The position numbers and the translations under genes were made by a program. 64,000 nt of DNA from NCBI GenBank assembly GCA_013368315.1, contig JAACJM010000192.1, positions 1-64,000 of the forward strand, read 5' to 3'. Within the stretch, counting starts at the first letter, position 1, and each line of letters starts with the position of its first letter. This DNA comes from Tetrapyrgos nigripes (taxonomy: Eukaryota; Basidiomycota; Agaricomycetes; Agaricales; Campanellaceae). A model generated the notes under the pieces. It had not been told where the DNA came from, did no database searches, and saw only the letters and a list, made by a program, of their open reading frames with translations. Positions 1 through 64,000 of the stretch are shown here, in pieces.

Positions 1-1550
1 GGTGTCTGCCACGCTATCATAGTCGATCGTCTCGTCGGAAACAGGGCCTGATGATAGCACCAACAATTACCCTCGTTTTTGCTAGGCGTTTGAAGAAAGT
101 AGAAATAGTGACCACGGGTAGCATTCTGGAGAAATGGGAGCCTTCACGTACCACGGTGCAAGTGGGTCAAGTGAAGGCCACACTAGCTATTTAGTTTCAA
201 CGGATGTCGTTTATGAAAGAGATGTGGGCCACCACTGCGTTTGGCAATGACGAGGCCCAAAGGAAAAGGAGTGAGTGGCGAGTGCCAAATGAACGCTGTC
301 AATTGTTCAATGCCAGCTTCTATCAGATTTCGAGCCGGAAATTAGTAAGAAAATCTGGAGAAAATTGTATATCCAAAGCCACACGCGAAAGCCTCAGATT
401 ATAGAAATGAGTCCATAAGGAGCCTTGTAATCTATCTATCTGCTGATCTACATAGAGTAGTTGCCGCTGTACCCCAGATTTTTGATCTTCTGAGTTCTAG
501 TGGGGCCTTGCGTAGTCACAGTATCAATGATATGGTGTTACAGTTAAAGGGTTACAGGTGCAGACTGCGCACGGGCATAGTGTCCTTCAATGGAAATGAT
601 AAAAAATGCATAAGGAGCCTCTCGTTGGATATGGTATGATCTAGAGACAGGATGATGGTTGCTGCTGGATGCTTTCCACACTGTACCCAACCATACTACC
701 ATCCCGGGTACCTATCATACCAATATCATATCTGTACCTGTATCAGGGTAAATTCCCTCTCGGTTCGAGGTACAGATGTACCTATATTCTTTAGCTGCAT
801 CAGTGAAACCCCGGCTCGCAGCAAAGAACAGCCGAATCAGATTGTATTTAGCCCGGTGTGAGGGTAGCCATACCATTGGCGCCACAAGTAGGCGCTACGC
901 TCATCTCATTTGTATAGTCAGCATCTTTTGCTGGCGTCTATCTTTTGTTGGCGTTCCGGACTGAGTTACAGCTATTCAACTCTAGAGACATTTTCACTCT
1001 TCTCCAAAACTTTCATTTTTGCTTAGTACTGTTTGGCTTTTGTATTGCTCCAAGCCCCACCCACCTGCGATTTTGACTTCAGGCCAGAACTCGATCTCAT
1101 TTCTGTGGCCTCGTAAATAGAAAACCCCAAGTGCACAGGGCACGGTGAGCGATGGTGCGGCCGGGGAAACCCGAACATTCAATGGGCCTCTTGCCGAAGT
1201 TTGGCCGAAGTAATCATAATCAACTCATACAACGATGACCACCGACGCGACCGACAAGAAAAAGAGGATTTCGAATGCTTGTGATGTTATTCGAGTTCTA
1301 TTTTTGTGAGTCAAGTAAGAAAAGGCTGATGCTCAACTCGTGCTTTGTGAGCCATTCCAAACTTAATATCTCATGTTTTTCTAGTTCTGTTCTACATTTA
1401 TTTCTTATTCCCATGACTTTTACCGGCACTAGGACCCGCACCAGCCACACTCGCACCCACTCGCACCCAAAATGCACCTGCACCCAAAGTCCACCAGCAC
1501 CATGGGTACCCACACCATGCACCACCTGTACCTGCATCTTTCTGGGTGCC
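1..1550. other. No gene recognised
   Basis: No convincing coding region, RNA gene or element end was found here. The only compositional feature is a stretch at about 1431-1530 rich in GCACCC/CACC-like units, a degenerate simple repeat. Short open frames in this part have no recognisable domain and no intron-like signals. Confidence 0.5.
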
Positions 1551-1585
1551 GAGTTTGAACCCGTGGAAAAGATTTGGGAGGTCAC

Positions 1586-2095
1586 TGTCATGAATCGCTC
1601 CCCGCCTATTCATTTTCCTTTCTATTCTTTTCCTTTTACTACCTACTTCCCGCTCTAACCCCATAAACATCAACCATTTCCCATCATCGTCTATAGTTAC
1701 CATCTCCATAGATCTATGACTCATATACTTATCTCCTTCGCCTTTTATCTCCATGGACATTCTCACTGTCAATCATTCCTTATGATCCAGTACCTTCATC
1801 TATCCGTATTCAGCCTATTACTTTCTCACCCTTGACATCTCCACATGATACAGTCTATTATTACTTACTCTTTCCCATCTGTTCACATTTTTACTTATAT
1901 ACCTGTGATCTTTGTAACCTATTCCTTAGTTCGTTCACTTCGTCTCCGCTCCGTACTCTTACTACGCAGTGTAGAGCCTAGTCAGCTTACTATCTCTCTT
2001 TCTCTCTATCTCTCTTGATCAATCTATTCTCTTGTAACTGGCCCTCTCGTATTGTGTGACTTGGGTGGTTATCGAGTGTACCGACAACCTTGACA
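1586..2095 (+). mobile_element. Solo LTR, Ty3/gypsy type, TSD GTCAC
   Basis: This 510-bp segment begins TGTCA and ends TGACA and is flanked on both sides by GTCAC (1581-1585 and 2096-2100). It is homologous, in the sense direction, to the LTR of the gypsy element at 20165-29508: shared parts include the start TGTCATGAATCGC, the TATATA region and the GTTCACTTCGTCTCC stretch. No internal region is present, so it arose by LTR-LTR recombination. Confidence 0.9.
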
Positions 2096-2307
2096 GTCAC
2101 TCTGAACGACATACTGTACTATTTCAATCAATTCACGAGTCACGCATCACGGCCCCCAAAAATTCGCGAATTTTCCTGAGCTGTCCGTGGTCACAGAGGT
2201 CCATTCACGAAAGGGACAGCCAAACTGTCACTAAAAATTTACCAAAACGGCTATAAACAGGTCAAAATTTCGCGAAATTTGCGAAAAAATTTCCTCTGTC
2301 ACAGGTC

Positions 2308-2578
2308 TGTTGAGCAGGCTATGTTCTATATACGTAGCGGCAACTGCATACTTACCTGGGGATGTAGAAGTGCTTGTTAGAGCTTAAGAGCGATGAGTGT
2401 TTAAGGGAAATCCTTGTTCTTGTAGGGCAAACTACAAGCCCTTATATACTGTTCTAGATAGTACATGTGACTACTTATCTAAGAACTACTGATGTAAGTA
2501 AGCGTAACTAACTAGATTACTATCTAATCTACATCTAATCTAATGTTGATGGCTGCTTACTAATTCGCCAATTCAACA
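2308..2578 (-). repeat. copia 3' LTR (271 bp)
   Basis: It starts TGTTGA and ends TCAACA, a perfect 6-bp inverted repeat. It matches the 8849-9132 LTR at every base except a 13-bp deletion near 2380, where the other copy carries a repeated TTGTTAGAG. A TATATAAGG box lies in the minus-strand sense at about 2446-2456. Confidence 0.97.
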
Positions 2579-2589
2579 CTCCCCCTTGC
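2579..2589 (-). other. copia polypurine tract
   Basis: On the minus strand the bases immediately before the 3' LTR read GCAAGGGGGAG, a typical plus-strand priming tract. This fixes the element's orientation. Confidence 0.85.
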
Positions 2590-2723
2590 TAAGCTGCACC
2601 ATTAGTGCGCGTAAGCATAAAGGCGCTATAAGCAGCTGAGGTTCATCTTCGTTATTTGAGATACGTTGTACCACGGTTCTATGATACATTGTATCAAGGT
2701 TCTATGATACGTTATACCAAGGC

Positions 2724-5700
2724 TCAACTAGTATAAAATTGAAGTCCTAGTTGTGATCTAAACTTCTCGAATTTTTGTCTGCCAAGGTTCTTTGTAAACA
2801 TATCTGCAGGATTATCGCTTCCTTCTATGAACTTTATTGTTACGTTCTCATTTGCTACATGTTCACGAATAAAGTGATATTTGACAGCAATGTGTTTTGA
2901 ACGTCGTTCTGTAACAGGATTGGATGTGATAAAGATAGATCCTTGATTGTCCCCATAGATATCAATAGCTTTCATCTGAATGTTAAGTTCTTCTAAGAGA
3001 GCTTTTATCCAAATGACTTGACGACTACAGTCGCTAAGTGCCATATATTCAGCTTCAGTAGAGCTTAACGCGGTTGTGGTTTGAGCTCTAGAGGCCCAGT
3101 AGAAAGTTCCACGGGCCAACGTTAGGAAGAAGCCAGTATGTGATCGATGATCATTTGGGTCTGATGCCCAATCAGAGTCTGTGTATGCAGCGAGACCAGT
3201 TCCTAATGGATCTGATTTAGTGATCTTTTTCTTGGATCCGTCATACACTAGTGCATAGTGTCGAGTACCGAGAAGGTAACGGCAAATCCAGAGAGCTTTA
3301 GCTAGATGATCATCTGAAGGGTTTGCAGCGTGCTGTGCCATTTTGGTAACGGCGAAGGCTATGTCAGGACGAGTTCCTAACATGATGTAAAGAAGAGACC
3401 CGATGACAGTTTGATATTTCTGTTGAAGGATTGGGTCGACTGGGGTTTTGTTTTTTATAGGATAATATCCTGCAGGTAATGGAGTAGCAGAAGCTTTCGC
3501 GTTTTGCATACCACATCGTTCTAGTACCTTTTCAAGGTAGGCGCATTGATCAAGATAAATCTTGCTGCCTTTCCTGATGATGTTCATCCTAAGAAATTCT
3601 TTGGCATCGCCAAGATCCCTGCATTCCAATTTCTTCATAAATTTCGCCTTCAGTTTGAGTACTAACTGCTTGTCTGCTCCACAGAATAAGGCATCATCAA
3701 TGTAGACAACGGCAATAACTATGTGACCGTTTTGATTGTATACGAAGATTCCGGCATCAGAGTTGATTCGCTTGAAACCAAGCTCTGCCATGGACTTGTC
3801 GAGACCTTTCCACCATGCAAGACCGGCTTGCTTAAGTCCATATAGAGCGCGAAGTAGCCGAATGACTTTGCGTTCTTTTCCAGGTTCTATAAAACCTTCC
3901 GGTTGTTCCATATAGATCTCTTCTTCGAGTATGCCATAAAGATAGGCACTATGAACATCGACACCTGAGATGTGCCAATTATTAAGGGCTGCCAATGCGA
4001 AGATTAGGTGCACCGTCTCGAAGCGAACAACTGGAGAGAAGACTTGATCGAAGTCTAGACCTTCAATCTGTGAGAAGCCTTTAGTGACGAGTCTCGCCTT
4101 CTTTCGACCATCAGTTTTGATGTCAAAGACCCATCAGTTTTTTATGACTTTCCTATTCTCAGGATGATCTATGAGTTGGAAAGTTCCGCGCCTGCGAAGT
4201 ACCTCTAGTTCTTCACGGCAAGCGATTTTCCATTCCTCTTGCTCTCTATCTGGTAAGAGCAATATTTCTCGGAGTGTCCATTCGCGGGGAGATTTAGAGT
4301 CAATTGCATTATTAAGCAAGAGATTTATCATCTGTACTCCCCCTTCCCGGCATAGTTGTGCCTGATCTTCTAAAAGATCGTTTCCATCTGTATTAGATGC
4401 AGAGTTCTCATCGTCTGATGTGGACGAATGTGGCCTGAGACCTTCATCAGCGTCTCCTGAGTCACTTTGTCCTGCGGAACTAGGACCGGGATCCTGTGGT
4501 TCTGCGGCTGCAGGCTCGTGTGGCTGGTTTAGCTCTCGCCATGCCTCACGTTCTCTTGCAGCTCTATCAGTGTCGCGTTTATCAGCTGCGACCTGTTTGT
4601 CTGCATCGCGTGCACGCACGCCAGGGGGCTGAGTGCTCCCCTGTCTCCAGGCTTGATTAGAGTCTGGTACAAATATTTTTGGTGCTCTCCTTTCACGTTG
4701 AGGTCGTCTAGGTGTAGGAGGCAGATTCGGTGATTGCCTTGGTCGCCTCGGAGGTGTCTGTGGAAGCTGAGGTGGTGTATCAGGTTCAGACTCAGATCTC
4801 GGAGGTGGCATTTCCGGTGGCGATCTCCACGGACTCTGTCTGTCAGCATCGTCATGCCGAACATCAGGTCTCCTTTTGGAAGGTGCGTTGGGTATGTAAA
4901 AATGCTCGTCTTCATCTTCGCCGAACATTTGAGGAGTATCCTCATTAGGATCGTTTGGAATGTCTTTCGACGTTATAGGAAGTCTTTTGGAGTTTGTTGT
5001 GCTTTTGTCACATCGAGGAAACAAAGTTTCGTTGAATACTGCTTGTGGTGCAGTGAATAATGCATTGTTCTTTCTCATGAACAGATCACCATGTCTGCCA
5101 GGGGCAGGACCAAGATAGGTCATAAGTTCTGTTTTGGAAGCGAGTTTGTTCTTTCGAATTTTCGCGGGAACGAAGACATATGCTCCACAGCCAAGTACGC
5201 GTAAGTGATCCATACGAGGCTTTTTCTTTTCCAGAACTTCATATGGTGTTATCCATTCATGTCGCCGCATCGGAGTGCGCGTATACAAATACACTGCATG
5301 TGTAACACAAAATTCCCACCAGCTATCAGGAAGACACGCGTGTTTGCGCATCGCCTCAGCCTTATCCATTATAGTGCGCATGAGGCGCTCAGCATGACCA
5401 TTTTGTTGGGGGGTGTATGGTGCGCTTTGTAGGATCTTGATGCCTTTGTCTTTCAACATTTCTCTGAAGGCACCTTTGATGTATTCTCCCCCTGCATCGG
5501 ACATCCATTGTTCGACTTTAGACTTGTATTGATTCTCAACCATGGCGAGCCATTGGCAAGTCACATGTACTGGCGTTTTCTTATTGTTCAATAGAAAGGC
5601 CCATGCGTTAGATATAAAGTCGTCCAAAAAGATTATCATATAATTGAATTTGTGATACGATTCAGGGAATTCTTTGAGATCTGAATGGATTAATTCAAAG

Positions 5701-8522
5701 GGACGCGACGCCTGACTTTCTGATGGTGGGTAAACTCGTTGTGGTGTTTTACCTTCGAGACATCCACGGCATAATGGTGGTTGTAAAGGAATATTAAATT
5801 CAGGCCAGCCGTCGGTATGTGTTCGAAGATGTTTGAGAACATCACGAGAAGGGTGACCAGCGCATTGATGTGCTAAGTCGAAGTTGATTTCATAAATCAT
5901 AGCGTCTGCCAAGGAGGCGACATCAGTTTTGGTATGAGGAAGATAATGAATGGTATCTTCTGGTGATCGTTTGGTAAATGTCAACCAACGACGATGCCTT
6001 GCATGTCCATCTACATCTGTCATTTTGTCATGCTTCATCAGCATGATCATTTTGTCTGATCCATGGGCTGTCACTCTGTCTGACTGTAGGAATGTGCCAA
6101 GTGATAGTAACTGTTGATTGAGATCGGCAACATAGTAAACAGGGGCAACTTTGAAGTAGCGAGATCCCTGTTGTATGATGACAGTACCGGCGGTATTGGT
6201 TTTGGTAACTCCATTTGCAGTTTGAATGGAGATTGGATCTACTTTATGTGACTCAACAAAATCGGCTAAGTCAAAAGTATAATGAGCAGATGCTCCAGAG
6301 TCGAGTAACCAGGCGTTGTCATAATGTTTCTGGTTGATGAGAGTATTCTTTCCCTTGCAATTCACACAGGATGAATAATAAGTCCCACAGGGACATAATA
6401 TATTGGGTACATTATAAATAGAGGGGCTAATAGAGCCCAGAGGAGCGGTATGTATAAATATGTTACAAGTATGTGATAATAATAATTCACATGCGACCGG
6501 GCTCATCATCTGCACTGTATGGGAAGTGTCAGATACTCTATTCACAATGGAAGAGAAAGAGGGTGTGGCGTACCTGTAGTACCCGCCATCATTCCAACTC
6601 TCGGAAATCATTTCCTCCTCGGAGTCAGATCCGAGGGATATAACGTCCATATCCGGAGAACTCGACGGTGGTGTTATGAGGTCCGGTAGGGAGTCGGCAT
6701 CCCCGTCGGCATCCGAGTTGGAAGCATGTGGGGACGTGGAGATTTCCTCGAATAAGGGGGTAACCGACCGCGCTTGGCTCCACCCTGATGAATTGGAGGC
6801 ACTCATCTGGTCGAGGTCCTCGAGACCATCGTTGTACTCCCTGTCGAACTCTCCCGAATACCACCTTTGAGTCATCTTGTCGGTGATCACCTGCATACGC
6901 TCCTGGAGCGTTCTGGGGTTGGGGTCGACGTTCTCTTTGTCGGAATTCCCCATGTTGACGAGACCTGCCTCCCACATTCTGAGGCGCTTGGTTGACTCCT
7001 CCTTTTCCCTTTCGAACTCCTCCGAGTTCATGCTCCCCACGTTGGAAATGAGGCTGTCCAACAGTCTGTCGTCCTCCTCGGCCATTTCGGCGTTGTCGTC
7101 CGTTCCCACGCATTTGTCCTGCATCCACCCGAAGTTGTTCCACGCCTCCTGTTGTTGTGGAGTACCCCAGTTGGCAGCACCCCAACTGTTGGAGACAGGT
7201 TTGTTGTCGCAGATGGCGAACCAATGGTTGTCATCGTGAGCAGGGTTGGAATCGGTGTGAGAGAAGGTGTGACCTTCAGGATAGGGGGCGACAAGATTTT
7301 GCCAATAATATCGTTCCATGAAAGAATGACCATCGGAAATGATAGAGGGATGAGGGAGAGAGGTAGAGGCTTTGGAATCAGACATGTGTGCTAGTTCAAG
7401 GTCTTTGAGGAGCTCACCAGTTGGCTTTAACCCATTATCACGAGCGGTTTTAAAGGCGTTCTGGACAGATGAGAAAAATCCGTCAAAAGGCTTTACAGAC
7501 TCGCTAAAGAATGGTTTACGCACATCTTTGGTAGAGGGCTCCGTGACCGTAATGGTCGGAGTTTCCTTGAAGAACTTCGCCGCATGTATGACGTGTGAGT
7601 GTCCTAATTTAATAGGACCCATACTCTGGGCTTGTTGCTTCTGGCGTGTTTGTTCACCGGCGCATTTTCCGCGGCCTCGCCAGTTGCCACGTCCTCGGCC
7701 TTTGCCTCTCCAAGCGCTGCTGCTGCCTTTATGGCGCTGCTGCTGCTGTTCCTCAAAGACAGGAGGTTTGCCTTTGCGTTTGATTGCCGTGATTTTAGTG
7801 GCGTTAGCGGACTGAGGTTTCTTTCCGCCACGAGCTTCCCAAGTGTTGACAACCTGAGTACGAAGATCATCGAGGGATCCATCTTCGAAAGCGTCGATGT
7901 CATCCTGAGTTTCTTTGGCAATGACATAGCCATAGATATCGGCGGGGAGTTTGTTGATAACGATCATGTATTGGAGATAGAGGGGAATAGCCGTATTAAC
8001 TCCAGCATTATTGATACGAGTGAGGTACATTTTGATGAGATCAATAGCGGCACCGGGATGAGCGTTGCGAGGGATTTCGGCGTTCATGGCTCGCTTGAAG
8101 TTCTGAAAGATTTCAGCAGCTCCAGGTTTACCATAGAGATCTTTGAGAGTTCCCCACATTCTTCTGGCGGTAGTGATGTCCTTGAGTTTCATACCAATGG
8201 CCTGAGAGACACGAAGTTTGATAACTCCCATGGCCTTGTCGTTATCTTTGTCCCAATTGATTGTACTACCAGTGGCAGCGGCAGTAAAGTGGGTAGGAGA
8301 TGCTTCTTCATCAGTTGCTCCTGCAGCGGCACCAGCAGTGGTACCAGCAGGGGCAGCGGGAGCAGGAGCTGGAGTAATCTCAATATCTCTGGGACGAGGG
8401 GTATTGAGGACATATGCGATGCCCTGAGATTGAAGCCAAGATTTGGACTTGCTGGCCCAAAGGGTATAGTTCGGTCCAGTGAGTTCTGGAACGGTGGACA
8501 TAAAGCTTGATCCGGAAGACAT
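2724..8522 (-). pseudogene. copia Gag-Pol polyprotein with one in-frame TGA
   Basis: One frame of 1,933 codons runs from ATG at 8522 to the stop at 2724, broken only by TGA at 4134-4136. Domains in order: a UBN2-type Gag; an RGG-rich basic stretch near residues 270-290 in place of the usual CCHC knuckle; a spacer of about 400 acidic, low-complexity residues; a small Cys cluster (CPCG...CVNC) near 714-725; protease DSGAS near 740; a GAG-pre-integrase zinc region; integrase (HSDLKEF, DAGGEY, NGHAER); reverse transcriptase with YIDDA; and RNase H. The TGA sits in the RT fingers just before WVFDIKTDGRKKARLV, where an Arg CGA codon fits, so a C-to-T change is likely. Programmed readthrough is possible but has no supporting motif. 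Confidence 0.93.
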
Positions 8523-8836
8523 TTCAAATGTGATCTGGGGATATAATCAAACTGTCAGCATAACATCCTATATGCAAGATAAGCGGCGGCGTTAAGGACG
8601 CGCCATAAAAATAAATGAAAGCTGCGGCTAGCGCGCTTATGACAGTGATTATCCCCGGTGTGCATTATTCCAGCTTGCAGCCATGAAGGCGCTACTGAGC
8701 ACATACAGCAGCCATGAGGGCGCATGTAAAGAACTTCTGCCACTGAGGGCGATGTTCAAGCAGCCGCAGGGGCGCTACCAGGTATTACGCAGTCTAGGAC
8801 TTGCTGCCAGTGATGGTGCGATGTCCAGGGCTTGCG
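8523..8836 (-). other. copia 5' leader
   Basis: This untranslated stretch between primer-binding site and gag ATG is about 310 bases. It holds several GGCGC-containing near-repeats and short open frames on both strands that have no recognisable domain. No other feature is seen. Confidence 0.6.
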
Positions 8837-8848
8837 GGGCCCATAACC
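8837..8848 (-). other. copia primer-binding site for an internal (half) initiator tRNA-Met
   Basis: The minus-strand bases directly after the 5' LTR are GGTTATGGGCCC. This is complementary to GGGCCCAUAACC, the anticodon stem-loop of eukaryotic initiator tRNA-Met (anticodon CAU), not to a tRNA 3' end. Drosophila copia is known to be primed this way by a cleaved 5' half of tRNA-iMet. Confidence 0.85.
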
Positions 8849-9132
8849 TGTTGAGCAGGCTATGTTCTATATACGTAGCGGCAACTGCATACTTACCTGG
8901 GGATGTAGAAGTGCTTGTTAGAGCGGTTTGTTAGAGGTTAAGAGCGATGAGTGTTTAAGGGAAATCCTTGTTCTTGTAGGGCAAACTACAAGCCCTTATA
9001 TACTGTTCTAGATAGTACATGTGACTACTTATCTAAGAACTACTGATGTAAGTAAGCGTAACTAACTAGATTACTATCTAATCTACATCTAATCTAATGT
9101 TGATGGCTGCTTACTAATTCGCCAATTCAACA
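8849..9132 (-). repeat. copia 5' LTR (284 bp)
   Basis: TGTTGA...TCAACA borders, identical to the other LTR apart from the 13-bp indel. It lies next to the primer-binding site on its inner side and the AGGTC target duplication on its outer side. Confidence 0.97.
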
Positions 9133-9252
9133 AGGTCACTCAGCTAGAATCACGAAAAAAATATTCGCGAGACAGGGTCACAGTCACAACCCTGTCACAA
9201 ATTGATTGAGATAGTACAGTAAATTAACTCAGCCTAAAGGTCTCGTAACCTC

Positions 9253-11200
9253 AACCCCCATCCTTCATGTTAACGACAGTAAGTAGCAGGCAGTATTCCC
9301 AAGCTGAGGCCCAAACTCATCCCCTTAAACAGTTCTTACAATTCCTCTGTATTCAGCGAAACCAAATCCATTCCATGGACCCGGAGAACCCCAAACGTGA
9401 TGATCAATCCCACTCGTTCTCAGATATCGTAGGGAATAGTATACAATCGATAATACAGCGTCCAACGACTCATACAACTGGGGAAAGATGCCACTGCTTC
9501 GCATGGCAATATACGAGGCCCTCTTTTTCCTTTGGGTGTCTATGTGCTCGAGTAGTGGTGTTATTGAATCCATAATCTTATACTTCTTGACAGATTGTAC
9601 CTACTGACATGCAGGTGTGCCACAGCAGGAAAATTTGATAAACAGGGAAGGAAAGGGACTGGAGCGAAAACCAATGCACGGATCAAAGGAACCAAAAACA
9701 CAGTGAAGCGTTGAAGCATGGCAAGCAGTGAGAACTTTGATGCACTTGCTGGTGGTATCCAAAAGGAGTCTAAATGCTAACTACAACAGAGCCCCAGTAA
9801 CGCACAGAAATATTACTGAAATACGAAGAGGCAGAGCAAAAGAATAAAAGACGGAATATAGGAGCGGCAACGCTGACCCCATGCACAAAACAGGAAGGAA
9901 AAAAACTAAAAAAGGAAAGAAACAAAAGCGCAAACTTCAATGCCAACCCTGATCTTGAACCACCCCAAATTCTCCAGCACTCTACTCAACAGCCTGGCAT
10001 TCCTTGGGTTCTTGATGGTGATTTGACGGCTTGTCTTTGAGGGTCCTACATCCCAAATATTTTCAGATTTGTGTCATTGTCAGGATACAGACAAAAGTCA
10101 AATGGGAACGAGAGGGGGTGAGGGAGCCGTAACGGGAAATGCGAAGTTGAAGAGGTAAAGAAGAGGAGCATAAGGGCGAACAAATGAAAAGAAAGTCAGC
10201 CACATATTCAGTAATGAGTTAAGAACGCACAAGGGACTGAAGTCATGAAGAAGTGAGGAGGGAATATTCGCCCGAAGCACAAGATTAAATGATAGAGTTC
10301 TTGAGCTGGTCGCAACCATCAAGAATAGATGTAGTGGTTGGAAAGGTGTGTTTGTTTGATGTCATAACTGTACAGTTTTCGGTAAATACTGTGGCTGGCA
10401 TTTCGACGGCAACAGTTGTCGACGTCATTGGACCTGGTCCAGACCGAGTCCAGACATTTCGGTTGTCAGGAAGGTAGAGACCAACGAGGACAACTTGCCT
10501 TTGTAGTTTCGACTGAATGATCTGAAATATCTTCATTGAGGGTGACATCAGGGCATCGGGTACCGGGAGAGGATGGATCAGACATTTAGAGAAGCAGAGT
10601 CAAGAATAAATGTGTGTTAGTCAGAACCGTCTAACACAAAAAGAAGGGAGACGCACTACATGCTTGAAACGTGACTTTGATCTACTATTCCAAGCCTTAA
10701 TCCCAGGAACCTGGGATGGGCCATACAGTATATTGTGTGCTCTTGCTGAGAGCTCTATGTTGGCGACATTGTTGGTGAGATATGCAATGAGGTAAGTATC
10801 GTTCTAAACAAAGTATTAACCAAAGGAAGAGAAGAAAGAAAGTAGAAGACACACTTTTGGGTTAAATACCGACCCCTTCTCTCTTTACAATCCTCGTTCG
10901 CTGGTCAGTATACGCCTGGCATTGACATCTGCATATTTTTTTCTTTTCCTGCAAGTGACAGCATATTTAGACTTGTGGATGGAGTACTCACTTCAAGCTG
11001 AAGGTGGAAGAGAAAGCTCAACCAGTATGAGAATGAAAACGGGGAGGACACGGAAGAGCTACGCCCACTTCGTGACGGTTGAGAGGAGGAAACACGCGTC
11101 ATAATGATGACACTGTACAGTTGTTGGTTTTTCAGGTTTTCAGTCAAGTAAGTATCGGAGACATTTTGGTTGTCGGGAAGGACAGAGACTGGCTTAGGGG
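9253..11200. other. Decayed repeats, no gene recognised
   Basis: At 9475-9522 there is a SINE-like tail (ACTGGGGAAAGATGCC, then CGAGGCCCT) that recurs at 17392-17440 and, less well, at 42155-42215. Around 10330-10480 lies a decayed R1-associated body containing GGACCTGGTCCAGACC, similar to 17815-17860. The rest (9523-10290, 10500-11150) shows no coding or structural signal. Confidence 0.45.
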
Positions 11201-11250
11201 TGGGAGATTGAACCCGTGGAAAAGATCTGGGAGGTCGCTACGACATAAAT
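11201..11250 (-). repeat. R1 repeat end, copy 2
   Basis: It contains TTGAACCCGTGGAAAAGAT then GGAGGTCGCTACGACATAAA, the same module as at 1551, 17509 and 43301. On the minus strand the B-box-like GGGTTCAATCTCCC is present. Confidence 0.65.
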
Positions 11251-11800
11251 TATATGTGTGAGTATAGTAGCTGTGCTTATCCAGCAACTGAGGTGGAAAT
11301 GGGTAGTATGGGGGCCTATGACAATCACAGCTGTAGTCAGGGGGTATGAATTGTAGGGTAACCAGGATAGAATAAAAAGAAAACAAAAGAAATGAGATTG
11401 CAGATAGAAGCAGACTCTATCAGCACTGGAGGAGAAGCATATTTGTCTTCAGATTATACTGCACTGAAGTGAATTCAAATGCAAGGGAAGGAGTGCAGAG
11501 GGGTAGAATGGTTATGAAAGAGAAAAAGGGTTTTGCTGAGAGTGTTGAGTAGCAAGGTAGGTGTATAGGAGTTTCTTCAAGTGTCAAGGACATGTGCACT
11601 CAAGACTGAACCACCTAAGCTGCTCAAGACAAGAACAAGACAAGCAGAGAGATAGATTGAGAGTAGAGAGATAAAAGATGAGTGGACTGACTAGGCTCAA
11701 CACTGTGTAGACTAGGGTCCAGAGTGTCAAGGTTGCTGTTACACTCAAATAAACCACCCAAGTCACACAAAAGACAATAACAAGATGATAGATTGATATA

Positions 11801-12861
11801 AGGTAGAAGTCATTGTTGTTTGGTGGACCCCTGTCACATGCCTGTCACACTTCCATTTTAGGTGGTTCATACTTTCGAAATTCGTTAAAATATCTTCCAG
11901 GTTGACAGTATACTATTGCTGCCATGAAAATGTCCGTATATACAATAAATTTTGTTCTGCCAAGTTTGGTGCAATTAGCTCAAGAATTGATGACACAGTA
12001 GCCATTATGCTAGCAATTTCTCTACTTTTCAGCCTCTCTATCACTCTATTGCACATTATCCTTCTCCATACCTTCCATTAAGCTAGCTGGAAGAATCCTA
12101 TGACCTCTATACTTTCTTGCAGCCCAAGCAGCTTGCCTTCCATTGAGACCCTTACCATAGGCATCCATGAACTTTTGAGCCCAACTGAAAAACCTACAAA
12201 AAAGTAGTCTGAGCAAAGAAAGACAAAGATACTACTTCATCAATGACATCTTGAATGGTGACGTGAGATCTTTGACATGTCTAAGAAGTAGTGCATAGCT
12301 TTTTTGGTTTTCCTGGGATGGGAATTGTGGGTGAAAGAGACTTAAACTTGTCCATAAAGCAGTGCAGCACACTCTTAGGACTAGCAGGACGTGTCTCAAG
12401 AGCAAAAACTGATGTATGGGAGCTGAATAGATCTGAAGCACTGGGCGACGTGTCTTCCTGGACTGAGTGATTGCTAGAATGTGTAGAAGTGGTCTGCAAT
12501 ATGTTATTGATAGTACAGCTGACGCACCTCGGAACCCATGGTGAGAAAGTCTGCATTGCACACTTCAGACCAGCCTTTCCTGCTCCTTGAAGGTTTTGAG
12601 TCTGGAGTTGGAGCCATGCCTTTTTGCGAGTCTAGTAGGCAGAGTATGCTGTATTTTGCCTACTACTCTCTGAAATTTTACTTCCTCTCAATTTTTTCTA
12701 TATCAGGGTAATCTTAAGGCCAAAATGAAGAACTTCATGGCAGGATTAGTCTACACATGTACATGTAAATATTTGAGACCTTTTTCTACTGAAAACGCAC
12801 CAAATTTGGGTATGTCATGCTGAGTCATGTGACGTCCACTGAAGAATGATGGCTTCTACCT
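11801..12861 (-). mobile_element. Tc1/mariner-like DNA transposon relic, 1,061 bp
   Basis: The ends are inverted repeats (AGGTAGAAGTCATTGTTGTT left; AGGTAGAAGCCATCATTCTT from the right), flanked by TA at 11799-11800 and 12862-12863. Removing it joins two parts of an LTR. Length is short for a complete Tc1/mariner-like element, so it is an internal deletion derivative that keeps only the 3' part of the transposase. Confidence 0.85.
12046..12556 (-). pseudogene. Transposase C-terminal remnant
   Basis: Two minus-strand frames carry the remnant. One ends near 12281 (..LHCFMDKFKSLSPTIP..). The other ends at TAG 12046-12048 with RFFSWAQKFMDAYGKGLNG followed by RQAAWAARKYRGHRILP. I recall this MDAY..GL.G..AAWA.KKYRGHR ending from DDE transposases of basidiomycete Tc1/mariner-like elements, and the TA target site fits. 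The frame is broken and the catalytic region is absent, so it cannot be active. Confidence 0.55.
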
Positions 12862-13060
12862 TAGAGATAGAGGAAAGTGAGCTAGCTGACTAGGCTCAAC
12901 ACTGTGTAGACAGGTGTACAGAGTGGAGATGAAGTGAATGAACTGGGGAATCAGTTACAAAGGATCACAAGTATATATGAGAAAGTCTAAGGGATGAGAA
13001 AGAGTTAATGAAAATAGACCTTGATTTATCATGAAGGCCTCACAGATACAGACTGTGTCC

Positions 13061-13328
13061 ATGTAAAGCATATGCCCAAGGTGATGCCTGTCAATTGCAG
13101 TGTTGCTCCTAAATGACTATATCATCACACCAACTCAAATTTTTGCCTCATTGGATGCTTAGATATTATATCTTTCCACCATTCACATTATAACATTTAG
13201 CCATAGATCAACAAGGCTAGACAGCCAAATTGTTCAAGATATGGTTGAGTCATTAACTAACTTGGGTTGCTTCAATGTTGATAAATTGGCTGAATCATAT
13301 TTGATCCTTGGTTATTTCAGTGTGAAGG
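13061..13328. other. No feature recognised
   Basis: An AT-rich stretch that probably contains the lost 3' end of the LTR fragments upstream. Nothing else is supportable. Confidence 0.4.
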
Positions 13329-13822
13329 TCTGGTGTCATGAACCCTTGAGCCAGGCTAACCTCTTGATGCCAAATGGGCTTGTTGATGAGGGGAGAATGC
13401 CCCAGGAGGAGTCTGGAACCTAGGGGTGGCTTCAGTGAGAGGGAGTGACACTACTCACCCACTGACCCTAAGCCTATGAGATCAGAGATCTGAGCTGCTG
13501 GTGGATCAATCTACACACCTGTAAGGCAACCGAGATGACAGCAAAGAACTAGACCAAGGAGAACGATGATGGATGGTGAATGTAGAACAAGAATCCCTAT
13601 GAAGGATACAAGACACCTGTGACTCCTGAGAGAGTCATCCAACTAGATTCACTGTGCACAAGTATAGTGCACGTATCCCTCAATTTACAATGCAGAACAA
13701 GCAAAGAAGAATAAGAGGAAACAACAACAAGATCAATTCTGAGGCTTGAGTACAGGAGAACACTACCTATATATGAGTAGTGAAACCAACTCCTGTATCA
13801 AGACTCCGCAACTAACTATGGT

Positions 13823-14913
13823 TAGTGTACATGGCAACGGCAGCGAGTTCTGTCAAATGCCAGGTATTTTTCAGTATTTTTCCAAAATGGGAACAAGGGC
13901 CTTGCAGTGAGACTAAACAAGTTTTGTTTTGTTCTACCAATTTAGCAAGCCATGTCAATAGATATATATAAATGTTTGTTTTTGCGTCCCCAGCTTTACC
14001 TACCCTCCTATCTATCACTATGCCAGGCACAGGTGGTTCCAGTGTTCCCAAATTCATCTCTAATTACTTCTCTAAAGTCAAACAACTTGAAAACAAGTCT
14101 GGGCGCAGTATCTACAAATGTAACTTCTGCAATATCGAGCTCGAACATCATGACAACTGACTTCTGAAGCATATCTCAGATATCTGTTCTTGTTCGGATG
14201 CCACAGATGCCGCTTGTGAAGAGGCTTTCAAATTCCTCAAAGATCATGGCTCTACTGTTGCTAGACCCAAGACCAAGAAGTGTAAAGGAGAAGAAGGACC
14301 TCTCAACACCTTTTTTGATCATCCTCTTACTGCTCGAGAGGAAGAAGAAGCGGAGAAGCTACTGTTGCATAGTTGGGTGTCTTCTAACCATACATTTCTC
14401 TCTGTCAGCAACCCCTATTTCCTAAAATTCCTTCATTTTCTCTGCCAACACCATACGTGCTTTGGACTCATGTCTTTGACTCAGAGGCAGCACAAGTCAA
14501 GAAAGAGGAGATGGATGAATTAAAGGGGCATATGAGTATGACCCTTTTGATTGATGGTTGGAAAGATCTTCTCAAGCGTAGCATCTATGGGACAGTGGCT
14601 TCTCAGGTTGATCAGGAACCAGTTGTATTGGAGAAGGAGATCAAGGTAGAGAAAAATATAGAGTTGGAGTTGGAGTTGGAGGAGCTTGAAGAGGTGGACA
14701 AGGGGGTAGAGCCCAAGGGCTTCAATGACAAGATTAATGTTTTGAATGATTCGGTAGACAGTACATGGGATCTGAAGAGTTTATTGAGAGAATTAGGAAT
14801 GTAGAGATTAAAATAGAATTTATCATTGATTTTTACTGCCATTTACCTGCCATTTGCCAGCTCTGCCACCTGCCAAGCTGCCATGGCCTCAAGACGACTT
14901 GCCATACACACTA
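13823..14913 (+). mobile_element. hAT DNA transposon, 1,091 bp, TSD ACTATGGT
   Basis: The 8-bp target duplication ACTATGGT is perfect (13815-13822 and 14914-14921). Terminal inverted repeats read TAGTGTACATGGCAA left and TAGTGTGTATGGCAA from the right. The subterminal regions carry repeated TGCCA/TGGCA motifs, typical of hAT transposase binding sites. It encodes only the N-terminal part of a transposase and is a deletion derivative. Confidence 0.95.
14020..14804 (+). pseudogene. hAT transposase remnant with BED zinc finger
   Basis: From ATG 14020 the product has a BED finger (YKCNFC...LLKHIS..C), interrupted by TGA at 14158-14160 after HHDN. The frame then continues through a Lys/Glu-rich linker to SNHTFLSVSNPYFLKFL. 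After a frameshift near 14450 the other frame gives TLLIDGWKDLLKRSIYG then TVASQ..PVVL, the start of a hAT RNase-H-like domain. It then degenerates into Glu-rich sequence and stops at 14804. The catalytic core and dimerisation domain are missing. Confidence 0.85.
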
Positions 14914-15230
14914 ACTATGGTGCTCCTCTAACTAATATACTAAATGATTGCGAGTCCCAAACAATGAATAGAATAAGTGAATCAAATGTTAAACAACAAA
15001 TATAGATGTGGATCGATGAACAGAATGAATAATTGACATAATAAATGAAACGGAAATAGAATAGGGTGGGGGTGCACATAGGTATAATTGAAAAACCCTC
15101 TGAGGGTTTCTGGGCTTAGGCAGTGAATGATGTAAGAGTGATGGATATGGAAATATGAAGGAGTGTATGGGTATGGCATGTGCTGAAGGTGTAGCTGAAG
15201 GTGGCTGAGATGAGGATTTCTGACATCTGG

Positions 15231-15820
15231 TTGAATCACCTTTTGAGCTCAGGTTGACTCATTAAGTCCAGAAGGCTAACTCAGTGTACTTAAGAGGGTT
15301 GAATCAGTATCTTGACTGTGGCTGTCTCAGACTTAGGGGATGGCTAAATCAGAGTTCACCTAAGGTCAGGTTGACTCAGAGTGATAAATCAGACAAAGCT
15401 CAGGGAAAATACATATTTTGCTCCTTTTTTCTTACAGGTGATGACACATTGCTCGGAATCAGAGGGATTTCTTTTCTGCGCTCAGGACAAGTGACTTTTC
15501 CATTCTTGACAGTCAGGTCTTCAAGTTCCTGAAATGAATGAATGGCAGTTCTGTTTGTATACTTATAATGGAATACATACCGGTGGAACTGTGACTTTTT
15601 CGACTTCTTCAACATGTCCTGTATTGACCTAGTAACTTGTTTGATGGCCAAAAAATAATTGAGGGCTTCAAAAACATTGAAAGCTATACTAAATTCAGCC
15701 AAAATACTTGTAAAATTTCTATATAGGAAAATTTTTAAGAGACCCTCAGACTGAACCAACCATCCCCAGTATATTGCTCACTTAAGTTTTGCCACCCCCT
15801 TGCAAAGAATATAGCTGGTC
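15231..15820. other. No gene recognised
   Basis: This contains a run of GTTGACTCA/GAATCAG-like short imperfect repeats (15250-15400) and no element ends or coding signal that I can identify. Confidence 0.4.
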
Positions 15821-15822
15821 TA

Positions 15823-16061
15823 CCGTACCACTTCAATCAATTTGTCAGTAATGGGTAACAGACCTCCCAAAAACGACAAAATTTCCACCTTGTAACCCGT
15901 AAATCATCTACCGTTACACGCCAAAAACCCGCGGGAAATCAACCCATAAAAGGCAATTTTTCGTTGCCTTGTAATGGTAACATCCTCAAACTGACGAATA
16001 TTTAGATTCGTCACCTGTGTAACAGTAACGGTGGGGTGACGAATTAATTTAAATGGTACAG
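15823..16061. mobile_element. TA-flanked MITE, 239 bp
   Basis: Ends CCGTACCACTTCAATCAATT and, from the right, CTGTACCATTTAAATTAATT, flanked by TA (15821-15822 and 16062-16063). Related to the MITE at 2114-9219. The interior has short inverted segments (GTTACACG / TGTAAC, GACGAAT / ATTCGTC). Confidence 0.8.
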
Positions 16062-16785
16062 TAGTGCGCATTATAGTTCTACATTGCCTAGATAGTCATC
16101 AGGAAAAACCCCATTTGCGAATTTATCTGAATTCGGGCTTTTCCCCTGGTTTTTGCTAGATTTCTGTTGATTTCCCAGAATAAGGCAGGATTAGGAGGTA
16201 TTGGGACTTATAGGTATCAGAAGGTTTCAAGCTAGTCAGTAGTCGTAGGTATAGTAATAGTGTGTCCTTCCAGCAAACGCAAAAATTGATAGAAAATGTT
16301 TGCGCCATTCACTATGTGCCCAAAACCTCAAATGGTGCTAAATGACAGTGTTGCATATATGCGAAAGAAGGCTTATTACAAGCTCAAAGTGAACAAAATT
16401 TGAGATTTCACCTTTGCTACAAATAAGTCAAAGAATGGTAGCATAGGCATGCTTGTCCGAGATATTATTTACAAAAAAGTCCTTGGCCATATCCAAGACA
16501 TTGCTGCCATTCAAGGTAGATTGGCAAGGACCCAGAGGAAACTGGAAGCAACAGCACGGGAGGAGACGGGATGAATATGCACTGCCACATGCAGAAACGG
16601 AGTGTAAAGAACTCAGCCTCATTTCAATCGGCCTCGTAACTTTTTGGTATTGCTTATAGCGCTAACTAGGATTGTATCGCAATGGCAAATGTGCGTGACT
16701 AAGCAGACCAGCGCAAATGGTAGCGGGCTTTGCCACCCCAGAAGGGCTGGCCCTGCGCCGGTTATGTCTGTCAAGCGGATACATG

Positions 16786-17065
16786 AGTTCTGGCATATCT
16801 GCTCAACGGACATACAGTGGCGGCCGTTGAAAATCCACTGTCCCAAAAAGGCAACTCATGATGTACAATGAATATTGACAAAACGACTTGACGGGGGTTT
16901 GAGACTCGACTACCTGTGACTATGCTCAACGTTGGAATGTCCACTTTAGGATGTGTTGCCATTGTGTGGCTGGATTTCAGACAGTTTCTCCCTCAGATAC
17001 GCAGATGGGAAAACGTTGCCTTTTTTGAACAGTGCATTTTCAACAGCCACCACTGTATGAACTAT
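16786..17065. repeat. Inverted repeat arms
   Basis: The segment 16800-16856 (CATACAGTGGCGGCCGTTGA and following) is matched in reverse complement at 17015-17060 (TTTTCAACAGCCACCACTGT and neighbours), leaving a loop of about 150 bases. It may be the core of a foldback element; outer ends are not defined. The flanking 16064-16785 shows nothing else. Confidence 0.55.
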
Positions 17066-17245
17066 TGCCAATTGACACCCATATCTAGAAGCCGGATTTA
17101 TTGTCTTTTCGGACGCATATCCGTAACTATGTCCAGATTCTCGATTCTCGGTCTTTTTGTACTTCTTTTAGTAGTTTTGATACAGAATATGTCTGTACAC
17201 CAATCAAATATACTAAAAGCATCCATATATGGCAACTTTTCGTTG

Positions 17246-17450
17246 AACTGAACAACCACTACTCCAACATTGGAGTAGTAATTCCTAGTGGTTCCCTGAC
17301 TCTCTTTCAGAGAGAAGGGCCTTGTGGGGTCAAAACATCCGCCATCAAACTCCCACACTTGAGGTCCCCAGTTCGATCCCGGGCTGAACCAACTGGGGAA
17401 AGGTGCCACTGCTTCGCATGGCAAGTTACGAGGCCCTCCTCAACAAAACA
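17246..17450 (+). repeat. SINE-like tRNA-related repeat
   Basis: An A-box-like CCTAGTGGTTCCC (17284-17296) is followed by a B-box AGTTCGATCCCGG (17370-17382) and the tail ACTGGGGAAAGGTGCCACTG that recurs at 9475 and 42155. The box spacing is wider than in a tRNA, so a tRNA-derived SINE is more likely than a tRNA gene. The same CAACCACTACTCCAAC motif appears inverted near 19605. Confidence 0.5.
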
Positions 17451-17508
17451 TCATTCTTATATTGACTACGTTGCAGCTACTTGCAAAGTAGTATGAACGA
17501 AATAAGTT

Positions 17509-17582
17509 GGGAGTTTGAACCCGTGGAAAAGACTTTGAGGTCGCTACAGGTCGCTAAGAGTATGACATAAACATAAATTAAT
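17509..17582 (-). repeat. R1 repeat end, copy 3
   Basis: TTTGAACCCGTGGAAAAGAC, then GAGGTCGCTAC (duplicated once) and GACATAAACATAAATTAA. Downstream, 17590-17860 resembles the body that precedes copy 6 at 43010-43300. Confidence 0.6.
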
Positions 17583-17920
17583 GACGATGAAGAGGCAAGA
17601 ATTCTGAATTACGAGGGCGCCGAGGCTGAAGCCAAGCTTCAGAAGCAGAGGAAGTAGGGCGGCGAGTACTGGCAAATGTCGGATAACAATTAGTATGGCC
17701 ATACTTGTGGAGAGAAAGCCGTGGACGCGAGTAAGTATCCCATGAAGCACGACGCTGGCAATGAAGGTGAGATGAGTCAACACACTGGCATGACATCATG
17801 ATTGTCAACGTATGTAGACCCAGTCCAGACTCAGTCTGGATATTTCAGGTTGATCGGGAAAGTAGAGACCGGTGTGGTGTGGTGACGACACACAGTTGGG
17901 TTGAGTGGCAACGAAAAGGG

Positions 17921-17996
17921 GTGGGATTTTGAGGTTGTGGTAAAATTTTCGAGGTCGACATAAGTTAACTCGGCCTTAAAGGGCCTCGTAATCATT
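17921..17996 (-). repeat. R1 repeat end, copy 4
   Basis: A diverged R1 copy: GGTGGGATTTTGAGGTTGTG..., GAGGTCGACATAAGTTAACT, GGCCTTAAAGGGCCTCGTAA. It shares its variant pattern with the 30684 copy, suggesting a subfamily. Confidence 0.6.
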
Positions 17997-18508
17997 TTCT
18001 GTGGTTTTTTGCTTCTCCACATCCCAAACGACGCAATTTTCAGCACAGGTTGATTGCTTACTCTTTTTAATTGATTTTCTAAGCATATTTTAGATATTTT
18101 TGTCACCAAAAAGTTCGAATTTATTCAAGTACCATTTGAGTACCATTACCCTAATCATACCATTTCATCTTGAAAAGGGAGACACCATCATTTTGGGCTT
18201 AGTAACTTTGACATTTACTCACGCTAATTTCAGTAACCTCTAATTCCAAATGACGTCTTTACCCATGTATGTATATTATTTATTTATAGTGGGTGTGTAT
18301 CGTTTGTTTCCTTTTCTTCCCCCATTGTATCCCTACGGATTTTTTGTCAAGTTTGTTTTTTTGCACTACTAAAGATGGATAACTGTGAAGGTGAGCTTTG
18401 GTGTGTATCTGTGCTTGTCTAATGTTGTTGATTGCTACTCTGTTGTGTTAGATGCCATGGTTTCAGTGTCAGATATGGCTCCTTCTTTGGTGTCAAGAAC
18501 TTTTCAAA
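17997..18508. other. No feature recognised
   Basis: AT-rich, without coding potential or element ends that I can identify. Confidence 0.4.
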
Positions 18509-18513
18509 AGTAC

Positions 18514-19014
18514 TGTCAAGGTTGTCGATACACTCAAATAACCACCCAAGTCACACACTAAGAGAGCAGATACAAGGCCAATAGATTGAGAGAGATGTAA
18601 ATGAGATAGAGAGAAAGAGAGAGACAAGTAGGCTGACTAGGCTCTACACTGCGTAGTAGTAGTACGGAGTGGAGATGAAGTGAACGAACTGGGGAATCAG
18701 TTACAAAAGATCTTGGGTATACATATATGAGAAATATGAAGGGATGGGAAAAGTAAGTAAAAGTAGAATGATGCCATATGGTTAAGAAAGATAAGGAGAT
18801 CGAATCAAAGATAGGAAGAACAGATGATAGATAAGAAAGATAGGAAGATTGATGACAGTTATTATAGAGTTTGACAGGTTTTATAAGGTTCAAAGTCAGT
18901 AATATAAGGTTAAAAAGGTTTATCAAGGAAATGCGATAGACGAATGATCAGAAAACAGGTTCAGTAATGTAGTAGAGGAGGAAGGAGGACAGAGAACTGT
19001 AGCAGTTCTTGACA
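18514..19014 (-). mobile_element. Solo LTR, gypsy type, TSD AGTAC
   Basis: This 501-bp segment is flanked by AGTAC on both sides (18509-18513 and 19015-19019). On the plus strand it starts TGTCAAGG and ends TTGACA. It is homologous to 1586-2095 (opposite strand) and to the gypsy LTRs at 20165 and 29079, sharing CACCCAAGTCACAC, GGAGATGAAGTGAACGAAC and the TATATG region. Sense orientation is the minus strand. Confidence 0.92.
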
Positions 19015-19221
19015 AGTACAAAAGTGTTAACACAATGTGCATATTAAAACAGGGTTCATCTAGCGCTGCATAAGCATATATAAAACAAACATAAGCAGCA
19101 ACATCACAAAGAGATGAATTGATACATATGCAAGAGTATGCAAGCGTACTTACTAAGATATGTGATGTGTTCTTGATTTAGAGAGTCGGGGGCTGCATGC
19201 GCACTCGCAACGCACTAGAAT

Positions 19222-19600
19222 ATTCAGTTCAACATAAAGAGTGCTTCAGAGGTGTAGACGCCCTACCCTGCCTGCAAGGACGATTGGCCCTACATCTCTG
19301 TTGCTTGCCCTGCAGCATCCAGCAATTGGGTCTGTGTAGTAGCTCCTTGTAGCTAGTACAGTGCAGCGTAATTCTATCTATCTATCTAAAGTAAACCCAA
19401 GCCCAAGATGGCCAGAATCCTCCTATTCAGGTCATATGTGCAATCCCTGCTTGTAGCAGACAGTGCAAGACCCACTGAGGCAGGGAGAACCCCCCATGTA
19501 TGAACTGAACCCACCAACGTTGGATACCAGCCAAATGTCAAAGGTCATAGGGGGGTAAGCACTGACCATTTCAGTCAGGTTTACTTTATGTTGAACTGTT
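19222..19600. mobile_element. MITE-like hairpin element, about 380 bp
   Basis: CAGTTCAACATAAAG at 19222 is matched in inverse by CTTTATGTTGAACTG ending near 19600. No clear target duplication is visible. It abuts an inverted fragment of the SINE-like repeat (GTTGGAGTAGTGGTTGTTCA). No coding sequence. Confidence 0.55.
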
Positions 19601-19639
19601 GGAGTAGTGGTTGTTCAGTTCAACACCTATTACCCAGAC

Positions 19640-20159
19640 CAAGTAATAGTAATAGTAATAGTATGCAAAAATAATATATTTAATAGGTAATTAATAGAAA
19701 TAGGTTGAAAGTATCCAATAGCATGCCGAAATGATGCTGAAGTCAGCCAGTCGATGATGAACGGTGAATGGGAAATGAAAAATGAGAAAGCAGCAACATT
19801 TTAATCGTCTTCCAATGAGTCTAAATAATGGCATTCCAAGTTCTCCTCTGGCCACCTGTCCCACCTCCTTGTCATTGGGCAGCTATTTTATACTTCTTGT
19901 TGCCTTGCTTTTTCAGCACGGTACCATGCTCTTCCTCTTTCCCCACCTTTCTTTCCTGTCATTACCTCGCTCATGTTCATGTGGTCGTTGCCCACTCCAG
20001 AATTGAAGGATAAAAAAATTAACGCACTCGGTATTCGAGGATAGAATGGTTTTGCCCTAGCCTGGGGACCAACTGCTCATCTCTGGTGAGTTTCAGCCAA
20101 GGAGAGTCATCACCACGGTGTTCCATTTGACAAGAACGTATATGAGAGTTGGTGAACTG
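19640..20159. other. No gene recognised
   Basis: A short TAATAG microsatellite (19645-19665) is the only feature. Short open frames here have no recognisable domain. Confidence 0.4.
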
Positions 20160-20164
20160 GTCAT

Positions 20165-20592
20165 TGTCAAGAACGTTTGTCACTTAGCAATGACCACCCA
20201 AGTCACAATGAATCAAATAGATTGACGGGTTTACAAACAAGGTGATGTAAGAAGAGAGAGAGAGAAAGAGAGAACAAGAATAGAGAGATAGTAGAGACGA
20301 GTAGACAATGAGTAGCTGACTATACTCAACACTGCACTGTACTGAGAGCGGAGTGGAGACGAAGTGAACAGACTAAAGAACTAACTACAAGTCTTTTGGT
20401 ATATATGTAAAAGAAGTGAATTGAGAATAAGTGAATAAGTGAGAATGTCCATGGAGATAGGAATCGGAGGAGATAAATGATGTACATATTAGATCAAGTG
20501 ATGGTAACTGTAGACAGAGAAGATGATGGTGAGAGAAATGATTAATAGTCCATGGAGATAAGAAATGAATAGATCGGCAGCAATTCGTGACA
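20165..20592 (-). repeat. gypsy 3' LTR (428 bp)
   Basis: The copy next to the polypurine tract. Compared with the other LTR it lacks CA at one dinucleotide and differs by ten transitions. A (GA)n stretch (GAGAGAGAGAAAGAGAG) lies near 20256. Confidence 0.95.
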
Positions 20593-21118
20593 CTACCCCC
20601 CTCTTATAACAAGCTTGCACCAGAGCTTGTACGTTGTTGACCCCGTCATTGGAAACGGATATATCCCAGAGTCCTGTTTCCCACCAGTCGTTGAGCCTCC
20701 TTTCCATCTCTTCACAGATTGCCTCCTCCTCGTCATTTGTATTGCAATCCCATAGTGCTGCAGGGGTATGATGTCCCCAGGCACCCCAACCATCAGAGTC
20801 CCAACCGTCATTGTCATCAGAGTTACCCCATCCATTGTCGCGCATGTCGTTGTTAGCGCTCCACCAATCGTAAAACCCATCGGATTTTACCCAACCCCCC
20901 TCCAGTGTGTCGCTGTTGGCGTTCCACCAGTCGTCGTAGAACCAATAATTTGGGTCGTAGTTCTATGCCATGTGCCAAAAGAGGTCGACTCTGTCGTCAC
21001 AAGGGTTGTATGGAATTTTGGTGCCAGAGAACATGAGCGAACTCTCGGGTGAGAATGAGAAGAAGAAAGTGTCTGGGATAGTGGTAACAGTGGAGGTGAA
21101 CATGTTTGTTGAATCCAT
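20489..21118 (-). pseudogene. Third ORF of the gypsy element, Trp/Asp/Asn-rich
   Basis: ATG at 21118 lies 78 nt after the pol stop. The 209-residue product is interrupted by one TAG at 20963-20965. It is rich in Trp, Asp and Asn (for example DNGWGNSDDNDGWDSDGWG), and its last 34 residues, encoded inside the LTR, form a hydrophobic stretch (GLLIISLTIIFSVYSY). The position matches envelope-like ORFs of some gypsy elements, but there is no signal peptide and no recognisable family. The product could be a C-terminally anchored or accessory protein; function unknown. Confidence 0.6.
20593..20605 (-). other. gypsy polypurine tract
   Basis: On the minus strand AAGAGGGGGGTAG lies immediately before the 3' LTR, establishing the element's direction. 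Confidence 0.85.
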
Positions 21119-21195
21119 GGCCAGGCGTAGGTCTTTTTAAGGTCCTTGTCTTGACGGGTACCTTGTATCAGTAATATTCTGACAGTAAACGCCGT

Positions 21196-24100
21196 TTATT
21201 TGTGTCGGTATGCCCATGGATGTTTCTGGTGGAATTCTTCGACCATGTCTATTACGTTTGACAGGTTTGACATGGGGACCCAGGAATTCTCAGAGTCAGG
21301 GTAGTCCAACCATTTGATGAGATACTGAGTTCCTTTCCTATTCCTTGTGGGTTTGGAGTCCAATATTTTTTCCACATCGTATTCTTCATCGGCATCCAAC
21401 AACTCTGTGGGAGGTTCGGGGTAATTCAGTCCATGAGCCTCTGTTTCAACGTATGGTGACAGCAACGATGCATGAAAGACGGGTGTATTCGCCAGGTCTT
21501 TGGTAATTTCAATTTGTAGTTGACCTGGTTGATTACGTCAATGACTTCGAATGGACCATGATGACGATCGGATAACTTAGCTTTTGGTCTCGTTGTTTTC
21601 AGGTTTTTCCCATTGAGTAATACCTTGTCCCCAATATTGTAACCTGTCCACGGTATGGAATGGTTCCTGTGCTGGTTTTTCATCGTTTCCGCTGATGAAG
21701 TTAAACTGGCCTTGAGTTCATCTCTGAGTCAATTGAGATTCTCAAGACGTTCCTTGATGGTTGGTAGATTGGATGTTGGGTTAAATGTTGGGAAGAATCG
21801 CGGTTGATATCCGTGTAAGAGTTCGAATGGCGATTTTCCGGTTGCTGAGTGGACCCTAGTGTTGTGGCTGAACTCTGCATACGGTATATAGTCCACCCAG
21901 TCTTCCTGTCGGTAGTTACAGAAGATTCGTAGAAACTGTTCTAGTTCTTGGTTGTATCGTTCTGATTCTCCGTTGGTCTGTGGGTGATAAGCTGTGCTGA
22001 GTGCTGATGTTATTCCGAGTTTCTCGTGGACCGCGGCCATGACTTTACTAGCGAACTGCGGCCCTCGATCAGAGATCATTTTGTCCCACAGTCCGTATCG
22101 CCACCATGTGTGATCAAGCAGGAGGTTGACTGTGCCGTCACTGTTGATTGTTTTTGTACAAGGCGATATAATGACAGTTTTTGTTGACCTGTCGACCACG
22201 ACATGTACTGCATTGAATCCTTTACATTCGGGGAGATCCGTGATGAAGTCGGTAGTGATAGTACCGAAAGGCAAGTCGGATGATTATGGGGTTTAGTTAA
22301 CTGGCATTTGGCGCAACCGTTGACGTAGTCTCTGATGAAGACTGACATTCCTGGCCACCAGAATTCTCTGCTGACTAGTTCGTAGGTTTTGTATCTACCT
22401 GGGTGTCCCGCCGCTAGGGAGTCGTGGTGTAGCTTTACAATGTCTCGTCAGAGATCGTCGTCAGCTGGGACATAGATTTTACCCTGGAACAATATAATTC
22501 CATCTTTGTAGTTCCATTCCTGTAGGTTTTTCACCAGAGACCATGGTCCGTTTCGTAGAATGACGTCGAGGGCACTCACTACTTCGAGGTCTCCTTTGGG
22601 GGACTCTCTGATCCTTCGATGCAGTTCTACGTCTCCTATAGCCGTTACAGTCCCTTGTCTAGTTGCTCTAATTCAGAAGAATTTAGGATCGAGAAGGACC
22701 CTATTGGTATTGTCATTTTCTATTCCGACTTGATGATCTGGTCATCTGGACAATGGATCAGCTTTGTTAAGACTTCCTGGTTTATGGAGGAGGGAAAACT
22801 CAAATCGCGTGAGGAATAATGCCCAACGTGCTTGTCGTCGGCTGAGTTTCTGAGCTGTCTGGAAGTATGTCAGGTTCTGGTGATCGGTCAAGATTTTGAT
22901 GGAGTGTGGGGCTCCTTCCAGGTAGTGTCGCCACACTTCTAATGCTTGTATGATTGCAAGCAATTCCTTATCGTGGATGTTGTAGTTTCGTTCCAACTTG
23001 GAGAGCGACTTGGAGATATAGGCCACAGGGTGCCATCGGTTTTCGTCTCCGGTTTGCATGAGTATACCTCCTGTTGCGTATTCTGATGCGTCAACTTCTA
23101 CTTGATATGGTTTGGTATGATCAGGCATCAATAGGACTGGTTTAGACGTGAAGGCTGTTTTGAGAGACTGAAAGGATTTTTCTGTTTCCGTTCCCCAATT
23201 CCACTGATTATCCTTCTTTGTTAGGTTAAACAGTGGTTGTGCAATTTTTGAGAAGTCCTTGATGAATCGTCTGTAAAAGTTCCCAAATCCCAGGAAGGCT
23301 TGTACTTCCTTTAGTCTTTGGTGTCAGCCATTCAATTACTCCATTGCTAAGGTGTCATGAGAAACAATAAGGCCCAAGAAGTCGACCTTATCAGTTTCGA
23401 ACGTGCATTTCTCGGGTTTCATGTATAGGTCATTGTCTCGTAAGCGTTGTAACACCTTTTGTACGAGTTCGCGATGTTCTGATAAATCATGGGTGAATAT
23501 GAGAATGTCATCCATGTAAATAACGACCTTCCCTTGATTGATCAGATCCTTAAAGATTGTATTCATCATTGCTTGAAAGGTGGCTGGTGAATTCATTAGT
23601 CCGAAAAACATGACTGTTGGTTCAAAGAGTCCTCAATTGGTTTTGAAGGCGGCTTTCCATTCATCTCCTTCCTTGATTCGGATGTTATTGTATCCCCATT
23701 GTAGATCGATCTTGGTGAATATGTGGGCGTTTTTGAGTTTGTCGATCAGTTCTGGGATAAGAGGTAAGGGATATGTGTTTTTTACGGTACCCTTATTGAG
23801 TTCTCTGTAGTCTTTTACTGGTCATAGTTTTCCGTCTTTCTTTTTAACGAAGAAGAAAGGACTCGCCATAGGTGACTTTGATGGTTTAATGTATCCTTTG
23901 TCGAGGTTTTTGTTTAAGAAGGAATCTAACTCGATTTGCTCATTTGGCGAGAGAGGATATGTTTTGCACATTCGTGGTTGAAAATCCTCTTGTAGTTCAA
24001 TTGCATGATCCCAGCTACTTCATTGGGGTAAGCGTTCCGAGGTTTCCTTATCGAATACTGACAAGTAACTGTGATATTGTTTGGGGATTCGCTCTTCTAG

Positions 24101-24881
24101 TGATGTCGGTTGGTCTGTTGTTGACTTGTCTTCAGCAATCTGTTGTGCCTTTGTAAAAGCTGCTTGGATACTCAGCTTGATTTTCGATAGTTCTTCATCT
24201 TGATCCTTTGGAGTATCAATGTATTCCATGGCTAGTTGACTCCATTGGTGTGGGACGTTCCACTGTCCAGTTGTATCTTCGGAAGTTTGTAGTTCTCCCG
24301 ATTCGATTTGTTTTGGATGGGTGTTTTGAGATCGCAATCTTCGGCATTGACCTGCTACCTTTGGCTGTGCCACCGGTTTCCAGGGTCCTGTGGGTTCTTT
24401 GTATAACACTTGGTATTCTCGATGGTGCATTCTAGGATCAACTACTTCAGGTTGTTTTGGTTTCGTGGGATGTGTATTCGACTTAGCTTTGATTTTTACT
24501 GGTGGTTTTTCCAGTATGCAGGTATCAACACAGCGTGTCAGGTTAACTTCTGAGGCCGCCCAATCGATTTCTGGGTTGTGGTGTTCTAGCCAATCGGTTC
24601 CTAGAATGATATTGTGTTTGCCGATGTCCGTAATATAAAATTCGGCAGTTTCTTCGTGATATGACTTTCGATCTTGTGTATAGATCCGTAACTTTTGGAT
24701 GGTGTAATGTGTCACCCATCCCATAACATTTTCAGATCCATCAACATTTTGTACTGGGAAGGATTTTTCTATGGGGATTCGATTAAGGTGGTGTTTTTGA
24801 GCGAAGGTGTTGTTGATAATAACCCCTTCCGCTCCGCTGTCCAGCAGAGCAATTGCGTTGATTTTTCGTCCAGTTATTTTA
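21196..24881 (-). pseudogene. gypsy Pol: protease-RT-RNase H-integrase-chromodomain
   Basis: Domains follow the canonical order: protease LLDSGAEG (about 24840-24810); reverse transcriptase with [13 protein letters not shown] and YMDDI (near 23515); RNase H with VEVDASEYATGG and TDHQNLTYF; an HHCC integrase finger; integrase core with TTDF, SDRGPQF and NGESER (about 22265-21960); and a chromodomain (VEKILDSKPTRN..YLIKWLDYP..NSWVP, 21380-21200). In-frame TGA codons interrupt it near 24020, 23825, 23635, 22755, 22680 and 22450, each where CGA (Arg) fits. Frameshifts lie near 23345, 23315, 22275 and 21480. The chromodomain places it in the chromovirus branch, which targets heterochromatin. Confidence 0.93.
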
Positions 24882-26519
24882 CCGATGATATGCCATACAA
24901 ATTCACGGTAAATAACCCAAAAATAGCGCTAATACATGTTTAAGTTACTCTTAAATGGATAATAAGGACTAGAGTGAGTCCTGAACTGCTAGTCAAAGTA
25001 CTAGGAATTAGGTGTATAACCTAAGGGATGTTAATGGTCAATACTTACGGATAAGAAATAAGACTTGTTCAAAGTATTATAACAGATACATACTAGGGGA
25101 TACAGCTATAGTAGCAGACCCACCTAACTACAAAGTCTACAAAGACTTACCAAACCTGCTATAGCAGCCTAATACCGCTAGTACGACTCAAGGGATAGAG
25201 AAGGAGGAGAAATGCCCCTATTCACGGGTACGCGTTGGCATTACAAACCCAGATCGAAGGCTTAGACTGCTAGATCCGAAAGGACACGTCACCATCAGAG
25301 AATTCGGATATACAGGATTCTAACCCAGATATATACAAACTTGCAGTGCACATCTACAGATGATTAGAATAGCAAACTGGCACAATATTTATATCGATAG
25401 AAAGCTAGAAACCATAGCTTTCAGATGGTACAAAGGGGATGAACTAGCGGTAACGATACTAAGTATCTAAAGTGTTGCGAAGTTCACTAACGTAATAAGG
25501 TACAAAGTAGAGGGATTACTGATTCGGGCATAAGTATTACCGAAAGCAGTACTTACCGAGATCATTACGGATTGGCATCTTAAAGATAAGTGCAGTACTA
25601 TCCTTTGCTATACTATGCTAGTTCGTAAGGCTTGAGCATTACTATTGAAGAGCTGGACTCGGATTAGCGGTGTACAAGTTTAACTAGCGGTGTAAAGGAA
25701 TAAGTATACGTTCAAAACTATAGAGAACAAAAGGAGGAGACTAGATACGAGGATACCCTAAACCCACAGGATTAGCGGTATTCTGAAGTGTAGTCATAAG
25801 TGGAGCCATCTGAGTCAGGTAGGCTACAGCTGCCAGTATCAGAGAGTACCCTACTAGTAAAGAGAGTGGAGCAAGGGACAGAGAAATCCCTACTACGAAA
25901 ATTAGATAATATTCAAGTTTCCTGTATACCCTAATTAGAAGGTACCTACTAGATCCAGTAGTTACTACTCTCACGGACTAGCAGTTAGAGTAGATTTTCT
26001 GCTTTCTTTGATATATTTTAGCAGACGTTGAAAAGAAATGTAAAACTGTATAGTTGTAGCTACAGGTAGTATAAAAGGACCAGGTATTACTAGTAGATAC
26101 CCAAGCAATGGACTGTAGAGTATCAGGATTCTCCCTATTTAGCGGTAGAGACTGTGAAACATGGACAAGAGCTTCTAAACAAACTTATCATACTCGCGTG
26201 GAGTCTAAACATACAGTGTTGGTTAAATCAGTGTTGAATATATTTGTTGATTGTTTTGTGTTTATAACTTGTGTCCTCGAGACTTGGAAACTGTGTCTAA
26301 GGCATTGGCGCCTTCAAATAGAATTGAACTGGTTGAATTGATATTGTGTGTGTGCCTTCATGCAACCCTTTACAAGAATCCCCCAAAAGATCTCTAAACT
26401 GTGGACTAAATTGAAGAGTATTCTACTTACTAGATACACTCGCAAAACAAACTATATAGGTTTTTCTGGTTGTGTTCTGTGTGCTAAGAGCACTTACTAG
26501 AGAAACAGCCTATTACCGA
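24882..26519 (+). mobile_element. TIR DNA element Q, copy 1 (1,638 bp), TSD TTA
   Basis: Boundaries come from three facts: a TTA duplication (24879-24881 and 26520-26522); imperfect terminal inverted repeats (CCGATGATATGCC left; TCGGTAATAGGCT from the right); and restoration of an open gypsy reading frame when the element and one TTA are removed. A second copy lies inverted at 45773-47473, aligning over the whole length with mainly transitions. No open frame of note is present, so it is non-autonomous. A TTA target is usual for PIF/Harbinger, but superfamily is inference. Confidence 0.8.
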
Positions 26520-26522
26520 TTA

Positions 26523-29063
26523 ATTCCGTTTTCAATTCTATTGAGGGAATCTGTCGATTTCAAGTGATTGCCATGATTCTTAGCTTAGATGGGGTATAAG
26601 GCTTGTGTATTGCCTATTTTTTACTGGTATATATGTCCATACTCCTCCTCCTGATGATGTGACAGGGGAGGTATTCAAAAATCTGTTTGTGTTACAAGGT
26701 CCTTTAGGTATCCTGCTGCCTTCTCCTTCTCTTCTCCTGATAGTGACCTGATTTTGGCAGTGAATTCCGCAATATCCTTCATCGTAGTGTTTGTCTCGGG
26801 AGGCAATGGTTCTGTGATGGCTGTAGTCGTTCTGATCGAAGGTTTCCAGGCCGTGTTGTTGGGATTTGTTGTGGTGGACCTGGGGTTCTATGTGGTGTGT
26901 CCCTTTTCGCGACAGCTGAAACATCGTCCTTCCTTTTTCATCTTTTCCCTTTCTTCGTTTGTCAGTTTAGGTGGGTATTTAGTACTCGAAGATGCACCTG
27001 GGGTATGACTTTGGAAGGCATTTACTTCCATGCTCCTCATTCGACTGCCTCCTGCATTCTGTGATCCCTTGGTCTGTTGCCCTCCTTCCCCTTGTTGTTT
27101 GCTCCATAAGGCTTTCTCCATTTGTCTTTCCACCCAGATCATATGTTGTTTGACCATGGCCTTCTGTAGTGCTGCAAGGTTTTTGGGTTGAGATGGTAGA
27201 TAGGAGATTCAGTCTACCAATCCTTTCGGGAGTCCTTTTCGATAGTACTTCATTAATCCCTTGTCATTATAGCCAGTATCTTTAGCGTATAATTTGAATT
27301 GGGAGTTGTACTTATCTATATCCACTAAAGCTCCCTCCATCTATATGGTTTCTATCTTTGCTTGTGCCTGAGATTCCCAGGATGTTGGTTTAAAGTCGTG
27401 TAGAAACTCCTGTTTTACTTCTCATAGGGTCCATGACTTTTTCTTCCTCTTAGATCCTTGTGACAAGCCCTCGTCTCCACTAAACAAGTCTTCGTCACTA
27501 TCACTATAGTCGTCGTCTTCTTCGTAGATCTTCACCATCATATCGTGAGCCCATCGTCCTGCTTCTTCTCCTGTGAAGAGAGTGAGGAATAGTGATATTT
27601 TCTCATCCTCCGTAGGATACACCCTCTCATTGAGTCGAAGATAGTTGCTAAACTCAGCTAACCAATCCTTTGCTAAGTTTCATTCTCCTGCAAACTTCTC
27701 TGGTTTAGCCCCTCTTTCCTTTGTGGTTATATTAGGAGAGATAGCAAGGTCTTCTTTGTCTGAAGGGGTTCCTGCGGGAGGTCTATTTGTTCCTCCTGTG
27801 GCGGTGGTTGCTGAGGTGGGTTTGTTATGTTCAGACATTCCGAGGGAAGAATAGAGAGTCTGAAAATCGATTGTAGGTCGTTGTGGATGGATGGATATGG
27901 GTTCTTGGATTGCACTGGGGGTACTATCGGATGGGGTTCTTTTAAGGGGAGTTTGTGGTTCAGTTGGAGGGGGTGGTAGTTCGGATTCGGGTGCAGGTTC
28001 TGATGCAATGTATTGTCCAGGTGATAAAATGGGTCTGAGACCGCGTTCTAGTTCCGCTTGTGTAAGTACTCGGTTGTGTATGGAGAATCGGTTTGGACAC
28101 GGGTTGTTTAGACAGGCGTCCCAATGATTATTAGCTGCGAGATGACAATCCTGTTGAACTCGAAGATAATATGTGTGGGGTCGGCAGATACAGGTAAGGG
28201 GAATGTGAGGTGAGGAGGTACGACTGGGAGCTTGTGAGGCGATACATGATCGTGATCGGGTTACTCTAGGAATTCCGCTTCTGAACATGCACTAGTTGGT
28301 GTCTTCAGATTCTGAAAACAGGTGGTCCCACTGATCTTCGGGGACGTCTTCCCAATAGTCGTCTCGTCGATTGTAGTAGTTTATTCTGGGTGTTCGAGTG
28401 TGGAGGTATTCTTCGTGTTCCTCCAGGCAATATTCCAAGATGTCACAGTCCTCGTAGTCGTCGTGACTGAACCAACTGGGGATAATAGTGTTTCCAAGTT
28501 GGATGAAATAACGGGTGTCTATGATTGCCACGTAACGTGGGGATGCGTTCTCAGGAGATATCTTTATTTGGAGGTATTCAAAGACAGTTGCTTCACATTT
28601 GGCCCACATTCTCTTGTTCAGTTTAATCCAATGGTTGTCAAATGCAACAGCGTGTTTTCATACTGCGTCTTCAGCCTGTTGAGAATAGTTTTTGAAGCTG
28701 TTTGGGTCTGAATCTTCAATCCTGAAGTAGTATTCCGGAGGGGGTCGGATTCGTAGGTTGTTCAGGAATGGTTCGAAGTTGAGAGCCAGTGTGTATGATT
28801 TTAGGATTTCAATTACAGAGTCGGTCGACCACCCTACTCGAATCGGTGAGTTTGGTTTTATGTCTCGAAACTGTGTAGACGGGGGATGACTTTGTGTAAC
28901 AACTCCTTGAGCTTGTTCACGCTGGCCAACCTGTGAGGCTCCTCACACAGGGTAGAGATGATGGGCTTGGGGGCACCATAGGGGAAAGATGGGGAATAGG
29001 AAAGTCTAGTAAGACGGAAGGATTCGTAGTGGGTTGTAAGGTCTGTTTGTGAGGTGGGTGTAA
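26523..29063 (-). pseudogene. gypsy Gag remnant
   Basis: Frames run from the 5' leader to the insertion. They include RLSYSPSFPYGAPKPIISTL, a segment ending SEDTN at 28292, a Pro-rich stretch, and a Gag core (SLFLTLFTGEEAGRWAHDM). The core leads to a zinc knuckle start CFSCREKGH near 26905, whose last Cys is lost. Stops at about 28660, 27680, 27420, 27340, 27210 and 26885 are TGA or TAG that fit C-to-T changes of CGA or CAG. At least two frameshifts (near 28870 and 26890) are present. Start codon is uncertain. Confidence 0.85.
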
Positions 29064-29066
29064 GAG

Positions 29067-29076
29067 AGTCTGTTCA
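29067..29076 (-). other. gypsy self-priming site
   Basis: Two bases after the 5' LTR the minus strand reads TGAACAGACT. This is the exact complement of AGTCTGTTCA inside the LTR (plus-strand 29281-29290), which starts 31 nt downstream of a TATATA box (29316-29321), where a transcript should begin. The arrangement is that of Tf1/sushi elements, whose mRNA 5' end folds back to prime minus-strand synthesis. No tRNA 3' end match was recognised. Confidence 0.75.
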
Positions 29077-29078
29077 AG

Positions 29079-29508
29079 TGTCAAGAACGTTTGTCACTTA
29101 GCAATGACCACCCAAGTCACACAATGAATCAAATAGATTGACGGGTTTACAAACGAGGCGATGTAAGAAGAGAGAGAGAGAAAGAGAGAACAAGAATAGA
29201 GAGATAGTAGAGACGAGTAGACGATGAGTAGCTGACTATACTCGACACTGCACTGTACTGAGAGTGGAGTGGAGACGAAGTGAACAGACTAAAGAACTAA
29301 CTACAAGTCCTTTGGTATATATGTAAAAGAAGTGAATTGAGAATAAGTGAATAAGTGAGAATGTCCATGGAGATAGGAATCAGAGGAGATAAATGATGTA
29401 CATATTAGATCAAGTGATGGTAACTGTAGACAGAGAAGATGATGGTGAGAGAAATGATTAATAGTCCATGGAGATAAGAAATGAATAGATCGGCGGTGAT
29501 TCGTGACA
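29079..29508 (-). repeat. gypsy 5' LTR (430 bp)
   Basis: Identical in structure to the 20165 copy. In the minus-strand sense the TATATA box at 29321-29316 precedes the proposed R start AGTCTGTTCA at 29290-29281. Confidence 0.95.
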
Positions 29509-29513
29509 GTCAT

Positions 29514-29874
29514 TAATAGAAGGGATAGCATGTTCAGACAAGAGTTCTTCTTTGAACTAAAGTTGCTCTAGGAAGATCTCGTCATGGAGTCAAAGATTAC
29601 CATTGGTGGATGCTTCTTCAGTTGTGGAAACTCGGAGAGGATTGAATCAAGTACAATGATTACAGGGAAGGGGACGACAAGGAAGATGGTGTAATTGGGG
29701 AAGGGGTGTGGTACAGTGATGGAAAGGAAGGCAACGGAAAACGGAAAATAGCTGCAAAGTAGTTGCTGTTGGATGGGGAGGTGGGCCAGGGTGCGAGAGG
29801 AAGGAGAGGGAGAAGAAGGAATGCCATTAGAGTCTAGACTTGTCTAGGGTGTTAACTCACAGGGGTTGGGGGAT
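29514..29874. other. No gene recognised
   Basis: A purine-rich stretch (29690-29820) without coding signal; nothing else found. Confidence 0.4.
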
Positions 29875-29965
29875 CCATCAAGGATTGAACCAGTGTCTTA
29901 AGGATGTTGAACCCTCACTGCCACATGTTGAACAGGGACAGTGGACCACTACGCCACCGCACCCC
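29875..29965 (-). repeat. tRNA-derived SINE head with pol III boxes
   Basis: On the minus strand a perfect A box TGGCGTAGTGG (29956-29946) is followed 54 nt later by a B box GGTTCAATCC (29891-29882), which has one A where GGTTCGA is canonical, a CpG-type change. A 5-bp stem CACTG/CAGTG flanks an oversized anticodon-like loop, so this is more likely a SINE head than a functional tRNA gene. Confidence 0.6.
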
Positions 29966-30683
29966 CCCACGTCGTGTTTCACAAATGGATACCATTGTTG
30001 GTGGCTTGTCAGTAGTTGGCCAGTAGGTTTGGAAAGCCAGAAAATGAAGACTCAGGGGTGCAGCATTCAGCCTTTTTTGGATGTGTAATAAGGAACATAG
30101 AGGCACCAGATAACCATTGCGGTGACATATAGTACTGCATGCGGGAAGGCCAAGGTTCGATTTTCATATCATGTGATTGAACGCAGATTGCCCTTCACTA
30201 AGCAAAGGGTGATCTATGGACTCGGCAGGCCTGTTAGCTGGCCCGTTAGTAGCCATCGACTCATATATGCACAACATTGGCCCACATGTCCCTCGTACAT
30301 ACATTATACATTCTTATAAGAGATGAAGGGAAGGAACAAGACTTAACTGAAGATGAGCACCATTGACGTTGACACTGAACAGAGTTGACTGGGCAGTGAA
30401 TTGTCACAGTGAAGCTGTCAGTGACATCAACAAAAATGTGAACAGTCATAGGATTCAAGACCAGTTCTCAGTTGTCGGGAAGGGATGAAAAGGGGCCTCC
30501 CCAGTCTGAAAACTTTTCTGAAGTCAACCTAAGTTAAGGCTTTAAAAGGCCCTGTAAATTGAAGAGGATAGAGATAGTGTAAGTGGTATTGAGAATGAGA
30601 CACAATGCAAACAGGGAAGATTTATTTATAGAAGGAAACACACGTTTAATGACGTCTAGTCGCAATGTTAGCTTGAGTGGCAA
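29966..30683. other. Decayed SINE-like and R1-associated sequence
   Basis: A B-box-like GGTTCGATTTTC lies at 30154-30165 on the plus strand. Around 30440-30560 there is a decayed R1-like module (TTCTCAGTTGTCGGGAAGG, CTAAGTTAAGGC, AGGCCCTGTAA). No gene is recognised. Confidence 0.4.
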
Positions 30684-30778
30684 TGAAAAGGGGTAGGAGT
30701 TTGAGGCTGTGGTAAAATTTTGCTACTGAATTGCGAGGTCGACATAAGTTAGCTCGGCTTTTAAGAGGCCTCGTAACT
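30684..30778 (-). repeat. R1 repeat end, copy 5
   Basis: GGGTAGGAGTTTGAGGCTGT..., GAGGTCGACATAAGTTAGCT, AGGCCTCGTAAC, close to the 17921 copy and carrying an extra CTACTGAATTG insertion. Confidence 0.6.
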
Positions 30779-31069
30779 CCTCCTCCTTCTCCTCCTCCTC
30801 CTCCCCCAATGATCTTCACCCATCATTTGCGATACAGCTCTCTGAGCGTTACCTTTTCATTTTGTGCCCATCCCGTTGCGGGTAAAAAATACTCCAAAGC
30901 TGAAGCTGATCGTGATACTATTCTGTTGCCATTCCTCGCAAATATTCATTCCCATTTTGGTTTTCTGTCTAGAACAAGCACACCCAGCACTAACAAATAT
31001 CCCGTGGCTAGACGTTATTTAGGAAACTTCTGGAACTTGGTACTCGGAAACGGACTCGAAAACTTTAAA

Positions 31070-31185
31070 TTTCTTGAAGCCTCGGCAAGCAATCCGATTG
31101 GCTCGGATCGCTTCCGATGAATTTCTGAAGCCTCAGCAAGCAATCTGATTGGTTCGGATCGCTTCCGATAAATTGCTGAAGCACG
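31070..31185. repeat. 51-bp tandem repeat, about 2.2 units
   Basis: The unit containing GAAGCCTCGGCAAGCAATC and CGGATCGCTTCCGAT repeats at 31076, 31127 and (partial) 31178. The period of 51 is a multiple of three and both strands stay open across it, but no protein family is recognised. The flanks 30790-31380 hold no other identifiable feature except a CTC-rich microsatellite at 30778-30806. Confidence 0.75.
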
Positions 31186-31656
31186 AAAACCTTTTGTTTC
31201 CAAACTACCCCGTTCGCCAACTATGACCATTCATCCATTAAAACCATTCCTCGGCGAAGCATCTTCGTATTCCTTGATACGCGGGCTCACTCAAGCCTAT
31301 TGAAACTCGTATCATATGAATCAGCTGGCCAAAGCAGAAGGTTCAGCGATTTAGCGGTTGACTCGGAGAATTAGAATTCTTTGTATGGCTCACCATTCTA
31401 TGTCTCCAATATGCCGAACGGTGACGACTTCTTTCAAGTTAGTAGACTTACCAAGGAATAAGGCTTACTACGTCGTCTCAGACGAATCAGAGGTGGAACG
31501 GCTTCCGATCCTGATTCCTATCAAGTTTTCTTTTCTATCCATTATTCACTAATAGCATTATGAACTCAGACTCGGATTCGGAGTATAAAAGCTGGACACA
31601 TCCACTAGAATTTTACATCTTAGCCACAGACACTCGAAACTCCCTAAATCAACAAA

Positions 31657-32898
31657 ATGTCCAAAATGTCCACTCAGGCTCTCGACTTGCAAGGCAAAAT
31701 TGCTCTCGTTACCGGTGGCGGAACAGGAATGTGAGTACGGGCGTGGCTGAACCTCTAGGTACCTCTCGGTATCATTTCCTTTTCGCTGATAACCCCTCGC
31801 ATGCATGACAGAGGCCTAATGATCGCAAAGGAACTCTCCAAAAACGGAGCCAAGGTTTACATCACTGGAAGACGTCTGGAAGTTTTACAGAAGACTGCCG
31901 CCGAGACAGGACTTTTCCCGTAAGTCCTTTACCTATACTATGATTCCTTCCTTCGATGTAGAGACTTACATGTTGTACATTCCCCCAGATTACAGATGGA
32001 CGTTTCTGACAAACAGTCGATCGCCAATGGGGTGAAAGTCATCGATGAAGCTGAAGGGAAACTAGACATTCTAGTGAACAAGTAAGTACATAACTGAGTA
32101 TCGTGCGCTATCCCGGCCCCCATTCGAATTCATTCTATCCGTTAAACCGTCGATTCACTCATTGTCTTCATTGTCTTCACAGTGCAGGAATCGGAGGCTT
32201 CAGATCCGAGCTTTTTTTCGGTAAACCGGCGCCTGACGGCACCAAGATCGGAGAAGCACTCTTCGAACAAGACTCCTTCGAACAATGGACCGACGTTTTT
32301 AAAACCAACACTGCTGGTCCTTATTTCACTACTATGGGCTTTCTTTCTCTTCTTGAACGAGGAACACGTACAAGAGAGGGAGAAACGTCTAGTGTCATTA
32401 TTATCTCTAGTGTTGGTGGTACTATAAAGGTCACATCAGGGTTGGTAAGTCCTCAAGCAACCCTCAAAATATCGACTCTGATCCCCTTTCCTTTTTAGAT
32501 CGCCTATCCAGTCAGCAAAGCCGGCGTCAACCACCTCACTGGAATGCTCGCCACACAATTCGCACTGCAAAAGATTCCCATCCGTGTGAATTGCATCGCT
32601 CCTGGTATCTTCCCATCCGAACTCGCACGAGAGTTGGCTGATGTAGCTATGGAACCCATGCCTGGGTTCTTTAATCCAGCGCCTCCCCTCAGGCCAGGGA
32701 GGTGAGTCGATCCGGATCCGGATCCGAGGGTGTCCATACGATACGCAATAAGGATATCAATGACTGACTTTGCATCTGTGTCTTTACAGGCAATTGGAAA
32801 TAGGATCAGCAGCCGTTTTCTTGTCCTCCCTCGCTGGTGAATTTGTGAATGGGATAATTATGCCTGTGGATGGAGGGCTTTTGTTGGTTAATCCTTAA
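31657..32898 (+). CDS. Short-chain dehydrogenase/reductase (SDR), copy 1
   Basis: Six exons (31657-31730, 31812-31919, 31989-32081, 32183-32444, 32499-32701, 32790-32898) with GT..AG introns of 54-101 nt give 282 residues in frame, the usual length of a classical SDR. The Rossmann motif VTGGGTGIG, NNAGIGG, the catalytic Ser in IIISSVGG and the YPVSK (YxxxK) site are all present, followed by RVNCIAPG. The enzyme should be an NAD(P)H-dependent oxidoreductase; substrate is unknown. A TATAAAAG box lies at 31584-31591. Compared with copy 2 it has a 9-nt repeat at the start (ATGTCCAAAATGTCC), giving two possible start codons. Fungal RhlG-like or secondary-metabolite SDRs are possible relatives. Confidence 0.93.
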
Positions 32899-32978
32899 TT
32901 CTTCGAAATCGTACTAAGATGACGGGATTGTATGTAGCTATATGTACAAGTACCAAGTTAGTCGTATATTTGAAAAAC

Positions 32979-34164
32979 CGGTATAGGTAAATCTGCAGAC
33001 ACCCCGTGCAGACACCCTTCGGATAATGTTGTAAATTACTGTATAAGACTGTATGTACCATGCCATATATATATTTAAGCTTCCAGATGCTTTCCAAGTT
33101 GTGTATCTGCTGTACACGAAGTGTAAAAATCTTCAAAAAAGGAGTATAAGCACAGCCACAGATTTTTTCCTGATACATTCCTACAGATTTTCTCTATTCA
33201 GGATATCAGGGGAAGAGTTCTACATTCTCATGAGTGTATCTCAGTGTGAAATTGTACAGCAAGGACACTCAAAAGGTCTCACAGTGCCTTGAAATGCTTG
33301 CTGCCAGCATTTGCACTACTCATCTTTGAATATCAAACAATTGTTAGTATTTGGCTCATGTCTTAGCATGTTTCTACAAGATAATACATTGTAATAGCTT
33401 CAAGATAATTTGTACTCATTTGTAATTTCTGGGAAGGGTGTCTGCAGGGTGTCTGCAGGGTGTCTGCATGTGGCTGTGCATGTGCAGATACCCTGCGGAC
33501 ACCCTGCAGACACCCTACAGACACCCATGCAGACACCCTAAGAAAGCAAAATGGGAGTGTCAGATACAAGACTTCTGCCTAGAATTGGACATTAACGGAT
33601 TTGATTCAAAGATTAACTAGCAATAGCCAATTTCTGTAAAGAGACTATTTTCTCTGCCTGCGTGTTTTCTTATACTACTTTCCATCCTCTGTCTCTTCAC
33701 TTCTCTTTTCTGCATGACATCTGCGCTTAGACCCAGCTGAATGCTGTGGCTGGCGAGTTTCTGCTTGATTGGTAGTGATTTCTTCCTTTAGAAGCCCAGC
33801 TTCATGAACAGCCATGGTTGACCTGTTTAAGCCTTTCTCTTTGGTAAATGGCTTTGGTCTGGGTCTGGGAGGCCTATTCTTCTCCTTCTCTACTTGCTTT
33901 GCTGTTTCTTTTGCTTCCATCTTTTCCTGTATAGCCTTACAAAGGTCACTCTCCAAAAAAACTAGTCAGAAAAAAAAATTGTAATTCATATGTCCAAGCT
34001 TATGTACATGCACGAACAGCCATCATTCCTATTATTCATACTACATAGTAGAACTTAACAAAAACAATGATTTTAACAATGAATGAGTTAGTGGTGGTGA
34101 TAGGGATGTCTGCAGGGTGTCTGCAGGGTGTCTGCACTGGGTGTCTGCAGATTTCTCATACCCG
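32979..34164 (-). mobile_element. Non-autonomous MULE, element A (1,186 bp), TSD TTGAAAAAC
   Basis: A 9-bp target duplication TTGAAAAAC (32970-32978 and 34165-34173) is typical of Mutator. The other arm of the duplication shows the empty site at 49474-49482. Termini are inverted repeats (CGGTATAGGTAAATCTGCAG left; CGGGTATGAGAAATCTGCAG from the right). TGCAGACACCC/GGGTGTCTGCA repeats cluster at both ends and in an internal hairpin (33435-33540) around the core GTGGCTGTGCA. It keeps only the last exon of a transposase gene. Confidence 0.95.
33675..33970 (-). pseudogene. Last exon of a MULE transposase gene (remnant)
   Basis: The frame reads ESDLCKAIQEKMEAKETAKQ, then a PPRPRPKPFTKEKGL Pro/Lys-rich segment and a basic tail ending at 33675. 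It aligns with the final exon of the autonomous MULE at 58995-58672 (ESEFCKAEREKMEQK.., PPRPKPRPLTKEQ..). A 3' splice site TTTTTTTGGAG-type border precedes it. All upstream exons are missing, so no functional protein is expected. Confidence 0.8.
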
Positions 34165-34173
34165 TTGAAAAAC

Positions 34174-34578
34174 CCATGGACGATCAACAATAGGCATTCA
34201 ACAAGTTGGCAATCTCCAGTGAGAAGTCAGTGAATCTCCACCACGGGCCAGAGCGCCAGGTCTATGCATATGGAAACTTAACCGATATAAACTCTAGGAG
34301 AAATTAAGAATAATATTATAAGCTACAGAACGACTACAGAAAACCGACGAAACGACGCAAAAATCCGCCTTCGAACTCCAGGATCGTTCAAGGTCAACTC
34401 TTAAGATGCAGAACTTACCGGGTCAAAGTCAAAGCAAGCTGCGCCGTGTCGCAGAGGTACGACAAGGACCGGTTACGGGTATATACTTATACTTCAGTAC
34501 ATACATCTTGTCGCTGCTAGCTTCATTAGACTATATCCATGTACGTTGAGTTCAGTGAAGTGGATGCTATGGTATATA
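34174..34578. other. Intergenic part of the duplication
   Basis: No coding signal. The same sequence is present inverted at 49091-49473. Confidence 0.5.
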
Positions 34579-35022
34579 GTAATGTGCGGGCTTGGGCTCG
34601 AAGCCCTAGGCCGGCCCAAGCCCAGCCCTAAAAGCCCAAGCCCAGCCCGGCCTTTGAGGAGGGCCTGAGGGCCTGAGGGCTCGGGCCCGGGCTTTCAGCG
34701 ACACTTAGTGACCTGTTACTGACCAATAAAAATTGTCAATAAATAGTTGAAATTTCTTTTTGCAGACATTCTCACCAAGTTCTCACACAATTTTACAGTT
34801 GCTCGACGTCTAACCATCTTTCTGGGTCATCCCCAGCTGCTATCCACAACTTGTTGGCATCAATAATGTTGGGTTTGGGTCAGTAAATGCTTAATGTAGG
34901 TCAGTGGCTATCACACAAACTTAACTTCAGACTAATCCAACACTTCAATTGCGACTTTTTGAGCTATGACATCATCCTAGTCTGAGCCGGGGCTTCGAGC
35001 CCAAGCCCGGCCCGCACATCAC
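34579..35022. mobile_element. TA-flanked hairpin MITE, 444 bp
   Basis: TIRs GTAATGTGCGGGC and, from the right, GTGATGTGCGGGC, with TA on both sides (34577-34578 and 35023-35024). The ends are extended by GGGCTTGGGCTCGAAGCCC palindromes, so the single strand would fold strongly. The same insertion is in the other arm at 48603-49090, so it predates the duplication. Confidence 0.8.
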
Positions 35023-35370
35023 TAATGGTATAAAGCTAGGGCCCCGCACTGTCCAGTATAATACTGGTACGCCCGTATTTTTTACGGGTCCAGTACTGGT
35101 ACAGTGTACCCGTCCTCGTATTCGTAAACTGAAGGATTTTTTGTGTGCATCCATATCTCCGGTATGTCTTGTTTAGATCTATCTACGAGCCTAAATAATT
35201 ATACAGTTTAGATAACTCCAAAATTGTGCTGGCGGCGGCCTTCCAGCATCCATCAGGCGGGTCGCGGGTTTGGAGCGGGATGAATAAGCTAACCCGTCCC
35301 CGTCCCCGCCATACCCCGTATCCGCGACCCGTCACTTACCCGCCAACCCGTGCTATTCCCTACATATATT

Positions 35371-36234
35371 TCACCTTTCCCTGGTGGAGGTGCCTTCACA
35401 TGCCTTGTAATAATACTCATACTCCTCCACGGGGCCTGTGCCCAAGCAGGGCCGAGTCGGGTTTACTGAGGGCTCCAAAGTTCGACCTGGACTTCTAACA
35501 GCACCACGCCTGGCAAAGGCGAGCCCAAATCTAGGCCTTTGAGTCGAGCCGGGCCCGAACATCATTAGCTGATCCTCACGTTGAACAGCACCACGCCTGG
35601 CAAAGGCGAGCCCAAATCTAGGCCTTTGAGTCGAGCCGGGCCCGAACATCATTAGCTGATCCTCACGTTGAGACCGTTGAGGCTTCGGGTCTTTCTGGGC
35701 CGATTTCTGCTCTGCGAGATGAGACAGAATCACTGTTGCGATACGGTATGGTAAGTGTATGTGTTATTAGACTGCCAACGAATCGAACTTACTTTGGACG
35801 ATCTCCGGACTCGTATCCTCAGCGAATTCGACCTCATAGTCAAGATTGGCAACTTCCAAGTCTCTGACAGCAAAATGATCACAGTTCTGATAGAAGATGT
35901 CTGTCCAAAAGATGTCGAGCATCAGTAAACATTGCTTGGAAGATCACAATTACACTGCGCACCCTGGCGAGCTAGTAGGCTAGTATGAGTTTTAACTTTG
36001 TCGCCCTTTTTTAGCTTATTCACGAACTCCGCTGCTTCAGTGAAGAATCCGGTCTGGCGTGCTGTAAGAAGAGGCAAGTTGATGAACTCGTTCAGAAGCA
36101 TGCAGAGTCTAATTCTAACCTTTGGGCTTCATGTTTCCCATGGTTATCTTGGGGCCATTGACTCGCTTTACAGTGATGCTATCCGCGGCGAATGCGTAAC
36201 AGCCACTGAATCCAAATGCCTGTGTTTCGCTCAT
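35371..36234 (-). CDS. Spliced gene of unknown function
   Basis: From ATG at 36234 a product starting MSETQAFGFSGCYAFAADSI can be followed through probable exons. The best-supported junction is exon 3 to 4: donor CCAAA/GTAAGT at 35793 and acceptor CAACAG at 35733. Earlier junctions (GTTAGA, GTTAAA donors) are less certain. The last part contains QKSAQKDPKPQRSQREDQ and then a 29-residue tandem repeat (QREDQLMMFGPGSTQRPRFG..) made by the 87-bp DNA repeat below. I recognise no family. Its 3' part is duplicated, truncated, at 47925-48250. Confidence 0.5.
35497..35670. repeat. 87-bp tandem duplication
   Basis: Two exact head-to-tail units (35497-35583 and 35584-35670). The other arm of the inverted duplication has only one unit, so this arose after the duplication. 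87 is a multiple of three, so the open frame is kept. Confidence 0.95.
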
Positions 36235-36499
36235 GTCGCAGTGGGGAAGAGTGGATGGAGGAGGAGAAGAATCAATTTGTTAGGTTCTGGGGCGAGACTG
36301 GGCGTATGTCTGCTATTTAAGTATGAAATGTCATCGCAACATGTAGAACGAACCACTAGCGCATAAATAGTGCACGGCGATCATGTTCTTCCGTTCATAG
36401 GGACAGATGACCTACATTCGGATAACGAGTGGCTTTATTACGAGCAAGTTCACATGCAATTCAGTCACTACCATGCCGGCACACCAAAAAGACAATAAG
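36235..36499. other. No feature recognised
   Basis: Likely 5' flank of the minus-strand gene ending at 36234, with no identifiable motif. Confidence 0.35.
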
Positions 36500-37554
36500 A
36501 TAGAGGCAGCCAGGAACTGACACCTCTTATGTAAGCTCGGCAAGTCGATAACGACGACCGCTTCTCCTCCGTCCCACATCCCTTTTCCATGATTCTGCTC
36601 AATAGGAGTTGTAGCTAGAACCATGTACTTCAATTCCTATTGAGCAGAAATGTGATATCTTACTTTACTCTCAAGTTTTAACAAAAAAATTTCCGACCTT
36701 TTCTGTGACCTCAAAAAGTGTTCTTTTAGCGTTTGCAGCAGTTTTTGGTTTTTTGACCTCTCAGGTTTGGCATGTGGCTGTGCACTTATTAAGCTTATTA
36801 ATCCATACAGTAGCTCAAAATGGAACTTCGTCTGAGTCGGTCCAACACCTGCTACCATGCAGAAAGGCTCTGATCTCATCATAAAATATGGAAGTTCACT
36901 AAGTATTGAGAACCCTGAGGCTCTACCTGTCATTACTGTGCTATACAGAAATACAGCCTTGTTCCAGAGCTGTGTCCATGTAAGTGTGCACCACAAGCTC
37001 CAGGCTTAGCTATAGCTCAGCCCAAGGGGGAGGTGGCTAAAAATTTTTTTACATCCACTCAGAAAATTTTTTAGTGACCTCGCTAGACCCCTCCCTCCAC
37101 CTACCTTATATGGTATATCTGTGGTCACATGATACAGAGATAAGATATCATAAGCCCTAACCCTAGCTTAATCCTGCCAAAAAGAGACAAGATGTCCAGG
37201 CTTACCTCAACTCCACTCATGACAAGTATGTGTTGCATATTTTGCAACTTCTTGTGGAATAAGTAGCCAAGACAAAGTGGAAAAGTCTTGACACTTTACA
37301 GCTGTAGGTGATTAGCCGAAAACAAGCTCAAAGCACCCTATTTTAGGTGCGGTCAGAAAAATTTTTCCCGAGGTTGGACCCCCCCCCTCCCCCCCTACCC
37401 GATGTGCCTGATATTCGGCCCGCCTCCCCCTTGGCTCAGCCGGCGCTCTGTTTATTGTCGAGACAAAAAAAATATTTTGGAGCCAGGCAGATTTGGCGCT
37501 TTCCCACATTATGTAAGCTGCTTAGTAAGGATGTCGGTTCCTGGCTGCCTCTAT
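36500..37554. mobile_element. TIR element, about 1.06 kb
   Basis: A 23-bp inverted repeat bounds it: left ATAGAGGCAGCCAGGAACTG, right (reverse complement) ATAGAGGCAGCCAGGAACCG, each followed by ACA. No target duplication is clear. A 119-codon minus-strand frame (36996-36637) has no recognised domain. C-run and A-run tracts lie near 37380 and 37460. Confidence 0.6.
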
Positions 37555-37569
37555 ATTAGACATGAACTA

Positions 37570-38142
37570 GTGTTGCGCTGAGCCGAGCAAGGGCCAAGCT
37601 CGAGCGGACTCGAGCTCGCTGACAAATATCCGCATTAGGAAGGATGCCGCCAGTTCCTCTACTCACCCGCCGTCTGCAGGCGTTCAGGTCTACCACTAAG
37701 CCTCAAAATGTATGTATATTGGGTTTTACAGTCTAAAATAGCCTACAGATCAAAATTACGAATTGCTGACCACAACTCATAAATTGGGTGATAGGGCCCA
37801 CTCATCGAAGGAAAGTCAAAAAAGATTCGAGAAAAGACACAAGGCCCCCAAAACCTTGAGCTTAAATATTCGGACCTGTATCAATGGGCGTCAAAGCTCA
37901 TATATTATCTCCGAGCATCACCACATGGAACAGATAGCTATTTTGGCTAGTGGTTGCGAAGACGAGGGACGAAGAGGTATGAGGAGGAGGAGCAGATGTC
38001 TTCAGCCCCTATCCGAGGCAGAGGAATAGTTATTAGTCCCTGGGACCCTGAGTACGTCATAATCAAATGCCGAATTGATGCGACTGATGGGACCTTCCAT
38101 ATATGGTCATGAGCTGAGCTCGAGCTCAACTCAGCGCAACAC
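37570..38142. mobile_element. TA-flanked hairpin MITE, 573 bp
   Basis: Perfect 13-bp terminal repeat GTGTTGCGCTGAG at both ends, TA on both flanks (37568-37569 and 38143-38144), and GAGCTCGAGC palindromes just inside each end. No coding capacity. Confidence 0.85.
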
Positions 38143-38144
38143 TA

Positions 38145-38867
38145 ACATGAGCCTAGAGAGGACCCCTGATAATGGATGATGAGGCCGGTCACCAGTTCGG
38201 ACGAAAAGTGGGGCCAGAGGGTCGAAAAGCTGAACCCAGTTCGGACAACAATAGGCCTCGCATGTGGTGGACAATAGGCTCTGGCCCACATTTCCCTCGC
38301 TGCGATTGATTTGAAATAGTCAATAGTACTAATATATCTGGCGCAAGCTAGCGAAGACTACTAGGAAAAGCATCGTTGCAACGGCTCTAGGCTCATGTCA
38401 AACACTTTATAAACTTTGGCGCCTTTTCATTTCCCTTTTAAGAAAAGTATTTACAGTTGTTTGCCTGGCACCTCTTCCTCTGTCGCCCTCCCAGCTACCA
38501 GGAAGCCTGAGGGAAGCGACGGCACGCTTGTCTGGAATAAAAATCTTTTTTTCAAAAATTGCCTGGTCACATCTTGATTGCGCGTCGGCAGTGTTTACCA
38601 TGGTTACTTTGGCTCAGCTGTTTTGTTGTCCACATTTCTTACTTAATTAGGATTTCGTGAGGTCTCGGGTTCAAGACTTACTAGTAATAGTTGATTCTTT
38701 TTTACTTATATGTGTATGCACTGGGCGGTTGCACAAGTATTTTATTTGTTTGATCAAATTTATCAAAAGTAAGCTACATTGGCTGATATTTCCATAGCTT
38801 CAAATATAGACAGACATGACAATCTGTGAGCATAATACAAAAAAGCAAAAGCAATAGTCATGTAATT
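38145..38867. other. No gene recognised
   Basis: A B-box-like CGGGTTCAAGACTT lies at 38666-38679, perhaps a SINE trace. Nothing else is identifiable. Confidence 0.4.
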
Positions 38868-39181
38868 TTATTGAGTATTTGCATACCTACATCTACTGCA
38901 GCTTACACTAGGGCAATCCAAGCCTGAATAGCCTTTCTCCATACAGACAGCACATTTCTCCTTTCTTGTCTCAGTATTAGGTGAATCTTCGTCTTGAAAG
39001 TTCTCTTCCATCACTCTTGGTTCACTGAAACTCTCATCAGGCAGAAAGGAGAATAGAAGTATATCTGAATCATCAGAATCTACAATAAGTACACATTAGT
39101 TATTGGAGTTCTATGGAAGAGATGCATAAAAAGTTCATACCAGCTGGAGCAGCTTGTCCAAAGGCATTTGATTCTAGATTT
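38868..39181 (-). pseudogene. 3' exons of a gene with a Cys cluster, probably transposon-derived
   Basis: Two exons can be seen: 39181-39141 (NLESNAFGQAAPA) and 39079-38868 (DSDDSDILLFSFLPDESF.., then KCAVCMEKGYSGLDCPSVSC). The second ends with a Cys-rich C-x2-C-x9-C-x4-C-x2-C pattern and stop TAA. Splice borders are GTATGA..TTGTAG. No upstream catalytic domain was identified. Similar terminal zinc clusters occur in fungal DNA transposases, but this is only a suggestion. Confidence 0.4.
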
Positions 39182-39615
39182 CTGTTAGGACACTGAGACA
39201 TATACATATGCTAAGGCTACTAAGTACCTACTGTCTCTTGGATTCTATAAGCACAGCAAGTCCTAGTAAACAAATGGCCATATATTGAATCTTGTGATTT
39301 GAAATTTCTAACTTACTCTGATAAATTGAGTATACTCCTGTAGTTCCAGATTTCTTGAAGTTTGCTAGCACTGCAATCAAGTGAAGATATCTGGATGTCT
39401 AAAAAGATCATAGCTTACTTTGAGTAGGTGGATTTATAGAATTACTTATACTGATGAATTGCCAGGCTTTCTTCTCTATAACCACCTCGGTGGCGAGAAT
39501 TTACTGTGTCGCCTCAGCGTGCCACCGCCGTGTCGTACATTTAGCCGAGCTCCACCTCAGGCACGCAGATCTTCAGTCTCGAGCTGGATCAGGACACGTC
39601 GTTGACCTCGTCTGT

Positions 39616-40508
39616 GAGTTGTGAACTGTCGATCACAACTCCTTTCACATTTCATCACTGTTCTGCATGGCTACAGAACATGTAAGTTGGAATCTAAGCA
39701 TAGTTGAAGGCATAGTGACTACTGTAAGTACTACTGCATTGAATTGGCTAGTTGGACACGGATCCGTAATCCGGCTGTGTACAAGTCAAATCTTGGTCTT
39801 TTTCCTTGCCCTCAATACCGTTAGCAAGCTATGGACCATAGCTAGCTGTCCAAATAGCTTTTTCACCATTGTCCCAAAGATGTCAATGCGTAAGAATATT
39901 TTATAGCCAATATATGAACTGCCCAGATTCACATAGAACTCGGACAGAACGCGTAGAGGAAGCTGGCAGGGCATATCTAGTCAAAGTTTTGTGCTCGAGC
40001 CTCTCAGAGCCCTTCTGCTGACCCCTTCATCACAAAATCATAGCCATGGAACGTCTGAATGACGAGGGCTAAGCTCAAAATCACAATATATTGCTGCAAA
40101 TGATCATTCACATGCTTTGGGACATATACTTGGATAATGCTCATTCTGTATCTTTAGCAGAGAATATATTGGTTGCCTTTCCAATAGTACCACAAAATAG
40201 CTTTAAAAAGAGCCCAAGACCTTGAGGAACGGTGGACAACTGGGCGAGCTATTCGTTTGGTCCGGCTTCCTTGTGTGTCCGACTCAGCGATCAACGGCAG
40301 TATGTTTATTTTGAATATAATTTCAATTTGACTCCACGATATGCGGACCTCGCACCCTGATGTTCGGGGCTATCTTAAATATACAACTTATGAGTTGTTG
40401 AACCATCGCCCATGATTCATTTCATTTTGTCACCATTCTGAATGGTTGTAGAGCATGTGAGTCAGAATCATTACCTGTTTGAACACATAGACACTGAAGT
40501 AAGTACCA
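39616..40508. repeat. Diverged direct repeat pair
   Basis: 39616-39732 and 40392-40508 share order and many bases (GAGTTGT.GAAC, TTTCA..TTTCATCAC.. / TTTTGTCACC, ATTCTGAATGG.., ACTG.AGTAAGTAC). The rest of 39182-40840 has no recognised gene. GTAAGTAC at the end of each unit resembles a 5' splice site, so upstream exons of the gene at 40989 may lie here. Confidence 0.45.
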
Positions 40509-40839
40509 ATCTCGCAAACCTTATTTTGATTTTGATTTCCAATTTCACTCTATGCTGCGCAACGTGACGTTCGGGGCTATGTTAAGCGTCCAAATTGATG
40601 GCATTGGGCCATAGTATTTAATAGGCTCATAACCGTCGTTGCGCTGCTTTCCCCCGCCCCTCAAAAACAAAGTCTTTGTGCCGCTTTTGCAAAAATCTAG
40701 CCTGCAGGTCCTAGTTAGCCTTACATTTAGCTTTACTCATTTATGTATATTTGACATTCAAACGTCTACAGGTTCTGTGCGCACAATATGGACCTAAGCC
40801 GAATATTAAATGCAACTGACTGGGATCTGAGAGCGACAA

Positions 40840-41678
40840 ACACACTGGTTTTCACATCTCCCTGCCCAATATCAAGATGAAGATGGAACTACCAAAAACC
40901 GAGCTGACCATCCTGCTATCACTGCCGTGGTGTGTGATTATTACCATTGTCATCTTTGTGCTACTAATTAACTTTTTCTACATTACAGACTTCAGCGGCT
41001 CTCTCATCATTTCGAAGCGACTTGGCCAAGAAAGGTCTCGGTTTCGTGGAAGAGAAGATGACCGACAAGCTTTCAAATGATGCAAGCGATGAAGATGTAA
41101 AGGCTTGGGTTGCTGAGCAGATGGATGGGATGGCAGTGTTGTATGAAGATCCAAGCAACGTGCGTGTTTTGGTTTTTCGTCCAAGTTTTACTAACTGTCC
41201 CTCTTTCCCGGTTTGCAGAAAAAGGGCCTCTTTAAGAGTGAAGTCATCTCACAGACCTTCGCCTGGTATCTCGGCAAAGTTAGAGACAGTCCAAGTCATA
41301 TCTATTTCGGTTTTCCGGCGGGTGCACTAGCTTTGAGTGCCGCTGCAGTGCGTAACTTCTTCTATTTTTATTTCTGGTGTCTCACTTCATGCTTTTTAGA
41401 TCAAACGTGCATTGATTATGTGGAAGGACGGTCACAAACCCCAGGCAGAGAAGACTGCAAGGCAAGCTGCACGCAATGGTCCTAACAGCTTCAGCCAGAC
41501 GCACTACGGTGGAACCGTTATTCACTATTACAACCACTACACGAGCAAATTGTCCGACGAGAAGTTCAGCGAGATTGCGGCGTATGCAGAATACTATCTA
41601 CCTGAGAAGCTCATGCGGCTTCGTGATTCACACCAGGTTGATGTTGACGAGAACGACGCGTTGCAGATGTCTGATTAG
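40840..41678 (+). CDS. Spliced gene of unknown function, 5' end unresolved
   Basis: The 3' exons are clear: 40989-41159, 41219-41347 and 41400-41678, joined by introns GTGCGT..TTGCAG and GTGCGT..TTTTAG. A preceding exon ends at 40929 (..ADHPAITAV), but its upstream border and the start codon could not be placed. The product contains TSAALSSFRSDLAKKGLGFV, an Ala-rich segment (PAGALALSAAAV), ALIMWKDGH, and YYNHYTSKLSDEKF, ending QMSD. The layout faintly recalls fungus-specific domains of the DUF6532 kind, but I would not assign it. Codon-level conservation of all splice frames suggests a real host gene. Confidence 0.6.
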
Positions 41679-41679
41679 A

Positions 41680-42253
41680 TGATTGTACCAATGTATTGAA
41701 GTAGTAATGGTATAGGATTTTCCTTCTTAACATGGTGTGTATAGAAGTATAGAAGGACCAGCTCGTCACAGCTCGAAAAGGTATATATTTTCAAATTTCT
41801 ATACATAGGTATAGAAAGACACCTACCCCCGATTTCTATACATCCTCAAGGTGTATGGATTGAATGGATCCATACTCCCTATACACTACTATACGCTACT
41901 ATACGTCTCCATAAACTTGTTAGTTTACTGATGGGGGGATGCTGAAGTTAGAGGTGTTGTTAAGGCAGAGGTAGGGACAGGATAGGTTCAGGAAGGCCGG
42001 AGCATTTCGACGCTTATACCCTTCACTCATTTTGTGTACAGTGGTCTCCTATAATGCATTAGTGTTGAAAGAATCCTCAGCATGCAACGTTTGGAGCACA
42101 GATGCATCATGATTCCATGCAAACCTCAATATCATTATCAGAAGCACAGTGTATATTCTACTGGGGTAAAAAGCCATCGCTTCGCGTGGCAAGCTATGAG
42201 GCCTGTTCAATAAAGCCAAAATTTTAATCTTATATTGGCTACGCGGATGAAAC
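41680..42253. other. No gene recognised; SINE-like tail
   Basis: 41720-41935 is rich in TATAGAAG/CTATAC short repeats. At 42155-42215 lies the tail CTACTGGGGTAAAAAGCC, then GCTTCGCGTGGCAAGC, shared with 9475 and 17392. Confidence 0.45.
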
Positions 42254-42975
42254 TTTAGGAACCCCTGCACTGGCGGGAACCCGGTACAAACACGAAGTTA
42301 GCGTCTGTTACGCCTTTGTCACGCTTGAGTCGCGATCAAATAGTGGTCGTCGTCTTTGGCGTCGTTCTACAGTCTCCGACACCAAATTTCTGTGCCAGCG
42401 TCCCCCTCGCATGTTGCCTTCACTACGGGATGCCATTGGCGAGGACCTAGTACTACATACTCACGCGTTCTCCGCAGTCGTAAGCTCTTCACATTATCAT
42501 AGCGATTTTGGTCTTTCCATTGAAGTTCCCAAGGTCTTCGAGCTCAGCTTAGCATAGTATGTGAGAGTATACGGTCTTTGAGGCGCCGTGTACGAATTTT
42601 GGCTTGTAGAGTGGTCTGAGGTGCGTGCCGTTGTTGAACTGACATTTCTTTTTGTGCCTGCTGCTTCCCGTTTTGATTTCTATGCCTCAGAACCCTGCGT
42701 TAATGTAGTTTGGACACAATCAGTACTTTTCCATAATCTTTTAACCAATTTTCACCACCCATTACGCTGTTTCTCCCCTATTCTACGTGTCTCTGTGCAT
42801 CTAGACATGTTTCTAATATTAATGGACATTTTCGCTACAATCTATGCCTACAGTACGCGTATCCTCGCCAGCGCCTCGCATCGTGACTCGATGTGACCTA
42901 GTGTGACATGATGTGACGGGAACCGGGTTCCCAAATAAGTAAAGGGGGGTTCCCGCCAGTGCAGGGGTTCCTAAA
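42254..42975. mobile_element. TIR element, about 720 bp
   Basis: Strong inverted ends: TTTAGGAACCCCTGCACTGG on the left and the same sequence from the right, followed on both sides by CGGGAACCC. Weaker inverted similarity continues outward (GGATGAAAC / GGATAAAAC), so the true ends may be a few bases wider. Short open frames inside have no recognised domain. Confidence 0.75.
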
Positions 42976-43300
42976 TAGTTTTATCCTGACTACACTGCAG
43001 CTGCTGAGAGAAGGAGAGCTAAAACAACGAAAGAGGATTTGAAGACAAGAATTATGAGGTTTGTACTCGATGCAAAGGCAAGCTTGAGGAGTGGAGGAAT
43101 AGGGCGGTGGACATTGTCGACACTGGCAGTGAAAACGAGAGAGTCGACATGCTGCCAGCTAGCATGATGTTTGCATGACGTTGTGGTTGTCAACAGAAAG
43201 GCCTCGCGTTGGTTCGAGGAAGCTGTGAACAACGTCATGGGTCTTTGATGGGTCTCGACCGTGATTCCAGATGAGCGCCTAATGAGCGCCAACGAACAGG

Positions 43301-43378
43301 AGTGGGAGTTTGAACCCGTGGAAAAGATCTGGAGGTCGCTACGACATAAATTAACTCAGCCTAAAGGCCTCATAATTC
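43301..43378 (-). repeat. R1 repeat end, copy 6 (best preserved)
   Basis: GTGGGAGTTTGAACCCGTGG, AAAAGATCTGGAGGTCGCTA, CGACATAAATTAACTCAGCC, AAAGGCCTCATAA. It gives the uninterrupted reference for the nested copy at 1551-9252. The preceding 43010-43300 resembles 17590-17820. Confidence 0.7.
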
Positions 43379-43564
43379 TTATTTGCCCTTCAGCCTCTCA
43401 AAGGAAAGCATCAGAAATCAAAATGGAATACTCCTAAATGGTTTACATCCTCTTGCGACACTCTATTGTAATCTTGCTCATATGGTATGTGTGGATGATT
43501 ACATCCAGACTCCGGGTGCAGGTCACTGTATGAACATTGAACATCTATCCTGCACCTACTCTTA

Positions 43565-44320
43565 CTGGAGCTTGTGTGTGTGATTTCTTGCTCTAGAAAT
43601 GAAATTTAGGAAGCATTGAGTAGTAAATTCGCATTCCAAGTGAAAGCAGCATCAGTATATGGATGTTGAAAGGAATTTCGGTCATACAAAAGAAGAATTA
43701 TGGTCATACATGAGAATTTCAATCATACAACGTTGATTGGGCCGGACCGTCAATTCACCATTTCTTGCTCTTGGAATTGCAATCTATGAAGGAGTATATA
43801 GGAATTGTCATTCCAAATGGAAATGGCATCAGTATATGTATGTCAAAGGAATTTCAATCATACAATTGCAACGTTGATTGTGCTGGACCTTCAATCCATC
43901 ATTTCTTGCTCTCAGAATCACTAATCTGCAAAGGAACGTATCCAAATTGTCATTCCACATGGAAATGGCATCAGTATATGGACGTCAAAGGGTCCGGAAT
44001 TTTGATCATACACGGGAATTTTGGTCATACAAATTTGATTGCGATGAACTGTCAATTCACGATGTATTGCTCTCAGGATTGCTAATCGTAAAGGATTGCA
44101 TAAGAATTGCCATTTCGTATGGATATAGTTGGGATTTAGCATCAGTGAACAGATGTCGAAAGAATTTCGGTCATACAAGCTGCAATTCACAATTTCTTGC
44201 TCTCGGAATATTGTTAGGCTTTTAATCATTGGGTTAGAATCATCAATCAGCATATGCATATGGTTATAGTATTAGTATATGGATGCCGAAAGAATTTCGA
44301 TCATACACGGAAATGGATAT
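43565..44320. repeat. Degenerate tandem repeat, about 150 bp x 5
   Basis: Units begin near 43585, 43760, 43900, 44062 and 44190. They share TTTCTTGCTCTNGGAAT, GAATTGTCATTCCA.ATGG, GCATCAGTATATGGATGTC, AAAGAATTTCGGTCATACA and GTCAATTCACNA. Length varies through small indels. No coding family is recognised. Confidence 0.75.
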
Positions 44321-44757
44321 AAGTATTGTATGCTGATTTCAAGGCAGCAATTTGACATAGGTATCCAGGAGAGGAACGCAGCAGCCTTTTGGAGGGCAAG
44401 CAATAAAAACCCAACCGAAAAGCGATGAGGCGAGCTGGGGCCTGCAGGGGGCACGAAGGGGTGCTACCACGTGTATCTCAATTACGGATACGTGAAATAA
44501 CCGATTGACCCGGTGGAATTTGCTGCAGTCGGAACGGGAATGGATAGACGCGGATACAAGCAAATGCTGCTGCTCATGGACGAGGTCCACAGCGCATGGA
44601 CCAAGGAAGTGCGGCGCGCTCAACAGCCGTGGGAACTACCTGCTGGTTTTGTGGAAGGGCCTGGGTTTTTCAAAACGGCTGTGGTTCATCCACACGTTTT
44701 ACAAAATCATCTTTGTGGTTCAACCTTCCCATATTTTATAAAATTTTATATGAAAAC
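44321..44757. other. No gene recognised
   Basis: The segment 44500-44700 is GC-richer and open in two frames that run into the LTR. It may be an exon fragment, but neither frame matches anything I recognise. Confidence 0.35.
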
Positions 44758-44928
44758 TGTGATATGGCCTGACAGGCTTTACCTATACCCACCCGTATTA
44801 CCAATTCATTTCCTTTTATATTCTTATCCTATCTACAAGACCCAAATCCCTATCATACCGATACACTATTTGGACTTTGTAGTAGATCTACTTTTGAATC
44901 TTAACCGTTTACACTGTGCCTTCTAGCA
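44758..44928 (+). repeat. TR-GAG 5' LTR
   Basis: About 171 bp; matches 47763-47917 nearly base for base from GGCTTTACCTATACCCACCC to CCTTCTAGCA. Its first 15 bases are diverged from the other copy, so the start is approximate. Confidence 0.75.
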
Positions 44929-44939
44929 GGTTATGGGCC
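44929..44939 (+). other. TR-GAG primer-binding site (half tRNA-iMet)
   Basis: GGTTATGGGCC directly after the LTR, the same sequence as the copia element's primer site (8837-8848). It is complementary to the initiator tRNA-Met anticodon region. Confidence 0.8.
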
Positions 44940-45094
44940 TCTCGCTTTGAATACCTCTGTGTCTTCTGTGGATCTCTTGCTGCTACCCAATATCTTTCTC
45001 TCACATTCCTTTCCCTACAACACTCTATCCACTCTTGACTCATGACTGACTTGTCACCGATCCTGACCGACTGACTGACTGAACGGATTGTACA

Positions 45095-47655
45095 ATGACA
45101 AAGCCTGGGACCGAGATTACCAAACTCTGCAGAGAAGTTAACTACACCACATGGGAGTTACGAACTCGTATTGCTGCTTGCTCTGCTGGTCTACTTGACA
45201 CTGTTTTGGGGTTGGATTCATGACTGACTACTGGTCCTAATAGTAAAATTTACAAGGCTTGGAGGAACCGACATGATGCTGTGACAGAGTTGATTGTGAA
45301 GCACATGGAGGATAATATGCTTACTCATGTCCAAGGTTTCGAGGAGGATCCTTATGGCCTCTGGACTCATCTGGCTTCACTCTACGCCGACTCTGGGGTT
45401 GGAGCTGCTGTGAGACTCTTTCAGGAATTTGCTGCATTGCGATATAAGGGAGGTGTGGATGATATAGCTGATATCATGGGAAGGATCTGTGCTATTGCCG
45501 ACACACTAGGAGTGAACCACAACAACCAACTGAGCAACTACCAGATTATTGCTGTGATGTTGAATTGTGTGTCTGGAAATGCTCAGTTCAAGGATGTTAT
45601 TTCATGATTGGAGGATGAGAAGGGGAGTTTGATGGTTCAGGATGTGGAGCAGGCTTTGATTTGATGGGCGAGGACTTTGAGGGATGATGGGAGTGTGTCT
45701 GCTGGTATACCAGGGATGGACACTGCACATGCACTAAACATGACAGCCAAGTCAAACTTGCACTGTACAAACCCGATAATAGGTGGTTTTTGTAATTAAG
45801 CACTAGGAACTGCACCCAAACACAAAACCATATACAAATGTAAATGAGACGAGTGTTCCGAGTAGTCAGAGTACTCAAACTCCCAGTTTACTTGTACTAT
45901 AAGTACTTTTGATTGGGGTTTTTCAATGAAGTTAGCGCTTAGTACGCGACACAAATAAACACAAGTTTAACACCAAGGGGATCAACGAGTCCCAAAAATC
46001 AAACACTTGTAGGCCACAGTTGCCTTAAAATCAACACTTAATAGACCAGAAGGTCAACACAAAGATCACAGTTATAACCCCAAAAATGTTCAATTTAAAA
46101 CTCTATTATCTCCAACACAATGTTTATACTCGTAGAGAATGCAGTTAAGTTTGTTTAGAAGCTTTAGTCCGTGTTTCACATCCTCTACTATTGCTAGCAA
46201 GATCCGATACTCTACAGTACATGGCTTGGGTAGCTACTCGTAATATCTGGTCCTTTTATACTACTCGCAGCTACAACTATACAGTTACCTATTTCTTTTC
46301 GAGGTCCACTAAAAGGTATGTAGAGAAAATATAAAAACAAATCGAAAAGTCCGCTAGCGAGTTTTACCTATTTCCTCGTAAGTAAAGACTTGCTTATTAG
46401 GGTATACAGAAACTGTTTAATATTATTTAAATATTCGTAGGAACTTTCTTCAGTTCCCTTTGTAAGCCATCTGGTGTTTTCGTGTACCATCCTGGTTAGC
46501 GAGCATCACATCTATGACTCAGAATGCTCCACTTATGACTGCTAGGTCCTTCATACACGTCCTTACACTAGGGGTGTAGGGTTTTCTTGTAGTTTCTTTA
46601 TTTCGTTTGGTTTTCCTTTCCCTTTTCTCTGATCTTGCTTTATTCGCATTCTATGTCTTGCCAGCAGTCTACTACTGAGTCCTACATATGAGTCCAGCTC
46701 TTCTGCAGTCCTGTTTGCATACTTATTCCTCCTTCAATGCTTTCAACACCTAGCTAGACAATTACTGACGGATTTATCCTTATCCAGAAATAACATTACC
46801 TGTTTGGGTTGTATTCCGATCGTTCAGATGTACTGCAACTTAGCGCTTCTGTCCCTTATATCTCTGTGTAGAGGTGTCCATTCACTATCCCTTCTGTACC
46901 GATGGATAGCTGAACTCTCTGGGATCCCATACATATATACTTTGTCCTACTTTTGTCCACATGTACCTTTTACAGATACTTAAGATTCCCTCGAAGCCGT
47001 CTTAGTACTACAGGATTTACCAATACATAGATCTAGACCTAGCGTGATTGTCCACATGTCCGATCTTAGCGCTGTCTTCTCCGATCGACCTTTCAGCCAA
47101 GGATTGTGCTGCTTATGTGTTCCTATGCCCACGAATAGGGGCTACCTCGCATTTCACTGTCCCTTTGGATTACGCTAGCAGTACTAGTCATTATAATAGG
47201 ATTCAAAAGCCTTTATAGACTATCTTTATTATTTGGTGGTCTGCTATTATAATCCCCAACTCGTACATATCTATCATAGTACTTAGAATGAGTTGTTTCT
47301 CCATTTGTAAGCACTTAATATTATTGTACCATTGTTTTCTTAGTCCCGCTAGGTATTAACTAGCAGTTCAGGGCTCACCCTAGTCCTCTTATTCCCTTAA
47401 AAGAACGTCAAAACTGATATTATGAACCAAAATCCAAGTATGTATACTGCGATTTTGTACGGCGTATCACTGAAATGCTTGCGTCTTGGACATCTCATCA
47501 AGGATTGTTTCAAGGAGGGGGGAGGAAAAGCTGGACAGTATCCACAGTGGTACCTTGATCTATGCAACTACACATCTGATACTATGATGATGAATACCAC
47601 AGAACCGACAAACCCAACCACATCTTTGACTATGGCCCGAGTCCTTGCATTGTAA
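45095..47655 (+). pseudogene. copia-like Gag, interrupted
   Basis: The reading frame starts MTKPGTEITKLCREVNYTTW (UBN2-type Gag). It runs through YGLWTHLASLYAD and GNAQFKDVIS to a CCHC knuckle that is cut by element Q: the left part ends LHCTN at 45772, and the right part CLRLGHLIKDC resumes near 47478. It ends at TAA 47655. TGA stops at 45221, 45605 and 45662 all fit former CGA codons. The protein would be about 286 residues, with no further domains. Confidence 0.85.
45773..47473 (-). mobile_element. TIR DNA element Q, copy 2 (1,701 bp)
   Basis: It aligns in reverse complement with 24882-26519 throughout (for example ACTGTATAGTTGTAGCTRC, GTATAAAAGGACCAG, CCTGAACTGCTAGT). Ends CCGATAATAGG and, from the right, TCAGTGATACGCC correspond to copy 1 with transitions. 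The target duplication is unclear (AAC left, AA plus T right, possibly one base lost). No coding capacity. Confidence 0.75.
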
Positions 47656-47743
47656 TGACTTTAGGGGAGTTTATTTTCTTTTCAAGTTTTTTCTATTTCT
47701 CTGGCTTAACTTCTAACTTGTTTGCCTTCTGTCTGAGGGGTAG

Positions 47744-47917
47744 TGTCAAGAAGACAGGCTACAGGCTTTACCTATACCCACCCGTATTACCAATTCATTT
47801 CCTTTTATATTCTTATCCTATCTACAAGACCCAAATCCCTATCATACTGATACACTATTTAGACTTTGTAGTAGATCTACTTTTGAATCTTAACTGTTTA
47901 CACTGCGCCTTCTAACA
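47744..47917 (+). repeat. TR-GAG 3' LTR
   Basis: 174 bp, TGTCAAG...TTCTAACA, directly after the GAGGGGTAG purine tract and directly before the inverted-duplication arm. Confidence 0.8.
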
Positions 47918-47924
47918 AGGTCAA

Positions 47925-48250
47925 ATTCGCTGAGAATACGAATCTGGAGATCATCCAAAGTAAGTTAGATTTGTTGGCAGTCTAATAACACATACACTTA
48001 CCATACCGTATCGCAACAGTGATTCTGTCTCATCTCGCAGAGCAGAAATCGGCCCAGAAAGACCCGAAGCCTCAACGGTCTCAACGGGAGGATCAGCTAA
48101 TGATGTTCGGGCCCAGCTCGACTCAAAGGCCTAGACCTGGGCTCGCCTTTTCCAGGCACAGTGCCCAGGTTGAACTTTGGAGTCCTCAGTAAGCCCGACT
48201 CGGCCCCACTTGGGCACAGGCCCCATGGAGGAGGAGTATGAGTATTATTA
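47925..48250 (+). pseudogene. 5'-truncated copy of the unknown gene at 35371-36234
   Basis: It starts inside the exon corresponding to ..EFAEDTSPEIVQ and keeps the intron (GTAAGTTAG..CAACAG). It continues with ILSHLAEQKSAQKDPKPQRS and one copy of the QREDQ repeat. All upstream exons are missing because the duplication border cuts them off, so it is not expected to be expressed. Confidence 0.7.
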
Positions 48251-48602
48251 CAAGGCATGTGAAGGCGCCACCACCAGGGAAAGGTGAGATATATGTAGGG
48301 AATAGCACGGGTTGGTGGGTAAGTGACGGGTCATGGATACGGGGTATGGCGGGGACGGGGACAGGTTGGCTTATTCATCCTGCTCCAAACCCACGAACCG
48401 CCTGATGGATGCTGGAAGGTCGCTGCCAGCACAATTTTGGAGTAATCTAAACTGTATAATTATTTTAGGCTCATAGATAGATCTAAACAAGACATACCGG
48501 AGATATGTATGCACACAAAAAATCCTTCAGTTTACGAATACGAAGACGAGTACACTGTACCAGTCTTACTGGACAGTGCAGAGCCCTAGCTTTATACCAT
48601 TA

Positions 48603-49090
48603 ATGATGTGCGGGCCGGGCTTGGGCTCGAAACCCCAGCTCAGGCTTTGGGCCCTAGGATGATGTCATCGCTCAAAAAGTTGCAATCAAAGTGTTGGATT
48701 AGTCTGAAGTTAAGTTTGTGTGATAGACACTGACCTACATTAAGCATTTACTGACCCAAACCCAACATTATTGATGCCAACAAGTTGTGGATAGCAGCTG
48801 GGGATGACCCAGGAAGATGGTTAGACATCGAGCAACTGTAAAATTGTGTGAGAACTTGGTGAGAATGTCTGCAAAAAGAAATCTCAACTATTTATTGACA
48901 ATTTTTATTGGTCAGTAACAGGTCACTAAGTGTCGCTGAAAGCCCGGGCCTGAGCTTTGGGCCCAGGGCTTTCAGAAATCAAGCCCGAGCCCTCAGGCCT
49001 TCAGGCCCTCCTCAAAGGCCGGGCTGGGCTTGGGCTTTTAGGGCTGGGCTTGGGCCGGCCTAGGGCTTCGAGCCCAAGCCCGCACATTAC
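48603..49090. mobile_element. TA-flanked hairpin MITE, arm-2 copy
   Basis: Same element as 34579-35022 in the other arm, with TA flanks at 48601-48602 and 49091-49092 and GGGCTTCGAGCCCAAGCCC palindromes. A small rearrangement near 48940-48980 distinguishes it. Confidence 0.8.
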
Positions 49091-49557
49091 TATATACCAT
49101 AGCATCCACTTCACTGAACTCAACGTACATGGATATAGTCTAATGAAGCTAGCAGCGACAAGATGTATGTACTGAAGTATAAGTATTTTCCTGTAACCGG
49201 TCCTTGTCGTACCTCTGCGACACGGCGCAGCTTGCTTTGACTTTGACCCGGTAAGTTCTGCATCTTAAGAGTTGACCTTGAACGATCCTGGAGTTCGAAG
49301 GCGGATTTTTGCGTCGTTCTGTAGCTTATAATATTATTCTTAATTTCTCCTAGAGTTTATATCGGTTAAGTTTCCATATGCATAGACCTGGCGCTCTGGC
49401 CCGTGGCGGAGATTCACTGACTTCTCACTGGAGATTGCCAACTTGTTGAATGCTTATTGTTGATCGTCCATGGGTTTTTCAAATATACGACTAACTTGGT
49501 ACTTGTACATATAGCTACATACAATCCCGTCATGAGTCTTAGTACGATTTCGAAGAA

Positions 49558-50783
49558 TTAAGGATTAACCAACAAAAGCCCTCCATCCACAGGCATAACT
49601 ATCCCATTCACAAATTCACCAGCGAGGGAGGACAAGAAAACGGCTGCTGATCCTATTTCCAATTGCCTGTAAAGACACAGATGCAAAGTCAGTCATTGAT
49701 ATCCTTACTGCGTATTGTATGGACACCCTCGGATCCGGATCCGGATCGACTCACCTCCCTGGCCTGAGGGGAGGCGCTGGATTAAAGAACCCAGGCATGG
49801 GTTCCATAGCTACATCAACCAACTCTCGTGCGAGTTCGGATGGGAAGAGACCAGGAGCGATGCAATTCACACGGATGGGAATCTTTTGCAGTGCGAATTG
49901 TGTGGCGAGCATTCCAGTGAGGTGGTTGACGCCGGCTTTGCTGACTGAATAGGCGATCTGGAAAGGAAAGGGGATCAGAGTCAATATTTTTGAGGGTTGC
50001 TTGAGGACTTACCAACCCTGATGTGACCTTTATAGTACCACCAACACTAGAGATAATAATGACACTAGAGGTTTCTCCCTCTCTTGTACGTGCTCCTCGT
50101 TCAAGAAGAGAAAGAAAGCCCATAGTAGTGAAATAAGGACCAGTAGTGTTGGTTTTAAAAACGTCGGTCCATTGTTCGAAAGAGTCTTGTTCGAAGAGTG
50201 CTTCTCCGATCTTGGTGCCGTCAGGCGCCGGTTTACCGAAAAGAAGCTCGGATCTGAAGCCTCCGATTCCTGCACTGTGAAGACAATGAAGACAATGAGT
50301 GAGTCAACGGTTTAACGGATAGAATGAATTCGAATGGGGGCCGGGATAGCGCACGATACTCAGTTTTTTGTACTTACTTGTTCACTAGAATGTCTAGTTT
50401 CCCTTCAGCTTCATCGATGACTTTCACCCCATTGGCGATCGACTGTTTGTCAGAAACGTCCATCTGTAATCTGGGGGAATGTACAACATGTAAGTCTCTA
50501 CATCGAAGGAAGTAATCATAGTATAGGTAAAGAACTTACGGGAAAAGTCCTGTCTCGGCGGCAGTCTTCTGTAAAACTTCCAGACGTCTTCCAGTGATGT
50601 AAACCTTGGCTCCGTTTTTGGAGAGTTCCTTTGCGATCATTAGGCCTCTGTCATGCATGGGAGGGGTTATCAGCGAAAAGGAAATGATACCTAGAGGTTC
50701 AGCCACGGCCGTACTCACATTCCTGTTCCGCCACCGGTAACGAGAGCAATTTTGCCTTGCAAGTCGAGAGCCTGAGTGGACAT
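49558..50783 (-). CDS. Short-chain dehydrogenase/reductase (SDR), copy 2
   Basis: The same six-exon structure as copy 1 on the opposite strand; all donor and acceptor dinucleotides and the frame are intact, giving 279 residues. Motifs are GGGTGIG, NNAGIGG, IIISSVGG and the catalytic AYSVSKAG, where copy 1 has YPVSK. Other changes are conservative (APGIF to APGLF, RELADV to RELVDV). It lacks the 9-nt start duplication and retains the TATAAAAG box. Both paralogues look functional, so they may have the same or a diverging substrate. Confidence 0.93.
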
Positions 50784-51058
50784 TTTGTTGATACAGGGAG
50801 TTTCGAGTGTCTGTGGGTAAGATGTAAAATTCTAGTGGATGTGTCCAGCTTTTATACTCTGAATCCGAGTCTGAGTTCATAATGCTATTAGTGAATAATG
50901 GATAGAAAAGATAACTTGATAGGAATCAGGATCGGAAGCCGTTCCACCTCTGATTTGTCTGAGACGACGTAGTAAGCCTTGCTGCTTGGTAAGTCTACTA
51001 ACTTGAAAGGGGTCGTCACCATTCGGCATATTGGAGACATAGAATGGTGAGCCATACA

Positions 51059-52350
51059 ACATCAGCAAAATACCAGGGTTGGTCTATCCGCGTCTACTCC
51101 GGCTATCATCTATTTTTCCGCATCTATCTTCTTATCCCAATCCGTCTAATTCCGTCTATCTCTATGCCTGTGTCTATGCCACCGCTCCAAGACGTCTATT
51201 CCTTCTATTCACCTTGCCTGTATCTGAATGGTAGATTAACTACTTTAGGTGTCCAGTCAATATCTTAGCCTGTAAAGAGGACAGTCCGGATGCGATTGTT
51301 AACATTGTTGCTGAATATAAGTAGTGTAAGTCTGCATGGCACTGCTTGACGCGAAGTTGAGTATAGTACTGGACATGGGTAGAGTGAGGGTCAGGGTGTA
51401 CATACAGGGTGTACATAGAAGAGTCGAACAACTTGGCGTTGACTTGGCGCGGCCTGACTGTGGAAGTGAAATTTGATTTTTTCAGAATGGCGCGATTCTG
51501 GCAAAATGGCGTGGTCGTGTCGGCTACATGATCACGTTGACATGGTTGACTTTTCAATCAACCATGATGTCCTTCGTCTCTCAGCCCCGTTCTTCTCCTC
51601 CTAGTCCCCCAACAGACTTTAACTCTGCTTCAAGATGCTTCCCTATGTAATCCAGCATGTAGGACCCTCAAGCATCAACCCGTTAATCTTTGCCTCAACT
51701 CCCGCTGTCTTCAAAGCCCTCGCTTCCTCCCAATGTTTACTCTGGTCTATCTGGGATTCTGGATGAGAAGACTGGTCTTTTATGTACAGTGCATCTAAGG
51801 TGGCCAGATTGATTGATTTAACTACGGCCCTCAGTGAGTTTGTTTTTTTTGGTGCAGTCTCGTTCACATATGTACTCAACAATTATGTACAGGAACAGTT
51901 TGCACAACCCGGAGTGCGGCATATGGAGAGACTAATGAGGTACTTGGTGAGTCTCTTTCTCGCTCATGGCCACGAAAAGTGTTCAAGTAGTTTCCTCTAC
52001 ATCCAGGTAACTCGATGCTGGTAACAGCACCCCTTATATACTAAGTTCGTGCATTCGCTTTTCATGGTTTAGCACTCTTTCTAACAAGGACGTTTTCCAG
52101 ATCTGTCATGAGCATCATTGGTTGCCTGTATATTATACCATGATGTGAAACGGCGTTTTGATCGTTGGATAGAGTATATATATGTGTGTATAGACCAGTC
52201 TTTAGATATTAATAGAATGGTGTATATTAGGATAGAAGGTCATCTATCTGATAGCCGTGTACCTCTAGCCATAGAACACTTTCTATCCTTCTATTCCTTC
52301 TATTTGTCTAGCCATAGAAGGAATAGAAGGACCTGGTATTTTGCTGATGT
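51059..52350. mobile_element. TIR element F, 1.29 kb
   Basis: An inverted repeat ACATCAGCAAAATACCAGG bounds it on both sides. The interior contains TCTATTCCTTCTAT-type short repeats near both ends and a minus-strand open frame (51882-51643; ..HPESQIDQSKHWEEARALKT..) of unknown origin. It separates the SDR duplication from the P450 pseudogene and lies inside a P450 intron just after exon border GYFIPKG. No target duplication is evident. Confidence 0.65.
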
Positions 52351-52387
52351 AGTCAGAGGATTGATGTGCTTTGGGTCTTTGACTAAC

Positions 52388-53482
52388 CTTTAGGTATAAA
52401 ATATCCATTGTAAATGTCCTCCGAGGTGTCATGGGGTATACCTGCCGATGAAGACGAAACGGAAATGAATGTACTACCAGTCAACACGTTAATTCGACCT
52501 ACCCATTGGGCCTGCAGGGTGCCAACGCATCAATTCCCTGAGTATGGCCTCAATATAGGGCAAGGAAGGACGGTCTTCCAGAGTTGGCATTTGACCTCTT
52601 CCAAGGATATCATCTAGCTCTTGTTGAGCGCGTAATTGAGCATCTGGATAGCAGCTCATCGCAATGGAAAATGTGGAGATAACTGAGACTGTCTTTATAA
52701 TTTCAACGGGTTCAAGTTAGCGCATAGAGCGAGGATTAGAAGAGTACGAGACGAACTGAGTCCGTTGCCGCTGGGAATAAATGTATCGCAGAAAATGGGC
52801 GGAGAACAGAAGCCTTAAAGCTGTACTAACCGACAATTGCGGCAACTCCAAATTTTTTGAACCTCCGCATTTCTTGATCGTCGTCTGGATCAATATCTGA
52901 TAGCAGGTTTGCGATCAAGGATGAGTTATGACTGTCTGGCCGCCGCTGGAGCTCAAAATTGTAAGAACCAAAACACTAATATAATAATGATAAGCTAGGC
53001 TCACCAAATCTTCCATGAGAGTATTCCAGGGTCTATCGACACCCTCCTGAAATACATCATGAAATGCAAGATGATCAGCGACAAGACCTGGAAGCCATGG
53101 TGGTAGAAGATGAATGAATGGAATATATTTGAAGGCGTTCCAACCAGCTATCATACTGAAATCAAGAAGTTCGATCACTTTTCGGTTGCGAGCGGGCATG
53201 TCCCCCTCGCTGTTTGCAATTTCCAGACCATATACGCTTAAGAACGTGATTTTTTGCGACAAACTAAGGCCACGCTTCAAATTCGTTATCGTGTTTAAAA
53301 GTCTGAGAAAACTCACCAGGAGATCTGGTTCCTAAGTGTATCCTTGGATGAGGGCAATCCAGCAATAAATTTATGAACCTGCTGAGCCTGTATTGACCAT
53401 GTCTAGGTTGATGTCTCAGGACCAAGATTCTGATGAAAAATCTTGCGAATTTTCCTCCATTTGTTCGAATATGGCATGAGAG
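52388..53482 (-). pseudogene. Cytochrome P450 pseudogene, middle and 3' part
   Basis: Exons encode, in order: ALMPYSNKWRKIRKIFHQNL (C-helix WxxxR); a segment with in-frame TAG after GPETST and then QAQQVHKFIAGLP; RNRKVIELLDFSMIAGWNAF and WLPGLVADHL; RFKKFGVAAIVG (I-helix region); TVSVISTFSIAMSCYPDAQL, LPYIEAILRELMRWHP (ExxR); and PHDTSEDIYNGYFIPKG. Introns are 50-60 nt. The heme-binding exon is not in the window; element F follows the last exon. The 5' part of the same gene lies inverted at 56143-56624. Agaricomycete P450s of the O-methylsterigmatocystin oxidoreductase-like type are the nearest resemblance. Confidence 0.88.
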
Positions 53483-53511
53483 CTGTGAAAGATACAGTCA
53501 AACTTCTACAA

Positions 53512-54920
53512 CGGTATAGGGAAATCTGCGGGTACCCCATGCGGGTCTGCGGGTGGGCTGCGGGTACCATTAAATATTTGAGTTCAGCATTATATGGCAT
53601 ACATACGAGCATTTGTAGCATAGTAGAGAGACATAAAAGTGAATATAGAGCTTGTAGATAGACTTCAACGAAGTGTAGTGAAACTCAAATGTACATGGAT
53701 AAGCACAGCCACTCACTCCCATCTGCAGTAGTCTCATTCCTAACTCGAGTATTTCTCTACAAAGCAGCCTAGATATTTTTGCCAAAAGCTTATTGCATGC
53801 ACTAGAGACTATTTCGATTCTCTGCATGCCAATATTCTATGAATTATGTACCCAAATTACCCTTAGACTTGAAATGAAGCCTGCATCAATAAAACTCTTC
53901 GTGGTTCGCAGTGTAAATGCAACATACTCATTCTAATACATCACTGAGTCAATGTTTCAAGTGTTCAATAAAGTAATTTGTTCATCCAATTCTAGAAAAG
54001 TCAAGATCAATGTGAATTCAGCCCAAGGTTTACTAGAATTTATGATAGAAATTTACTTCTACACATTGAGCATGTCAAGGTACTGGCTATTAGTACAGAA
54101 GCTACAGCATTCCTTGTTTTCAAACTGTTAGATGTTGTGTGGATGTTAGTAATGCTCACGAATGGTACCCGCATGGTACCCGCAGTGGCTGTGCACATGC
54201 GGGTACCCATGCGGGTACCATGCGGGTACCTATGCGGGTACTATGTTTCTTGCCTTGATGTTGTATGAGAGTCCGTTGAAGAGAATGAACGGCTATTTGC
54301 ACATACATACTACTGTCCTGGCATGAATGAAAGCTCAGTCTCTCTGACCAAAAAAAATCCAGAAGAAATCCAAAAAATAAATAAATAGAAAATGTCAAAT
54401 CTGGCCTTAGATTTTTTGGCTGTGATTTGTGACTGAACTGCCTTTCATGCTGGTACACTAACCTGCCTGCTAAAGTAGCATCAACAGCGGGCCGTATGAT
54501 GCTTTTACCAAGCCATTTCTACAAAAAGAATATTCTATGCAACTAAGGCTATGTAACGTTGGATACTCATACTTACAAGCAGTCCCATTTGCAGAGAAGG
54601 GCAAAAGTAAGTGCAGAGTGGGTCAGAAAGTGTCAATGATAGGTGATGCTGAGTCTTGCATATACCACGTAAATCCCATCATTTTTGTATGAATGATTTT
54701 ACCTCAATACCGACAGCGTGTTCTGTTCTTTGTGAAATTTCTACACAACAGACTCTGCATTTTGAAAGGACTATCTACACAATAAAAAGAGCAATTAGAA
54801 GGCTTAATCAACTAAGATTCTACATGATAAGCAAAGGGTAATGGGTACCCGCATCACCCGCATCACCCGCATGTACCCGCTGTGTACCCGCATGGGGTAC
54901 CCGCAGATTTCTGATACCCG
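53512..54920. mobile_element. Non-autonomous MULE, element C (1,409 bp)
   Basis: Ends CGGTATAGGGAAATCTGCGG and, from the right, CGGGTATCAGAAATCTGCGG. ATGCGGGT/ACCCGCAT occurs ten times, at both ends and in an internal hairpin (54165-54245) around GTGGCTGTGCA. The left 9-bp flank is CTTCTACAA (53503-53511) but the right flank is CCCTGAGTG. The matching duplicate TTGTAGAAG stands beside element D instead, indicating an inversion. Its right 0.9 kb is identical, inverted, to element D apart from a 13-bp repeat unit. No transposase exon was found. Confidence 0.9.
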
Positions 54921-54929
54921 CCCTGAGTG

Positions 54930-55830
54930 TAAGGGCTATGAGCTGCGGTGGGGTCGATGATTCTGCAGAGAAATGGAGCCATGGCGAATCGATGGATGAA
55001 TATGGCTGCAATCTGAAGACAGTATTTTATAGAGTCGAAGAGCCCTCCAAGGATAAGCACACCAAGTACATAGGTAATACCGGAGGTACGTCTCATCCGA
55101 ACCTAGAACTGTTCTGTCCGTCAAGTCAAGTCATGACTCATCGAGATAGATAGGGTAGACTGTCTGCGATGTTGAAGCGCTCGACGAGTGCGCTCGGCTG
55201 ACGCCCACGCTGTACGACTATGCTGTACGACTTTGATAGGACTTCGATGCCGCAAGTGGAGTTGATTTTCAAATTCGCTGGATAGGAATAGCTATGGGAA
55301 GAGTGCTTTCGTGATTATCGATGGCGGCACTCAAGGTTTTGATTCGAAGACGAGGTGCACTGGGTATTTCTTACCTTAATAATTGGAACATCCCATCCAC
55401 GATCTCATCGGATTGTTGGTCTTCGACCCATGTCAAACCGTACCCGTAGCTTCTTCAGATTCTCTGGATAGGAATGGCCAAAGGGACAGCAGTTTTCATA
55501 AAACAATGGTCGTGAATTCACCGACATGAACGAAATTGATGAGCGCCAGACAAGCTCCAGAGCGCTAAAACCTGCGTTGTGGTGAGGATGTGCTTCATTT
55601 AATTTACCACAAATTATATTTCATGAGAAAATATCGTGTTATTGCTTTGCAGCATACAGTAAGTACTAAGTACTTAGCAGGAAAAGCAATCCCAAATCCG
55701 GCGGCTGCAAGTAAACTTGCGTAGACTATGAACATGGTGGTGCAGGAAGCAGCCTGAGAAACCGAAACAGCCATAATGTTACCTGCCGGTGGCGAATAAT
55801 GAAAGATAATGAAGGTGGCGCAAGGCATGT
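54930..55830 (-). pseudogene. Fragment of a membrane-protein gene, truncated by a MULE
   Basis: Two minus-strand stretches look like exons of a multi-pass membrane protein. One is ..GNIMAVSVSQAASCTTMFIV then YASLLAAAGFGIAFPA (about 55800-55680). The other is SGITYVLGVLILGGLFDSIK, then YCLQIAAIFIHRF, ending at the MULE border. Stops and unclear splice sites separate them. The hydrophobic pattern would fit a wax-synthase or UbiA-like enzyme, but the family is not established. The rest of the gene should lie beyond element E, outside the window. Confidence 0.35.
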
Positions 55831-56142
55831 AGCGCTCAACTAGCGCCCTTTGTCAAACTTCTCTAATTCAGAAATGGAACCCGTTATCTTCAGGATCAAT
55901 TGCTACTGAAGACAGTTGGAATGAAGCCACCTCTTACCATGGTTCTCGGGATGGCCAGCTTTGACACGTTGGTGTACTCCCCGAAGTAATCGGCTAAACT
56001 GGAAAAGAATTCATTTGGTCCAATAAAGAAATATTGCTCACTGCATGAGCGAGTTGGTACCTGAAGAGGAAGGATGAAGATATAAGATATTGCCCAGCCA
56101 TTATTGGTACAGCTGAGTCTTACGCCCATCTTTCTTCAACCT

Positions 56143-56624
56143 ATGTTGTCATACCTCTACTTAACGACTGCGCTGCTAGGGGGAACGGTGCTGGTACTTC
56201 TCTATGATGTCGTCATGAATTCAAAGCCTCGACACCCACCTTATGAATCCTCCTGGACCAAAAGGCGTATGGTACCTCGGACTGACCACCATTCCGATGA
56301 AGAAAGCGTGGCTCACGTATATAACCTGGGGCAAAAAATACGGTGTGTTCGACAGTGCTATCAGTATGATTGGTTCCGAAGTGATTCTATCATATGCTAT
56401 TGAAATCATCAGGAGATCTCATCCACTTCAGTCGCTTCGGAAAACACTACCTTATCATCAATTCTCTGGAGGCCGCCAGAGACATCCTTGATAAGCAATC
56501 CAAGCAGACGGGGGACCGAGCTCATACTCAGTTAGATAAAATGTGAGTCACATACAGTCAAAAGAATATTATCCATAGCATTCTCTAAACTCTTGAATTA
56601 GCTCTGGAATGGACGACTTCTTTG
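56143..56624 (+). pseudogene. Cytochrome P450 pseudogene, 5' part
   Basis: ATG 56143 opens a signal-anchor (MLSYLYLTTALLGGTVLVLL) and NSKPRHPPY. A one-base shift leads to NPPGPKGVWYLGLTTIPMKK and AWLTYITWGKKYG (exon to 56342). Then follow 56413-56542 (DLIHFSRFGKHYLIINSLEA, ARDILDKQSK) and 56602-56624 (SGMDDFF). The next intron starts GTAAGT at 56625 and is invaded by the MULE at 56660. Its acceptor and following exon (ALMPYSNKW) are found on the other strand at 53482. The gene is thus disrupted by a frameshift, a transposon and an inversion. Confidence 0.85.
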
Positions 56625-56659
56625 GTAAGTATCGGGAAATGATCGTCTCATTGTAGAAG

Positions 56660-57552
56660 CGGGTATCAGAAATCTGCGGGTACACAGCGGGTACATGCGG
56701 GTGATGCGGGTGATGCGGGTACCCATTACCCTTTGCTTATCATGTAGAATCTTAGTTGATTAAGCCTTCTAATTGCTCTTTTTATTGTGTAGATAGTCCT
56801 TTCAAAATGCAGAGTCTGTTGTGTAGAAATTTCACAAAGAACAGAACACGCTGTCGGTATTGAGGTAAAATCATTCATACAAAAATGATGGGATTTACGT
56901 GGTATATGCAAGACTCAGCATCACCTATCATTGACACTTTCTGACCCACTCTGCACTTACTTTTGCCCTTCTCTGCAAATGGGACTGCTTGTAAGTATGA
57001 GTATCCAACGTTACATAGCCTTAGTTGCATAGAATATTCTTTTTGTAGAAATGGCTTGGTAAAAGCATCATACGGCCCGCTGTTGATGCTACTTTAGCAG
57101 GCAGGTTAGTGTACCAGCATGAAAGGCAGTTCAGTCACAAATCACAGCCAAAAAATCTAAGGCCAGATTTGACATTTTCTATTTATTTATTTTTTGGATT
57201 TCTTCTGGATTTTTTTTGGTCAGAGAGACTGAGCTTTCATTCATGCCAGGACAGTAGTATGTATGTGCAAATAGCCGTTCATTCTCTTCAACGGACTCTC
57301 ATACAACATCAAGGCAAGAAACATAGTACCCGCATAGGTACCCGCATGGTACCCGCATGGGTACCCGCATGTGCACAGCCACTGCGGGTACCATGCGGGT
57401 ACCATTCGTGAGCATTACTAACATCCACACAACATCTAACAGTTTGAAAACAAGGAATGCTGTAGCTTCTGTACTAATAGCCAGTACCTTGACATGCTCA
57501 ATGTGTAGAAGTAAATTTCTATCATAAATTCTAGTAAACCTTGGGCTGAATT
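56660..57552. mobile_element. MULE element D, inverted copy of C, cut by element E
   Basis: It begins CGGGTATCAGAAATCTGCGG next to TTGTAGAAG (56651-56659), the reverse complement of the flank left of element C. It matches the reverse complement of 54920-54015 except for one missing 13-bp unit. Eight ATGCGGGT-type sites are present. It stops at 57552 where element E starts, so its other end should lie beyond E. Confidence 0.88.
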
Positions 57553-58204
57553 CGGTATAGGTAAATCTGCGGGTACCCCCTGCGGGGCTGCGGGTACGGC
57601 CCGGGTACCAGTAATCATTTGAGTTCACCAATGTATGACATACATACGAGCATTTGTAACATAGTAGAGAGGCGTAAAAGTGTACATAAAGCTTGTAAAT
57701 GGACTTCAACGAAGTGTAGTGAAACTCAAATGTACATGGATAAGCACAGCCACTTACTCCCATTCACATTAGAGTCTCATTGATAACTCAAGTATTTCTC
57801 CACAAAACAGCCTGGATATTATTGCTAAAAGCCTATTGCATGCAGTAGAGACTATTTTCATTCTTTGCATGCCAATATTCTATGAGTTATGTACCAAAAT
57901 TACCCTTAGACTCGAAATGAAGCCTGCACATGAATAAAACTCTTCATAATTCGCATTGTAAATGCAGTCTACTCATTCTAATACATCACTGAGCTAATGT
58001 TTCAAGTGTTTACTAAGGCAATTTGTAGATCCAATTCCTAGAAAAGTCGAGATCAATGTGAATTTAGCCTAAGATTTAGTAGAATTTATGATAGAAATTC
58101 ATTTCTACACATTGAATATGTCAAGGTACTGGCTATTAGTACAGGAGCTACAGCATTCCTTATTTTCAATCCATTAGAAGTGATTTAGATGTTGTGTGGA
58201 TGCT

Positions 58205-58320
58205 GGTAATGCACCCGCATGGTACCCGCAGTGGCTGTGCACATGCGGGTACCCATGCGGGCACCATGCGGGCACCATGCGGGTACCATGCGGGCACCTA
58301 TGCGGGTACCTAGCGGATAC
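58205..58320. promoter_or_regulatory. Array of GCM-type octamers in a hairpin
   Basis: ACCCGCAT occurs once and ATGCGGGT three times, with ATGCGGGC three more times, in opposed orientation around GTGGCTGTGCA. The octamer AT(G/A)CGGGT is the known DNA target of GCM-domain proteins. The array lies between the element terminus and the end of the transposase gene and may serve as transposase binding site, regulatory site or both. Confidence 0.7.
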
Positions 58321-58671
58321 TGTGTTTCTCGCCTTTATGTTGTATGAGAGTCCGTTGGAAGGAACTAATGGTATTTGCACATATATACTACTGTCCTGGC
58401 ATGAACGAAAGTTCAGTCTTTCTGACAAAAAAAAAATCCAAAAAAATCTGAAAAAAATAGAAAATGTCAAATCTGGCCTTAGCTTCTTTTGGCTGTGATG
58501 TGTGACTGAACTCTTATTCATGCTGAGACAGTAACCTGCCTGCTGTAGTAATATTCAGTATCATTCTCATGGATCTCATGATCAAAATTTCAGCAGGCTG
58601 ATAACAAGGACTCTGTATCTACATTTATGACTCTGAACTACTTAGTATGCCTCCCAGATCAGTATTCTAAA

Positions 58672-61600
58672 TTATTGTTTCCTTTGTTTCTTGGATTTTT
58701 TATTATTCTCTGTCTCCTCAGTCTCTTTTGTTTGATCTGCCACCCGCTTAGATCTACGCAACTGTGCATTCTCCTGGACTGTCTGCAATGTCTTAACTAC
58801 TTTCTCTTTAGCAAGGTCAGGCCTTTCAGCTGTAAGTCCAGCTTCTTGTAAAGCCTTTTTACTATGTTCTGCTGCTTGTTCCTTGGTCAATGGCCTTGGT
58901 TTTGGCCGTGGAGGTGCATGGTTCTGCTTCTCTGCCTCCTTCTCCCTTACCTTCTGCTCCATCTTCTCTCTTTCAGCTTTACAAAATTCACTCTCCTAAA
59001 CCACAGTTAGCAAGAACAATATTTAATAACGCCAAGATAATACTGCACCTCAAGGTCAGATTCTGTAGCAACACGCAGATCTGGATCATTTTTCTCTGGA
59101 CCATCATAAGGCCACCACAAATCCTCAGGAGGACCAACATCCAGGCCCCATTGTTCGCTTCCTGCCACACCAGCCTTCTGTGATCTATCAAACATGACTT
59201 TTTCCAGAATTTGGAGAGCCTCTCTATCAACATCTGCCTTCAATCTCTTCATTTTGCCATCCACAGTCTTCCCACTAAAATCAACCAATCGTTGCCATGC
59301 TTGGTGGAGAGCTGACTGCTCTCTCTCCAGCTCTGACAACCCTGCTTCAATACATCCCAAGAAAGTCTCACGGTGACAGTGAGCCAAAAAGAGAGTTCGT
59401 GCATGTGCAATGCATAGTTCAAAGTCTTTAGGTGGGGCTGATAAAAATGACTGCACATTGATGTGGAGCCAGTTCAAAATGCGAGCCTGATCATCTGTTG
59501 TGATCCCACCAGTAAAGTATGCAGGACAAGGACGTCTAAACAGTGTAACTGCTGTCATGTATTGGTGGTTTCTAAAAATTGCATATCCAGGATTACCTTC
59601 ATTCAGGTACAAGGCAAGGGCTGGAACACTTGACACAGAAAGTGCAGAAAATTCAGAATTGATGGTATGATGCAAAATTTTTTGCAGCATAGCCTTGTGC
59701 TTGTACAGAGCGCGGTCTACTTCTGTGTTGTACTGATATACTTGCCAATCAGAGGCAATATCTGCTGGATCACGCTCCTCATGTGTTCGGATGAACCTGC
59801 CCAACTGTTTAAATAATCAGTATGAAAAAAGATCTTAAAGTACTAGATTTTTTATACCCTGATTGATCGCCGACCCTCACGATCACCATACAATCCATCA
59901 ACCAGCCTTTTCACAGAAATATTCTCCAAGACCTTGTTAGCGTTCTCATGCTTAATACCTCGCCACATTTTGATTGTCCATTTGCCTTTTTCCTGATGAA
60001 GAAGTCGGCCAGGATAATAAAACAATGTGTTGGCATCCATCTGAACCAAGACAGTGCGGCCAGCACTATCACAAATTAGTCAAATGGAAGAACTGACAAT
60101 GCAACACTACTTACTAGAGACGCTTAGCAACATTAGCCCGCAATTGAACACCTTGCTTCAGACTTTCTATGATTTGTGAGCTTGAAGTATCTAACATTGA
60201 TGCAGGATCACAGACATGGCATAGAAATTCCCCTTTGATTGTTGGTTCCATGCGGTTGACAAGGCAGGCCAAATGTGACCATCTGTGACATTTATCACAT
60301 TGGACAGTGACCTGTTTGATGAGCTCACGATGGCCATCATTCTCAACACCACATCGACAAAGAATGGGAAGGGGTGTTGAAGGTGGTGGGGAACTTGAGG
60401 GAATTGTCCGAAGAGGTGTAGTTGGAGATGGGCCTGGGGAAGGTGAGTAGGAGTGTGCTGGTTCAGGTTTAACCACTTGTCTGGAGTCAGAGTGGGTTTG
60501 TTGATACTCTGTGATAGAGATGTGTGGTTTCCAGTTCACTGTTTCCTCTCTGGTCATTTCTCTATATCCTGGCTTTGTCAGAGTGGTTGATCTGGTCCCA
60601 TCCAACTGCAGGTCCAGCTTCTGGAGGGCTATCTTCACACAATCTTCATGGAATTTTTCCTGTGCTACAATGCCACCTTTGAGGCTATAGACAGCACAGA
60701 CTGTTTGGTAACCATCAGGCTGGTATCCTGTTGTTCCAGCAAGTAAATCTCCAATCTTCCCTTTCACAAGCTGACTGTAACCCATATTCTCCATTCCATC
60801 ATATGAAAACACTGCTGATTGCCCACCTGTTGTTGGGATCAATGTAACACACCGAAAGTGTGCTTTGTTTGTGAACATGCGTGCCACAAGTTTGTATACC
60901 ACTCCATCTCTTGAACCTGAGGCTTTTGAGCCTGGGTATAGTTCACGAGGGAAATCCCAATCTGGTTGATTGCCTTTTTCATCCATACCTGGTCGGATGA
61001 TGAGTACAGATGGTATCCAGCTAATAAACTCCATTTTCTGGCACTGCCCATTGCAATAGATGTCTGGATCATTGGTGCCCTCCTTTGTGTGGCATCTCCA
61101 GCAACCCTGGATTTCCTGTGGAACCTCCATTGAGGATAGGTTGAAAATTGACTGGAACCAGTTCTCAATCTTCCCCCCAAACAGTTGGAGATATCTTGCT
61201 GCTGGCTCTTGCCAGGTGGAAGATGTGGTCCAAGGACTCTCAACTTGGTAATGGCCTTCACTGCAGCTTGAGAGCCTTTGTACTACAGGAAGAAAGAACT
61301 TAACAGCTTCTGGATTGACTGGTCCACCTCGTGGGCGAATGAGATAATATAGCCAATACTGTAAATAATCAGTTGCCATGCTTGATAAATTGCACTATCC
61401 TTGACTTACTAGTGCAGAATGATATTCATGTTCCTGTGTTCATAAGCAATCAATATCTCTGATTTGTACTGTGATCAGAGTAAAACTGAATTACCATAGC
61501 ATATGAGTTCTCTGCTATTGACAAGCAAAATGGAAGGCCTGCAAGGACATGTTTGAATGTATCACGTATGTTTTGAAGGATAACTGATTTTCCAGCTTTA

Positions 61601-64000
61601 GAGCCTGGAAAAGTGGAAAGAGGCCAAGCTCTGCGGTTGCTAAGGGTTTTGTGCAGGTGTGAAATTGGATAGGTTATGTCTGCAGCAAAACTTGAGAAGT
61701 CCTTCCAATGTCCATGACATGCCAAAGTCACATAAATGATCTCCAATGATGCATCAAGCCAACAAGAGTTATTTGCCCATGGATAGCTAGCAAATTCCTT
61801 TGCAGCAGCAAGGTTAACTATTATGGATGTGAATGAATCAGTTGGTCTGGTTTTCCCTGGAGAAAGCTCTTTGTAGCGACCCTGAGTTAACTGCTTGTCA
61901 ACTATGTCTGGAGGAGAAGGTGATCCATCTTCTGATTCAGAGCTATTGGGGACTGTAATCTTGACTTGTTTTCGGGGCCGTTTCAGTGTAGACTGAGTGT
62001 CAGGAGCTCGACCTTCTCTGAGAGCAGATCGATCACGTTTTCGGGGAGATGGTTTGTGGCTATAACTCTGTCTTCTACGTCGAGGAATTTCTGTTAATGT
62101 TTCTGCCTCACAGCGCTCAAGCTGGTCCAGTTTACGCTGGCGTTGAGATCGACCATATCGAATGGGAAGTCCATCTGTCTCACAGATTAATCAAAGGTAA
62201 GTCCTTGAGACTGCAACTTACGAATGTATGAGTCATGCATTCTTTGAAAGTGTCGCATAACCTTGAGTAATCCATCAAAGCCTTGGATAATATCCTTGTT
62301 TTTGCCTGTCAAATAATATCAGTGAATTATAATTAATGTAAGTATAGAAATGACTGCAAACCTGCTATTTGGTATATGACAGAGTGAACAGATTCCTCTG
62401 CATTGGTTGTATCAGGAAGCTTTGAGGCAAGTTTGCTGTCCATTTTTTGTTGGCTATGAAAAATCATACTTGCATGTTCTGGAGCCAACCACCAATTCAG
62501 CCATGCCTCCAGCCCTGGCCATGTTTCCTTCATGATCTTCACAACTCTATCAAACACAGCAGAATTCTCAGCTATAACCATCTGTCTGCACAGTTCTTCA
62601 AACTCAGCTCTGCTGTCAGGTGGCACATGGTTACTGAGTCGAGCCACATGTGTTACAGATTTTTCAAAGTGATATCTGCATCCCTTGATCAGTGACTGAG
62701 CAGCATTCTCTAGTTCAGTGCGTGTCCGAGTGTTGTCCTCTTGGCGGATGAAATAGTCGGTGAATGCAGAGATAAATCCCAAGCGCTGAGCATCACTGAA
62801 ATCAACAACCTAATCAAAAAAATCAGCTTTTTTCAAAACCATAGAAAATCTAGTGCCCTCACAAGTGCAAACAACTCATCAGTAATTTTCTCATTATGTT
62901 CATGTGCAGCTTCAGCAATAGCCTCAATGACAGCAGTGAAATGCCAATGGTAATGCTGAGTTGTAACACCATTTGCATAGCTGAACATGGAGGGAACCCA
63001 TCTATCAATTACAGTATTGAATGTAGTAGTGGAAATCAACACAGCATTGGGATCTGCCCAATACTTGTGTGCACCATCAGTCAGCATGCCCTCTAATGGC
63101 AAAGGGCCTTCAACAAGCTCAGCTTTTGGCAAGAGTTGGTCCTGCATCCACTTTGAGTGAAATGATATGACACATTCAGGCTCCCTTCCTACAGTATTGA
63201 TTCTGATTTGGACTTCATCTTCATGTTGCTGGATCCAGGAGTGAAACTGGTTGATGAATGACCATCCAACTTCTGCTGTAGCTCCTTTTGTCATTTTTTT
63301 AGTTTCATAACGGTAGGTTTCAATGTTTGCAAATTTCTGTGCCAACTGTGGTGCTGGTGGAGTTGGACCATCTAGAGTCTCTCCTCCTTCATATGACTCC
63401 AAGTGCTTTTTGTGCATGTTGTTCCCGAGATGCTGCCGAGTGTCTTTAGCCTCCTGTGCAGTGAGATGTTTGGTGTATGGAATCCGAGGATGATTGTGGC
63501 AACCAGCATGGATGTAACGATAAAGCCGTGTGGTGATGTCATCTCCCACCTGTGCATATTCAATAAGAAAAGACATTGCTCCACAGTCAAAATGTTCCAG
63601 TGAGAACCCACATATACAGTACTCATTTAAGCACTGTGCTTCCAGAATCTTTTTCTCAATTTTTGGCCGAGTAATGACTTGACACTGAGGATTAGTGCAT
63701 CGTAAGACACCAAGACACTTCTTGTAGCTCTCCTTCCCCCCAGCTATTGTAGTAGCATGGATTGAACCCTTTTGATTTTTCTTTCCATTGTTTCCCTTGC
63801 AGTTCCGTGTAGCCCACTGAACAGCTAGCATTCCATGCTTCATGTATGTAGCATGATCAAGGTCAATGGCAAATTTTCCATTTGGCCATCCATTCCAGAA
63901 ACCCTGTTCCAAATTGTCAACAGTAGTAAATTGCACATTAACATCATGCCCATGTCGGCACTGTGGTTCAGGTTGAGGGTCCAGAGGAACAAAAGCAGTA
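58672..64000 (-). CDS. MULE transposase: GCM-type zinc domain, DDE, USP-like peptidase, PHD finger
   Basis: Nine exons (to 62863; 62809-62362; 62305-62222; 62174-61495; 61433-61410; 61358-60115; 60065-59858; 59804-59049; 58995-58672) keep one frame for 1,635 codons; the 5' end is outside the window. The N-terminal part has FWNGWPNGKF, KKCLGVLRCTNPQC and IHAGCHNHPR (WRKY-GCM1 zinc fold). The Mutator core has MLTDGAHKYW, VVDFSDAQRLGF, a CxxH (GCRYH) and TTNAEESVHS. Then come a basic linker, NNSCWLDASLEIIYV (USP Cys box) with CWRCH..CNGQC, HFRC and FSYDGMEN, and a PHD finger (CRCG..CDKC..H..C..CHVC). YYPGRLL..WTIKMWRG may be Tudor-like. No stop or frameshift is seen, so it is probably active. 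Domain names rest on motif recognition only. Confidence 0.88.

Follow-up and report, generated by a model that had tools for sequence, protein, structure and literature searches.

Mutator-like transposons that carry a GCM domain are already known: they were published in 2011 as MuDRF, a distant MuDR branch in which a GCM domain is combined with a DDE transposase and which shows 9-bp duplications (Cantu et al. 2011, PMC3164196). According to the accessible part of that article, MuDRF is hosted by rusts, Laccaria, Schizophyllum, Coprinopsis and Naegleria, and four PSI-BLAST rounds were needed by the authors. It was the only account of GCM-domain transposons in fungi that we found in the open-access literature searched, where no report of the DNA targets of Mutator-transposase GCM domains appeared. 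In animals, the consensus GCM site is 5'-ATGCGGGT-3', and mouse GCM1 contacts phosphates through Arg62, Ser69, Lys73 and Lys74, as given in the available portions of PMC8859918. Galileo, as presented in excerpts of PMC3688188, offers a further parallel with multiple short sites for the transposase domain in repeated ends, the number of which is proposed to give specificity. However, Galileo belongs to the P superfamily, uses a THAP rather than a GCM domain, and its binding was demonstrated by footprinting.

The window, i.e., the whole stretch of 64,000 bases analyzed here from a contig of Tetrapyrgos nigripes, contains an element which we assign, with a probability of about 0.75, to the MuDRF-type Mutator-like transposons, and whose transposase would bind, through its N-terminal GCM domain, arrays within its own element, the array word evolving together with the transposase. 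It shares with MuDRF the GCM domain in the transposase, the 9-bp duplication and the basidiomycete host, and probably the MuDR branch with its DDE transposase. It differs by an additional PHD-finger frame, MuDRF being described as a one-protein element in the text accessible to us; the same text makes no mention of terminal arrays, of family-specific words or of ATGCGGGT, and arrays may exist there.

This autonomous transposon (family A) lies on the minus strand, nested in a smaller element named D, and runs from 57553 to the end of the window at 64000; on the contig extended to 78000 it spans 57553-65643 (8,091 bp) and is framed by a perfect 9-bp target duplication, GGCTGAATT. Its 3' terminal array is found at 57568-57597 and an internal array at 58213-58309. 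The latter had been taken for the cluster of a separate element E, an interpretation that the extended contig corrects, as this region belongs to the autonomous transposon and forms its 3' end. The transposase frame (62833-63999, minus strand) encodes the GCM domain (residues about 30-172) and the start of the DDE region, and a continued frame on the same strand (62333-62809) contains the motifs DFSDAQ and TTNAEESVH, candidates for the second D and the E of the DDE triad. Similar motifs are present in a few relatives, the D, D and E positions being conserved by eye, and searches of the transposase frames for a MULE domain in Pfam and NCBIfam gave no match. The assignment to Mutator-like transposons, as originally proposed, is supported. 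On the same strand, the PHD-finger frame (60114-61394, with the finger at about 60210-60314) scored 22 bits in Pfam for a cut-off of 24 and matched a PHD finger of the PDB with an E-value of 4.7e-5. A cysteine protease guessed by eye at 61450-62190, from the likeness of NNSCWLDASLEIIY (NNSCWLDASL) to the active site of such enzymes, found no database support and was discarded. Family A looks to have been recently active, judging from the genome sequence, because 13 transposase copies are 99-100 % identical over 388 residues and 12 of them have no stops.

The GCM-type module foreseen in the transposase frame is present at the level of structural models. Indeed, mouse GCM1 (1odh) ranked first in two structure comparisons of the modeled domain, and WRKY domains were clearly weaker, with 73-76 residues aligned versus 132. 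A first AlphaFold model of the 388 residues had a pLDDT of 49.8, and structure comparison with it found nothing. In profile searches, the window protein and ten members of set A1 had no match to the Pfam GCM profile even at an E-value of 10, while among relatives six matches were obtained, five of them below cut-off (14.4-19.2 bits) and one, the relative P0010, reaching it. The Pfam scan of six single window frames returned neither GCM nor MULE, and phmmer with the 388-residue frame as query found nothing relevant in the PDB. PF03615 had no match in the whole genome, an uninformative negative since it matched none of the 14 control genomes either. Sequence-profile matches to 1odh were weak (E-values of 1 and 0.19), an unrelated low-complexity match ranking higher in one search; a Dendrothele relative is named a GCM-domain protein in a database entry. 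At the residue level, Cys95, Cys101, Cys130, Cys139, His168 and His170 of family A align with mouse Cys76, Cys82, Cys116, Cys125, His152 and His154, and Cys106 and Cys128 fall near mouse Cys86 and Cys113 but out of register; the mouse residues listed are those which we take to be the eight zinc ligands. The likeness to mouse GCM1 comprises the fold, several aligned Cys/His residues, a WAxRN strand and an octamer target identical to the family-A unit. Conversely, family A has about 16 more residues between the strand Trp and the first zinc-site Cys, and it is a transposase with sister families that use other words, whereas mouse GCM1 is a transcription factor.

Two non-autonomous elements accompany the transposon. 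Element C (53512-54920, plus strand, 1,409 bp), related to the autonomous element but internally deleted, with the ends CGGTATAGGG...GATACCCG, has a left terminal array of TGCGGGT units at 53527-53567, an internal array at 54165-54241 and a right terminal array at 54845-54905. Element D, of the same kind but in opposite orientation (minus strand), is a 1.4-kb element broken at 57552 by the nested autonomous transposon; its first part (56660-57552) contains a terminal array at 56675-56722 and an internal array at 57326-57402, and the rest lies beyond the window, ending at 66155. The internal arrays of C and D are hairpin-forming. Of the hairpins predicted at the internal clusters, those of C and D are strong (z -8.1 and -6.6, with none of 200 shuffles as good in either case) and the one of the former E is weaker (z -2.8, 2 of 200 shuffles). 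At least 32 near-full-length relatives of element C, including the window copy, were found in the genome, 31 at 94-100 % identity and one at 85 %, besides a further one without 46 bases of its end; as 40 of 138 candidates were scored, this count is a lower bound. All 12 copies read with their flanks have the ends CGGTATAGGG...GATACCCG and contain 10 octamers apiece; a perfect 9-bp target duplication surrounds 10 of these copies, the exceptions being the C of the window and the copy at L054.

In the window, ATGCGGGT occurs 22 times on both strands, always within 53539-58307, whereas 100 dinucleotide shuffles of the window contain 1.01 on average and never more than 5; the enrichment is hence real and its partition (10 in C, 8 in D and 4 in the former E) agrees with the counts given before. 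Across the genome (98.46 Mb, 587 contigs), 1,992 matches were counted versus 1,547 for the reversed control octamer, an excess of 445. This excess is close to the contribution expected from family A by itself, i.e., 427 octamers (31 C-type copies with 10 each and 13 autonomous copies with 9 each), an estimate which presumes that uncounted family-A copies resemble the counted ones.

To place these arrays in context, the genome contains 109 matches to the transposase, from 100 % down to 29 % identity, among which six sister families were sampled through one 10-kb stretch each, both ends being set for four. Five families (with letters, A to J, distinct from those of the elements C, D and E) could thus be compared: A from the window, C (L043, 63 % identity), D (L042, 56 %), E (L041, 45 %) and I (L045, 33 %). 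Perfect 9-bp duplications frame four of the five, family D being without one. Counted from the 5' end, the first unit begins at base 16 in four families and at base 15 in the fifth, the second follows 12-14 bases on, and later steps are mostly of 9-12 bases, about one helical turn. On the 3' side, units are again met within about 20-110 bases of the end, and an inner cluster is located farther in, at a distance of 667-755 bases in A, 476-490 in C, 644-710 in D, mainly 251-339 in E and 515-968 in I. Such a layout is as expected of transposase-binding sites, which the arrays most likely are, and the original proposal is sustained as regards the layout. The arrays could have been made by a host factor or by replication slippage, and in a rival explanation they would act as promoter or silencing elements, or stem from slippage, instead of being transposase sites. 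We consider this rival improbable: the internal cluster, which lies past the last of the frames seen and can fold into a hairpin, and the unit number, which differs between copies, speak for it, but in five families the distance between the ends and the first unit is constant, a single word is used across the clusters of each family, and the short gene-less copies have retained their arrays.

If the arrays are transposase sites, as we favor, the N-terminal GCM domain would bind a short unit whose repeats, spaced by roughly one helical turn, occupy the two ends of the element as well as the cluster located about 670-760 bp inward of the 3' end. Each end would then be loaded with several transposase copies, and this binding would drive the pairing and cutting of the ends, resulting in the 9-bp duplications. 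The short, internally deleted copies, which retain the arrays, would presumably be mobilized in trans, and we infer that elements C and D are served in this way by the family-A transposase. With one word per family in all clusters and a preserved layout, the unit itself would evolve with the transposase.

What is conserved among the families is the array layout and not the array word. Each element is rich in its own unit (14 TGCGGGT in A, 8 TGCAGAC in C, 13 TGCGGAC in D, 20 CGTG[CT]C in E and 30 TCAAGC in I), above all 60 shuffles in each family, and none of the 20 off-diagonal counts exceeds its shuffle maximum; as the units were picked after viewing the sequences, the own-unit counts are descriptive and the off-diagonal ones are those that matter. 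The outer 5' bases, CGGGTAT..GAAAT.TGC, are common to families A, C and D despite their differing words. Arrays were seen on the 5' side only for families H (TGCGTCT) and J (TCAAGCAACAG). The 1.9-2.0 kb preceding two further transposase copies were also read. In L080, where the copy has 46 % identity to that of the window, an unclear cluster of nine CCATAC at 80-200 is perhaps the word of a further family, and in L079 no attributable array cluster was seen.

In family A, the unit TGCGGGT is often preceded by A, which yields the animal GCM octamer; ATGCGGGT is found 9 times in this family and 0, 1, 0 and 0 times in families C, D, E and I. The idea of a single GCM site shared by the arrays of all families was rejected on these family-specific words. 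Likewise, the prediction that GCM specificity is common to a fungal transposon and an animal factor is not supported as a general rule, because families at 63, 56, 45 and 33 % identity carry other words at the same places; the match to ATGCGGGT is, from the arrays compared, family-specific and not a general shared code. Whether it is a full coincidence, the family-A domain reading its array differently from animal GCM and the common word having no mechanistic meaning, appears evenly balanced to us. Of the five families whose transposases bear a GCM domain, four use other words, and of the mouse phosphate-contacting residues Ser69 and Lys73 are replaced in the alignment by Gly and Tyr in family A; against this, Arg62, Lys74 and the neighboring Asn63 are retained, and the octamer is exact in a protein truly carrying a GCM domain. 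For any one family, an 11-bp unit would contain the exact octamer by chance with a probability of about 44/65,536, which amounts to about 0.5 % over seven families; this post hoc figure would be higher if TGC were counted as inherited and, although small, is not decisive between coincidence and a shared reading mode.

The shared mode would involve base recognition by the Arg-Asn pair of the strand, through retention or convergence, Arg-Gly sisters reading TGCRGAC. We regard it as rather unlikely. In all three MAFFT modes, W62-A-T-R65-N66 of family A aligns with W59-A-M-R62-N63 of the mouse protein, and families C and D, both WATRG, have the words TGCAGAC and TGCGGAC. However, this relies on about five independent comparisons, and the likeness is weakened because families E (WACSN), I and J (both WAT-N) keep the Asn without the Arg and yet have wholly different words; family H has WVTKQ, and the RN pair is also present in proteins P0001-P0003. 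The resemblance of family A to animal GCM at the strand is suggestive, on very few comparisons. A full recognition code, in which, with the strand Arg, the next residue would set the second half of the word (Asn for GGGT, Gly for RGAC), family A and animal GCM would read one octamer by the same Arg-Asn pair and the families would have rewritten their arrays in step with the domain, is unlikely. As this one genome holds five families in which each domain can be set beside its arrays, it provides a natural series for the joint change of a transposase and its sites without loss of mobility, and should family A truly read the animal octamer, this would bear on the origin of animal GCM specificity.

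Regarding the surroundings of these elements, the 9 bases to the left of element C (CTTCTACAA, 53503-53511) are the exact reverse complement of 56651-56659 beside element D, which suggests that the DNA between C and D was inverted by recombination; this is half supported, the second pair of flanks of C and D showing no match. The interval between them (54921-56650) is host-like, with a frame resembling, by eye, the start of a cytochrome P450. Elsewhere in the window, 31381-35834 and 47918-51059 form a large inverted duplication, of which the pieces are mostly 86-100 % complementary over several kilobases. Beyond the window, element D adjoins from 66156 onward TAGCTTGACAG repeats similar to the array-bearing end of family I (L045), and the contig at about 67200-68100, as well as L079 at 460-560, is rich in GGTACGG/CCGTACC, possibly the ends of another transposon family.
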